DNA from: Labia minor
Lineage: Eukaryota > Arthropoda > Insecta > Dermaptera > Spongiphoridae
Assembly: GCA_963082975.1 (NCBI GenBank)
Contig: OY720344.1
Span: 86,800,107 to 86,864,106, forward strand
DNA: 64,000 bases
Direction: 5' to 3'
Shown here piece after piece: positions 1 to 64,000 of this stretch; position 1 is the first letter of the stretch, and each line of letters starts with the position of its first letter. The notes beneath the pieces are model-generated. The model saw only the letters and a list, made by a program, of their open reading frames with translations, ran no database searches and was not told the DNA's origin. The translations under genes and the position numbers were made by a program.

Positions 1-845
1 TGTAGAGTGAAGTATAGTTATTAAAAATTATGTGAAATAGAAAATTTAAATTCAACGTAAGTAAATGCATGGATTGAGGATCTCTATAAGCGTTTTAAGA
101 TATCAGACCTTAAAAAAATATATTTATATATATTATATATACTTTTATAATATAGCTACAAAAAACTATATAAATAAAAGTTTATTTTATAACATTTATT
201 AATTCAAATTACTATCAAGAAGATGTAATTAAAATAATTTTTTTTTAATATAATTATAAGATCCCTAATCAGAAGGGCAACTTGTTTTCTACTAGATAAA
301 TATATTTATATAATTATATATAATATGATATATATGCATATATGATTTAAATTTATATTTAAAAAAATACCTAATCTTTTGAAGTTTAATCTTATAAAAA
401 ATATTTTCATAATTAAACATTTAAATTAAAAACAAAATTCATATAATATATGAAAATAACTAATCTCAATGGTATGGAAATATAAAAAAGAATATAATAA
501 TAAAGAAAAAACAAATGATATTATTCCAGGTAAACGGTTTAAGTTCAAATCAAATGAACCTCTTCCAATTATTATTCAGGTCAGTTAGATAGGAGAATGT
601 TAAATAAAAAGCTCTAAGCAATTTGTAGGACAGAAACATTAAATGGTATATGATCTTGGTTGACCCCTTTTTTCATTAGACATATTTTAAAAGTTATTTT
701 TACAATTTAGAAAAAAAAAATATCTTGTTAAAAAATCATTCCCTCTTATACTTAATTTTACAATAACAAAAAAAAAATATTTCCTCTGATTATAATCGAA
801 ATTAAAATATTCACAAGGATATAATTTTATTTAAATATAATGGTA
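1..845. other. A+T-rich non-coding stretch
   Basis: No gene, RNA or transposon end is visible. The sequence is mostly A/T with homopolymer runs. A slightly more mixed segment at about 530-700 shows no sustained open frame on either strand. Confidence 0.5.
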
Positions 846-1353
846 TTTTTACTATCTGTTTACAATGTGTTTTGTGTCTGTGTGTGTGTGTGTGTGTGTG
901 TAGACAAGATTACGCAAAAACGGTTTGAGTTAGAATATTGAAATTTGGTACACGGGCATTATTCAAAATTTGTAGTTTTCTAACAACTTTCGAGAAATTT
1001 AGCTCAACCGGAAGAGGGTCATTACCTACCACGCTTTGATATTTTTTCCTCTAAAGTGACCGTGAAAATAAAGATATATGTTTGATAGTTTTTCTCATGA
1101 TTAAAAATTTTATAAAACTGCTATATATAGAACTTCAGCTTAATTGATTGGCTGAAAGTACCGGAATTAATTTTTTAACAGAACTGCAAATCACGCGCCA
1201 GCACGTGAAATGCTGCCATCAACAAAGAGTGCTGGTTTAATATATATTAATTAAGTTTAATTTATAATTTAATTAATTAAGTTAAATTTAAATATAATAT
1301 ATATTAATTAATAAAATTAAAAAATGCGAGATAATAGAGTGGATACACTCCAG
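846..1353 (+). mobile_element. Helentron-like family A, copy 1
   Basis: This is a non-autonomous element of a family with at least six copies in the window. It starts with a T-run followed by ACTATCT, has a (GT)n microsatellite at 883-900, then a conserved block with 'acggtttgag' and 'gaaatttggtac' and an A/T-rich tail. It ends with a degenerate copy of GCGAGATAGT followed by a hairpin (gagtggatacactc). The 5' ACTATCTCGC and 3' GCGAGATAGT of the intact copies are inverted complements. No open frame is present. Known Helentron-associated elements have subterminal inverted repeats, an internal microsatellite, a 3' stem-loop and T-T insertion. Assignment to that class is inferred from structure alone. 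Confidence 0.65.
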
Positions 1354-1898
1354 CTTATTTATTATTATTTTCTATGGATAACCATTGAAATTTATATTTA
1401 TATATCAAAATGGTATATATTAAAATGTTATTACAAACTCCAAACAATCTTAGCAAAAAACATACACTCACACCTTTTATCCTATAAAGTTAAAGGATGT
1501 CGGATATCCTTGTAGCTTCTTGAATCACAGCCAGTTTCTTCGTAATGGATTCAATCAATTTAACAGCTTCTGTCCAGTCAAACACATATACTAGATTCAT
1601 TTGTTTTATTATTGAGATGAGTTCAGACGAGAGAATCTAAAGATCTTTTCATATATAAATTTGAAAATTTATATTAATGATCACAAAATAAAATAAACCA
1701 TCATACTTAATTGGATATTAAATAATTAATTATTCATACCATTTTAAATAACAATTAAATAATTAACAATTATAAAAAAATATGTATATTAATAATATTT
1801 TATCTAAAATATATGTATATAGAATAATATCATTATAAAAATTTCAAAATAAACACCATCAAATATCATCTGATTTTAATATCTCTATTTATGTTTCA

Positions 1899-1950
<52 letters not shown>

Positions 1951-2748
1951 AAACAGATGGAAATATAAAATTAATATTTATTTTTATCTCAATAAATAAT
2001 AATATTATATATTATATTTAATTAGTTTTTTTTAATTAATTAAAATAAATGACCATCTGGTGATTATTAATAAATTGTAATAACATACTTTTGTTATATG
2101 TATCATATTTATTTATTATTAGACTCATTATATTATTTGTTTTACTAGTATTAATAAATTTCAAAGGCTGGTTTGCATATAAACTTTTATATATATAAAC
2201 ATATACAATAAAATAATTGAAATTTAACTGATATGATTAGCAAAATGCAATGATTATGTTAACAATCCTTTGTGGAGATTTTATGTTTAGTACGATACTC
2301 ATTTTAACCAATTATATTTAAAATATAGATTTATAATTATATTATCATAATATGCTTAGAGAGCTGTATAAATGATATTATATTTTTTTATATCTTATAA
2401 ACCGGCGAGGTATAATAAATAATAATAATTTCCTTTTAATTAAATCATATAATTGTATTAGTTTGGATGATTTGAAATATAGGTCAAAGGATAAGTGACT
2501 TGTGATAAATAGGAAAATCATAATTATATTTTACCATAAAGCATAACAGCATCTGTTATTTATATTTTAAAATTTATATAGACCAATCAATAAAAAAACT
2601 CTCAGTCAAAACATACAGAAAAGCGTAATGAAACTTGCAGATATAATATATAGATTTCGGATTTTGAGTGTGTGTTTAGTGATTTGAAGAAGTAGCGATG
2701 CTATCTTGAATTCTATATATAGTATATATTATTTAGGATTACAGGTTG
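1354..2748. other. A+T-rich stretch with (TA)n
   Basis: Holds a (TA)n tract at about 1905-1948. The stretch is otherwise A/T-rich with no coding or transposon signal that I can support. Confidence 0.5.
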
Positions 2749-3142
2749 TTTTTACTATCTCGCCATTTTCGATATCGAGATTTTGATGCTTTTATACGTT
2801 TTGAAGGCCCCTATGTCATTTTCATTAAGGTTGAGAAAAAGGTCTGTCACGCAAAAACGGTTTGAGCTAGAATAATGAAATTTGGTATTATTCAAAATTC
2901 GTAATTTTCTATCAACTTTTGAGCACTTGCGAAAGAGGGTCATTACTTATCACGTTTTTATTTTTTTCTTCTAAAGTGACCGTAAAAATAAAGATATATG
3001 TTTGATAGTTTTTCAGACGATTAAAAATTGTATAAAACTGCTATATATAGAATTTCAGCTTAATTGAGTCACTGAAAGTACCGAAATTGATTTTTTTAAT
3101 TTTTTAACATGTTGACTTCCAATCACGCACCAGTACGTAACG
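2749..3142 (+). mobile_element. Helentron-like family A, copy 2 (3'-truncated)
   Basis: Begins with the family terminus (T-run, ACTATCTCGCC). It lacks the GT microsatellite and carries the conserved blocks 'acgcaaaaacggtttgagc', 'cgaaagagggtcattac' and 'ctgctatatatagaatttc'. Similarity stops at the 'cagtacgtaacg' block, so the 3' subterminal repeat and hairpin are missing. Confidence 0.6.
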
Positions 3143-4529
3143 TTCCTTAAATCCTATGATTTAGGATAAATAAAAATATTTAAATATTTTACTTATGTAC
3201 TTACTCGAGACATTATCATATCAACTCATCAATTTGCGGCCTACCCTAGGGTCTTTAATATGCTGGTTTGTCCACCAGAACCTAAAATTACATTCATTCA
3301 TTAATAATTCTAATCAATAGAGCAGCCTATTATACTTACATGCCACATCCGATATATATGCTAACCTAACAATCTATTGTTCATATACAATTTTCAATTG
3401 TCCAAAACTAACAATCAGAGAGAGGGAAATATTCTTTAATAACTTTTTAGTTAGTATTTATCATTTCTATTAATTAAAGAGCGAATAAGAATATATATAA
3501 AAACAGAATATAGAATAAAAACAAATAACCTTTTACAATCACTGTTATTTTGTTTTTGCTTTGTAAACTTTTATCAACTTTTTCCCGAACTCACTTTAAT
3601 TGATTGCTCTGTCTCCTCTATAAAATATAACCCTAAACTCTTCAAATCCTTCTCTCCTCTCTTTTTACCTCCGACACACTTTTATAAATATATATAACCA
3701 CTACTCAACAACACAATAATATATTTTTCCTTCAAAAAAAAAAAAAAAAAAAAACAAGTTCCAAACAATTTCTAAAAGGCTTTCATTTTCAACAATTCAG
3801 TAATATCCTTTACAAATTTGAATTTCTAGTCTATTTTACAAATCAACTTCAATTTTATTCTGAGAGAAGTTACAAAAGTTTGATTTAGAAAATTAATCGT
3901 GAGTTTTTGTTTTTGTTATTTTATTATTATTATTATTATTATTATAGTAGTTTATTTAAAATAAAACATATTGGTTTAAAATAAATAATAGTTAAAAGTT
4001 TATCTCATTGTTTGGAAAATCGTTTGAAAGTTTAAATTCATTTATATATAGTAATAATTATAATTTTTTCCACTTTATTACTTTTTAATTATATATATAT
4101 ATATATATATAAACTAAATATTATCATCGTATTATAAAAACAAATTAAATTTAAATTTGAGATTTATAATTTAATATACAATATAAAACATTATTTTTTT
4201 CAATTCATAACTGATCCAATTTCTAATGCTTTAGTAATATTTTAACATACCCCTTCTGATAAATATAATAATTCATTTTAATAATATTTATAGATAAAAA
4301 TTTGTTTTTATCGAATTCCTTTTTTTTTATTGTAAACTTAAAATATAAATTTTATTATTATTACAATTATTATATATATATATATATATATAAAATTAAT
4401 TTGATTATTGTTTCACTGAATAAGTATATTTCTCTCAAATATTATTCTAACATAATTTATAGAATCTATATTCACTCTTTTCTATAAATAAAATTTAATT
4501 TATTTGTTATAAATATAATACTTTTAATA
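3143..4529. other. A+T-rich stretch, possible promoter-like patch
   Basis: At 3590-3690 a pyrimidine-rich patch surrounds a TATA-like string (ctctataaaatataac) and is followed by poly(A) at 3735-3754. A (TTA)n tract lies at about 3922-3944 and (TA)n tracts at 4090-4111 and 4373-4391. No gene follows that I recognise, so the promoter reading is weak. Confidence 0.3.
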
Positions 4530-4844
4530 CTTTAAATCAGAGGTGGCCAACCCAAATGTTCTTGAGGGCCACTTTGGAAATGCATCATAACATAACTTCG
4601 CGGACCGCATATAAAATTATACATACCCATATTATAGATTTAGACCCATTATAAATATTGTTTGGTCTGACAAATTGAAAAATAAGGAATTTTTATTATG
4701 TTTACTATTATTTTTACATATAAACATATATCTATATATATAAAAAAAGGTTTTTGTCTGCACATTGCTCAGAATTTAAAAATTTTTGCATATCTTCGCG
4801 TTTCATGACCTCTAGAATCCAAAAGTGACTTTAGAATTTTTCAC

Positions 4845-4931
<87 letters not shown>
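4845..4931. repeat. (GTCT)n microsatellite
   Basis: About 22 uninterrupted tetranucleotide units near the 5' end of the Helitron. It is followed by 'ggctgaaccgatttctttg', a block that resembles sequence beside microsatellites in families A and B. Confidence 0.95.
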
Positions 4932-6827
4932 CGGAAAATTACTATTTTATAGACTCAGAATTGGCTGAACCGATTTCTTTGAAATTACATCACAATATTC
5001 TTATATACCTCTAGAGTAACATAGGCTATAAATTTTATTAATATCTTATCAATAACCGCAGAAATTAATTTTTTAAAGTTTATATAATTCTCCGTATTGT
5101 TCATTCAAGAGCAGCTCGCGGCTCACTGTCGGCCTAGCGGAATCATTTCAAACAATGAATTATCATAGCGATTCCCAATCGAAGAATTATTATAATATTT
5201 CCCTTTTTATTTTAAATTCTAATATACAAATATCAATTCAATTAAATAATTTATTCTAAAAGTTCTCAATTTAATTAAAATATTTATTAGATCATATTTT
5301 TATCTTAAATTATTTTTTATTTAATTGAATATTTCTTCTTTTCTATAATATATATATATAATAATATATAAATTTTATCATTGAATAATAAAAAAAAATA
5401 TTATTTAACCTGAATTAAAATGACTGAATTATATTATCTTTGTTTTTTATTTTAATTTAATTACTCTATTATTAATTACTAAATATATATATATATTATA
5501 TAAAAATTAAAATATGATGATATAAAGTTGTTTTAAATTTTTGACATTTTTAAATTGGGTATATTTTTTAAATTTATTAAAATGTCTTTTTTATTTATTA
5601 TGTTTAAAAGATTCATTTTTATTATGTGATATTAATAAAAAATAACGATGCTCTGTGCAAGTCGAATCATGTTGCACATAATTAAATAACAATTGCCAAA
5701 CAAAGAATATAATATTTTTTTAAATTCTTATATTTAAATATCATTTCAATTAAATAATTTATTCTAAAAGGTCTCATTTTAATTAATTTAATAAAATATT
5801 TAAATCACCATTCAATTTTTTATTAATAGGCTTATTTTTTATTTTTAATTTTTAATAAATTCTCTTTTTTTGATATGATATTAATAAAAAATAATATTAA
5901 ATTGTATATATAAATATAAAAATTAGAATATTTGAATTTTTTTAAATTTTAACACATGTAATCAATCATATGCATTAAGAATGGAAAATTTTTAAAATCA
6001 ACTTGCTATTAAATTCAGAAAAAAAATACTGATAGAATATATAGACTATTCGAATATAATTTAAAACTCTCTCTCCTTCTATTTTAAATTAAAAAAACGG
6101 AGTTTTAAGAAATTTAGATGCCATATGCAACATGGGTGGGTAAATGAATTGGGCTGGAAGAGGAGGCAATTTATAATTTTCTTCTAATTCAGATTTAGGA
6201 CAAATCGTACAACATTATATCAAATCTCGCTAAGAACATTCAATATTTTTGTACACAAAATATTCAGAGTATTGGCTAAGCGTATCACTCACAATCAGTT
6301 TATATTGAAATTTATATAAATTAACAAAGTAAAAATTTTTATTTGTTTAAATTTTATTATAATGAATCAAAAAAAATTAAATATATAGATCACATGATTA
6401 AGAGAAGCAAAAAACTTAACAGAAAATAACTGTTGGATGGAGGTCGGACATGACAGAAACTGTAAGCGAAATCTTCATATTGCGACGAATAATTTTCAAA
6501 TCCCCTAGCACCACAGAATTTAAGTTTCTTTTAAGGAAAATAACTATGATCTAAAAAAATTAATAAATGAACTTAATAATAAAAAAAACAAATAAATCAA
6601 TTAATTTAAATTAATACTATTAATGAATGTATATATTGGTCATTTATCTATAGTTTTATACCGTTAATTTTTATAAATTGTCTCAAGTCTCTATTTTTGC
6701 ATTTTCTCAAGTTTCATTATAATTAAAAATATTCAATAATAATCTAGCAATGAAAATAAAATACCAAAATGTAATGATCAAGAAATATTATACTCTATTA
6801 TAACATATACAATACTTATAAACTATA

Positions 6828-7830
6828 GGCGGAGGAAATATTAGGAGATATCATTGCGGGTTCAGGCCAAATCGACCAACATTAATTAAGATATTTTCAT
6901 TATGACAGATATTAGGAACAAAACCGCGAATTCAATATTTCTGTTCACTAATTATTTGTAGACTTTAGTAAAACATACGCATAACTCAATAGATCCGGAT
7001 AAACTTTTTCAAATTTTCAATCTTCAAATTTCTCTTGAAGGTAGTAAAGAAAGAATAAGATGCGGAAATCAATTGTAAAATATTAGGTTACTCAGACGAC
7101 TTAAATATAATAGGAGATTCGGCAATTGCAATTACAGATAGCGAGGAAAATTTAATGGAGGTTTGAAATTAATAGTGATAAGAAAAAATATTTAGTAACA
7201 AAGAGGAAGAGTATTAACATACAAAATCTTAAGATACAAAATGTAGAATTTGAATATGTAGAAAAATTGAATGTAATCACGAAGGATAATAATATTTGAG
7301 AAGAATTTAAATCGGGGTTGCAATCGGGAAACGCCTGTTATCTGCAATAAAGAGGCTTATCTCTTCAAAATTATTATCAAAGGGAATATATAAAAAGATT
7401 ATTTTGCCTGTTGCATTATATGGGTGGGAGGCATGGTCTATGACCCTTGGAGATGAGAGTAGATTCAGAGTATTTGAGAATAGGATTCTTCCCTGCATTT
7501 ATTGGCCAAAGAAAGATGAGGTCACCGGGTATGAGGGAGACTGTATAACAAGAAATTGCATGGCCTCTCTGCATCTTCAGAAATAGTTAGGGTTATAAAA
7601 GGGAAAAAGCTGCGATAGGCAGGGCACGTGGCAAGAATGGGAGAGGAAAAAGATATTGGTGGGAAGACCGATTGGAAAACGTCCGCTTGGAAAACCAATG
7701 ACGCGTAGGAAGGGACGTAAGAGAGATGGAATAAGGGCTCAGGATAGGGACACTTGGAGAAATGTGGTTGTTGCGGCTAAGAACTTTAGAGTATCTTTGA
7801 GCCACATAGATAGATAGATAGATATAACAT
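6828..7830 (+). pseudogene. Decayed LINE reverse transcriptase, copy X1
   Basis: Fragments of a non-LTR reverse transcriptase can be read in shifting frames. They include a CGFRPNR block (about 6856), FVDFSKTYA with stops near 6955, a YSDD motif (about 7090) where active enzymes have YADD, and LYGWEAWS (about 7415). The C-terminal block ends in QDRDTW and VVVAAKNF (7738-7790). Many stops and frameshifts show that it is dead. The 3' end runs into a (GATA)n tail at about 7807-7825, the sort of simple-repeat tail some LINEs carry. It lies inside the Helitron. Fragments at 11475, 21345 and 61083 share its 3' end. The related intact LINE at 47971-51180 has a similar domain order but is a different family. 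Confidence 0.75.
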
Positions 7831-7989
7831 ATACAATAATAATAATATATATAATTAATTTACTGATTAAATTAAAATAGATTTTGAATAAGAACACAAA
7901 AAGAAATGAATGTTTTATGAAATATATTGATTGAAACAAAATGGATGAAAACCTTTTAATACTTTCAACCACCAAATACTATGTACAAC

Positions 7990-8056
7990 TCGGGGGTACA
8001 GGGGGCGGAGCCCCCGTCTAGGTGTGAAGAGCGCCGAAGGCGCTCTGAGCAGCTAG
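7990..8056 (+). repeat. Helitron 3' terminus (double hairpin, CTAG)
   Basis: Two GC hairpins in an A+T-rich setting: GGGGGC-gga-GCCCCC at about 8000-8015 and AGAGCGCC-gaa-GGCGCTCT at about 8028-8046. CTAG at 8053-8056 and a following T complete the terminus. This is the arrangement known to act as the Helitron terminator. Confidence 0.75.
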
Positions 8057-8287
8057 TAATATAATAATAATGATACTGAATGCACATTGTAAAAAATATA
8101 TAATACAAAAAATAAAAAAAGAAACAACGAAATAAAAAAAATGAAATCATATTTATTTCACTAATGCGATATTTATTTCATGAGGGCGCAGAATATAAAA
8201 GTGTGATGAATCTCGCGGGCCGCAAAAATGTTTACGTCGGGCCGCATGAGGCCCGCGGGCCACGGGTTGGCCACCCCTGCTTTAAAT

Positions 8288-8652
8288 CATAAATTTTTTC
8301 ACTTTTTTTCTTCTTTATTATCTATTAAAAAATACATTCTTCACATTGATTGCTAAAATTTATTTATAGTTACTTTATTATTTTATTAATATATTTATTT
8401 ATTGATTATATTTGTTTTTTGATTACATTTTCATTTATTCTTCCTGAGTAATGAAATTGATTGCTATAAAAATTATTTATTTGCGAGTCTTTATTTATCT
8501 CCTGATCAATCTCTGTTTATTTTCTCTCCTTTTTTTCTTTATTTATTAACATTCCCTTTTATTATTTCAATCTCTATAGCCTTTTACAAAATATTGCTTC
8601 ATCTAGGAGAGACGTTGGAGGATCCTAAAATATTATTTATTTAATATATTAA
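8288..8652. other. A+T-rich non-coding stretch
   Basis: Pyrimidine-rich A/T sequence with no recognisable gene or element end. Confidence 0.45.
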
Positions 8653-9251
8653 TTTTTACTATCTCGCCAGAGGTAGTATGTATTGCGATCACGAAAATTT
8701 TCGATGTCGAGATTTTGATGTTTTTATACATTTTGAAGATCCCTGAGACAATTTTTCATTAAGATTGAGAAAAATTTCTGTCTGTCTGTGCGTGTCTATC
8801 TCTCTCTGTGTGTGTATGTAAACAAGATACGCAAAAACGGTTTGAGCTAGAATAATTGAATTTGGTACATGGGCTTTATTCAAAATTTGTAGTTTTCTAT
8901 CAACTTTTGAGAAATGTAGCTCATCCGGAAGAGGGTCATTACCTACCATGTTTTCATTTTTTTCCTCTAAACTGACCGTAAAAATAAAGATATATGTTTG
9001 ATAGTTCTTCACATGATTAAAAGTTGTATAAAACTACTATATATAGAATTTCTGCTTGATTGAATTTAACACGACTGCAAATAACGCGCCAGCACGTGAC
9101 GTGGGGCCATCAACAAAGAGCTGGTTTAATAAAAATAATATTTATTAATTTTAATTTATAATTTTTAATTTATTAAATTTAATTTAAATATAATATATAT
9201 GTTAATTAATCCAATTCAAATTTGCGGGATAGTCGAGTGGAGTCACTCCAG
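8653..9251 (+). mobile_element. Helentron-like family A, copy 3 (complete)
   Basis: A 599-bp copy with both ends. The 5' end has a T-run and ACTATCTCGCCAG. The 5' third contains a palindrome (cgaaaattttcg) and a TCTG/TG-rich microsatellite at 8776-8820. The 3' end has GCGGGATAGTCGAG and the hairpin gagtggagtcactc. The 5' and 3' subterminal repeats are inverted with one mismatch. No coding capacity is seen. Confidence 0.75.
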
Positions 9252-10138
9252 ATTTTTATTTAAAAATAAACTCTTGCACAAATAAACTATTTACTTTGTA
9301 TATATATATTTTAATTATTAATTTATTTTTACATTTAATTATGAATATTACATAAATTTTACAATGAACTGATTTTTCTTTAAAATAATCCATACCGCCC
9401 CTTTCCATCATTCACCCGTACTTCGATGGTTGGCTATTCCTGCTGCAACTACAAGTGCAACGAACCATCCCCCTTACCATCTCGCTACGGTTAATAATAA
9501 GCTTATGCTAACCAGGCGGCGTGTTGGCGACAGATTATCCCCAGGGCTGTTTTCCAAAAACTTCCCTTGTGGCAACAAAATAATTAATTCAACCAGTAAG
9601 CATTTATGTGACCAAAGATCCCTTGGGGGGTTTCTTGCAACGAATACGGCACAAGTGAGATTTGCTGACTTTATGAAAATAATTACCCGCCACCACAGTT
9701 CATCCCTTTTTCTTCACTCTCTCTCTCTCTCCCCATATTCCTCTTCTTAACCTCCCTCTTCGTTTCAAAACAACCAACGCAAGTAAGATCTATCCTATTC
9801 CATCTCAACTAGACTTAAATTTTATAAACACTTCTCATGTTAATAAGATTAAAGAAAATTGAGGTTGAACCAGATAAAATTTATTTCAATTAATTGTATT
9901 TTAAATTTTCATTATTTTAACTAAATTTAAAAGTTGAATAACATGATTATTAATGAATAAATATTTTGGTATTTTAATAATATTTCATATTTAGTGAGAG
10001 AACGAGAGAGAAAGTGAAACAAAACTGATGTTTATTTGAATTTTAATTTTTGGAATTGATTTAAATACAAATATCTAATTTATTAAATCTAAAATAATTA
10101 GAAGTCAGTTTTTAACCTATAATAATAATATTAAATAT

Positions 10139-10175
<37 letters not shown>
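9252..10175. other. Stretch with a GC-enriched island
   Basis: The segment at about 9385-9790 is clearly less A+T-rich than its surroundings. It contains a 106-codon open frame (9430-9750) whose translation matches nothing I know and looks low-complexity at its end. A (TC)n-(TA)n tract at 10138-10175 abuts the MITE that follows. The island could be regulatory or an old insertion; no function is assigned. Confidence 0.35.
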
Positions 10176-10177
<2 letters not shown>

Positions 10178-10465
10178 TATCAGATTTATCCGGGATATAA
10201 TCACGTATTTTTGTAAGATTGTTTACCCGACGTTTGACTCCCATTTTGGCGCCTTTTTCAAGAGGATATTTATGCCGGAATATTTTTGGGATTCTGGATC
10301 TTAGTCTGTGTGACCAAGAGTGGGATTTTGGGTTGATAGGTTTGGTGGTTTTGTACTCACTGTGTTGCTGTGAAGCTCCGAAGAATGGTGCCAAAATGGA
10401 TGCCGAAACGTCGAGAAAACAATCTCACAAAAATACGTGATTATATCCCGGATAAATCTGATAAT
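10176..10465. mobile_element. 290-bp foldback MITE
   Basis: The terminal inverted repeats are about 50 bp and match at 48 of 50 positions (10176-10225 and 10416-10465), beginning ATTATCAGATTTATCCGGG. The inner parts are also partly palindromic (cgacgttt and cattttggc on both arms), so the single strand could fold along most of its length. No open frame of transposase type is present. A broken relative lies at 54485-54945. The superfamily is not clear from the ends. Confidence 0.8.
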
Positions 10466-10922
10466 AATAAACAAAATAAACAGAAATCTAAACCAACATA
10501 TATATATATATATATATTTAAGAGTTAAAATTAATTAATACACACAGACAGTTAAATTATTTTATATACGCGCACAATTGACTATATCTCTGATTTGTAA
10601 ATTGAATGTGAATTTTCATTTAAAAACCTATTCTATTATTTTGGTTTAAAGATATTCTAGATAATCTTTTGAATACAAAATACTTGATTATTTACTGTTA
10701 AATGCTTGTTCTCTTAGTAGAACTGGAAACAAAGGTTTCTCTTGAAAGCATTTGACTGGACAATTAATTCATTTGTGTTGTATTCAATGTTTTTAGTAAT
10801 TTAGCCACTTTAAACTCTATATATAGTAAGTTTTCGTAAATAGTTTCAGACCGGAGAATCCTGAGAACATAGCACATGCCAACAGGATACAACATCTAGC
10901 CAGACACTCATACCCATACCTA

Positions 10923-10965
<43 letters not shown>

Positions 10966-11474
10966 ATATATATATAAGCATATAGTTGATAGCTGTTTAA
11001 CGACTGTACTTAACCCTCAACCATTAAGCCTTCGAACATGCTCCGAACTTTGTCTTAAGGGCTCTAGCAGGTGACTGAAGTAATCCAATAGATTAAATTA
11101 GAGACGGAGATAGAGATAGAGAGAGAAAGAGAGAATGAGAGAAAGAGAGAGGCATGGATAGACGCATGTTTTCGAGACCCTTGTATATGATTCAAAATGA
11201 AAATTAGTCTTCTGTATATATGCGTGTGTTCATATTATATATATAGCTATAACATATATGATCTGGCGTTTTATGATAAGCTTCTGACCTAAATAGATAA
11301 AACAGGAGGAAGAGAGAAGGAAATATGATTCAACAGACATATGTCCTGCTCTCCATTTCAACACAACCCACCTACTCTTTAATTAAGCTCTCTCCTATCT
11401 CAAAAATATTGAATTGTTTTCGGGAAAATTTAAATTCATTAGAAAAAAATTGTTACTAGTTATTTTATTACAAA
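10466..11474. other. Non-coding stretch with purine tract
   Basis: (TA)n at about 10499-10516 and 10924-10975, a purine-rich GA tract at 11101-11150, and a mildly GC-enriched segment at 10850-11200. No open frame or element end is recognised. Confidence 0.4.
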
Positions 11475-11795
11475 GTAACAGACAGGAATAGTATTAACAC
11501 ACAAAATCTTAACATAGAAAATGAAGAATTCGCAAATGTAGAAAAATTTAAATACTTACTGTAATCACGAAGGATAATAATATTCAAGAAGAATTTAAAG
11601 CGAGGTTACAAGTTACCGAGTGGGAAACGCCCGCTTGGAAGACCAAGGACGCGGTGGGTGGATAATGTAAGAAGGGACGTGAGAGGATAGAGATTGGGAG
11701 GGTTGTGGCTTAGAATAGGGATACTTGGAGAAGTGTGGTTGCTGCGGCCAAGAACTTTCGAGTTCCGTAGAGTCACAGAGATACAGATAGACATT
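11475..11795 (+). pseudogene. LINE fragment, copy X2 (internally deleted)
   Basis: Matches the copy at 6828-7830 in two blocks. The block at 11475-11610 corresponds to about 7193-7320, and the block at 11620-11795 corresponds to about 7670-7810. The roughly 300-400 bp between, encoding the LYGWEAWS region, is missing. The 3' end again reads into 'cacagagatacagatagac', a degenerate GATA tail. It is dead. Confidence 0.7.
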
Positions 11796-13398
11796 TTATT
11801 AAAAATTATATTGCAATAATAAGGAGATTTGATATAATTTAAGAACTGCTTCATTTATATGTGCCATTCCTAGTCTCTTTAAATTTCAAGTTATATTTTA
11901 TTATTCAAAAATAAAAGTATAAGTTATGTATTAATGTGTTCTATTAAGACTGGTAGAATATAATTTTTAGATTTATGCGTGGTGAATAAGCAGTATCTGA
12001 ATTATTGTAATTATTTTATAAGTTAAACAAATTAGTAGAGTAATTTGAAAAATTATTATTTTGATTATTAAGTACATATTATCTTCATCGTTATATATAT
12101 ATATATATAATATATATAAAAGAGGTCTGACATTTTGATGAATTTCCATATGGCTGTATAAATTGCAACTAAATTTGATTCATAGGTGCATTTCATGCTC
12201 TTGAACTATATAGTTCTATTTCTGATTTTGTCTGAACATTTCATCAGTGAACCCAATGCAATTTTTATTATAAAATTGGCAAGGTTTATTTATTTTGTTT
12301 TTTTTATAAAGAATAGATGTATCTGAAAGTAATAAAATTACTAAAAAGTTTTACTTTACTTATTGCGCATCACGGGTAATTCAATCATATAATTTTTTTC
12401 ATTCATTTGTTAAAAACAATCTGATTTGAAATTTATTATTATGAATAATACTAAGTATAATTAAAAATTAAAAAAATAAATAAAAATTGAATAATAAATA
12501 TAATTATTATATCAATTTGAAAAATTATCTAATAATAGTAAAATATCAATTATCTACATATTTATATAGATAAGGTATATGCTAAAAAAATATTTTTTTT
12601 CACTTGATCAAAATTAAAACGCTTTTAAGTAAGTCATTTTATCTATTACTGTCACGTTTTACGAAATTATTTATTATAACGCTATTATTTTAATTTTGAA
12701 CAAGCAACTAAGCGAGATACGCAATACTTATCTTATTTTAATATTCAGTTTTCTTCATTTGTAATTATAGCTCTTCCAGACACAGTCTCACTTCCTTTTG
12801 TATTCATGCTTCACGCTTTCTATCCCTCTCTCTCTCTTTCATGAATGTCATTGAGGTGGAGGTCTATATTTGCAATGCTTTGACAAAGCCGATCTTAAGA
12901 CAAATATATGCCAGATAATACTTGTGAAAGGATCGATGAGAGGGTGGGTCCTTAAGGGCTTACCATTTGATGCTAGTTTCGCTGGGGGATTTAATGTTCT
13001 TGACGCCAACACATTCTCTGTTTATTTTAGTACCCAGGTCCTAGGTCCTCATCTAAGTCGGATACTCTTTAATACATCGTTCCAAACCAATAACATTGAA
13101 ACATTCAATAGACTCTATTGCAATATATATATATATATAGTGAATGCACCAATAGTTAACACTATAAGGACAAATTTATTAGAAAAATTTGGTATCTTCT
13201 GTTTTTTATCAGATATCAATTTCAGTTTTCAGTTGTCATGATTGCTTAATACTGAAGAATTTATCTGCAAACCAAAGCAATTTTCTATTTTTTTTTTATT
13301 TTTTTATAAATTTTTTAACATTAGCATTTAAAAGCACCAGTAGTTAACACCCTTAAATTTAGGTAATATGGAGATTCAATTAATAATAATGTCAATAC

Positions 13399-13431
<33 letters not shown>

Positions 13432-13766
13432 GTCATTATTATATTAATTAAACAAATAAAATGAAAATTATTTTGTATATTCTATAGCAGCGCCTACTCA
13501 GATGTGGGTAAAGGTATTTTAAAATCTGAACAACGGATCATCTAAACCTTTATCTTGATTTTTGTAGCCGCTATTTTTTATTTCAGGTAGTTTCCCAGTT
13601 ACAAAGATAATTCTTAAATATTAATTAAAATTATTAGAAAATATATTTATTTATAAATATAGTCGCTCAGTAATCCTTTTCACTTCGTTGTCGCCTCTGA
13701 GGCGACTTATAATAAAATTTAATATTTTTATTTAATATATGAATTCAAATATTTAAATATTCTTGG
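11796..13766. other. Non-coding stretch with an island at 12.8-13.1 kb
   Basis: Mostly A/T-rich with (TA)n tracts at 12093-12118, 13121-13138 and 13400-13430. The island at about 12780-13090 is GC-enriched and carries a 123-codon open frame starting at 12870. Its translation has no motif I recognise and drifts into A/T sequence, so I do not call it a gene. A perfect short hairpin, gtcgcctctgaggcgac, lies at 13689-13705. Confidence 0.35.
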
Positions 13767-14006
13767 TTTCTGCTTGATTGAATTGCTGAAAGTACGGGAA
13801 TTAATTTTTTAACACGTTGACTGGCAATCACGCGCCAGCGCGTGACGTGGTGACATTAACAAAGATCCAAACAAGCGCTGGTTTAATAAATTTTATTTAT
13901 TAATTTTAATATATAATTTATAATTAATTAAATTTAATTTAAATATAATATATGTGTTAATTAATCTAATTCAAATTTGCAAGATAGTCGAGTGGAGACA
14001 CTCCAG
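13767..14006 (+). mobile_element. Helentron-like family A, copy 4 (3' half)
   Basis: Starts at the 'tgcttgattgaattgctgaaa' block and runs to the 3' end: the cacgcgccagcgcgtgac block, an A/T-rich tail, 'gcaagatagtcgag' and the hairpin gagtggagacactc. The 5' half is absent. Confidence 0.7.
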
Positions 14007-15665
14007 ATTTTTAATATATTAATACTTATTTTCAATTGGCAATTGAAAATACTCTGGAGAAGCTGATAGCCCATAAGAAAAATGAGTCGGATTTTCCTGA
14101 TCCTAATTGTTCGGTGTCCAAAGGGTTTTAAAAAATGCATATGTTTCTAACAGCATATATTATTTTAAGAATTTACGTGTCCCTCTAGGATTATTAGTAA
14201 ATTGACTTGATCACAATTATTATCAATATCCTTCATTTTACTTATCTTATAAATATCCCTATTTGTTTATCTATAGATCAACAATCAATTTATTTTTTCA
14301 AAAATTCCTAAATTATTTTTTGGTATAAAACTCTTGATATGAATTTATATATAGCTCTGCATTGTTCAAAAAACCTGCCAATACATGAATCTAAAAATGC
14401 TCAGTGAACCAAGTGACCTATTATATAATATTGTTGTATTATATTAGTTCAAATATACATTCATTTAAAGTTAAATAAATTAGAATTTATTTGGAATTTA
14501 GCTGGAAATAAAAATTACACGTTTATCAATTTAACAAAATCTGCATAAAAAGCTACTAAAATGATTTAATTATTAAATGTTAATTGGAATAAAAAATGAT
14601 TTGCCACAATGTTAAATTACGTTAATTCTTGTTGAACCAACCTTTTTGTATACATGAATGATTTTAAGTATTGTGTGTGGAAATAATTGTCTGTAGATTT
14701 TTTTTTTATTTGTAACATCATATAAAAGAAAAACAATCATTGATTATCAATTGTTCCTCCCCCTTTTCTAAAAATAAAAAAAAAAAAAAAATAAATTAAA
14801 TAGCATTCTCTTCATTAAGGCACGCGCAGTAATATTTGTAACTAAAATATAATTAAAAACAAATTGCCAAAAGTATATTGCAATATTTTTTTATTTAATA
14901 AATAGTCCTAATAAAGATTTTTTTTATTAATTACTTATTTCTTTTCAATTATATTCTAATGGAATATTGTTAATTCTTTTGTGTTATTACGTTTTAAAAT
15001 TGATTGGATTTTATTATAATTCATGAGTTTTTATTAAATCTCTTTTTTAATGAATTTTTTGAAGCAAATTATTTTTTTTTTGTTTTCTTTTGTTTTAAAA
15101 ACAAAATAATAAAATATTGTTCATTTTGTTGATGAATTAGTCATTTTAATTTACTTAATTATTTATTTACATAAAAACGAATGGTATTCATTTCGTTTCG
15201 TTTTCTTTATATATTAAATATTAGTTGTTTTTTTTTAATGAATTAAAAAAAAAATTAGAACAATTTAAAATAATGAATAATAAATAATATATAGCATAAT
15301 CAATGTTAAGAGTTTAGAATTTCAAAACTAAACCTTATTTTAATAAATAATTTATTGTGATAGTTTTTATTTATTTATTACATTATAGTATCGTTTTAAG
15401 TCATCTACATTAGATGAAGAAAAGTTTTCGAAAACAGTTTAAATAATATTTAGATTAAGTTTTAGATTTTTTATTTTAATTTGATATATCAAAATTTTCT
15501 TTCCTATAGTTAAATCATTATATTCTATTTATTTACTTCTTGTTCTTCAAAGACATGAGCCAGACCACATAGCTATTTAACAATTCTTTGTTATGTTACA
15601 TAGTTACTTACTCGGCCAGTTCCTCAGTGCGTCTGATCTGTGCCCGCGAATATATATTATGTATA
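14007..15665. other. A+T-rich non-coding stretch
   Basis: Long A/T-rich stretch with homopolymer runs (for example poly(A) at about 14777-14790). No gene, RNA or element end is supported. Confidence 0.5.
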
Positions 15666-16268
15666 TTTTTTTACTATCTCGTAGGAGATAGTATTGCGAT
15701 TACGAAAATTTTCGATGTTGAGATTTTGATGTTTTTATACGTTTTGAAGGTTCCTGAATCATTTTCACTAAGGTTGAGAAAAATGTGTGTGTGTGTGTGC
15801 GTGTGTATGTATGTAGGCAAGATTACGCAAAAACGGTTTGAGCTAGAATGATGAAATTTGGTACACGGACATTATTCAAAATTCATAGTTTTCTATCAAC
15901 TTTTGAGAAATGTAGCTCAACCGGAAGAGGGTCATTACTTACAACATTTTGATTTTTTTTCCTCTAAAGTGAACGTAAAAATAAAAATATATGTTTGATA
16001 ATTTTTCACATGATTAATAATTGTATAAAACTGCTATATATAGAATTTCAGCTTGATTGAATTGCTGAAAGTACCAGAATTAAATTTTTTAACACTGCAA
16101 ATCTCACGCGCCAACACGTGCCATGGTGCCATCAATAAAAAGCCAAAAATGCGCTGGTTTAAAATTTATTATTTATAATTTATAATTAATTAAATTTAAT
16201 TTAAATATAATATATTATGTTATTTAATCCAATTCAAATTGCGAGATAGTCGAGTGGAGACACTCCAG
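15666..16268 (+). mobile_element. Helentron-like family A, copy 5 (complete)
   Basis: A full copy with a T-run, ACTATCTCG and a local palindrome (actatctcgtaggagatagt) at the 5' end. It has a (GT)n tract at 15784-15810 and all conserved internal blocks. The 3' end is GCGAGATAGTCGAG plus the hairpin gagtggagacactc. The 10-bp subterminal repeats are exact inverted complements. An 87-codon frame crossing its 5' part is a by-product of the GT tract and not a gene. Confidence 0.78.
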
Positions 16269-18005
16269 CTTATTTATTTTATGATTCCATTATTTTAAGT
16301 ATCCTTTGGAATAATTTAAAAATTTTTATTATAATACTTTTTTTACAATATCGTAATCACTATAATGTGTGGTACTTATAAACAAACCAACCAAATAAAC
16401 AAAATTAAAATACATTTAGACAATTTTGAGAATTGGTAGGACCTCGATTTATTCATAATATCGTTACTCGTCCCTCTTAACAGTCATCGTGTTATGCTGG
16501 TTGCAGAAATTAAGGAGTAATAAGAAATGTAACATTAAAGTTAAAGAATATTAATAATGATATAAAAGTATTTTTGTTTTGTTCTAATTAATAAATTAAT
16601 AATTTTTAATTAAAATGATTGCTCTCTTTTAAGCAAACAAAATAATAATAATTTTTTTTTTTTGGAATAAATTTTCAAATATATATTAGAATATGGGTAT
16701 AGGTGTAGTATAGGTAGCATTCACTTGGTATTATTAAAAATGTTTATGAAAATAATCTATAATATTTTCAAATCTAGATAATATCATAAAGGGAAAAAAA
16801 TATTATTTTAGATAGAAATTTGTCTAAAATTACTTATTCATCTTTAGATCTCGAAAAGAAGCAAGTAAAGTCTGTTTTCCAAACTTACTTAAAATTAACT
16901 GTAAAAACAAACTTCTCTTGAATATGTAAATAAGTATTTAATAAATTATTTAAGTGAAATATATTACTAAAATATTATTTTAAAGAGGAAAACTCATTTT
17001 AATTAGAACCATTAAAAATGGTTATCTGGGATTTTGATAAGAAACGATGATGTCATAAAATAATTATTACTAGTTATCATTTTATACTAATGCTGAAATG
17101 ATTCTCCGTGAATAATAATCATACAAATGAATTTATGGAAAATGTTATAAGAAATACTTCTCCACAAAACAAAATTGTCTCATAGATACAAAAATTGTAT
17201 TATTTTGAAAGAAAATAAGTAAATATGATTATAGATTTTTAAATTGATTCGTTTATAAAATTTTATAATAAAATACTAATATCAAATTAAATGTTGAGAG
17301 TGGTAAGTAAGTCTATGTTTCATTTAATTGTTCTCTCACCCTCTCATTTAAATTTGTTCTTTTTATTTATTCTTCGGGCTTATTTGAAAAGCATACAAAT
17401 TCTCTTGGGAGAGAAATGGGGGGGAGCGAGGAAGGGATTAATTATTCTTTTTTAAAATAACAATCACAATAATTGGTTAAATTTATTCACAATTGTATTC
17501 TCTAATATAAATATTAATTTCATTGAAATTTACGCATATAATATAATCCTTATTATTTCATGAATTATTAGTCGTTCTAATGCAACATCAATTCGTAGAA
17601 TTGTACTTACTAAATAAAAACTTTAATTAATGACGGTTATATTATATGTATAATCATAGGTACGTGGTCAAATTATTTATTTAATATCAATACATTTAGA
17701 ATGTCTGTACCAGGCGAATTAATCAATTTCTTTGAAATTATAGTTAACATAAAATACTGAAATTATTATTTCAAAACCTTTAATGCCAGTCATATAGATA
17801 GAATAGATAGAATCATTTTTAAAAATATAATTTCCTCCTCCATTAATTATTTGCTGCTCCGAATAATGATTAATATCATTATTAGAAGCATATTCAAATT
17901 AATAACTTAACTTGTCAAATAATTTAACAAGAAAAAAAAAGAATATTTAATAGTTTGTATATTTTAAAATTTAACTTATTTATTGATATTTAAGAGTGAA
18001 CTGAC
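16269..18005. other. A+T-rich non-coding stretch
   Basis: A/T-rich sequence with a short GA-rich patch at about 17410-17440 and mixed patches at 16436-16520. Nothing is recognised as a gene or element. Confidence 0.45.
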
Positions 18006-18545
18006 TTTTTTTTACCGACGATGATAAGAAGGGAAGGTATTGTTTTCACAGCAAATTTCACATGTGGAGATTTTTACATACATCCTCGCATTATGCATTT
18101 TGTTAACCGACAAAAATATTTTTAGCATGATGTCTGACCGTCCGCCGGTCTGTATATCCGTCAGTCTGTTCATTGTGTGTCCGCATAGACGTGTATAGCT
18201 TGAACGGCTCATCGAATTTTGATAAAATTTGGTATATTTTCTTAAAGTATCAGTAGCATGAATTAATCAACTTTCGGTGTATATCCAGAAACTGGAAGTG
18301 GTACTTTACAAAGTATTAATTTTATATTCATTGTCGGAAAATATTTCACTTAAAATATAGTAGAAATAAATAATTGAGTAATTAAACTAAAAATAAAGAC
18401 CAAGATACTATAATTTAGTCATTTTAAATCGTTTTAAAAATATATTTTTTTATACTTTATATATATATATATATGATGTTGTTTGGAACTTAATTTATTT
18501 CAAATCGTTGGTCAGTTCTGTGCCTGGCCACAGCTAATATTTTTT
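18006..18545 (+). mobile_element. Helentron-like family B, copy 1 (complete)
   Basis: Begins T-run, TTTTACCGACG. It continues with 'tattgttttcaca.caaatttcacatg', a short CGTC/GTCTG-type repeat (18128-18170), and 'gaacggctcatcgaattttg' with 'aaatttggtata'. A block with 'catgaatt' and 'ggtgtatatcc' follows, then a (TA)n tract (18462-18474). The end is 'atcgttggtcagtt' and a hairpin-like tgtgcctggccaca. The 3' 'gtyngtyggt' motif is roughly the inverted complement of the 5' accgaccgac. No coding sequence. The architecture parallels family A but the sequence is different. Confidence 0.65.
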
Positions 18546-21313
18546 AAAAAGAGATTACTTATATATTTAATTTATTTTATAATAAAGTAATGGTAATTAA
18601 ATAAAAATAATAAACTAAATTTTCCTGTACAATGTTCATCTTGACAAGATAGCTTTAGCGATGAATGTCCCTCTTGTTTCTCTCAAGTGTGAATGGTGAA
18701 TGGTAATTGTGTTCCAAGTACACTAAACTCATTGAAATTCATCGTTAGTTATGTGAAATCTATGGGCTTTAAATTATAGGGAGCAAAACAGTGGGTCAAA
18801 GTGTTCCATCCTGATCATTACATGTGTCCAAGACAAACAACAATTCCAAAATTGGTTCCAGATCACTCTATAACAGTTCATTGTCAATATACCTTCTCGT
18901 CTTATTTTGAAGAATTTATTTTATTATTTTTTTGTTCCTGAGTAAATAAGTACTTGAATTATATTTTTTTATTCATAGTATAGACATTTTTAGTTTAAAA
19001 AATCTTGGAGAAAGAAAAATAATAATATTAATAGGATTTTTTAAAAATATTTTTAGTATATATATGCGTGACGGTAGCGCCACCAGACGTATAAACTATA
19101 GGGGCGGTTTACACTCAGTGCCCTTATGTTACTTAGCAATAAAATATTTATTATTGTAAAAAAAATCATCAGTGATAAATAAATAATAAACTGAAATATT
19201 TATTTAAATATTCTTAATATAATTTTAAATATTGTTAATTACAATAAATTAAAAATGTTCAGGTGTATATACTTTTAAAAACACCTACAATATATTAACC
19301 GCTGCGGGCGCTGGTGTCGATTTAGCTCTCCCCACCATGCCCACACAGCCAATAACAAAATATAATCAGATCTATACTAAATAATAACTTAACATTAATA
19401 ATAATTATATCAATAAAAATAAAAATACTAATTCTAATAAGGATAATAATAATAACCTAATAATAACCAATAATTTCCATTGTATTTTTGTGTAATTTTT
19501 ATACTGTTATATGTATGATAAATTTATTTAACAGATTATATAGAATGTCTTTTAAGTAAGTAACTTTTATTAAATAACGCCATTAATATAATTTTATTAC
19601 ATAAAAAATTTATTAAATATTATTTTTCAATGGTTACGTATTCAGTGAAAATTCTATTATATTATATTATAACAGACCGTTACCATTAAAAGATGATTTA
19701 TTTATCTTCCTCATAAAGATTCACTTTTATTATAATACCAGATAAATATGATTTGATCGTTCATCTCTATTATTCTTACTTATTATTATTATTACATTAA
19801 ATCATTTGAATGAGAAAAAATATTTATCTAAATTCATATAAACAAATAAAGTGTCAAAAAAAATCTGAAAAAACATCACTTTATTTCATTTATTTTCTTA
19901 CCATTATATTTTTAAAATCATCCACTAACATGCTATCCTTTCAGGATTCTTTAATTATTCACTCAATAAAAGACCCGTCAGATAATAAAACTTTTTAATC
20001 ACTCTTCGATTTATTTATTTTTTTTTCTTTTTGTTCAATGCTTCTTCTTTCATCATTAGACAGATAAATATCAATGGAAGGAATAATGAAAAATTCAAAA
20101 GAGCACTTTGGAAAATGTTAGGAGATAAAAAAAAATGTGGAGTGAAGAAAATAAAAAAAAAATATAATATATATCTTCGTTATTTATCATTATCTGTCTT
20201 TTTCCTCTTGTCTTTTTTCATTTTGCCATCGTTCTATAAAAATGGAGATGTATATATAATTTTATCCAACGTGGAAAGATAATCGCTCTATTATTTTCAA
20301 GAATTTATAATACTAAGACAAATTTCAATTCTAGAGATAGAAAAATAATGAATTTCTTATAAGCCACTTGTGAGAAAATTGAAAATTTATTTAAAAAAAA
20401 AACAAAACAAAATAAAAAAAAATTTAAATCTTCACTTTATTTTTAGACTGGAAATGAGTATGAATTTCTAAAGATAAGCTTTTCTTATTTTTTTTTATTT
20501 TGAAAGTACTTTATCGATTACAAAATTTCTTATACTTTTATAAAAGTTTCTGTTCAATCATTGTTCTTAAGCAAAATATCTGAAAAAGACAAAAAATTAA
20601 TATTTCTAATCTCTCTTAAAGAAATTAGATAATTACATTTCTGCAATCAGTCATATATCTCTGACATGTATCGTTTCAACCATTCCCAACCAATCATATT
20701 AATTTTAATTAATTATCTTATATATTATTAGATTTGTGAAAATCATTTTTTATTTCTCAATCAATTAAAATCATCCCATATAAATTAATACAATACTATC
20801 AAAATTTGGTAGAATTTGCCCTTGAATTTCTATATTTATTTATTTTTATATATTAAAAATGCATACAAATATATATATAATTACAAGATGATTTCCACCA
20901 CTATTGTCTGTGATCAGATCGACGTGAAATTTTTACACGTTTCATGTAGAGGTTCGCACTCTATGGAAACGTGGCTACTTTGGTACTACTAGCACCATCT
21001 TTGGGTTATTCTCGGGACTTATTGAACGATGTGTTACAATTGTAAGATAATTTTTTCAGGAGTGAATAGCTCACAGAAAGATATTTCAATTCATTTTTTA
21101 TATCTTAGAGAAATATTTATTATGTTTATGCTTTTTTTTTCAATTTTTGTTTATTAATTTTTGTTTTATCAATAAATTAATAATTATTGTAAATATACGT
21201 TTATTCAAAAAAAGACTGTTTTTTTTATTATAATACAAAATATTTTACAAAAACGCAATTTTATATCATTTTACGGTTCTTTCTAACAACACTGCAATTT
21301 CGATTACCAGATT
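18546..21313. other. Long non-coding stretch with small mixed islands
   Basis: Islands of more mixed composition at 18640-18910, 19060-19130, 19290-19350 and 20900-21020. The frame at about 18780-18940, just after a possible 'attatag' acceptor, is open for about 50 codons but matches nothing I know. The 20900-21020 island ('ctactagcaccatctttggg') has the look of an old element fragment. No gene call is justified. Confidence 0.35.
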
Positions 21314-21344
21314 TTTACTATCTCACTAAAAAACATAAATATAT

Positions 21345-21460
21345 ATCTATTTCTGTGACCCTTTGTAAATGAATCTTCTTGGCCTCAAGAAATCACATCC
21401 CTCCAAATTTTTATTCCTATTCTGAACTATAAATCCATCCAACTATTCATTCTCTCTATA
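21345..21460 (-). pseudogene. LINE 3' fragment, copy X3
   Basis: Read on the minus strand, this is a strongly diverged copy of the 3' end shared by the fragments at 7738-7825 and 11690-11795. It keeps the 'ttctgtgac', 'cttggcc' and 'ctattctgaact' landmarks. A family-A-like 5' tip ('atttttactatctc') lies directly to its left. Confidence 0.45.
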
Positions 21461-21748
21461 CTCCTTCAATTCGCTTATTATATTTTATGTTATGCTTCTC
21501 ATGCAGTCTCGGCCATTCCCTTGTAATTTCAATATTCAATATTGCTATTTGAAATTACTTTAAATTTAATTTGTTCCCCACATAATAAAAAAATGATTTT
21601 ATTACTCTTGGATAATAATTTTGATAAAATGAACCCCTTTACTGCAAAATAATAGGTGTTACCCAACTGCAACCTTATTTTGAATTCTTGTCGAATATTC
21701 TTCCTGATAATATAGAACCTAAGAATTTAAATATATCTATAAATAAAT

Positions 21749-21921
21749 ATTGATATTTAAATCCTAATTTAAAATTATTATTAATGAACTTTATCATGTC
21801 TTACCATTGTAACTATTTTCAACAACTAATTTGACATATTGATATTTAAATCCTAATTTAACATTATTATTAATGAACTTTATCATGTCTTGTAACTATT
21901 TTCAACAACTAATTTGACATT
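21749..21921 (+). repeat. Tandem duplication (about 87 bp, two copies)
   Basis: 21749-21837 is repeated at 21838-21921. The second copy lacks six bases (the 'accatt' of 'cttaccattgtaac') and has one substitution. It is non-coding and appears to be a simple recent local duplication. Confidence 0.85.
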
Positions 21922-22277
21922 ATTTTTTTACAGGTGAGTCTTGTCACAGTTCTTCTAACATACTATAAATTAAGGTAAATAAACCAATTTTTATTAATTA
22001 TATATCTAATATTTATAATAATTTCTTTATTTTTTTATTATTTGAAGTTAATTTGTTACTTATTTTGATTAACACAACTTGCTTAATATGAAAACTATTA
22101 TTTTTTATTTTTCTAAATGTTTTTGGTACACTTACTCTATTGTAGTAAACATTTTATGTATATATTGCTTTAAATTTTTTTTATTATTAATATATTTATT
22201 AAAAAAAACTAGAAATGAATTTTTTTCGTTATAAAAACTTCAATTAAAATATTTTGATTTAATTATCATTTTTATTT

Positions 22278-22541
22278 CTTTTTTACTATCTCGCCAGTTG
22301 TACAAAACTGATATATATAGAATTTCAGTTTGATTGATTCGCTTTTTTTTCTCACGACTGCAAATATCGCTCAGCACGTGACGTGGTGCCATCAACAAAG
22401 AGCTAAACACTCGCTGGTTTAATAAATATTATTTATTAATTTTAATTTATAATTTATAATTAATTAAATTTAATTTAAATATATTATATGTGTTAATTAA
22501 TCCTATTCAAATTTGCGAGATAGTCGAGTGGAGACACTCCA
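22278..22541 (+). mobile_element. Helentron-like family A, copy 6 (internally deleted)
   Basis: Has both ends, T-run ACTATCTCGCCAG and GCGAGATAGTCGAG with the hairpin gagtggagacactc. After the first 20 bases it jumps to the 'gtacaaaactgatatatatag' block, so the microsatellite and central third are missing. At 264 bp it is the minimal form of the family. Confidence 0.75.
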
Positions 22542-23724
22542 AATTTTTTTAAGTTAACTCACAATTGTTTACAAAGATGGCGAAAAATATTTTCTTTACT
22601 ACAATATTACTTTCTATGATGAGTGTGAAACAATATAAAAGTTGCTGCTCTATATATGTCAAATCGGTCAACGGAAGTTTATTAAGCATAAACAATTTAT
22701 TAACGACATCTAAAATATAGCTATTATTAACTTAGTAATTTTTTTTTAATAGGATTAACAGAACATAATAATAATAATAAATATTTATTGTTTTCAAAAC
22801 GAAAATAAAGTTTTCACAGCATAATTGTTTCAAGTGGAAAATGAATATTGTCATTTGAAAAATCTTCTTTATATCTAAGAGTCGAATTACAGATTCAGGT
22901 AGAGGCAGGAAAATGCATTATTATTATTATTAAAATACAAACAGTTAAAGTTGTGAATGAATAAATATAGCTTTGTTTATACCTTCAACTTATAACCCAT
23001 TATGCGGGAAAATGAAGTTAAAGAGCTTTTTATCATAACTTAAGCAGTTAGCTTTTCCGAAAGGGCTGCAAACGCCTGTCTTTTGGCAAACGTCCATTCA
23101 TTTCCACAAAACTGTCTTTGTATTCATAAGATTATTTTGCTATGATCAAGGTTAAATGCCGGAAATATATTATATTATTCGATAGCTCATAATCATTGAT
23201 AGTTGAATATTAACAATGTTAAATGAAAATTTAAGATTGTAAAAAAAAAAATTATATTGATTAAAATTATTAATTTTTTCTTTCAAAAGATATACATAAG
23301 TCGACAGGAGGGGATTTTTAAAAAGATACATGACTAATGTCCAGTTATAACCGTGAAGTTTGTACCATCAATTATACTGATTAATCTATTAAGTAGGTAA
23401 TTTATAAATTTAACCGAAACAATGAACATTTTAATTTAATTCTCATATTATATTAAACCCGTTTGATAATTCATATAAATATTATATTTAGAAGCTCAAA
23501 TATTTATTATATATAAATGCAGTGAGTGGATTCCAAGAGAATGAATATAAAAAAAAATTGAATCCATTATTTTTTTTATATAAGCACTTTTAATTGATTG
23601 AAAATAAAAGGAAATTCTTATGAATAGAAATTAAAAAGTTTTAATTTATTTAATGTTAATTAATTTCATAAATTTAGAAAATAATATTTTAATAATTTAA
23701 TTAATATATATGTATGTATACATA
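22542..23724. other. Non-coding stretch with an island at 23.0-23.16 kb
   Basis: Mostly A/T-rich, with (ATA)n and (TTA)n bits at 22769-22785 and 22918-22935. The island at about 22985-23165 is more balanced and has no open frame; a conserved regulatory element is one possibility. No gene is seen. Confidence 0.35.
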
Positions 23725-25050
23725 TCTATATAATTAAACGACTACGTAATCCTAAACTCCTTCTAAACGGCTTTATGGATTTTAATGGTTCGGGTATCAT
23801 AAGAACCGTCATGACCCAAGGATAAGATATAATATTGAAAATTCCAAAAAAAAGTTGATCTGTTCCTAAGTTATGAGCAAAAAACCGACCCAAATAAACA
23901 ACGCTCCATGTGGCGCCTCTGGTGGCTCAGTTAAGTAGTTGACACTCAATATAAAATTATAAATTCTAGAAATTTCCATACAAAGAATGTTTATAAATTT
24001 TTTATTTAAAGTTCTAATATTCTATAAGATTAAAAGTAGAATTAAATTAATTGATTAATATTTTCTAAAACAAAGTAAATAATATTTTTTATATTTAAAT
24101 TTATATTTTGAAAAATTGTGCAATTTGCAAATTTGATTGAAAACGAAGATCCAACTGAGAGAAAACGTCGATTGGCTAAAGAAAGAAGGGCACGATAATT
24201 ATCTCAGAAAAAAAGTAAAATAAATCTCTATATTTTTGTTGATGATATTAAATTGCTATTTTCTTTATACACATATTTTATAGAATTATTTATTTTTTTG
24301 ATATATTTTGTTACTTTGTATTTGTTGTAAATATCACTAAAAAGTAGTAGTAAGAATTTTTAACGTAGCCCATTTTATTTATTTTTATTATATATATTTT
24401 TTTTAGCAAAGATGTCCTATGATGATTCAAATTAAACATTGGTTTACTAAACCATGTTCATTTTTCTGAGGAATGAAAATATTAATAAAATAAAAGAACG
24501 TGTGGTCATTATCAATAGAGTATATATATATATATATATATATAAACAATTTAAAAGTCGAAAAAAGAAGCTATGCTACTAAAAAGTGATCAATAAAGGA
24601 CTTATATACAGTGATGTATTGATAAAATAAGAAGTAAGGGAAGGCATAGTGGGAGCAAAAAAAAGTCCTATTTTCTGATTTTCAGAAAACTATTTTTTTC
24701 CATATAAGTTTTTATTTTTTCTTATTCTTACTATACAAAATATTAACGAACACAAAAAAAGAAATTCTAACAGTAGATTTAAGTGAGAGTTGTCGGGACT
24801 TGAAAAAGTACTGGAACGCGTTCTGGTTATGAAAAGAGGTAAGGGAACGTCGTTTCCCCCGCGTTCCCCTCCCAATATACCACTGGTTATATACTCTGAA
24901 CCCCGTCGTGGATATGGATATTTTAATATACTCATTGAATTAAAATGAATTAAAACCTTTCGTATACAGTCTTTCAACAAATTTCTTTGTATTACATCGG
25001 AGGCACAGGGGGCAGGGCCCCCGTCTAGGTGAGAAGAGCGCCGAAGCTAG
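23725..25050 (+). mobile_element. Helitron, second element
   Basis: The 5' end is A|TCTATATAATTAAACG, followed by 'aacggctttatggattttaatgg'. The 3' end is CTAG|T at 25047-25050, preceded by the GC block GGGGGCAGGGCCCCC and a hairpin whose right arm is lost (gagcgccgaa). The last 120 bp resemble the 3' end of the Helitron at 4731-8056. At about 24120-24200 a short reading (ENEDPTERKRRLAKERRAR) resembles basic N-terminal segments I associate with Helitron-encoded proteins, then stops. A hAT MITE is nested at 24609-24886. No helicase is encoded. Confidence 0.55.
24609..24886. mobile_element. hAT-type MITE inside the Helitron
   Basis: The ends are CAGTGATGTATTG at the left and the complement of CAGTGGTATATTG at the right. 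Eight-base flanks cttatata (24601-24608) and gttatata (24887-24894) match at 7 of 8 positions, fitting a hAT target duplication. The 278-bp interior has no transposase frame. Confidence 0.65.
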
Positions 25051-26398
25051 TATACATAATAATAAAAAATGTATATGCTTAGAAAGTTTTTATAAAATTA
25101 AATGAATTTTTTTTTTCAAATCATTTTGTTTTTATTTTTTTAGATCTCAATAATAATTTTTTTTTATCAAACGTTACCTATGTGGTATAGAACTAGTTAA
25201 AGAACTTGTGAGAGTTCAAATCTTACCAAGTTAATAAAAATTTAGAATTAAGAAATTAGTTAATATAAAAAATGGAGGACTGACTAATTTAATATTATAT
25301 TTAATTTAATAAAATAAATAAAATATAATTTAAGGCAAATTATATTATAAAATTGAAAAGATGTTAAATGTTAAATACCTTCTAGCTATTTTATACACAA
25401 TAGAATATATATACTCAAATAATTTATGTACAAATATTTTTGCAATTAATTATTATTTAATAGATTCTACCAGGAACAATTCATAAGATTTAATTAAATG
25501 TAATATCCTTAAATCTACTTACAAGGACCAACCGATCTCACTTTAGCTAAAGTGATTAAAGGCCCAAAACTTAATTTTCAATTACGCCCTAACTCATATC
25601 ACCAACATAGAAATCTGTAATCATATTATGTTGATCCAACCAAATTGATAAACTATGGTTGAAGAAAAATTTTTTTTCTTGAAAAGTACAAAGTGAAGAA
25701 GAGTAAGAGTTGGGGGGTGGTAGGGAGTAGCGGGTGGGGAGAGGGCGTCACCTTGTTGCAAACCGTCACAACTTGAACACCAGCCCGTTTGTACTGGAGG
25801 TTATTGTGTTTGGCGTCGACGAAAGTCCCGAAACTTTTAATTAACGGCCCTCTTCGTCGTTTTAACATATTTTGAAAACTTTCAACCAACTTATCTCCCT
25901 TTTTACTGCCATTTAGAACAGCAATATATTTATCGTTTCGTTCTCGTATTCAATAGGTTAAATAAAGATCTATTCAACTTTTAATTTATTTATATGATGA
26001 TAATTTTTGTTTTAATCTATGTTGAAAAAATATGACTTCCGTTAATGTTATAAAATATTTTTTTATTCATTATTTTAAAAAAAGAGCATAAGAACATTTA
26101 TATAAGTAAAATTAAAACATTTAAATAAATTTATTAGGATTTTAATATAATATAGATAATAAATATATTTTGTCTAAAGAAATAAATTATACTCTAGGAA
26201 TTTATTCTCTAATATTACCAAATAAACCAAATTATTTTTTTTATGTACTTAGCTGTCTTTAAAATTATTAAATGAAAAAAATCACAATTTATAAAATAAA
26301 TTAAATTACTTATATTTGTTAATTAGATTTTTATCTCAACGTTTTGGCGACTATTTCGTCGTTATTTTAAAAGGGAATTTTGAAAGGAAGAAAAGGAA
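25051..26398. other. Non-coding stretch with an island at 25.65-25.9 kb
   Basis: A/T-rich apart from an island at about 25640-25905 that is GC-enriched and carries a 78-codon minus-strand frame with no recognisable motif. No gene call. Confidence 0.35.
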
Positions 26399-26403
26399 GG
26401 AAG

Positions 26404-26774
26404 TGTTAAGATGATGTGTGTATGCTTGACGAATTATTTGAAGAAAGCTGTTGTGATCTGTAATAATGTAATCTGGAGAAATAATGTGAAATGAATAAAT
26501 GTTTATAAATCAAATGCTTGCAAATAATATAATATTTATTGATGTGTTTTAATGAAACATAAACATTTAATGTGTTATGATACACGTTCAAAGAAATCCG
26601 ATGATGTGGACTGATGTCCTGCAATGATGTGATTCAGTGTATGTTCAAAACACGAATGAATGAACATGGCGTCTCGCTGAAGTGGCGTACATCTCTCTGG
26701 CGGCGTCGAAGATGGTGCATTTCAGGGCTTGTAGCACCCCCTATACTAATTCTTCGAAGCTTGGTGCTTCTCCA
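26404..26774 (-). repeat. BEL/Pao 3' LTR
   Basis: 371 bp, the downstream LTR of the minus-strand element. It is bounded by TG..CA and is a near-exact copy of 30072-30442. The short purine-rich string next to it (ccggcggga on the minus strand, from 26783 down to 26775) is the likely plus-strand primer. Small open frames inside the LTR are not genes. Confidence 0.92.
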
Positions 26775-26811
26775 TCCCGCCGGCCTTGAAGTATCTTCAA
26801 CGAAACCCCTC

Positions 26812-27914
26812 TTAGTGGACTGTATCTTCTTGGTTGATCGGTAAAGGGCACAGCTTCATCACCGATCGTCTGATGATGTTTCCATTTGGCATGGATACAT
26901 CAACAACTCTGACAATCTTGTCCTTGCCAGGATATAATTTTGAAATTCTTCCAAGTGACCATTTCAGCGGAGGTAAATTGTCTTCTTTCAAAAGAACCAG
27001 AGCTCCAAGTTTGACATTTGCAGATTGATTCGTCCATTTCTGACGAACCTGCAGTTCTGAAATGTACTCAGCAGCCCATCTCCTCCAGAATGACTGAAAC
27101 AGCTTGGTGATATATGCATATCTTTTCAAACGATTGTCTTTGATTTCGACAAAGTTTGATTCTGGAATATTTGTTGCTGGTTTTCCAATTAAAAAATGTG
27201 CAGGGGTTAATGGATTATGATCTGATGGATCTGATGATAAAGGTGTAAGTGGACGAGAATTTAGAATGGATTCTATCATAGTTAGCACAGTGGTATATTC
27301 TTCAAAATTCAATTTGGATTCGCCTAGAATTCTATTTAAATGATGTTTTGTTCTTTTTATCATGCTTTCCCAGCAGCCTCCAAAGTGTGGGCTTTTAGCT
27401 GGAATAAAATGCCATTGTATATTTTCTCTCATTAGAGCTTCATATATTTGGCTGTTATTAAGAATTTTGAAAAGTTCCTTTAATTTATGATGAGCCCCCA
27501 CAAAATTTGTACCATTGTCTGAATATATGGCTAATGGTCTGCCTCTGCGGGCAATAAAGCGCTTCAATGAATTTAAGAACATATCCGCCGATAGATCTGA
27601 TACCAATTCTAAGTGCTCTGCTCGGGTTGATAAACATGTAAAAAGGCAAATGTACGCCTTGACTATTCGAGGCCGTCTACTGTTACCTTCCTTCAAAAGT
27701 ACGGGGCCTGCATAATCAACCCCTACATTGTGAAAGGCATATACTGTTCTACCCGTGCAGTTCGTAAATTCCTCATTTGATAATTAATTGATTTTGGTTT
27801 GGCTCGAAAACATTTAATGCAGTTATGAATTATTTCCCTAGCCAGATTTCTGCCCCCAATAGGCCAATACTTTTGTCTAATGGAATATAATAATTGTTGA
27901 GGTCCGCAATGCAA
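26812..27914 (-). pseudogene. BEL/Pao integrase (frameshifted)
   Basis: Would insert the element's cDNA into host DNA. The N-terminal part (27914-27723) has the zinc-binding region with HCGPQQLL and a CIKC pair. The core (27696-26812) has LFTCLSTRAEHLELV, IYSDNGTNF with a catalytic Asp, and HFGGCWESMIK with the Glu. A run ending SFWRRWAAEYISELQ is typical of the BEL C-terminal part. The two parts lie in different frames. One base appears to be missing in the A-rich codons around 27730, and the old frame then hits TAG. Upstream, it is joined in frame to Gag-protease except for a single TAG at 27930-27932. Present as pieces; function as it stands is doubtful. Confidence 0.9.
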
Positions 27915-27929
27915 TAGTCGTATATGTTC

Positions 27930-29798
27930 CTACACGACCTTTTTTAAATCAAATTCAAGATCGGTTAATCTTAATAAATTCACTTTGGAGCTGTTGTTAA
28001 GTGAATTACAAATATTGCCTGCTACGATCCAACCGAATTTACTTTTTTGTAATATGGGACGGCCCTTTCCTAAGAAAATTTGCCCTGCGCACAACGAATC
28101 ATAAAATATGTCTGCACCTATTAACATATCAATATCCTCGCTTTCATTAAATGTTTCATCTGCAAGTTCAATATCATCTGGAATATTCAAATGATTGATA
28201 TCAAACGAATTAGTTGGTAATTTGTCAGTAATATGGTCCATAACAAGAAACTGTAAATTTCGCTTATACTGTGATTTCAACGAGCATATCTCTAAATTTG
28301 TTTTATGTTTAATTTTATGTTGAATATTACCTATTCCTGTAATTGTATATTCTATTTTGAATTTTTTTGATTTTAATTTATCGCACAATTTTTTTGTAAT
28401 TAAATTGCTTTGCGATCCATTGTCTAAAAGCGCTCTACATATGTGATAATTGCCATGAATGTCCTTTACCTTTACTTTAATTGTGGATAATAATGTTTTA
28501 TTTGACTGTATATCAGAGCATATTCCTACCAACCCGTGGGCCGTGCTATTTGAATCGCTATTGTTATCATTTTCTTTGATTTCTATGTCATCTGTTGGCT
28601 GCATTTTTGATTGTATTTCAACGGGGTCTAAATGAAGTAATGTATTATGGGATTTGTTACACTTAGTGCATTTTGAAGATTTACATGACGAGGCGTAATG
28701 GGAGGGTTTGAGACAATTTAAACATAATTTTAAATTCCGAATGTTGTTAATTCTTTCCCTGGTGTTTAATTTTAAAAATTTTGAACATTTGTATATTGCG
28801 TGTGGCTCTTTACATAAGGCACACGATTTTGCAGTTGATATATGAGTATATCCTTTGTTTAATTTTGGTGATATTGGCCTAGTGGGTTTCGAATCTCCAA
28901 CTCGTATTAAAATAGCAGATTTTTCCCTAATAAATTTTAATAATGTTTCGAAAGAAATATTATCGTCCCTGGTTGTCTGTATTTCCCAATCCCTTCTGGT
29001 TTTACTATCAAATTTTGATGAAATTAAATAAACTAATAATGTATCCCAGGAATCAGTTGGTTCACCTAATGCTTTTAATGCTCTTAAATTTTTGTTTATA
29101 TCATCATGTAACATCTGTAGATGGCTCCCCGATTCTCTTTGTAGTGAGGGCAGTTCAAATATAGACTTTACATGATTGTGAATTAATAATTTTTTATTTT
29201 CGAATCTTTCATTAAGAAGATCCCATGCTATTTGATAATTTTGAGCCGTGACCTTCATTGATTCCAAAATTTCTAAAGCCCGCCCCTTTAGAGTTGATTT
29301 CAAATAATATAATTTTTGAACCTCAGATAATTGATCATTTTGATCAATTAGAGCTGAGAATGCATCTTTGAATTCGAGCCAATTGTTAAAATTCCCATCG
29401 AAATTAGGTAGTTCTATGGTAGGTAATTGTATGAATTGATTTTTAGAGGACGATGATGCTAAGCTAATTACATCAGCGTCTGGCCTAACGACAGACGCTC
29501 TCTCAAATTCATGAACCGCTTTTTTAATTTTGGATTTTAATGCGAAATAACGATTTTCAAAAGTAGATCGTTCCTCAATTTCTATTTCGAAAGATTCCGC
29601 GTTATCAATACATTTCAGTTCAATTTGATCCTGAATTGTATTGAATTTTTCGAATTTTGATTCAAAATTTTCTAAACGATCCTCTGATTGAATAATTGAT
29701 TCTTGGTCGAAAGTTTGTATGGACTCAACATAATTTTTGAATTTAGTCAATTGTGCTTTTATTAATTTTCTTGAATTTTTTAAATGCTGCAATTCCAT
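27930..29798 (-). CDS. BEL/Pao Gag-protease polyprotein
   Basis: A 622-residue open frame starting at ATG 29798, about 270 bp after the 5' LTR. Residues 1-115 are coiled-coil-like and charged. Residues 125-300 are the Gag/capsid-like region (LPNFDGNFNNWLEFKDAF). Two cysteine clusters follow: CALCKEPHAIYKC (about 326-338) and CLNCLKPSHYASSC (about 359-372) plus CTKC, which are zinc knuckles expected to bind the element's RNA. The aspartic protease motif is LLDNGSQSNLI (about 457-467), with Asn where most family members have Ser or Thr. The frame ends at TAG 27930 just where the polymerase would begin, because of the internal deletion. The Gag part looks intact and could still make particles. 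Confidence 0.92.
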   Translation of the reverse strand: MELQHLKNSRKLIKAQLTKFKNYVESIQTFDQESIIQSEDRLENFESKFEKFNTIQDQIELKCIDNAESFEIEIEERSTFENRYFALKSKIKKAVHEFERASVVRPDADVISLASSSSKNQFIQLPTIELPNFDGNFNNWLEFKDAFSALIDQNDQLSEVQKLYYLKSTLKGRALEILESMKVTAQNYQIAWDLLNERFENKKLLIHNHVKSIFELPSLQRESGSHLQMLHDDINKNLRALKALGEPTDSWDTLLVYLISSKFDSKTRRDWEIQTTRDDNISFETLLKFIREKSAILIRVGDSKPTRPISPKLNKGYTHISTAKSCALCKEPHAIYKCSKFLKLNTRERINNIRNLKLCLNCLKPSHYASSCKSSKCTKCNKSHNTLLHLDPVEIQSKMQPTDDIEIKENDNNSDSNSTAHGLVGICSDIQSNKTLLSTIKVKVKDIHGNYHICRALLDNGSQSNLITKKLCDKLKSKKFKIEYTITGIGNIQHKIKHKTNLEICSLKSQYKRNLQFLVMDHITDKLPTNSFDINHLNIPDDIELADETFNESEDIDMLIGADIFYDSLCAGQIFLGKGRPILQKSKFGWIVAGNICNSLNNSSKVNLLRLTDLEFDLKKVV

Positions 29799-30052
29799 AT
29801 TGAATAAAGGCTACACCAATTATGCAACTATAATGAATTATATGAATTAATGAAAGGAATGAAAAGGACTTACCGCACAAATTAATTCCAGCAACAAATA
29901 TTAATTGTTTGTTAAATCAAGTTGCTCAATTTCTCCAGATACAAATACTGTTTTCGGATTTCTTGGCTTCTCAAATATGATTCGTCTCAATATGTTGAAT
30001 TACTTGCTGTATCTAGCTCGATTGAACTAAATGTTGAATATACTGGATGAAT

Positions 30053-30069
30053 CCGGCTCAATTGGACCA
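30053..30069 (-). other. BEL/Pao primer binding site
   Basis: On the minus strand, TGGTCCAATTGAGCCGG begins two bases inside the 5' LTR. It starts with TGG, as a site pairing with the 3' CCA of a tRNA should. Which tRNA cannot be decided here. Confidence 0.75.
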
Positions 30070-30071
30070 AA

Positions 30072-30442
30072 TGTTAAGATGTTGTGTGTATGCTTGACGA
30101 ATTATTTGAAGAAAGCTGTTGTGATCTGTAATAATGTAATCTGGAGAAATAATGTGAAATGAATAAATGTTTATAAATCAAATGCTTGCAAATAATATAA
30201 TATTTATTGATGTGTTTTAATGAAACATAAACATTTAATGTGTTATGATACACGTTCAAAGAAATCCGATGATGTGGACTGATGTCCTGCAAAGATGTGA
30301 TTCAGTGTATGTTCAAAACACGAATGAATGAACATGGCGTCTCGCTGAAGTGGCGTACATCTCTCTGGCGGCGTCGAAGATGGTGCATTTCAGGGCTTGT
30401 AGCACCCCCTATACTAATTCTTCGAAGCTTGGTGCTTCTCCA
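30072..30442 (-). repeat. BEL/Pao 5' LTR
   Basis: 371 bp, the upstream LTR on the minus strand and source of the promoter. It matches the other LTR except for two substitutions that I can find (near 30082 and 30293). Confidence 0.92.
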
Positions 30443-30500
30443 GGAAGTAATATTGTTGAGACAAGGAAGCAAGAGGTAAAGTTCTATATACCTATATATA

Positions 30501-30734
30501 CACAGAGGTGCAAAAAAAGTGAAACGCTTAGAAAAATTTGATTTTTTCAAATAATTTTCAGGAAAAACATATATGTATAGTGTTTTATTTAAACTTTTAA
30601 TTAATTGTTACAAATATTTTAAAACATTTTTAGAGTGAAACAATTTTCAAAATTCTGATAGTCCAAACACTTACCAAAAATTATTTGAAAAAATCAAATT
30701 TTTCTAAGCGTTCCACTTTTTTTGCACCTCAGTG
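30501..30734. mobile_element. Tc1/mariner-type MITE
   Basis: 234 bp with inverted repeats of about 58 bp: CACAGAGGTGCAAAAAAAG at the left and the complement of CACTGAGGTGCAAAAAAAG at the right. It is flanked by TA on both sides. No transposase is encoded. The TIR start CACTGAGG and TA target fit the IS630-Tc1-mariner superfamily. It lies between the two LTR elements. Confidence 0.85.
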
Positions 30735-30842
30735 TATATATAAAATATAATATAATATATATATATATATATAAATATAAGTATAAATATGTATAAAAAA
30801 GTATATAAAAAAGTATGAAAAAGTACAAATACACAATACAAA

Positions 30843-30976
30843 TAGTATTTCTAGTTACTAACCGATGTAATAATAAGTAAAAGGATTTTTTTATGTTTTT
30901 ACAATTTTTGTTGCGACCTAGCTGAATTTTTTTACGACCCGGTGCTGGTTCGCGACCCATACTTTGGGAAACAGTG
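30843..30976. mobile_element. hAT element terminus (fragment)
   Basis: Ends ...ACCCATACTTTGGGAAACAGTG. The inverted reading, CACTGTTTCCCAAAGTATGG followed by GTCGCGAACC, closely resembles the well-known hAT terminus CAGTGTTTC...GGGTCGCG. The opposite end is not found nearby, so this is a partial copy. Confidence 0.6.
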
Positions 30977-31003
30977 CTATATATATATATATATATATAT
31001 ATA

Positions 31004-31240
31004 TGTAAAATAATAACAACAGAATTTATTATATCCAAAAAGGAATAATTAATTTTCAAGTTTATTTCTTTTAAATTATTTTACAAGTTATAAATAAATA
31101 AAATACATATAAATGGATAAATAATAAAATGAGTAAATTAGATGTCGATAACACATATAAATAGATAAATAATAAATGAGTAATTAGATGTCCGCTAGAG
31201 GGTGATATAAGTAGGTGGAGGTAAATATAAATATTTTACA
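31004..31240 (-). repeat. Gypsy 3' LTR
   Basis: 237 bp, begins TGTAAAATA and ends TTTTACA. Identical by eye to 35395-35631. Confidence 0.93.
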
Positions 31241-31252
31241 TCTTACCCCCTT
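31241..31252 (-). other. Polypurine tract
   Basis: AAGGGGGTAAGA on the minus strand, directly next to the 3' LTR and partly overlapping the end of pol. This is the expected plus-strand primer of reverse transcription. Confidence 0.75.
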
Positions 31253-34200
31253 AGGCTTTTTCTTCAGAAGAAAAAGGTGTCAATTTACTGCAGTGGAAAC
31301 AGTTTGATAATTTTTTTCTTTTTTTTCCACAGTCAACCTCGTATATGGATGTGGAAATTCTTTTTGTTATTCTGAATGGGCCCATCCTTACTTTATCCGT
31401 TTTCCTACGGTTTATTTTATTCCCATTCTCGATGTATACCATCTCGCCTATTTTAAATTCTTTTTCTTTTCTAGTTTTGTCTATCCTTTCTTTATTAGTG
31501 TAAAAACTTTTTAAGGAATTTTTAAAAGCTTCTTTCCTGGCCTGTTCCAGATTATCTTCCCCAAAAGTTATAGGAGAAATTGTTGATTTTATACCCAAAA
31601 GTAAATATTCAGGTTCAAATTTTGTTGAACTATGAATTGTCTTGTTGTATTCCTTTGTACAATCTTCTGCGATTTTAGACCATGCTCTATTATCACCACT
31701 ATTTATTTTGCATCTTATTCTATTAACAAGAGTTTGGTTTAGTCTCTCATTTAGGCCATTAGATTGGGGACAATCTATTGATGTAAATACAAGTTGTATA
31801 TTTTTTTTATTTAAATAGTTTTTAAATTCTTCAGAATTAAATCCAGAGTATTGGTCTGTCAAAATCATTTTAATTTCATTTTCTTTTGTAACTGGATCTA
31901 TTAATTTGATAAATTCTTTAGCGTCTTGACCTGTCGAAGTGGAGATCCAAGCGTATCTGCTAAAGTGATCCACTAAAATGTGCATAAATCTTTTCGGTGA
32001 TCTGTTCCCGGCGAATCCTCCTACCGTATCAATGGACATAATTTCATAGGGTTTACTTGGAGGCCCTAATTTCGACATTAATCCAATTGTTCTTCCTTTA
32101 CGAGTTTTGTTTTCTTTACAAATCTTGCAATTTTCACAAAATGAATTAATTAATCGATCCATATTTTTAAAATAATAGTAGGGTCTTATTTTCCTTTTTA
32201 ATTGAGCATTTCCTATATGACCATAATATTCATGAACGAGCTTTATTAATTTTATACCAAAGTCAATTGAAATATATATCCTTGCTCTGTTATTTAGATT
32301 TTTAAAAAAAATATTATTTCGTTTTTCTGTTTTTTTATCATTTTCTATTTCTTTAAAATTTTCTTTTTGATCTTCAATTATTTTTTTTATTTCTATTAAA
32401 TTTACTACTTTAATTTCGTCTTCGTTTTCAAAATATTCTAATATTGGCTGTCTTGATAAAAGGTCTGCCAAAATATTGTCTTTCCCTTTTTTATAAATGA
32501 TTTTAAAATTAAATTGAGATAGATAATTGACTAAATCTCCCAATATTTCATCTGTTCTGCTCTTTGTTCTTAAATTTTCTAAGGGTTTATGGTCCGTACA
32601 AACTCTAAATTCTCGGCCCATGACATAAAATTGCCAATATTTTATTGCTTCTTTAATTGCTTTACACTCCAGGTGAATAATATCCATTTTCTTTTCTTTT
32701 TCTGATAGTTTCCTAGAAAAATAAGCAACTGGATGCAACATACCATTAATTTGTGGTTGTTTCAATACTGCACCAATTCCTTTTAAACTAGCATCTGTTT
32801 CAATTATTATTTCTTTGTCTGTATCATATATTGCTAAAATGGGTGAGGAACATAAATATTCTTTAATTAAATTAAAACTTTCATCACATTCTTTTGTCCA
32901 TTCAAATTTTACATTTTTTTTTAATAATCGATGAAGTGGTTCAAATTTTTCTGTACTGTTTTCAATATATTTTAAAAAAAAATTTATTGATCCTAAAATA
33001 CTCCTTACACCAGATTTATCTGTTGGTTTGTTTAGTTTTCTAATAGCAGCCAAATTTTCAATTGCTGGTGATATTTTATTTTCTTGTATGAAATGTCCAA
33101 GATATTTCACTGAATTAGAAGCAAATTTACATTTTTCATATTTTAGTTTGAAACCCACTTCGTCTAGTATTTCAAAAGTTTTTTTTATATGTTTCATATG
33201 TTCCTCCCATGTTTTAGAAAATATTAAGATATCATCGATATAATTTATAGAGAATTCGTCTAAACCATTCCTTCTTAAAATATTAGATAATGTCCTTTGA
33301 AAAATCGCTGGAGCATTTTTAAGACCATATGGTAATACTTTAAACCTAAATTTCCCAAATTTTGTAATAAATGCGGTTTTCTCTCGATCATTTTCACTTA
33401 AAGGAATGTTCCAAAAAGCCGAATTTATATCAATTATCGAAAAATATTTACAATTAGGTATCTTTTCAATAACATCATTTATAGTTGGAAATGGAAAACA
33501 TTCTGGTATTATCAATTTATTTAATCTTCGGTAATCAATACAAAGTCTTGTCCTCCGACCATCCTCTTTTTTGAATGCAAGTGTAACTGGTGATGAAAAA
33601 CCGCCATCTGATTCCTCAATTAACTTTGCCTCTAATAATTTTTTTATCTGATTTTGTATTTCTCTCTCGTCTATTATATTGCATTTATAAGGTCGTGAAT
33701 TAATATATTCCTCTTTAATTAATTTAATCTCACCTTCTTTACATTTTACTTTTCCAACATCAAATTTATTTTTAGCAAATATATTTTTGAAATTTTCTAT
33801 TATCGTTTTTAATTCTATAATTCTATTTTTATCTTCTATATAATCCAATTCATTCATATTTATTTGAAAATCGTTAACATTATTTTTTATATTTGTTGGT
33901 TTTATTTTTATAATATTCTCATCATCTATTTTCTGAAAAATTTTTAAATTTTCATTTTGTATGAGTCTGAATTTCTTTATTGCGTCGAGTCCCAACAGTA
34001 AATCATAAGAAAATTTGTTATTTTTAATTACATAAGTATTTAGATTCTCCGTAATCTCTCCGATTTTCAAACTAATATTTGCCCGGCCTTGACAGAAATT
34101 TTTACCACTAAGTGTTCTAAATATAGATTTGTTTTTTTCTAATTTTAACTTTAAAATATTTAAAAGTTTTTTATTTAGTAAGCTTACATTCGACCCACTA

Positions 34201-34292
34201 TCATAAATAGCTTTTATATTATACTTATTGTCTATTAATACATTTATTTTTATAAGTGGATTAAATTCTTCCGGGCTTTTTAGTTTAAAGAA
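31251..34292 (-). CDS. Gypsy Pol (protease-RT-RNase H-integrase)
   Basis: About 1000 residues, expressed by -1 frameshifting from gag; the frame is open from 34292 with no useful ATG at its head. The protease motif is AIYDSGSNVSLL, about 50 residues in. Numbering from codon 34068-34070, the reverse transcriptase has SIIDINSAFW (211-220) and NYIDDILIF with YIDD at 277-280. RNase H has ETDAS (425-429), LEC (467-469) and CTDHKPL (491-497). The integrase zinc-binding part has HEYYGHIG and CENCKIC (613-651). The integrase core has Asp681, Asp739 and Glu775, with exactly 35 residues between the last two (DD35E). It ends at 31251 beside the 3' LTR. All catalytic residues are present, with no stops. 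Composition is very Lys/Asn/Ile-rich, matching the A+T-rich host and suggesting long residence in such genomes. Confidence 0.95.
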   Translation of the reverse strand, partial: FFKLKSPEEFNPLIKINVLIDNKYNIKAIYDSGSNVSLLNKKLLNILKLKLEKNKSIFRTLSGKNFCQGRANISLKIGEITENLNTYVIKNNKFSYDLLLGLDAIKKFRLIQNENLKIFQKIDDENIIKIKPTNIKNNVNDFQINMNELDYIEDKNRIIELKTIIENFKNIFAKNKFDVGKVKCKEGEIKLIKEEYINSRPYKCNIIDEREIQNQIKKLLEAKLIEESDGGFSSPVTLAFKKEDGRRTRLCIDYRRLNKLIIPECFPFPTINDVIEKIPNCKYFSIIDINSAFWNIPLSENDREKTAFITKFGKFRFKVLPYGLKNAPAIFQRTLSNILRRNGLDEFSINYIDDILIFSKTWEEHMKHIKKTFEILDEVGFKLKYEKCKFASNSVKYLGHFIQENKISPAIENLAAIRKLNKPTDKSGVRSILGSINFFLKYIENSTEKFEPLHRLLKKNVKFEWTKECDESFNLIKEYLCSSPILAIYDTDKEIIIETDASLKGIGAVLKQPQINGMLHPVAYFSRKLSEKEKKMDIIHLECKAIKEAIKYWQFYVMGREFRVCTDHKPLENLRTKSRTDEILGDLVNYLSQFNFKIIYKKGKDNILADLLSRQPILEYFENEDEIKVVNLIEIKKIIEDQKENFKEIENDKKTEKRNNIFFKNLNNRARIYISIDFGIKLIKLVHEYYGHIGNAQLKRKIRPYYYFKNMDRLINSFCENCKICKENKTRKGRTIGLMSKLGPPSKPYEIMSIDTVGGFAGNRSPKRFMHILVDHFSRYAWISTSTGQDAKEFIKLIDPVTKENEIKMILTDQYSGFNSEEFKNYLNKKNIQLVFTSIDCPQSNGLNERLNQTLVNRIRCKINSGDNRAWSKIAEDCTKEYNKTIHSSTKFEPEYLLLGIKSTISPITFGEDNLEQARKEAFKNSLKSFYTNKERIDKTRKEKEFKIGEMVYIENGNKINRRKTDKVRMGPFRITKRISTSIYEVDCGKKRKKLSNCFHCSKLTPFSSEEKA

Positions 34293-35374
34293 TCATAGTT
34301 TTCATTTAAATTACTTTCTTGTTTTATCTTTAAATTTTTATTTCTACATATATTTTCAGAGTGATAACGGTTTGGCCAACCAAAAGATTCGCAAATTGAG
34401 CACGAAAATTTTTTTTTTTTTGTATCACTTGTATTATTTTTATCTATATTTTCGTTTTTATTAAAATTTTTATTATAATTCGTTTTAATTTTATTAAATT
34501 CATTTGATAAATATTCAATTTTCTTTAATTCGGAAAACAATGTTTCAATTGATTTTATTTTTTCATAATCTAGTCTATTTTGAAATTTTTCAGGGAGTCC
34601 CATCACTATCATATGAATCCTAGACTGTATTGTTCCACCGTTCTCTATTTCAATACATAGTTTTTCTTTTGTAATTGCATATTCGATGATGGACCCTCCT
34701 AAATATTTAAAATCAAAAGCTTTTTTTATTTTAATCCAACTTATATCTCTAAATGTATTTTGAAAAGATTCTTTCCAAAGATTCCATTTATTTAATCCAA
34801 ATTTTGTTAAATTTGTATCATACCAGTCTTTTGATATGCCTAGTATATAAAATCGAAGTGTTTCAATAATATTAGTCTCATTCACTATATTATTTCTAAA
34901 ACATTCATTTTCAAATTTTTGAATCCAAATTATTGGATCTTGATTTTTATTAAATTTTTCTAAATTTAATTTTTTTTCAATATCATAAAAATTAAAATGA
35001 GTTGCACTTAGCTGTAGTTGTAATTTTTCAATTTCCATTTGCAAATTTTTCTTTTCTTCTTGATCGAAGTTGATTTCATTAGAAATTTCTTCTAACGGAA
35101 TTTTATTAAAAGAAATATTTTCACCTTCATCAAAATAAATTTTTTTAAGTTCTTCATTTAATTTTATACCAATTTTACGATATCCTTGAATGGGTTTTAT
35201 AGCCAGCATTGAACTCTTAATTATAGAATTTGAAAGTAATATGGGATGATTTTGAACTTTCCTTGATTCTTCTGGTAACCTATACCATAGTTCTTTGTCT
35301 TCGGACAACCCAGAAATATCATATTCATTTTCTTCCTTTTTTACAATATGTACATAAAAAAATTTTTTTTCCAT
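34280..35374 (-). CDS. Gypsy Gag
   Basis: About 364 residues from the ATG at 35374, the first start outside the LTR; an upstream in-frame ATG at 35410 lies within the LTR. It forms the element's particle. Residues up to about 110 hold a coiled-coil-like Lys/Glu/Leu region. The centre has IIWIQKFENECF and LRFYILGISKDWYD, typical of retrotransposon Gag, followed by WNLWKESFQNTF. Near the C-terminus CSICESFGWPNRYHSENIC forms one atypical zinc-knuckle-like cluster (C-x2-C-x9-H-x4-C). It ends TTA AAC TAA, where ribosomes can slip into pol. Confidence 0.88.
   Translation of the reverse strand: MEKKFFYVHIVKKEENEYDISGLSEDKELWYRLPEESRKVQNHPILLSNSIIKSSMLAIKPIQGYRKIGIKLNEELKKIYFDEGENISFNKIPLEEISNEINFDQEEKKNLQMEIEKLQLQLSATHFNFYDIEKKLNLEKFNKNQDPIIWIQKFENECFRNNIVNETNIIETLRFYILGISKDWYDTNLTKFGLNKWNLWKESFQNTFRDISWIKIKKAFDFKYLGGSIIEYAITKEKLCIEIENGGTIQSRIHMIVMGLPEKFQNRLDYEKIKSIETLFSELKKIEYLSNEFNKIKTNYNKNFNKNENIDKNNTSDTKKKKFSCSICESFGWPNRYHSENICRNKNLKIKQESNLNENYDSLN
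34283..34289 (-). promoter_or_regulatory. -1 ribosomal frameshift site T_TTA_AAC
   Basis: In the gag frame the codons read TCT TTA AAC TAA, giving the heptamer T TTA AAC immediately before the gag stop. Slipping back one base continues in the pol frame as F-K-L-K-S-P-E-E. The pol frame is closed just upstream (TGA at 34293-34295), so entry must happen within this 12-base overlap. The heptamer is the canonical X_XXY_YYZ type used in many retroelements and RNA viruses. A downstream structure was not verified. Confidence 0.85.
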
Positions 35375-35383
35375 TTTAAAATT

Positions 35384-35394
35384 GAAAATTAATT
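35384..35394 (-). other. Candidate self-priming primer binding site
   Basis: The minus-strand sequence abutting the 5' LTR is AATTAATTTTC. It has no TGG and no evident tRNA match. It is exactly complementary to GAAAATTAATT inside the same LTR (35438-35448, minus strand), which would be the start of the transcript if transcription begins at 35448. Tf1/sushi-type elements prime cDNA this way, with 11 bases of their own RNA. Confidence 0.6.
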
Positions 35395-35631
35395 TGTAAA
35401 ATAATAACAACAGAATTTATTATATCCAAAAAGGAATAATTAATTTTCAAGTTTATTTCTTTTAAATTATTTTACAAGTTATAAATAAATAAAATACATA
35501 TAAATGGATAAATAATAAAATGAGTAAATTAGATGTCGATAACACATATAAATAGATAAATAATAAATGAGTAATTAGATGTCCGCTAGAGGGTGATATA
35601 AGTAGGTGGAGGTAAATATAAATATTTTACA
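35395..35631 (-). repeat. Gypsy 5' LTR
   Basis: 237-bp upstream LTR that supplies the promoter for the minus-strand transcript. Identical to the 3' LTR by eye. Only 20 bases separate it from the gag ATG at 35374, an unusually short leader that leaves little room for a conventional tRNA site. Confidence 0.93.
35479..35483 (-). promoter_or_regulatory. TATA box of the Gypsy LTR
   Basis: TATAA on the minus strand, 31-35 bases upstream of the G at 35448 proposed as transcript start. The spacing is canonical, but A/T richness makes chance occurrence easy. Confidence 0.45.
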
Positions 35632-36600
35632 TATATATATATATTAATTTATTTTTTTCAATTGATTTTTAAAAATCTTTAAATATATAAAAAACAAATT
35701 AATAATTAATACACTAAAGTGAAATCCACTCAAATGTCTCAATTAAACATAACACCTCTATTTATTCTAATTATTCATGAATGATGGATTATTGTTTTGT
35801 GTGATGTTATGATTTTCTATCATTTCTAATATTTAATTGCATGAAATAAAACAATGCATTCAAAAATTTTAATGTTCCAGTCAACAAGTGTGAAAAAAAG
35901 AGTGAATGTTTTGTTTGTGTTTTGATATCGGAAGGAGTGAGTGTGGAGTGGAGCTTTATATAATGTCAAAATACCGTTCTTCACAATAATGGAAATTTAT
36001 ATTAATAAAATAAATGTAATTTTTAATGTTAAACCCATTTTTATCCATTTATTACATATCTAATTGATCTCTATACATTGTAAATTTTATTGAAATCTCT
36101 CTTTTACACTTAAAAATATAAATATATTATATGTGTGTTAACTTCTCAAATAACATTAGAAAGAAAGAAAATATCAAATAAATCGGAAAAGAAAATATTA
36201 AAAGAAATAAATACAAAATTTATAAATTTTACTTATTAAATTAAAACTATTTTTATTTATTTATTTAATTATTACAATTTAAATGGTCCCTTTTCACATT
36301 CAATAGTTATTTATTTATTTAATTTATTATATTTATTTGATTCCTTTACAGTCTTTAATGAGATCATATATAGCGCCTTTACTTTATCTTGAGAAACGGA
36401 TTTGTTGCCAGATCCGAGTAATGGTGCTTTGATTATAAGATTATATTTAAGACCTGGTTAGTCCCTTTGTAACCACTACAAGAGCATTCAGTTATTTATT
36501 TATTAATACTTAGATACAAATCTTTAATATATGATCTAAACGAGTAAAGTCCATATGTTCAGTTATTTTAAGAAAGAAAGAAAAAAAACATTTTTATCAT
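35632..36600. other. A+T-rich non-coding stretch
   Basis: The remainder of the (TA)n target tract, then A/T-rich sequence. No gene or element end. A moderately mixed patch at 36340-36490 has no open frame of note. Confidence 0.45.
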
Positions 36601-37066
36601 TTTTACCGATCGAGGATAGGAAGGAGGTATTGTTTTCACACCAAATTTCACATGTGGAGATTTTTACTTATCCCCACGAATCAGCATTTTGTAACAGAAA
36701 ATAAGTATTTTTATCATATCTGTCCGTCCGTCCATCTGTTCATTGTGTGTACGTATAGACGTGTATAGCTTAAACGGCTCAACGGACTTTGATAAAATTT
36801 GGTATAATTACTTAATGCATCAGTAACATGAATTCATCAACTTTTGGTGTATATCCGGAAACCGGATGTGATATTTACAAAGTATTAATTTTATATTCAT
36901 TGTCGGAAAATCTTTATCTTAAAATATACTAGTAATTAATAATTGAGTAATTAAACTAAAAATAAAAACCAAGATAATATAATTTAGCCATTTTAATTCA
37001 AGTTTAAAAAAAATATTTTTTTATATACTTTATATATATATATACAGTATATAATGTTGTTTGGAA
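36601..37066 (+). mobile_element. Helentron-like family B, copy 2 (3'-shortened)
   Basis: Starts TTTTACCGATCGAGGATAGG. It carries the CCGTCCGTC microsatellite (36721-36735), 'aaacggctcaacggactttg', the 'ccggaaaccggatgtg' block and the (TA)n tract (37032-37044). It stops at 'gttgtttggaaat', so the 3' subterminal repeat and hairpin are missing. No coding sequence. Confidence 0.65.
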
Positions 37067-37789
37067 ATATTTTTTTATATTTATTTGTTTTTATCATGAG
37101 AGTTGCGGAATAATCCGTCAAACTCATCAATTTCGATAATTTAATATAATTAATTTATAATCAAATAAAACTTTCAAGTCTTGTTATTTAATATATTTAT
37201 ATTAAAAAGTTCATATCCCTTTTTTTGTCATTAAATAAATATTGATTAATTACAATTTTAATTAAAACGAAATATCATTTATCCAATGCGATCGATCAAT
37301 AAGTAACTTGACTTGAATCAGGAAATGGATTGCTTTTCTAAAAATCCTGTAGATAATTAATAGATCCCGAGAGATATTATCTTCATAAAAAATTAAAAAC
37401 ACGATAAGGGTTTAGAAAAAAAAACTCTTTCCTGCAAAAGTCGAGGTAATAAGTAGTGAAAAACGATAAAATAAAATATTCATTCGTTCGATGCAAACGT
37501 GGAGAAGGATAGATGGATAGGTTGATTGGCATAGTTAGTCGAGGTTTGCACATTTTACAGTCTTCCCATCTGTCTTTTCTTTTCACCCATTTAATAGAAG
37601 GGTAATCTTGAATTTTTTTTTAAATCTTTTTTTTTATAAGCATTAAATGATATAATATAAAAATATAATATAATAAAATAAATAATAAAACGAAATTTCG
37701 AAAGAATATCCGACCAAGCTATAAATTTTTATTTTAATATTTTTTTAAAATATAAATTGATTAAAAAAACGTTGATTATTTGAATATTT

Positions 37790-37835
<46 letters not shown>

Positions 37836-38805
37836 ATAACCTTTGATATTATATATAAATTTAATTCTTTACATTTGCTTTATTGTTTGTAAAACATAAT
37901 TTAACGTTCTTACTCAGCTGTGTTAAAAGTTTTTAAAAATTTAAATGTTAAAATAAATGATTATATTTGAATTAAGAATAATCATAATAGCTTTAAATAT
38001 AATGCTTTTTAATCTTAAAAAGTTTTAATATTTTTATTCCTATATATATATATTTAATATTTCAAAAAAATAATATGGTATTATTTAATTTCTATAAAAG
38101 ATTAAATTTAGAAGCATGTGCTGTAGGCTGCCTAAATGTCAGGGGCTCTCGTTAACCCAGTTCATTCAGTTATTTGGAGTTTGTGTGTGGGTGCGCACGC
38201 ATAACAAGCCGAAGCAATTTGCTTTGAATAGTAAGCAAGTGTTCATTCCAAATTATTTTTAGTAATAATAGACTATCAATTACCACTAACGGGGGACCCT
38301 CTTCCCCGAATGTATACTAATTTGACAGAATCATATTTTATAATACAATAAATAAAAAATACAGCAATATTTTATGTTAATTTTATCAAATATTCGTATT
38401 AATATAATGAAAAATTTTATCTTTTAGATAGATTATATATTTCTATATATAGTTTTGGTATATCTAATTTAATAGTTTAATATATATATATAATTAGATA
38501 TATACATAATTTCTATTTGAATATTTCAAGAAAAAATATATAAATTAGGATTATAATCGTACACTTTATTATAAAGAATATACTAAATAATTACTATTCC
38601 AATTCAATACATATATTGAAAAAAATGAATGAATCTAATTAAATGAAAATTCAAGCTTTTGGTCTGGGAAAGGGATTTCACTAGTTGAGGTCTATGGGAC
38701 GGAGTCAACCCAGCCTCCAGGATCAAAATTAGGAACGCTACTTGATAGCGCTTTCGATCAGGAAAATCAATGTAATGGTTAATAGGACCTGTTCTACTGA
38801 TCACT
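37067..38805. other. Non-coding stretch with (TA)n and mixed patches
   Basis: (TA)n at about 37796-37832. A mixed-composition patch at 38110-38330 and another at 38640-38805, directly before the R1-like insertion. The latter has a 66-codon minus-strand frame with no recognisable motif. No gene call. Confidence 0.35.
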
Positions 38806-38816
38806 CTCTAGACATC

Positions 38817-39569
38817 TTTTTTTTTTTTTTTTTTTTTTTTTTTTGAGGAAGGGGAAATCCTCATGGACACCTCGTGTATCGCTATACACCGAGGTAGTGC
38901 AGGACTTCTACCTGCTAAAACCCCTTCCTTGGCCCCACGAGTCCCCCTCGGAACTGCCCTTACGCATTACTTCTAGAGAGAAGACCTTGGTGGTTGTTGT
39001 CCTTTACATTGCTGTCCGGTTCTTGTTTTTTAGGATGTCTCTACACAGGCATCCAACTGTCTCCCAGTGTTCCCTTCCCCTCAGCATGACTTCTATGAGG
39101 TTGTCTGCTTTAAGTTGGGTGCCCAATTTTTCCTCTGCCTTCTGCCTCAATTCCTGCCAGATAACGCAACTGAATAAGGCATGCTCGGGCGTGTCGACAG
39201 TCTGGCATGCCTCGCATAGGTCGGTGTCAGACTTCTTTATCCTGTGGAGATAAGCACGGAAATTGCCGTGCCCACTCAGGAACTGAGTCAGCTGGAAGTC
39301 CAGCTCTCCATGTTTCCTCTCGAGCCACACGTTCAATTTAGGTATGAGCCTCCAGGTCCACCTGCCCTCGTCGGCTCCATCCCATCTTCGTTGCCATTGC
39401 TCTAGTAGACATTCTCTGTTGAAGGTCTTAGAGGCACCCGCTCCATGATTGTAAGCCCTCTCTTTTATTAAAAGGTCGATGGGAGGGACAGCGGCGAGCA
39501 CTTGCAAAGCCGCACCTGAGACAGTTCTGTAGGATCTACAGACCCGAATGAGGGTTTTTCTCTGTGTTT
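38817..39569 (-). mobile_element. 5'-truncated R1-like LINE insertion
   Basis: A minus-strand insertion with a tail of 28 A residues (T-run 38817-38844). The flanking duplication is ctctagacatc (38806-38816) and ctctagacacc (39570-39580), 10 of 11 matching. Only the C-terminal end of the second open frame and about 160 bp of 3' UTR are present, the usual outcome of aborted target-primed reverse transcription. It is far more GC-rich than its surroundings. Confidence 0.85.
39004..39569 (-). pseudogene. C-terminal part of R1-like LINE ORF2
   Basis: About 188 residues, open to the stop at 39004. Features include CRSYRTVSGAALQVLAAVPP and IDLLIKERAYN, the conserved segment just after the reverse transcriptase in R1-clade LINEs. 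Further on is a cysteine-histidine motif, CEACQTVDTPEHALFSC (CCHC type), also typical of R1-clade C-termini. Reverse transcriptase and endonuclease are not in the window, so it cannot work by itself. No internal stop or frameshift suggests a fairly recent insertion. The apparent ATG at 39579 lies in the flanking duplication and is not the natural start. Confidence 0.85.
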
Positions 39570-39580
39570 CTCTAGACACC

Positions 39581-40770
39581 TAATTAATTTAACCTGATAG
39601 GACCCTTGCGTAGGATGTACAAAAGTCAGATTTTTTTTATAAAGATATAAATTATATGTATATAAGTAATAGTATATAATTATCAATATAAAATCATTTA
39701 TTAGTGTTTCAACAAAAAGTTTAAAAAAGTATGAAAAGATAGTCAGAAAAGAAGAAAAGAATAAAATTTAATATTATTTATAGAAATAATCAAATTTCAC
39801 ATTTAATAATTATTGTTTAGGAGTTATAATCATAATTTATTTCATTCTTAAATTTGAAGATGTTTCATCTTCGATCATGAATTGAATTGCAACTTCTCCC
39901 TTTGTCGGTTCTTTTGCGTATGGACCAATCAACATCTCATATCTATGCACAGGGCGTAGTTTATTAACCAAATTCCGTGTGGTATTAAATCATCGCACCT
40001 GCTTGGGTAGTAATTCATCGAGGGAATTAAGGGCTTGTGATTTGAGTCAACTGGCTTGGGGATTAATTTTAAAGAAATGCGAGGCGTTTTAACGGTACCT
40101 ACAATTTAGTAAGCCCTGGGCAAGAGAGGGAGTGGAAAAAAAAAAAGAAAACTTGGTTAAAAAAGTCTAAATGACAGGTCATTTCTTTCGAGTGTATGCC
40201 TGTCACTGGGAGAACATTTAAAAGAGAACTTATTGTTATTACCCCCTGGAATAAAATGGTTATTATGTCGATTTGCACGAGGATAAAATACCAGTGCTTT
40301 TCTAAATCTACGCGTGAAAATAACAAAATCCTTTTCAATTTACCTAAAATATAAATTAACATAAATGTTCATTTTATAAAATATTTTTTATTCTATTTAT
40401 TTTTCGTTAAAAAAACGAATATTTTTATTTTAAATTACTTAATCCATGTTGGAAAAGTTTGTAAAAAATAGTGTAATTTTTGTTTAATAATAATGAATAA
40501 TTAATATATAGTTACTTATAATAAATACTACACTATCTCACAATTAATAGACATTGAAAAATACAAGTATAATTTAAAGGAAGATAAATTTTATTTGCAG
40601 AAATAATCGTGGGAATATGAGAGTATCACAAAAGATGAAATAAAATAAATAGAATTTTTATACAATTTTAAAAATTATACTACCTATATGAATAAACATG
40701 AAAATAATTTTTACTTTATGATATCTAAACTAATTTAAAAATATTGAATGTGATTTAAAAAAAATATTTT
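39581..40770. other. Non-coding stretch with island at 39.88-40.37 kb
   Basis: The segment 39880-40370 is distinctly more mixed in composition than its surroundings but shows no sustained open frame. An 87-codon minus-strand frame there has no known motif. It could be a conserved regulatory block or an old insertion. Confidence 0.35.
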
Positions 40771-40772
40771 TA

Positions 40773-41245
40773 CGAGAGCAGGTCAATAAGTCCGAATGAA
40801 ACGTAGGTTTTTCGATAAAAAATCATTTTATTTTTCAATGTAGTCTCCTTTCAGCTCTATACACTACGTGCAACGTTTCTCCAATTTTTTTAATCCCTTC
40901 CAGAAAAATAAGATCTGTTGAGGACATCAAAATAGATTTGTTTGTGAGACGATTTTATAGTTGGAGGCAAATTCTTTCAGCTGAGTCATTTCTTCACAAG
41001 TTTGGAAATAAGAAATAGTTACTCAGGGCTAAATCCGAAGAATAGGGCGGACGAGGGAGCAATTCGTATGCCAATTCATGGATTTTCATAAAAATTCACT
41101 TTTTCCATTTTCTTCTCAAATCACGAGGTAGTCTACTATATTAATGGATATCAAACAAAAACTAAAAGACCCAGGTGGTTCAAATTTTTACAGGAGTCAG
41201 CGGTTTAAATGAAATGGCAAGTTCGTACTTATTGTTCTGCCCTTG
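40773..41245 (-). mobile_element. Internally deleted mariner element
   Basis: 473 bp flanked by TA (40771-40772 and 41246-41247). The ends are inverted copies: CGAGAGCAGGTCAATAAGT at the left and the complement of CAAGGGCAGAACAATAAGT at the right. Near the left end the minus strand encodes a degraded mariner transposase C-terminus, CIELKGDYIEK followed by a stop, with a TAG four codons earlier. The catalytic DDD core is missing and there are frameshifts. Full-length mariners are about 1.3 kb, so most of the gene is deleted. Confidence 0.8.
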
Positions 41246-41247
41246 TA

Positions 41248-43845
41248 TATCTATATTTAATAATAATATCACTAGCTGGCAAATTTTGAAAACATTTCAA
41301 TTTTGAATAGAATAATTTAAAATCAAGAAAATTATATTTAAAAAAATGTAAATTAAGATATCCATGAAAAATATATAGTAAAAAATTAGCCTGCCATTAG
41401 CCTCTGTGAAATCATCTGATACCAAAATATTAATTAAATAATGTTTCAAAAATTATAATATTGAAATTTAATTTTAATTAATAATCATGAAAATTCTTTA
41501 ACCTTAATTAAATTATTCGCAATCTTTAATTTAATCTTATTTAATGCTATCTTTTAAAAATGTTCATCTCCTGAACTTCTTTTGAGATTTTTTTTTGTTA
41601 ATGTGTATAATTTTTCCTTTCTTTGCAAAGCCCTTATTTTATTTAAAAAATAATTTAGTATTATTGGTATATCTGATATAAATATGCAAGTATAATTTAA
41701 TAGAAATTTATAAATATTAAGTGCTTTTTGTACAATATTGGAAATTATTATATTAAAATAAATTTTTAATTTAGTATACTATAAAGAATTGCAATTTTAT
41801 TTAAATTTTAATATAAAATTTATAATTCATATTTTAAATAATAATATATAATAAACAAATGAAAGTCCAATAATTGTCTTAAAAAAACTACCCATAATTA
41901 AATTTATTGGTTTTGAAAATGATAGTGATTCAATATTTTCAAAAGATGTTGATCATGATAAAAAATGTCATCAATTTAGTCTCTCATTGAACTCATTTCT
42001 CAAAAATATTTCAAGAGTCCATTCCGCTTCCCTGACCACCGTCAATTTGAAGAAAATGCTGACCTCAGACGCATTCCTTTATTATACAATAGCATCGGAC
42101 AAAAACATCATTATAAATTGTTTTGTCTGCCTGTTGATGATCACCAAAACGATGAAGCTAATCAATTTATTTCCAACAAACATTTATTAATATCAAATGG
42201 TGTACATATATATTTAATAAAACACTTAGCAAAATCAATTAATAAAAGATAAAATTAATAAATAATTCATAAAATAATGATACATCAATTCTAAACAACA
42301 AAAATAAAAAAAAATATTTATTTTATTTTTATTACAGAATTAAAAAAAGAATAAAATATTTTTTAGAAAAAAAGGGATTCATTTTTTAAATAAATAATAT
42401 CGGAAAATAACTCAATTTTTTTTTTAAAAATATAATAAATTAAAACGAGTTTTATATTAGTAATTACAAACTAATTTTGTTTTATTGCCATTTAATTATT
42501 AGAATTTTAGTTCTTCTCCTGCGTATTAAAAATATATAAAATACAACAATGTTATAATAAATAAAAACATTTATTTAAAATTAAATATTACTAATAATAT
42601 TTTTAAAAAATTAAAAAAGAAAGAGGATAAAAGTAATTAAGTAATCAAGCTTTTTTGTTTAAATTTATTTATTTTAAAAATGTATGTAATTAAAGAGCTA
42701 GACATCTTTTTATATAGATAGCACAGATGTCCCATATTTTTTAATTAAATATATATATATATATATTTCTAAAGAATGTTTTTTTTTTTTACTAAAAGAA
42801 TATTTTTTGATTAAACTGATCAATTTATCAAGTTGGTCTTATTTTTCTTATTATTTGAAATGAAATTTACACTCAAATAAATCCAAAAAAAAAAAAAAAA
42901 AATTGATAAAAGTAAGAAAAAAATAGAAGAAATATGATAAAATGAATAATATTTTCATTTAAAAAGTGAATATAAATATTCCACTAATACTTTATATTTA
43001 CTTTTCTGGGATTTGAAAGAATCTTGTATAATTTACTTATTGAATCAACCACTGGAGTGCGAATCTGCGGAATTTCTATGAGATTTGATAAAAAAAAAAA
43101 GAAAAGAAAAAATAAAAAAAAAGAAATTTTACGAATATATGATATGAATAATAAATGATATTATCTAGAATAAATTTACACTTGAATAAAAAAAAAATGG
43201 AAAGAGGAATGAGAATTGTGGGAGTTTGTCGACAGGAGGTTAGAGGAAGTGTGTAATTAATCAACCGGTTAATAAATAAAAAGCATTCATTGAAAACCAA
43301 AAGTACATTCGTTGTTGATAAATGGTTTTGTAGCACTCACGTTTAACAAACACAAAGAGAAAGTAACAGGGGTCTACTTACTACTTTCGTTCTTCTTTAA
43401 CTATATGACAATAATTACAAATATAAGAGGCATCAAACAGGGAGAGACGAAAGACATCAGCCACACACTCTCACCCTTTTCTGAGAAGGAAGTTGAGTGA
43501 AGACGGTTTCGACGAGACGAGTCAACTTGTAACTTGGAAACTTTATCAACACTAATGATTAATGGCAAGAGATAATTGTTTACAAGCTTTTAACAAAAAG
43601 AGCATCCACTTCAATACTAAACGGAAACTCTTTTGTACTTGCAAGAGAAATATGCACATTGGCCTTTAAAAAATACTAACAATACCCTTGATGAAATTTA
43701 TTATGTTCTTATTATAAATTTTTGGTTATTATATTAAAACTTTCAATTTAATTAAAACTCGAAAATTGTCATATAAAAAAAATAAGTTATGGTACCTTAT
43801 ATCTATCAATATCAATCAATTTGTCCTTGGATCTTGGCTACTTGA
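41248..43845. other. A+T-rich stretch around a possible exon
   Basis: Apart from the open segment at 41857-42252, this is strongly A/T-rich, with poly(A) at about 42885-42901, T-runs at 42779-42790 and (TA)n at 42751-42766. A more mixed patch lies at 43200-43660. No gene is recognised. Confidence 0.35.
41857..42252 (+). pseudogene. Possible exon or gene remnant, family unknown
   Basis: Two overlapping open frames together read like one protein. The first (about 41857-41990) contains FENDSDSIFSKDVDHDKKC. The second (41980-42252, 90 codons to TAA) contains SPFRFPDHRQFEENADLRR and HHYKLFCLPVDDHQNDEAN. The second stretch has C/T-rich third codon positions unlike neighbouring A/T sequence, and begins just after a TAG that could be a splice acceptor. 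A shift from frame one to frame two around 41995-42005 would make one continuous reading. I do not recognise the family. It may be a real exon, a pseudogene with one indel, or chance; no ATG or promoter is assigned. Confidence 0.35.
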
Positions 43846-44244
43846 CTTAAAACCATGATACAAGAAAACAAGGTATGTTCACTTCACAGCGAAAACTCGT
43901 CCTATTCTGCGCATGACGTCATTCGGCAGGCAGATAAGTAAGTGTGTTACGGAGAGTAGCATGTAAATCACAGTTTTGTTTCAGTATTTTAACAAATTTT
44001 ATGAAAATAAACACAAAACAGATATGATTACTTTTAAATATGTTTATTTTTTTAAAAGTAAATTTTATTTTGTAAAAAATAAGTGATTACAAGCTATTAT
44101 TATTTTATAACTACGATACAGTCTAGAAATAAATGAACAGATAAAAATATAGAAAAATATTCGTAGTATATCATTTAATGTATATATATGTAAAAGTAAG
44201 TATAAAATTAAAATTACCTAATATGAAAAATGTATTATAAAAAT

Positions 44245-45153
44245 TTTTTAATTTTCTTTACTTGATTTATGAGAAAAATGTTTTTGTAAAAGTTCTCGAT
44301 TAATTTTTCGAATTCTAATATACGTTCGTACTTTTATATAATAGTTCAAAACTTCTATAGAAATACCTTCAATATGCTTAGTTTTAGTATGAATTTCATT
44401 AGCTAAATCTGTTATTATATTATTGTTTTTATTGAAATTATTTCCATGAAACTTTTGAAACATATTCTCTGCAACTTTAATAATTGCAAAGAAATTTTCA
44501 CTTGGATAACTTTAATGTCCTTGAGATATAAATGTTATCCAGTTTAAAGTTTCATCTATTTTATCAAATTTTTTTAAATTATTGCCCAGAAATGAATATT
44601 TTGATCTAAAGCGATAAACGATATATCCAGCTAAGTACATAAGTGCATTATTATCTAATTCAGTTTCACAAATTGGCCCTAATTCATGGGTAAGTTCTGG
44701 AGATTGTATTACAGCTATACAATCGTCATGCAAATCTTCTGCTTCTTTTTGAAAATTAATAGTATTAAATAAAATTTCAGTCGCGTTAGCATCTACTTCC
44801 CCTTGTGAAAAACTACTCTCTGACAATGATGGTGATCTAGATTTTAATGTTACAGAAAATTCACAAGCCGATTTATTTATGTTTTCATCAGATGAAGATA
44901 GCAATTCTGTATTTTTACTGTTTACAAATACAGCTGAAGCATGTTTTCCCAATATGTACCATCTTAGTCGATGTTGAAAATCTATAGCAGATGGATGATC
45001 TCTTGCCCCTCCCATTGCTCGCATGTACGAATAAAAATTTTCTAGTATATCTTGATTAATTCTACTTGTTATTATATATTCAACATTAAATTTAGATTTT
45101 ACTTCCGCAAATTTCCTTCTTTCTTTTTGGTAATTTTTCCGTGGATGTAGCAT
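44245..45153 (-). pseudogene. P-like transposase C-terminal region
   Basis: Open from 45153 to a TAA at 44512, then open in the same frame to 44248. It contains SRINQDILENFYSYMRAMGG with DHPSAIDF and HRLRWYILGKH, then NALMYLAGYIVYRFR, all hallmarks of the conserved C-terminal part of P/THAP9 transposases. The TAA after FISQGH interrupts what is otherwise a continuous C-terminal tail (PSENFFAI... through NRELLQKHF). The first 20 or so residues read across the deletion junction and are not native. The RNase-H-like catalytic core is absent. It is not in frame with the THAP exons. Confidence 0.82.
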
Positions 45154-45485
45154 CTTGTTTCAAATTACGCTTATATTTTGTTCTGATAATTGTAAAATCT
45201 TCTTTTGTCAAGTCACGTTTATAACATTCAACATTAAAATGCTCGGAACATATTCTCGCTGTTTTTAAATATATTAATATAAATATTATTATAATAATAA
45301 TTTTTACTTATTTAAAAAAAAAAACACTTACCATTTTTAACATTAATCTTATCATCCCTGCCACAGGCATTTATCCACAATTTACATAAACTTTCATCCT
45401 TTGGAAATCTATGATATATTATTCCAGATGTCTTTTTACTAAAATTACTACACCCATGAACTGCACAATACGACAGCTCAACAAT
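45092..45485 (-). pseudogene. THAP DNA-binding domain, two exons
   Basis: Exon 1 (45485-45332) encodes CAVHGCSNFSKK through WINACGRDD. Then come GTAAGT, a 73-bp intron with a T-rich end, and AG at 45259-45260. Exon 2 (45258-45092) continues with ARICSEHF and YKRDLTKEDF. The joined reading gives the C-x4-C ... C-x2-H zinc pattern of THAP domains, which in P elements bind the transposon's subterminal DNA. The frame begins after a stop at IVELSYC with no ATG (ATT sits where one would be expected) and ends at TAA 45092. It could not make full transposase; a repressor-like DNA-binding fragment is possible but unsupported. Confidence 0.75.
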
Positions 45486-45659
45486 TTACAGAAAGTAAAG
45501 CTAATTGTATGTTTATTATTGTAACGAATAAATGTTGCGCTCCTATCTTTTCAATAGTGGCACGACCATCTGTCTGCCGCCTGACGTCACAGTGAGCTAG
45601 AGAGAGGGGGAAAAGCTGCGCGTGGGCATACCTTGTGTACTTGTATCATGACTTAAAAC

Positions 45660-47831
45660 GACCCTATCATCAATTAACTCCATCCAAATCCTATTCTCTC
45701 TAAACCCCTTCAGGACCTTCGTGACATTGTCTGCCCGCCGGTTACTTTTCATTCGATTTTCCAACAAACAAGTTTTACGCAATTCTTTTTCTTCACATTC
45801 TAGCCACGAGTTCACCAATTGCAACTTACTCAATTTTATGACCTAGTATGTTTGGGGATACAGATTGGAAGTCTTGCTTTTCTTCTTTATCTTTTGTATG
45901 CCCTGATAAAACAAAAATATTGTAAATATTGACTAAAAAAAAACAATTTTTTGATAGTGAAAAATTGTAATAAAATACTCAAATACAATACTTAACATCA
46001 GGATGAGGATTAAAATTTTTCAAAAGATTATAATTTTATTGACTTGAATGATTCGAAATAAGTAAATGAAGAAGTACATATGTATAATATATGCATGTAT
46101 ATTTCTACAAACTTATTAATGATTAATTATTAATTGAAAAAAGATAAATTAAATTACTTATTTGAATTGAATAGTTTGTAAATTATTTTATTTAATTTTC
46201 GAGAATGAAATATCTTTAGAAAGGAGATTGGAGTGAGTTCAAATAAATTTCAACCCGGAATAGAATAGATAGATAGTCTTTGATTTGGCTAAACCAGAAC
46301 TTGAAATCTTGTTATATTTTCAACTTTAAATTAATTTCTCATATTAGACAAATGAGAAATTGCATAACAATAAGCTTTCTCTTGTTAATCAAGATCAATT
46401 TCATAAGGCATATGATTATCTATTATCCCGGTAGTTGGAATGCTATTAAAGTGTAACAATGCATTAGTGTAAATTAATTATATCTTCTCCCCTTTATCCT
46501 TCACTCAGACCAATACTGATTAATATTTATTAATTTCTACTATACTTAAATAATTAAAAAATAAATTTTGAAAATGCAATATAATAAAAAAGATTATAAT
46601 ATTTAGTAAAATTTTCATATGAAAGAAATTGAATTCTGTTTTATAGGTATTATTCAATTAATTATTTTTATTTTATTGTTTTCATTTATTTTTATTCTTT
46701 TTATTAACCTGTCATTATTGTGTCGAGGGAGGAATTTATCCTTTAAAATAATTGGGCTTGTCTGCACCATTTCTAGCAAACCCCCAATGGTTATCTCTGC
46801 AATTGTTTTTGTCCTTTCAATGAGATTACTTCTATGTTTTTTGTGTCTCGCTACTAAATAAAATAAAATGCTTGTTTTTATAATTTTCTAAAAGCCATTT
46901 AAATTCATAATATTTTAAATTAAACTGTGATCATACATAAACATTAATTTGTGATGAACTTATTGAATTCAATTTCAATTTCAATTTCAATTTCAATCTA
47001 TTTTTATATATTATTTTATGATTTTTTATGAATACCTAACTGATAAAAATTCAATTTATATCTTATATATATATATAATAATTTTTAAACGTTTTTATCG
47101 TATTTAATCCTTTTGAAAAGAATTACAAAGAACCTAAATATAATAAAAGAAATAGGCTAAAATTTAATTTGAAAAATATATTATATTTAAATTTATTAAT
47201 TTTTTAAATAAGAAAAAATTAGCTTTAAATGTCCTATAAATGTGTTCTATATACTAAATTAGCTTTTTTGGGGAGTTATCTCCATTTGCATAATGACATG
47301 GTTTATTGAAAGAAGTCAGTTATAGGTTTAGTAGTTGATATCGTTCTATCTGTATTGTATATATATTTCTAACTATCTCTGTAGAACTACTCATCTAAAA
47401 AGTTCATTCTTTCAGCTATCTCTTTCTAATTCCCAAATTATTTATCGACTTGTATATTGTCCCAATTGGTTTTTCGAAAAACAATTTTTCTCTTTCCTTA
47501 CCCATTCGGACCTCGTGTAGTTTTATGTATATACATATATATATATATATATAAATATAATCCAATTAAATATATTATTTTATTGGATTAAAGTACATAG
47601 ATAAATAGTTATATAGGTAATATAATAAATAATATTTGATTTTAGTATTTACATGTTTATTATTATTATATTAAATTATATCTTAATACAAGGTTCGCCA
47701 CTCAAATTGGAGATAATGGATTAAATTTCATTTTATTTTTTCTTACTAAATAATTGAATGTACAAGAATAGAACCTTTACTAAGAGTACCTTGCTAAGTC
47801 ACTAGAAAAATATATAATTTGAAAGAGAACT
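45660..47831. other. Non-coding stretch; open segment beside the P-like element
   Basis: At 45660-45833 a minus-strand frame, starting MSKLQLVNSWLECEEKELRK and containing NRMKSNRRADNVTKV, runs into the P-like element. Rejoining the flanks would extend it by only about a dozen codons. It is more mixed in composition than its surroundings but I do not recognise it. A six-base tandem repeat (ttcaat)n lies at about 46968-46996. The remainder is A/T-rich. Confidence 0.35.
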
Positions 47832-47901
47832 AAAAAAAATATGAGCTGTAGCCAGACTCAGAACCAACGGACCATTAGAAATAAATTAATTTCTAAACAA
47901 C

Positions 47902-47936
<35 letters not shown>

Positions 47937-47939
<3 letters not shown>

Positions 47940-50900
47940 GTCCGTTTGCTCTCAAATAAGCGTGGTGAAGTCATGCGATGCCTTCCGTAGCCGTTTTCCA
48001 AGAAGCTCGGTCCTGGGCCATGTGGATGGATTGCTGAAGAGTTCGGCCCACAGCCTGCTCCACCTGATCAGCCCATCTTTTCGGGGAGCGCCCTCGTGGA
48101 CGTCGGCCGGGGACCTTCCCCTCAACAACGAGTCTCTCTAAGCCGTCAGTTCTTCTGGCTAGGTGACCAAAATATGCCAGCATCCTTGTTTTTATTTTTG
48201 TGGACAATCTTTTAAGGATGTTGAGTTCTTTAAGAATTGATGCATTTGTCCTGTGAGCGGTCCAGGGAATCCGCAGTAATCTGCGATAGCACCACATTTC
48301 AAATGCATCTATGCGCAATTGGTCGGCTTTTTTCATTGTCCACGTTTCTGCTGCGTATGTGGCGATAGGAAAAATTAGCGAGTTGACCAGCTTCAACTTT
48401 GTAGCCATTGTGATATTTTTATCTCTCCATATCTTTGAGAGTTTGGTCATAGATGCTCGGGCTATCGCTGTTCTTCGGCGTATTTCTGGTTCTGATTGGC
48501 CCTGGTTGTTTAATATAGAGCCCAAGTACTCGAAGCTCTCAACCACCTGAAAGCCTGCGATGTTGTCTGTTTGAGGTTGGTTGTTATGAGCACGGTCTAT
48601 GATCATTACTTTAGTCTTATCAACATTGATCTCCAGACCGTACTTTTTACTTTCGACTTCCAGCTTCTTCATTATCGTTGTTAGTTCTTCTTCATCAGCT
48701 GCTAGAATGAGGGTGTCGTCCGCATATCTGAGGTTGTTGATCTTTCTTCCCCCGACTGCTATTCCTCCCTCCCAGGAGTCCAAAACGGTGCGCATTATAG
48801 TTTCGCCGTAAACGTTAAAGAGAATCGGAGATAGGACGCATCCCTGTCTTACACCGGCTTCTATGTTAAATTCTGACGAAAGAGTCTTCTCAATTCTTAC
48901 TCTTGCGGTGTTGGATTCGTAGAGGTTTTTTATTAATTGTATTAGATGCGTGGGTGTTCCTATTTCTGCAAGCACCTCCCACATTCTATCCCACCTTATT
49001 TTGTCAAAAGCCTTTTTATAGTCAACGAAACACAAGATCGTTTTCACATTATATTCCCTGGCTTTTTCAATTATCTGCCTTACGTTCAGGATTTGTTCTC
49101 TGGTGCCTTTTCCTGGCATAAAGCCGGACTGCACGTCAGATATTTGAGGTAGAGTAAATGCCCTGAGACGTTCGTTGATAATATTGAGCATTATTTTGCT
49201 GGCGTGTGATATCAGGGCTATTGTTCTGTAGTTGTTGCAGTCTGTTGGATTACCTTTCTTGTATAGTGGTATAATGTGGGAGCTGCACCATTCTTTTGGC
49301 CAGAGTCCAGTTTTCCAAATCTCCTGACATAGCTTATGTACGATCTCACTTCCTATTGCTCCTGTCGCTTTGATGGTTTCCGCAGTGATTCCGTCCGGGC
49401 CGGGGGCTTTGCCTGTACTTAGTTTAGATATGGCCCTGTCCACCTCCGACCTTAGAATCTCAGGTTCTAAGTGAACTTGGGCACTATCTATTGTGATGGG
49501 TTGATGGTCAGGATTAATATATAATTGACGACAATAGTCTTTCCATACTTCAGCTATTTCTTTTTCATTGGTTATTAAGTTTCCCAGCGCATCCTTGATT
49601 TTTTGGGTTTTTGGTTTGAACTCTCTGGAAAGATATCGTACCTTGTTGTATAAGTCCGATGACTCGTTTTTCAGGGAATGTTCGTCAATTTCATGGCAGA
49701 TATTTTTGATGAAGTTGTTCTTGTCTACTTTGCAGGCGCGTTTTATTAAGTTGTTCAGTTCCTGGACTTGTATGGCTTTGTCTTCTGGGTTTTTATTGGA
49801 CATGGCTATTTTTCTTCGCTCTTCTACCAGTTTTAGGGTTTCGTCAGTCATCCAGTGTTTTCTCTTGCGCGGGATTGTTTTAGCTGTTTCATTGTTTATT
49901 GCTTCCGTAATCCATTTTTTAATTTCCAGCCACCCCGCATCGCTGCTGCCATTGATCTTCGGCCTCTTTAGTTTCTGAAGAGTGTCCTGAAATGATGGGA
50001 TATCTGACACTTTTATTTTCCTCCCAATGGTGTATGTGTTCGGTCGACGTAGTTTTATCTTGAGGTTGGCTTGCAATAAACGGTGGTCAGAGCCACATTC
50101 TGCGCTGGGTCTAGTTACGACATTCGTGACCGATGTTCGCCACCTTTCTCCGATGAGGACGTAATCTATCTGATTTTTGTGGATTTTGTTGGGAGCGGTC
50201 CATGTGAACAGTCGGCGGGGATGATGTTGGAACACCGTATTCATGATGGTAAAACCCATTGATGTGGCAAACTCCAAGAGGCGTTCACCTCTTTCGTTCC
50301 TTCTACCTAGTCCGTATTTTCCCACAGTTCTTCTGAGCTGGTTATCCGCTTGCGTGTCCCCGACTTTGGCATTGAAATCTCCCTGCAGAATGACTATGTC
50401 TTTTTTACCGAGTCTCGATATTTCATTTTCTATTTTCCCATAGATATCGTCAACCTCGGAGTCGGGAGCGTCACATGTTGGAAGATATACTTGTATTAGG
50501 TGGGTCTTACACGGCTTAGATGAGATGGTGATTGTTATTATGCGCTCATCAATTGGGTTATAAGATTCAACAAAGCGCGCTATGTTTTTATTCACGAAAC
50601 ATGCGACGCCGTTTCTCCCTGTTGACGAACCGCCAGAAATATAAATCATATGGTCATCCGTCGCGAAGTGGCCGCTGCCTCGCCAATGTGTTTCCGCCAC
50701 CCCGCAGATATGGATGTTTTGCTTTATTAGTTCGCGCTCGATGATATTGAGTTTGCCTGTTTGTAATATACCTCTTACGTTCCAGGTGCCGATTTTTATA
50801 GCTTTCCTTAGCTGGAGGTGTTTTTTTGGTTGTTTCTGGCCAGTAGTCCATTTACCATACAGGGCCTGGTCATCCACCGCTGTATGCCCAGTCACCAATT

Positions 50901-51208
50901 TCACACCAGCCGGCCCGGACCCGGACTGGCGCCGATCGCTACTCGGATTGCCCGGCACAATTACCCTTTTCCTTGGCTTCTGCATGACTTGCTCATGGGA
51001 AAGGAGATCCCGCGGTGGTATCCCGTTGCCTTCCGCGTTCACCAGAGCCCAATTAGCCAGAGTTTTCGAGGTTCCTGTTTGGCCTTCACAGCTACCGTAG
51101 CGGCTCGGGGCACGCGAAGTGTTCCCACTGTACTTCACCCGAACAGGCAGTCCTTTACTTCGTCTGTTACCACCCCCCACGGCGAGGACGTTGGGTTGGA
51201 CTTTGGAC
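47937..51208 (-). mobile_element. RTE-like LINE, full length by appearance
   Basis: A minus-strand element of about 3.27 kb with a very short 5' leader (28 bases before the first codon I assign) and a 3' UTR of about 34 bases that merges with (TA)n. RTE-clade LINEs are about this long, with one open frame and short untranslated ends. It is strikingly GC-rich (near half) against an A+T-rich background. Because both flanks are (TA)n, the target duplication cannot be read. Confidence 0.85.
47971..51180 (-). CDS. RTE-like endonuclease-reverse transcriptase
   Basis: A 1069-codon frame without interruption. It cuts target DNA and copies the element's RNA there. The endonuclease (APE type) spans about residues 128-375: GTWNVRG (131-137), ETHW (163-166, catalytic Glu), GDFNAKVGD (267-275), and SDHRLL (364-369) with the final His. 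The reverse transcriptase spans about 580-850: KAPGPDGITAE (591-601), SGFMPGKGTREQ (685-696), FVDYKKAFDK (718-727), VRQGCVLSPILFN (777-789), YADD (819-822). The C-terminal tail has YAAETWTMKK and RRPRGRSPKRWADQ. The frame opens at a GTG; the first ATG is codon 66 (50985), so the natural start may be that ATG or non-AUG. All active-site residues are present. RTE is favoured over other clades by length and C-terminus. Confidence 0.9.
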   Translation of the reverse strand: MGGGNRRSKGLPVRVKYSGNTSRAPSRYGSCEGQTGTSKTLANWALVNAEGNGIPPRDLLSHEQVMQKPRKRVIVPGNPSSDRRQSGSGPAGVKLVTGHTAVDDQALYGKWTTGQKQPKKHLQLRKAIKIGTWNVRGILQTGKLNIIERELIKQNIHICGVAETHWRGSGHFATDDHMIYISGGSSTGRNGVACFVNKNIARFVESYNPIDERIITITISSKPCKTHLIQVYLPTCDAPDSEVDDIYGKIENEISRLGKKDIVILQGDFNAKVGDTQADNQLRRTVGKYGLGRRNERGERLLEFATSMGFTIMNTVFQHHPRRLFTWTAPNKIHKNQIDYVLIGERWRTSVTNVVTRPSAECGSDHRLLQANLKIKLRRPNTYTIGRKIKVSDIPSFQDTLQKLKRPKINGSSDAGWLEIKKWITEAINNETAKTIPRKRKHWMTDETLKLVEERRKIAMSNKNPEDKAIQVQELNNLIKRACKVDKNNFIKNICHEIDEHSLKNESSDLYNKVRYLSREFKPKTQKIKDALGNLITNEKEIAEVWKDYCRQLYINPDHQPITIDSAQVHLEPEILRSEVDRAISKLSTGKAPGPDGITAETIKATGAIGSEIVHKLCQEIWKTGLWPKEWCSSHIIPLYKKGNPTDCNNYRTIALISHASKIMLNIINERLRAFTLPQISDVQSGFMPGKGTREQILNVRQIIEKAREYNVKTILCFVDYKKAFDKIRWDRMWEVLAEIGTPTHLIQLIKNLYESNTARVRIEKTLSSEFNIEAGVRQGCVLSPILFNVYGETIMRTVLDSWEGGIAVGGRKINNLRYADDTLILAADEEELTTIMKKLEVESKKYGLEINVDKTKVMIIDRAHNNQPQTDNIAGFQVVESFEYLGSILNNQGQSEPEIRRRTAIARASMTKLSKIWRDKNITMATKLKLVNSLIFPIATYAAETWTMKKADQLRIDAFEMWCYRRLLRIPWTAHRTNASILKELNILKRLSTKIKTRMLAYFGHLARRTDGLERLVVEGKVPGRRPRGRSPKRWADQVEQAVGRTLQQSIHMAQDRASWKTATEGIA

Positions 51209-51633
51209 TATATATAATATAAAGTATATAAAAAAATATATTTTTAAAACTTGAATTAAAATGGCTAAATTATATTATCTTGGTTTTTATTTTTAGTTTA
51301 ATTACTCAATTATTAATTACTAGTATATTTTAAGAGAAAGATTTTCCGATAATGAATATAAAATTAATACTTTGTAAATATCACATCCGGTTTCCGGATA
51401 TACACCAAAAGTTGATGAATTCATGTTACTAATGCATTAAGTAATTATACCAAATTTGATCAAAGTCCGTTGAGCCGTTTAAGCTAGTATACACGTCTAT
51501 ACGTACACACAATGGACTGACGGACAGATTTCATACTAAAAATACTTTTTTCTGGTAACAAAATGCATGTTTCGTGAAGATATGTGAAATTTGGTGTGAA
51601 AATAATCCTTCCCTACCTATCGTCGGTCGGTAA

Positions 51634-51658
51634 TATATATCATAGCTATTGAAAAACA

Positions 51659-51701
<43 letters not shown>

Positions 51702-54484
51702 GCATATTTATATTTTATTTACAATTTATTGTATCTTGTGCAATTCTAGATTAATTACTATATTGTGTGCATATGGATACGATTTATTTTGAAGAAGATT
51801 TCCATGCTATTTAACATTATCAACTGCCGACCAAGATCAAATATTATCCAAATCCTTAAAGGGGATAAAAAAATATTTCATTCTCACTTTCTTTTTTTCT
51901 CTTGACTCTTTTTCTCTACGATTTTCTCAACTATTGGTTTATTTCTTTTTTTTATTTTAAACCCCTATATTAACCTCTTGAAATGGAATCCATGATGGAA
52001 AACACCATGCAACCGACTTGTGGCTGATGCTTTCCAACTCGGCAATGCAAAAGGCTTGTAAGCCGTCGGGTCTTGAAATGCAAATGGAACAAACCATACA
52101 ATATACGATATTTTAGAGAAAGAGAGACGCAACGATACAGTTTGCAATAGAAGTTGATTCGAATGGCGACTTTATCCCTCATCCTACACTTTTTCTTTCT
52201 TTCACTCTCCCACTTAACCCTTTTTTTACCATAGTGGTCGAAAAAAAAATCACAATTGAAATACGATATTTTCTTTTCAACAAACAATCTTCTTTTGCTT
52301 TTTTTCTTCTATTTGAATTTGATTAACGATTAATTAAATTAATTGTTGTTTAAAAATTGCACTCTCTCATAGGGCAAATCTCATTTTGCGATTAAGTCAA
52401 AATTTACCCAAATTGAACTCATTTTCTTAGATCAATCATTTGGAGTACCATGTGGGCGATTTCTTATGTTTATCGATGACGTAAAAACTTTGTAGTTTTT
52501 TTGTGTTGGCAATAGTGAGAAAGCCAGTGTTGCCACAACAGTCTTCTTTAAAAACAAATTTTAATTACAAAATTGAAAAAAAAAAATAAATAATTTTATC
52601 TTCTCAAATGATCATCGGGATTGGGGATTACACTGTAAATCGGATAGAATTATCATTAAAAAAACAATATCAAATACCCAGCAGATTATAATCCTCTTTC
52701 AAAGATTTTTTTTTTTAATATTGTTGACACACTAAATTTTTGAATAGTATTCTTATGTTATATGTATATTTAAAAGAGGAGTCTACTGTTCCTCATTATA
52801 CTTTGATATTTCTATTCTCTAGATGAAAATAAACATGAAAAAGGGTAATATAATATGAAATGTGGTTGACTCAAAATAATCAACCGCCTGTGATATTGTG
52901 AATTTAGGACAAAAACTTGACTTTACAAGCACGAATTTTATCTCTTTCGGTTTATTTTGCCCCGTGTTTTGGCTGCCATAATTCAGGAAAAAGGGAGAGA
53001 GAGAGGGTGGAAGGGGGAGAGGCTGACACGGTTGATGCTGATATCCCTGGTTCGTTTCTTGTACGCTACAGATTGCTCTCCTGTTGGATTTAGTAGACTT
53101 TTTTTCCTGTATGTTGTCTCATATTTTATTACACGATTTTTTTGTTGTTGTTTTTTTTCTAAATTTATTGATCAACTTTAAGACTTTTTCAACATTTTTC
53201 TTTGCATATCATTTGTTTTCGTTTTTTTTTATTTTATATGAAACCAAATATCGCTGATATGAAAATATTTTGTTACTTTGTTTTGTTTTTTCTTCTTTGA
53301 AATAAAACACAACTATGCAAAAAATTTCTTGACTATATCGATTCATTTTCTTAGATGAGTTTGAAAACAAATAAATTTGCTTATAAAAAAATTTGATAAA
53401 ATAGTAAAAAAAAAACATTATATTTTCATATAAAAATTCTTTTAAATGATATTGAACTATATATCAATACAGAAGCCATAATTATAATCCTATATACGAG
53501 GTTATTTTAAAAGGGGAGGGAGGAGAAGAAATAAATAACCAATAAATATATAATTTTGATTATTGAAATATTTATATAAGTTGTAAATTTTTTATGTACT
53601 TAAAATTTCATTATATTAAAGAATTAAAAATATTTTTCCAGTATGTATGTATATATATATATTATAAAAAAGTATTTCTCATAATAACGGAAACCTAAAT
53701 AAACATATATATATTGATATATATAAATATAAATATAGCTCTTTTTGAGTTTGACATAACAAAAAAAAAACAAAAAAGGTAAAATTTTTTCCGATTTGGC
53801 TCCTAAACATTTTCGATTTTCAATATGACTTTAAGTATCACCAAGTGTGGTGGCCACCTCTGTTATATATCACTAAATCATTATTTTATAAATTGTTAAT
53901 TTTCTAATTTTAAATTGTTTTCTATAATTTTTTTGATCTTCTTTTCATGATTGACTCTAAAGATCCAAGTATATTTTAGTTTACACTTCTATTTCTTTTG
54001 ATATTTGATATTTTCATCACATTAAATCTTATACATTTTTGTGAATATCCACAAGTTCAATAATTCAGCTTTTTGTCACCAAAATATGCCCTTGATTTTC
54101 TTTAATTTTTATACTATTTAATTTAGAAACCAATAAATAATTTGGAACTTGTCATTTCCAATCAATTAATTAATTTATATATGTTTTATATGCAATATTA
54201 ATAAAAAGAATTTCAAAGTGTCAAATATAAACAATTAATTATGATAGTATAATCCCATAATTAATAGTTTTATTAATGAACAGAGAAAACAAAGAGATGA
54301 GCTTAAAATTATCCCTTTATCATAATACAATTATAATTAATGTCTAGAGTGCTTTATGCAATGTGGGCATGCGCAGAAAAACACTAAATTTAAATTTTTT
54401 TTTATTAATATATTTACTATATATACTATAATTTTGACGTTAAATTGTGAGATTTGAGTGTCGTACTATTTTTAAGAATTTTTT
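51634..54484. other. Non-coding stretch with two mixed islands
   Basis: (TA)n at about 51661-51694. Islands of more balanced composition at 51965-52240 and 52870-53110, the latter with a GA-rich tract. Short open frames in them have no known motif. The rest is A/T-rich with T-runs. No gene is supported. Confidence 0.35.
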
Positions 54485-54945
54485 TAAGATTGGGATTCTG
54501 GATCTTAGTAGGTGGGACCAAGATTCGATGAGGGAGTTTTCCGTTGAATGGGTGGATAGTTTTACCGACCGACGATAGTAAGAGAGGTATTGTTTTCACA
54601 CCAAATTTCACATGAGGAGATTTTTTACATATCTCAAAGTATCATGCACTTTGTATTGGTTTTATCCTCAGGAAAAATAATCTTCATTAGTTTTTTCTTA
54701 ATTTAAAATTATATTACGTCACCCAGCCTTTCATGACGTCACAGCCAGCGCCTCATTATATATTATAAATAAAATAAAAGTAAAAATATATATTATATCC
54801 ATATCTGTTTTTTATTGCATTAATAGATATATTAATATTATTTGAAATTGTTTCTGTAGCTGGAAATTAATTTATTTCAAACCGTCTGTCGGTTAACTTA
54901 TTTGACTTCCTGCGTTACGAAGCTCCGAAGAATCCTTGACACTAG
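54485..54945. mobile_element. Foldback MITE fragment split by a family-C element
   Basis: 54485-54560 matches the interior of the MITE at 10176-10465 ('gggattctggatcttag'). After the family-C insertion the match resumes at about 54910 with 'ttacgaagctccgaagaat'. The long terminal arms are not recognisable, so this copy is old or truncated. Confidence 0.55.
54560..54897 (+). mobile_element. Helentron-like family C, copy 1
   Basis: Begins TTTTACCGACCGACGATAG, as in family B, and shares its first 90 bp ('ttgttttcacaccaaatttc'). It then diverges into a distinct body with 'tgcactttgtattggtttt', two CRE-like blocks (ttacgtca and TGACGTCA at 54734-54741) and 'ttgaaattgtttctgtagc'. The end 'gtctgtcggtt' is the inverted complement of the 5' accgac.gac. 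Non-coding. It sits inside a MITE fragment. Confidence 0.65.
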
Positions 54946-55050
54946 CACTTTCACTAAACAAAACGACAACCCGACCCTAGGTGAAAATAAAACCTGCAAA
55001 TAACTTCTGATAATTGTAAAAACCGGGAATCCTAAACGAACACATAGTCG

Positions 55051-55081
<31 letters not shown>

Positions 55082-56337
55082 ATTTTATACATATCAAACT
55101 GAAAATGCATGAGTAAATTGGTTAGCATTTTTATTTTTTAAAAACAAACAAAAAAAAAAATGCTTTTAAATAAATAAATGATCATTGATGTTTATTCAAA
55201 TGATTTATTTATTATACACTCATATATAATATTAATAAAATAAACAAATTCTAAAATATACATTTAAATTTTTGAAAACTTTTTATGCAGTTTTACATTA
55301 TTGTATATCTATATATAATATTAATATTAATTTTATTTTATATTTATAAAAAAAATTCACATTTATTTCAAGTATTTTTAAAATGTGAATTCCTATATAT
55401 GTACAATTTTAATTTACATTTATGTAAATGTATATCATTTATATAAGTTAGCTCTAGTAATAATACTAAACAATTCGAGTAAACTTAACAATTCGTATCT
55501 CCAATAAAACAATTTATCCTCATTATTATCTCGTCAATATCAAACATGATTTGGATATATTATTATATTATACCATAAATATCACTAACAATCTAATCTC
55601 CCAATCGACAACACATTCAACCTATTGTTTTTTTTTTTTAAATTTTCAATCATCTCATTTTATTATTACAAAACACATGATAAAATGATAAATATATATA
55701 TCCTTCATAATCACCCTTTACATATCACATCGCCTCTTTATCAATATTGCTCTATTGACTCTGTATATAAAAAAAAATTAATAAATTATTCGACTCAATA
55801 AAGAGAGAGAGAGAGAGATAGTAAAAGGAACAAAAAACATCTCTGTTTAGCAATTGTGTGTAAATTATTGATTAGCCAACATTTATTATCAATGTTTATT
55901 CTTGTTTTTAAAAGCATATTTATACAACACTGACAAATTAGACTGAAACCGCAAAATAACTTGTTACATTTCATGGATGATGTTATTTTTTTCTGTTTAA
56001 TCTCGTATGTGACAAAAAAAATTCTATATCATTTATTTTAGCTGCAATCCTGATTGCTTTGCTTGGCACCAAATACATATACCATTAAATCGCTTTTAAA
56101 AAAAATGCGTTGTTGCATTGAGTTGATATTGTATAATATTAATTCAATTTCATATACTAATGCATTTACAAGAATGTTTAATCAACAAATTAAATTCTAA
56201 ATTGAATTTTAATATTGGAACTGAGTTGAGACTTACCCCTTTTTTCTCGTCAATTGTAATTTATCTTCTTTTGTTTACCTACATTGAGTACAAAAGAAAA
56301 AAAAATATTTAAAATGGTAATTATTCAGGTAAAGTAA
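54946..56337. other. A+T-rich non-coding stretch
   Basis: (TA)n at 55053-55079, a short (GA)n at 55803-55818, otherwise A/T-rich. No gene or element end is recognised. Confidence 0.45.
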
Positions 56338-56742
56338 TTAATTACAAATAAACTTTTCTTATGAAATTTTTCCCGGCATCTTATAAAAATTATTAAAATA
56401 AAGATTTTTTTAAGTTTGACAGATTAGTATTATGAACGTCGAAAAGTGCCTTTAAGTAATGTTTTGTTGACTAATTCACTAATTATTCACTTATTCACTA
56501 ATTTTTGGTTTTTCTAAGTTCGGTTTGGATGTAGGAAAATTATTTAATTATTTTTTTAATTTTCATAAATCCAAACTGAACTTAGAAAAACCGAAAATTA
56601 GTGCACCATTTGGTAGCCAAACGGATAGAACATGCTAGCTAAATAGAATATCATAATTTATAAACAAATTTTAATGATTTTTATCTCGAAAACTATAAGA
56701 TGCCGGAAAAAATTTCATAAAAAAGTTCATTTGGAATTGCAA
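56338..56742. repeat. Nested foldback (two inverted repeats)
   Basis: The outer arms of about 45 bp (56338-56384 and 56696-56742) share 'cggcatcttata' and its complement with few mismatches. Inside, 56497-56602 is a second near-perfect palindrome of 106 bp. Its arms of about 45 bp begin ACTAATTTTTGGTTTTTC, around a short A/T loop. No target duplication is obvious. It could be a foldback transposon or a MITE nested in another. Confidence 0.6.
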
Positions 56743-57530
56743 AAGGAACCCACTGGTAAATTTTATCCAAATTCACGAAAATAAGTTTATCTGAATAATA
56801 AAACCTTTAAAATATATATCTCAGTTTAATATTCAAATATATTTGATTATTTTTTTATTTCTTAAACACAAAAATGGAAAAAAAAAATAATATGGTAGAT
56901 CTGTTTCAAATGAAATAAACTATAAATATTCTGTTCTGATTGATGGATCACACATCTCAGGAGGATTACAATTGAGAGTGCTCTATGAATCATTTGGAGT
57001 CTATTGGTAACTTTTGTTTTTACCTTTCTCTATTCAAACATTAATTGGTCATTGAATTAGGTTTTCTGCAGAGAGTATGATGAAAAATATCCTTTTCAAT
57101 GGATAAGTTTGTTTCGTGGAGATTTGTAATAAATAATTAAGTATAGTGAAAACTCGTCTAATTAGTTTACAGCTTTTTCCATGAGAGCGCTCATATAAAT
57201 ATATGCAAATTATAGAATTATAAAATAAAAAAAAACTAATATTTTTAAACATTTTTCAGAACTAATTTATTTTTAAAGGGTATGTGCCCAAAGTAAAACA
57301 ATTTCCTACCTCTATACTCTTTTAAAATGAGCCTAAAAGTTCATTCTCTCTACTCCAATATTATAGACACAATCGAATAAATACATAGTACATTTGTTTA
57401 ATTACTTTTTTTGAAGTTATACTTCTTTAGGCGCGTTATGGAAAATTGATGGGGAGTGAAATTTTAAGATGTGTGACACGAAAAATTAACAGTTTTTTTG
57501 TTTTTCCAGAAAAATAAATTTTTATTTGCC
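56743..57530. other. Non-coding stretch with two short exon-like readings
   Basis: At 56940-57005 one frame reads VLIDGSHISGG then LQLRVLYESFGVYW up to a GTAACT that could be a donor. At 57061-57130 a short mixed segment follows. Both are too short to call genes and match nothing I know. The rest is A/T-rich. Confidence 0.25.
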
Positions 57531-57622
57531 TGAAGTAGGATTCGAACCTACCATGTCTCTCTTCGACTACGTCATAGCGCTCAAAGCAAGCGAGCGCTCT
57601 ACCCACTAGGCTATGACGAATC
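57531..57622 (-). repeat. tRNA-like pol III sequence (SINE head or tRNA relic)
   Basis: On the minus strand an A-box-like TAGCCTAGTGGG and a perfect B-box GGTTCGAATCC are present. A 5-bp T-stem (GTAGG/CCTAC) closes a 7-base loop. An anticodon-like stem (GCTCG/TGAGC) holds the loop CTTGCTT, which would read TGC (Ala). The acceptor strands do not pair (TTCGTCA against TTCAGGC) and the segment between anticodon stem and T-arm is long. It is therefore not a functional tRNA by eye; a tRNA-derived SINE is more likely. Only one copy is seen here. Confidence 0.55.
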
Positions 57623-57775
57623 CCCAACATTATTATCTTATTTTAACCATATATGCCATCCCATGGATAGATTATTAACAATTTTTTAATTAAACACAAA
57701 ATATGAAGAATCTTGTTGAATTCTTGATGTCATATCTAATCTAAGGTGTGTAGAAAATTATAATAATTCCAAGAG

Positions 57776-57806
<31 letters not shown>

Positions 57807-58323
57807 CAATCTAATACCAGACCAAATAAATAGATAGATAGATAGATGTCAACATTTCGTTTCATTTGTGTTGTTTCTAATGGACCGCTTGAACATTTCA
57901 TTTCGAATTATATATGTGTGCTAATAAATTATATTCAGTAGTGATTTAAATTGAATATTTTGATTGATATTACTTACTATTTGTGAATATTAGTGAAAAC
58001 AAAAAATGTGCTTATATACTTTTGAGGTTAACTATCCGTATGTATTATTTATTGATATAAATTAATTATTTAATATAATTAACACTAAATATTATTAAAT
58101 TATTAATGTTAAATACTTATTATTATATATTATTATTAATAATATATTATTATATTATTTAAATTTATATTAAATGTATATATTAAATATATTTTATTAT
58201 ATAAATATATTAATTTTCAATTTTTAATATTAATTATTGATATCTAAGATCAATCTAAGATTCTTTTAGTTTAAATTTGATGACTATTAATGGTACTATT
58301 CAATTTCAGTTCTAGTTTTCAAG
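57623..58323. other. A+T-rich stretch
   Basis: (TA)n at about 57776-57803, (GATA)n at 57830-57847, then A/T-rich sequence. Nothing else is recognised. Confidence 0.45.
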
Positions 58324-58410
58324 ATGGGTAAAACAAATGCGGAACACTGTAAAAACTATTACAATCGAAAAAAAGCTGCCAAAGAAGCTGAAAAAATTCG
58401 ACAAGGCTTT
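58324..58410 (+). pseudogene. N-terminal coding fragment (KTNAEHCKNYY)
   Basis: The first 29 codons of an 87-codon frame read MGKTNAEHCKNYYNRKKAAK and EAEKIRQG. This basic K/R-rich start resembles N-termini of uncharacterised transposon-encoded proteins in arthropods. After that the frame runs into A/T-rich low-complexity sequence and looks non-coding. It could be a first exon or a transposon scrap. Similarity is from memory of the motif style only. Confidence 0.35.
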
Positions 58411-58599
58411 TCCGTAGAAAAACCAATAATTATTTGCATGCAATTAAAAACTATTTTTTTAATGATGCCAAAGAAGTATAACTTCTCACGCGCGTACATA
58501 AGTACACGCACCGCTTTTATTTTTTTATTATTTATAAATTTACAATCTGTTACTATTTATATAACAATGAGTAAATCTTTTGATTGATTAATAATATTA

Positions 58600-60185
58600 C
58601 TGACATTTAGGAAATAACCCAGTGGTTGCTTCCTTTTATTTCTTTTTAAAAATTGTTTTAACTATTAAAACGTACGATAGAATCACTGGGTAAGTTTTTT
58701 TTTAATCTTCTTGCACTGGGGGGGACCATCAAGTCTTTAACTAGGTTACTTGGGTGGTGTTCAAGTTTGTTTACATATTTTACACAACGATTTGATATCA
58801 CTTTTTTCACTGATGGGATCCCTAAGTTATTGGCTATCAGCTTGTTTGGCACGAACCAGGGGGCGTTCACTATCAAACGTAGAATTTTTGCCTGGAATCT
58901 TTCTACTATTTCAATGTTAGAGTTGGCGGCTGATCCCCAAAGTTCTAGCCCGTACGTCCAAACTGGTTTAAAGATACATTTATAAATTAAAATTTTATTT
59001 TCCAATTTCAGTTTGGACTTACGACCTATTAACCAGTAGTACTTGTGAAGAAGTATTCCTAATTGTTTCCTTTTGGTTCTTATATGGGTTTTCCATGTCA
59101 TCCTCTTATCGAGATGCATACCAAGGTATTTGGCGTTGTCGCTTTGTGGAATCTGTTCGTTGTTAATAAAAATAGGAGGGCACGTGTCCCTCCTATTAGT
59201 AAAAGTTACATGGTTAGATTTTTTTTCGTTGACTTTAATACTCCATTTCGATAGCCAACCTTGGATTTGATTTATATTATTTTGTAGTTTATCTGTAGCC
59301 GCTAGTGGATTTCTGTCTGATACCATAATAACAGTGTCATCAGCGAACGTGGCGGTGGTAGCATTGGAGAATGTTGGAAGGTCGCTAGTGTAGATGAGAT
59401 AAAGAAGGGGTCCGAGGACACTACCTTGGGGCACACCAGCTTGGATAGGATGGAGAGGGGTTTGTTCATCTGAATACTTAATCAAGAAATGTCTATCACA
59501 TAGATAAGATCTCAATATTAGATAGTAGTTATATGGCAATAGTTTTTTTGATTTTGTATAATAGTCCGACATGCCATACCTTGTCAAAAGCTTGTCTTAT
59601 ATCTAAAAACACTGCAGAGCAGTATTCTCTCCTCTCCAGTGATTCAGATATTTTTTTGTTAACTCGATGGACCTGCTCGATCGTTCCGTGGTAACTTCTA
59701 AAGCCAAACTGATGGTTGGGAATTATATTATTATTATTTATAATTATATCAAGATGTTTTTTTAAGAGTTTTTCCAGGATCTTTGACATCATTGGTAGAA
59801 GGCTAATGGGTCTATACGAACTTACATCTTCCTGAGGTTTGCCAGGCTTGGGGATGACTATGATCGTAGCGACTTTCCAGCTCATGGGGAAGTAAGTGAG
59901 TCTAATTACGGCATTAAATATGAATGTTAAAAATTTGAATGCGACTTCAGGAAGTTCTTGTAAAATTTTAGCTGTAATTAAGTCAAATCCAGGGGATTTT
60001 TTTTTGTTCAATAGCTTAATTTGTTCCTTAATTTCATTGATTTTATAAGGTTTGATTGGGTCCACCGGATGATGAGGGGAGGTCAGAAGGTAGTCTTGAA
60101 TTTTTTTTTCCTCGAAGTTGTTTTGAATCTCAGTTGGGTAGGGTTTAAATACGTCTACTAGGATTTGTTTAATTATCCGAAACAT
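58600..60185 (-). pseudogene. 5'-truncated Jockey-like LINE reverse transcriptase
   Basis: Two overlapping frames cover one polymerase. 60185-59529 has KKKSPGFDLITAKIL, IPKPGKPQEDVSSYRPISLL and FLDIRQAFDKVWH. 59587-58658 has AGVPQGSVLGPLLYLIY, TATFADDTVIM (catalytic ADD) and WLSKWSIKVNEKK with YLGMHLDKRMTW. The frames join at a run of seven A residues (59549-59555) where six would keep the frame: a one-base insertion or an assembly slip. The endonuclease and first open frame are missing. The 3' end, about 58600, lacks a clear poly(A). Jockey/CR1-group assignment rests on the RT blocks. Confidence 0.85.
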
Positions 60186-61082
60186 TCCATTGTTTTATAA
60201 TTATTTTCAAAATTATATAAATAAATACGAAATACACTAAATATCATTTGGAATAAAAATTAAATATGAATTTTATAAAAACAATTTTATAATGTTAAAT
60301 AAAATTATTATCATTTTTTTTCTTTCCATCGGCATGTTGAATAAAAATAGAAGAATTGGTGTATCATTATACAAACTAATACTTGTTAATAATAGAAGAG
60401 CAAGTGAATTAATTGAATTTATTCATCTAATTGGGTGCAAGTTTATTTGAATATCCATTAAAAATAGAAAAGTAACGGATAAAATAAATAAGGGCTCAAA
60501 TAAATAAATATAACAAAATAGCAATTACGCCCAATTGGCAGGTAAGCGTTGATTTGGTGGATGAAAAAGAGGATCTCTTCAACTGATAGATCAATTGGAC
60601 AAAAATATTTAATATTTACATTACAGTTAAATGGGCAGCTAATGCAATGTATGTCATATCAATTTATGTATAAATAATATTTTTAAAATGCCCCCTCTAT
60701 TTTTTTATTTTATAAATCAATTAAAAAATGATGCTTATCTTCACAATTTTATTTACAATTACAGTTATAATAATAAATAAATAACCATTGTACGTATATA
60801 ATCAATGGAATTAAAATACTTATGTAATTTTGTAATACTTATCTATAGAAATTAGAAAGTATTTTTTTAATATAAAAAATTTAAAAAAATTAAAATCATT
60901 TAAGAACATAAAATTATTTATTTTTTCAATTTTTCCTCTTTTATTTAATTTAAAAAAATAATACATTTTCAAAAAAATATTTTTTTTTATTTCTAGAAAT
61001 GTGTATTTTTTAGATAAATTTACAATAAAATATCAATATGTGGTTTTATTTACAAAATTCCCTTATAAATAATTATTTGTTG
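60186..61082. other. A+T-rich non-coding stretch
   Basis: No gene. A mixed patch at 60520-60600 has no motif. T/A runs at 60860-60995. Confidence 0.45.
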
Positions 61083-61185
61083 TTCTATCTATCTATCTCT
61101 GTGGCTGTACGGAACTCGAAAGTTCTTGGCCGCAGCAACCACATTTCTCCAACTGTCCCTATCCTAAGCCACAACCACCCATTCT
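61083..61185 (-). pseudogene. LINE 3' fragment, copy X4
   Basis: On the minus strand this matches the last 100 bp of the LINE fragment at 11690-11795 (tagggacagttgg..aaatgtgg and gcggccaagaactttcgag) and ends in a (GATA)n tail at 61083-61097. Minimal and dead. Confidence 0.7.
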
Positions 61186-62456
61186 CTATTAGTTGTAAAA
61201 ATTATATACTAAAAATTATAATTTATCTAACATAATATAATATTTATTAATACAGTTAATTTGAAAATTGAAAAGATTTGAGAAATAGTTTTTATACAAA
61301 TGAAAATAAAATGTATTAAGGATTACCTAACAAATATCCTATTTTAATTACTATTTAAATTCTTTAAGTTATTTTATTTATATTTTATTAAATTTATAAT
61401 TTATATATATATATGCCAATTTTTATCTTTAGAACACAAAAAATTCATAAAAAATTTTTATTAAATTTATTAACCTTTATATAAATAAATTTATTATACC
61501 AACGTATAGAATCTATAAAAATTTTACAAACCTCAAATCCTTTCCGATAGTAGTCATATACCGATTTGATGACTCGTATAAATAACAAGCAATCTATTTT
61601 TGAGAAGGAAACGATGAAGCAGATGACACGACAACAACCCTCAATGTCGTTACTTTTCTATCGGAACATCTGTCACCAAAATATATCCCTATATAAATAT
61701 ATAATATATGCAATTTGAAAATAAAATTTGTTAGTTATAATATATATATTTGTTTAGATGTGATTATTAAAAGTTATTTCTGGATTATATTAACATATTT
61801 TTTGAGAGATTTGAGTCTTCAGAGCATCCAATTTGCTACCATTTTCAAACTAATTTTGAGGAATGATTTGGAGATTCACACAATCTAATAACTTTATATA
61901 TATTATTTATATATAATACTCATGAAAATAAAATACACACACATTTTAATTTTTATTATTTTTACAATTTTTTAAAAATTTACTAATTCAATTGTTTCAA
62001 TTGTTTTTTTTTTAACTGATGATGAGTCAGAGTCAAAGGGTAAATGTTTAAATTGAATTCACATCCCCGTAGAATTCATTGAAGGTTATTTATCGAGTAC
62101 TTGGGAAAAGTATATATATCTACATTATTTGAAGAGTCTAACTGGCGGAAAGTCGTCAATTGACACCCCCGAGGGGCTCAGGTGTATAAAGATGACCCTA
62201 TGCTACTTGAATATTGAAAAGCCCTTAACTTTCGAACACGATTTGAAGATAAATAATCTGAGCTTGTAAGGTATAAATCAATATAAAACAAAAATCAAAA
62301 GAATTAAATTAAAAATTTAAGAAAATTCTTAAACAATTATTATAATTTATGTTGGATTTTCTTTATCATAAACATAGATTATAACATAAATAAATAAAAA
62401 TTATGATTTTAAAAGATATCTATAATTGAAAATCTTTAAATATATAATATTTGTTC
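61186..62456. other. Non-coding stretch with island at 62.0-62.25 kb
   Basis: A/T-rich with mixed segments at 61530-61690 and 62020-62260. Neither has a sustained open frame. No gene or element end is recognised. Confidence 0.35.
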
Positions 62457-62739
62457 ATTTTTACCGACAGTCGATAGTAAGGGAGGTATTGTTTTCACAC
62501 TAAATTTCACATGTGGAGATTTTTACATATCTCCACGAATCATGCATTTTCTTAACAGAAAAAAGTATTTTTAGCATGATGTCTGTCCGTCCGTCCGTCC
62601 GTCCGTCTGTCCGTATAGATGTGTACAGCCTGAACGACTCAACCGATTTTGATGAAATTTGGTATATTTACTTAATGCATCAGTGGGATGAATTGATCAA
62701 CTTTTGGTGCAAATCCGGAAACCGGAAGTGGTAGTATTA
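62457..62739 (+). mobile_element. Helentron-like family B, copy 4 (5' half)
   Basis: Starts T-run TTACCGACAGTCGATAG, has (GTCC)n at 62582-62606, 'gaacgactcaaccgattttg' and 'ccggaaaccggaagtggta'. It then breaks off exactly where a family-C element begins, in the same orientation. Confidence 0.65.
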
Positions 62740-62741
62740 GC

Positions 62742-63048
62742 AATCGACGATAGGAAGGGAAGAGTTATTTTCACACCAAAGGAGATTTTTTTATATATCA
62801 CCACAAATCATGCACTTTGTATTGGTTTTATCCTCGAAAAAAATCATATTTATTAGTTTTTTCTTGATTTAAAATTATATGACGTCATCCAGCCATTCAT
62901 GACGTCACAGCCTGGTCTTGCATATATATTATAAATAAAATAAAATTAAAAATGTTTATATTTATTATTTATGTATCCATATCTGTTTTTTATTACATTA
63001 ATAGATATATTAAAATTATTTGAAATTGTTTCTGTAGTTGGAAAGTTT
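62742..63048 (+). mobile_element. Helentron-like family C, copy 2
   Basis: Begins 'caatcgacgatagg' (degenerate start), with the family-C body: 'catgcactttgtattgg', two TGACGTCA palindromes (62880-62887 and 62900-62907) and 'ttgaaattgtttctgtag'. The 3' subterminal repeat is not recognisable. Joined head-to-tail to the family-B half-copy before it. Confidence 0.6.
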
Positions 63049-63301
63049 TCTATGTTACATACTCTAATCAAAGTGACTACTTTACAACTTAAACAAATAG
63101 TTCTATCAATATCAAATTTATTATATATAAATAATTCTATCTCTTCTCGAACAATACTTTATTCTAAAGGAAAGTTTTCGTTATTTAAGTTTATTTTTCA
63201 ATACATTCCATTATTATTTAAATGATAAATAAAATTAACTATAAAATATAATTAATCTGGTTAATCTAAAACTTTTGAATAAGATAGTAATTAATGATTT
63301 T

Positions 63302-63343
<42 letters not shown>

Positions 63344-64000
63344 CATGAAAGAACAAAGTCAAGGAAACTTATTAAAAACATATTTAAATAGCTATCTAGC
63401 TACCTATAGAAATTTTGATAATTTTTTTAGCTTTAATAAAAAACGTAGGTAATTTTTAATTTTAATGAATGAAAGCAAAGGGTTTGTCTTTGATTAAAAA
63501 TGAGGTATAAGTTCATTAAAAAATTTTAATAAGAACTGAAATTTCTGAAAAATTACTCTGCATATTTTTTTATATTTTAATGTTTAATGACTAGACATCA
63601 GCGAAAATTTTAATGAATGCACATTGTTTTAAATTCTCAGAAATATTTGGTTTTGTTTTTAATTCATTTGTTCAATAAAGGTATCCTATAAGTAAAACTT
63701 AAAACTTGATAATTTCGATGAGATCTAATAACATAGAGGTATTGTGCAAGGGGGAAAGAGTTGAATAGTATAAAGGGATTTGAGAATTTGTTGGACTTGA
63801 GATAATATTTATTGGGGGAATATTGTTTCAAATAATTTTGAGTATGTATTTAACTTCAAGAATCCTATATGAACGAACCTAAAATATACTCAATTGATTA
63901 TAAAATTTATTGTCGACTAATTTGAAAAGAGTATGTTCTCAAAACAATAATTCAATTTAATACCTTATAACAATACTGGATGATTAATTATTATTAATTG
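63049..64000. other. A+T-rich stretch to window end
   Basis: (TA)n at about 63307-63342. An 84-codon frame beginning at 62971 crosses the end of the family-C copy and is A/T-rich with no motif. No gene is supported. Confidence 0.4.

Follow-up and report, generated by a model that had tools for sequence, protein, structure and literature searches.

In the fission yeast retrotransposon Tf1 the first 11 bases of the RNA pair with the primer-binding site, and cleavage by RNase H falls between bases 11 and 12 (PMC7175516), and in Tj1 the site is complementary to the 5' end of the mRNA (PMC4600332). Self-priming has also been predicted for vertebrate chromoviruses of the Tf1/sushi group and for the Tcn1 elements of fungi and plants (PMC6317226). 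Among insect Ty3/gypsy elements, Mag members of Culex carry sites complementary to tRNA Leu, tRNA Ser and once tRNA Arg, and Osvaldo carries one for tRNA Lys (PMC3286476). All of these sources are cited here from excerpts. The excerpted open-licence literature, among the matches listed, contained no report of self-priming in an insect Ty3/gypsy element or of an intron inside an LTR.

Here we describe a Ty3/gypsy element in a 64 kb stretch of DNA (the window) together with its relatives. It is highly likely that minus-strand synthesis in the family of this element is primed by the element's own RNA and that primer and site change together throughout its clade.

Structure of the element

The element in the window is a young copy of its Ty3/gypsy family. 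Its parts, and those of a second element considered below, are as follows:

35395..35631, minus strand: 5' LTR, 237 bp, TGTAAAAT...ATTTTACA; identical to 31004-31240
31004..31240, minus strand: 3' LTR, 237 bp; identical to the 5' LTR
35382..35394, minus strand: primer-binding site, the first 13 bases inside the 5' LTR; exact complement of 35438-35450
35438..35450, minus strand: putative self-primer within the LTR; presumed first 11 transcript bases 35448-35438
35395..35448, minus strand: presumed R-U5, 54 bases, without intron; predicted fold with the primer paired to the primer-binding site and two small hairpins between
35479..35483, minus strand: TATA-like motif (sequence), 31-35 bases upstream of the primer
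35416..35421, minus strand: AATAAA in the presumed R-U5 (sequence)
35375..35394, minus strand: leader from LTR to gag, 20 bases (sequence)
34280..35374, minus strand: gag, 364 aa, ATG at 35374 (open reading frame; gag relatives found)
31251..34070, minus strand: pol, 939 aa from the first start codon (Pfam RVT_1, RT_RNaseH, Integrase_H2C2, rve)
31241..31252, minus strand: polypurine tract adjoining the 3' LTR (sequence, by eye)
26401-30368, minus strand: BEL/Pao-like element; 300-bp LTRs 99% alike, open reading frame with DUF1759, integrase-like open reading frame by eye

With LTRs, gag, a pol in the order reverse transcriptase, RNase H and integrase, and a polypurine tract, the element has the features of Ty3/gypsy (Metaviridae), and its best match of solved structure is the Ty3 polyprotein. 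Gag and pol lie in separate frames. Close to its C-terminal end gag carries a knuckle C-X2-C-X9-H-X4-C (read by eye); it matched no Pfam family at E up to 1e-3 and just weak sub-threshold ones at E up to 1. Among the matches listed, the best named gag and pol relatives belong to Rhynocoris and Clastoptera, both Hemiptera, while those of a wasp and a butterfly (listed for one search) rank lower. The gag frame stays open upstream over 35375-35410, crossing the primer-binding site and reaching into the LTR (TTG at 35410), and translation reading through from the LTR would meet no stop over this interval.

Complementarity at the LTR edge

The original prediction held that the 11 bases that follow the 5' LTR have an exact complement of 11 bases within it. 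We found 35394-35384 to pair exactly with 35448-35438, and the match really covers 13 bases (35394-35382 with 35450-35438). The other parts of the arrangement described there were recovered as well: a TATAA at 35479-35483, 31-35 bases upstream of the LTR copy, where 25 of 30 family copies are shorter by 3 bases; a leader of just 20 bases before the gag ATG at 35374; and a primer-binding site whose first 18 bases contain no TGG. In the BEL/Pao-like element, in contrast, a TGG site reading TGGTCCAATTGAGCCGG is located two bases inside the LTR (border by eye); part of its pol is probably missing, as its LTR starts are just 3.7 kb apart. An inverted repeat at 30493-30742, with two 66-base arms that are 97% complementary and 118 bases between them, looks like a small foldback or MITE-like element. 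Since the primer-binding site of the Ty3/gypsy element begins at the base adjoining the LTR, where minus-strand synthesis must start, the geometry is right for priming.

The site-side 11-mer occurs once in the 64 kb, and its complement in the two LTRs only. Dinucleotide shuffles of the LTR retained this complement in 22 of 20,000 cases; shuffled leaders reached at least 11 bases in 36 and 13 bases in 3 of 20,000 cases, and 233 of 118,600 11-mers elsewhere in the window (about 0.2%) matched the LTR. For the window match alone the chance is thereby 0.015-0.2%. None of 1500 shuffles gave an RNA duplex of primer and site as good in energy, and fold prediction assigned the helix a mean pair probability of 0.92. 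The minimum-energy fold of the leader was not significant (z-score -1.15; 22 of 200 shuffles as good). The original prediction had regarded chance matching as eased by A/T richness but the exact adjacency to the LTR as hard to dismiss. The match in the window is indeed improbable by chance, but it is suggestive and not conclusive when taken alone, and it is the relatives that decide.

Copies and related families

A query of LTR, leader and gag start was compared with the 604-Mb assembly to which the window belongs. All 40 of the candidates that were scored (out of 154) matched, 39 of them along the whole query. Thirty loci of the window family, the window copy included, were taken and comprise 16 haplotypes. 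Both 11-mers are invariant in all 30, so the window family alone was rejected as a test of covariation.

More distant relatives were collected with the gag of L001, which gave at least 139 matches in the host genome (105 of 961 candidates scored). Among 20 upstream pieces the LTR-gag junction was present in 16 and absent in L072, L073, L074 and L077. L072 and L073 (G000:C10:24989544-24990844 and 24992289-24993589) are two F6-like gag copies in divergent orientation and without LTR; the DNA upstream of them differs from that of F6 and is alike in both by eye. The comparison set comprises eleven families, namely the window's, nine of the same genome (F1, F2, F5, F6, F7, F8, F12, F14, F15) and L001. 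Gag identity over the first 60 residues is 22-51% between families, with 97% for F2/F15. The F1 alignment has the full region in 28 of 30 loci; L039 is apparently intron-less (see below) and L043 belongs to F2. L098 and L100, found with the F14 LTR, were left out of the family count because they have no gag junction. Viral contigs scanned for relatives of the element yielded none.

L001 lies on contig JAEMQG010000021.1 of a Nitrosopumilus MAG and is a circularly permuted Ty3/gypsy element of animal type; the contig is almost certainly foreign DNA in an archaeal genome record. The clade is present in about ten families here and in another organism. By eye, several of its members lie in TA runs (flanks of 31004 and 35631; L034, L071, L075, L100). 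Insertion into (TA)n seems to be preferred, and a target duplication is unreadable in such runs.

3' LTRs were taken for six families. The identity of 5' and 3' LTR sets the border in five families, the window's, F1, F7, F8 and F12, and in the latter four it stops exactly at the TTACA adjoining the site. In F14 the match continues into the A/T-rich flank, and the 3' piece of F5 is incomplete. The borders of F2, F5, F6, F15 and L001 are based on one LTR or an incomplete second one; the LTR ends of F6 and L001 would read TTATA and TTAGA, not TTACA. For L001, LTR ends at 719 or 806 were considered and rejected, as the other families place the site further in, with an exact 11-mer; the end at 806 gave an imperfect duplex that 20 of 1500 shuffles equalled.

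Primer and site change together between families

In each of the eleven families the stretch of 11-13 bases that begins at the inner LTR edge is exactly complementary to part of the family's own LTR. As a control the site of one family was set against the LTR of another with the same search freedom. Only 4 of 110 such pairings reached 11 bases, all between families with the same 11-mer (F1/F5 and F2/F15). Where the letters of the site differ, none of 106 pairings did so (mean 6.1, maximum 10). Shuffled LTRs held the own match in 2 to 18 of 5000 cases per family, except for F14 with 124 of 5000; the 11-mer of F7 alone was held in 83 of 5000 shuffles and its 13-mer in 5 of 5000. Co-varying 11-mers in relatives had been named beforehand as the test of the original prediction, and they were found: the pairs change between families and do not change within the window's. 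Both 11-mers are also intact in 29 of 29 F1 loci.

Nine distinct pairs of 11-mers show two-sided changes at 7 of 11 positions, and four positions never vary. The covariation score is 0.641 versus 0.172 when shuffled (0 of 500 as high) and at most 0.186 in slid versions; weaker measures were equalled in 6 of 500 (positions with two-sided changes) and 57 of 500 shuffles (pair types). We rejected this score as an unbiased test because the primers were picked as exact complements, from which 99 of 99 paired cells follow, and used the cross-family control instead. Because matches are found in 11 of 11 families to their own LTR versus 0 of 106 to LTRs of families with other site letters, the comparison of sequences provides strong evidence that selection maintains the pairing, and hence for self-priming.

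A rival reading is a chance match, on the argument that in A/T-rich DNA an 11-base complement in a 237-bp LTR is too common to carry weight. The 73% A+T of the window, the background rate of matching 11-mers outside the element, the 2.5% reached by F14 in shuffles and cross-family matches of up to 10 bases lend it some room. It is refuted by this family comparison and is extremely improbable.

Priming by a tRNA, or by an internal tRNA fragment as in copia, would leave the self-complement to serve packaging or a translation-blocking hairpin. A TGG is indeed present in the sites of F6 (bases 4-6) and F1 (bases 13-15), but it is absent from the first 18 bases in 9 of 11 families. Moreover, the sites vary by family, each matching its own LTR, and the match begins exactly at the base from which minus-strand synthesis has to proceed if it is to produce the LTR end. 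We therefore consider a tRNA primer quite unlikely and return to self-priming.

The distance of TATA-like motifs is not constant in the other families (by eye). Fold predictions for the mechanism are mixed across families: the primer-site helix is not predicted in F14 (P 0.00-0.01) and is poorly predicted in unspliced F1, F6 and F7 (P 0.00, 0.08 and 0.04).

A repeated block after the primer

In ten families, all except the window's, the primer is followed by a block of 6-12 bases ending in AG and then by GTA; the block recurs 56-89 bases further on, again ending in AG. Although the block was delimited by the repeat alone, all ten families that carry it have GTA immediately behind copy 1 and AG closing both copies. 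On its left side the block starts precisely at base 12 in five of the ten families, with 1 extra base in three and 3 extra bases in two. Base 12 is where a cut as in Tf1 leaves the template, according to the excerpted description (PMC7175516).

Within a family the copies are identical at 98 of 98 positions, which follows from how the block was delimited. Between families the blocks differ (mean identity 0.61; 0 of 90 full cross-family matches), and the one base that distinguishes the blocks of F2 and F15 is changed alike in both copies. Shuffled LTRs held the block in 0 to 72 of 5000 cases. Equally long repeats occur elsewhere in the LTRs of F1, F2, F6, F12 and F15, which leaves five families where the block is the longest repeat. 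All ten families have one or more AATAAA within -23 to +4 relative to the acceptor, which places the RNA 3' end probably just after copy 2.

Judged from these sequence patterns, the repeated block marks an apparent intron wholly inside the LTR in ten of eleven families. Once the segment is removed, the distance from primer start to LTR end is 49-81 bases (8 of 10 at 49-64) versus 54 in the window family, which is the intron-less form with about the length of most others after splicing. A clear aid of splicing to the primer-site fold was considered and rejected: pairing probability rises in F1, F6 and F7, falls in F5 and F8 and stays about the same in the remaining five.

L100 (G000:C9:48943089-48943276) appears by eye to be a solo LTR from another family; it contains a 15-base repeat in which copy 1 is followed by GTAAG and copy 2 ends in AG. 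If the model given below is true, its primer-binding site should read AATAGAATAAT.

Proposed mechanism

We infer the transcript start, the fold in vivo, splicing, the cut site and priming in the following way. The RNA of the window element would start at 35448, and its first 11 (up to 13) bases would fold back onto the primer-binding site. The element's RNase H would cut after base 11, as in Tf1, and free the primer. In the families with the block, splicing would remove the LTR intron at the 5' end of the genomic RNA, and the spliced RNA would prime itself. As the self-primer consumes bases 1-11, the minus strand would reach only to base 12 and carry a copy of the block at its end; this could then anneal to copy 2, which closes the intron in the unspliced 3' R. 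Extension from there would write the intron back into the new LTR in each cycle, copy 2 being rewritten from copy 1 in every round, a form of concerted evolution. The repeat of 6-12 bases would thus act as the R region for strand transfer. Annealing to copy 1 instead would lead to loss of the intron, as in the window family and in single F1 and F14 elements. This model would explain the pyrimidine-rich, acceptor-like sequence upstream of the donor, the identity of the copies and the border at base 12. We judge it moderately likely that the LTR intron is spliced and then restored in each cycle by strand transfer from the spliced RNA.

Loss and decay of the block bear on this model. A precise loss of the segment that runs from one copy to the other is seen in 1 of 29 F1 loci (L039) and in both LTRs of one F14 element; three F14 loci keep the segment. 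Its absence from both LTRs of one element points to a step of reverse transcription. Of 29 F1 loci, four have lost the acceptor AG (L042 and three that share a contig at spacings of about 17.5 kb) and one has lost the donor GT. The acceptor is also mutated in L092, an F14 copy, and in L098, an older diverged relative, the two blocks differ. It can be argued that copies that do not splice would not be refreshed under the model.

Self-priming could also be right while the block is a direct repeat kept in another way, for example by template slippage, and the missing segment a deletion between repeats. Deletion and splicing would give the same product, the LTRs of five families hold other repeats of equal length, and the decayed splice sites in F1 and the differing blocks of L098 would fit. 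However, with the border set by the repeat alone, GTA and AG stand in place in all ten families, the lengths after removal resemble that of the window family, and the loss from both LTRs of the F14 element is expected if it occurred during reverse transcription. A direct repeat kept by other means is thus the less probable reading, though one with some weight, and we prefer the spliced and restored intron.

If this intron is real, it persists although its own spliced RNA is reverse transcribed, which would normally be expected to remove introns, and it could be used to test how strand transfer picks its acceptor. The families with matched primer, site and repeat further constitute a comparative data set for cut position and fold.

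Comparison with known systems

Donor and acceptor both apparently lie inside the LTR in the ten block-bearing families of the present clade. Foamy viruses are an example of retroviruses with a splice donor in R, but their acceptor lies outside the LTR; the donor in R is common to both.

The eleven families very probably form a Ty3/gypsy clade without detectable chromodomain that self-primes as Tf1 does. A search of the pols of five members, the window's included, detected no chromodomain at an E-value limit of 1, although most hits above about 0.1 are removed by the HMMER filters; SH3_Tf2-1 was detected below its cut-off in all five. The original prediction had likened the arrangement to that of Tf1/sushi elements. 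The likeness holds for the way it works, with family-specific matches at the LTR edge in 11 of 11 families, whereas membership in that group is unsupported, no chromodomain having been found. Predicted self-priming is shared with the Tf1/sushi chromoviruses and Tcn1, and the lack of a detectable chromodomain in five pols sets the clade apart from them.

The fission yeast elements Tf1, Tf2 and Tj1 are alike in that 11 bases at the presumed RNA 5' end match the site directly inside the LTR. The present clade differs from them in its probable insect genome and, as seen in the window element, in having gag and pol in separate frames; Tf1 has a single frame. An apparent LTR intron, found in ten of our eleven families, is not mentioned for Tf1 in the excerpted sources (PMC7175516, PMC4600332). 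Mag and Osvaldo, also insect Ty3/gypsy elements, differ in that, according to the excerpt cited above, the Culex members have sites complementary to tRNAs. Self-priming, reported in the excerpted literature for fungi, vertebrates and plants, is now apparent in a probable insect clade without detectable chromodomain, which suggests either repeated origins of the mechanism or a greater age than has been assumed.
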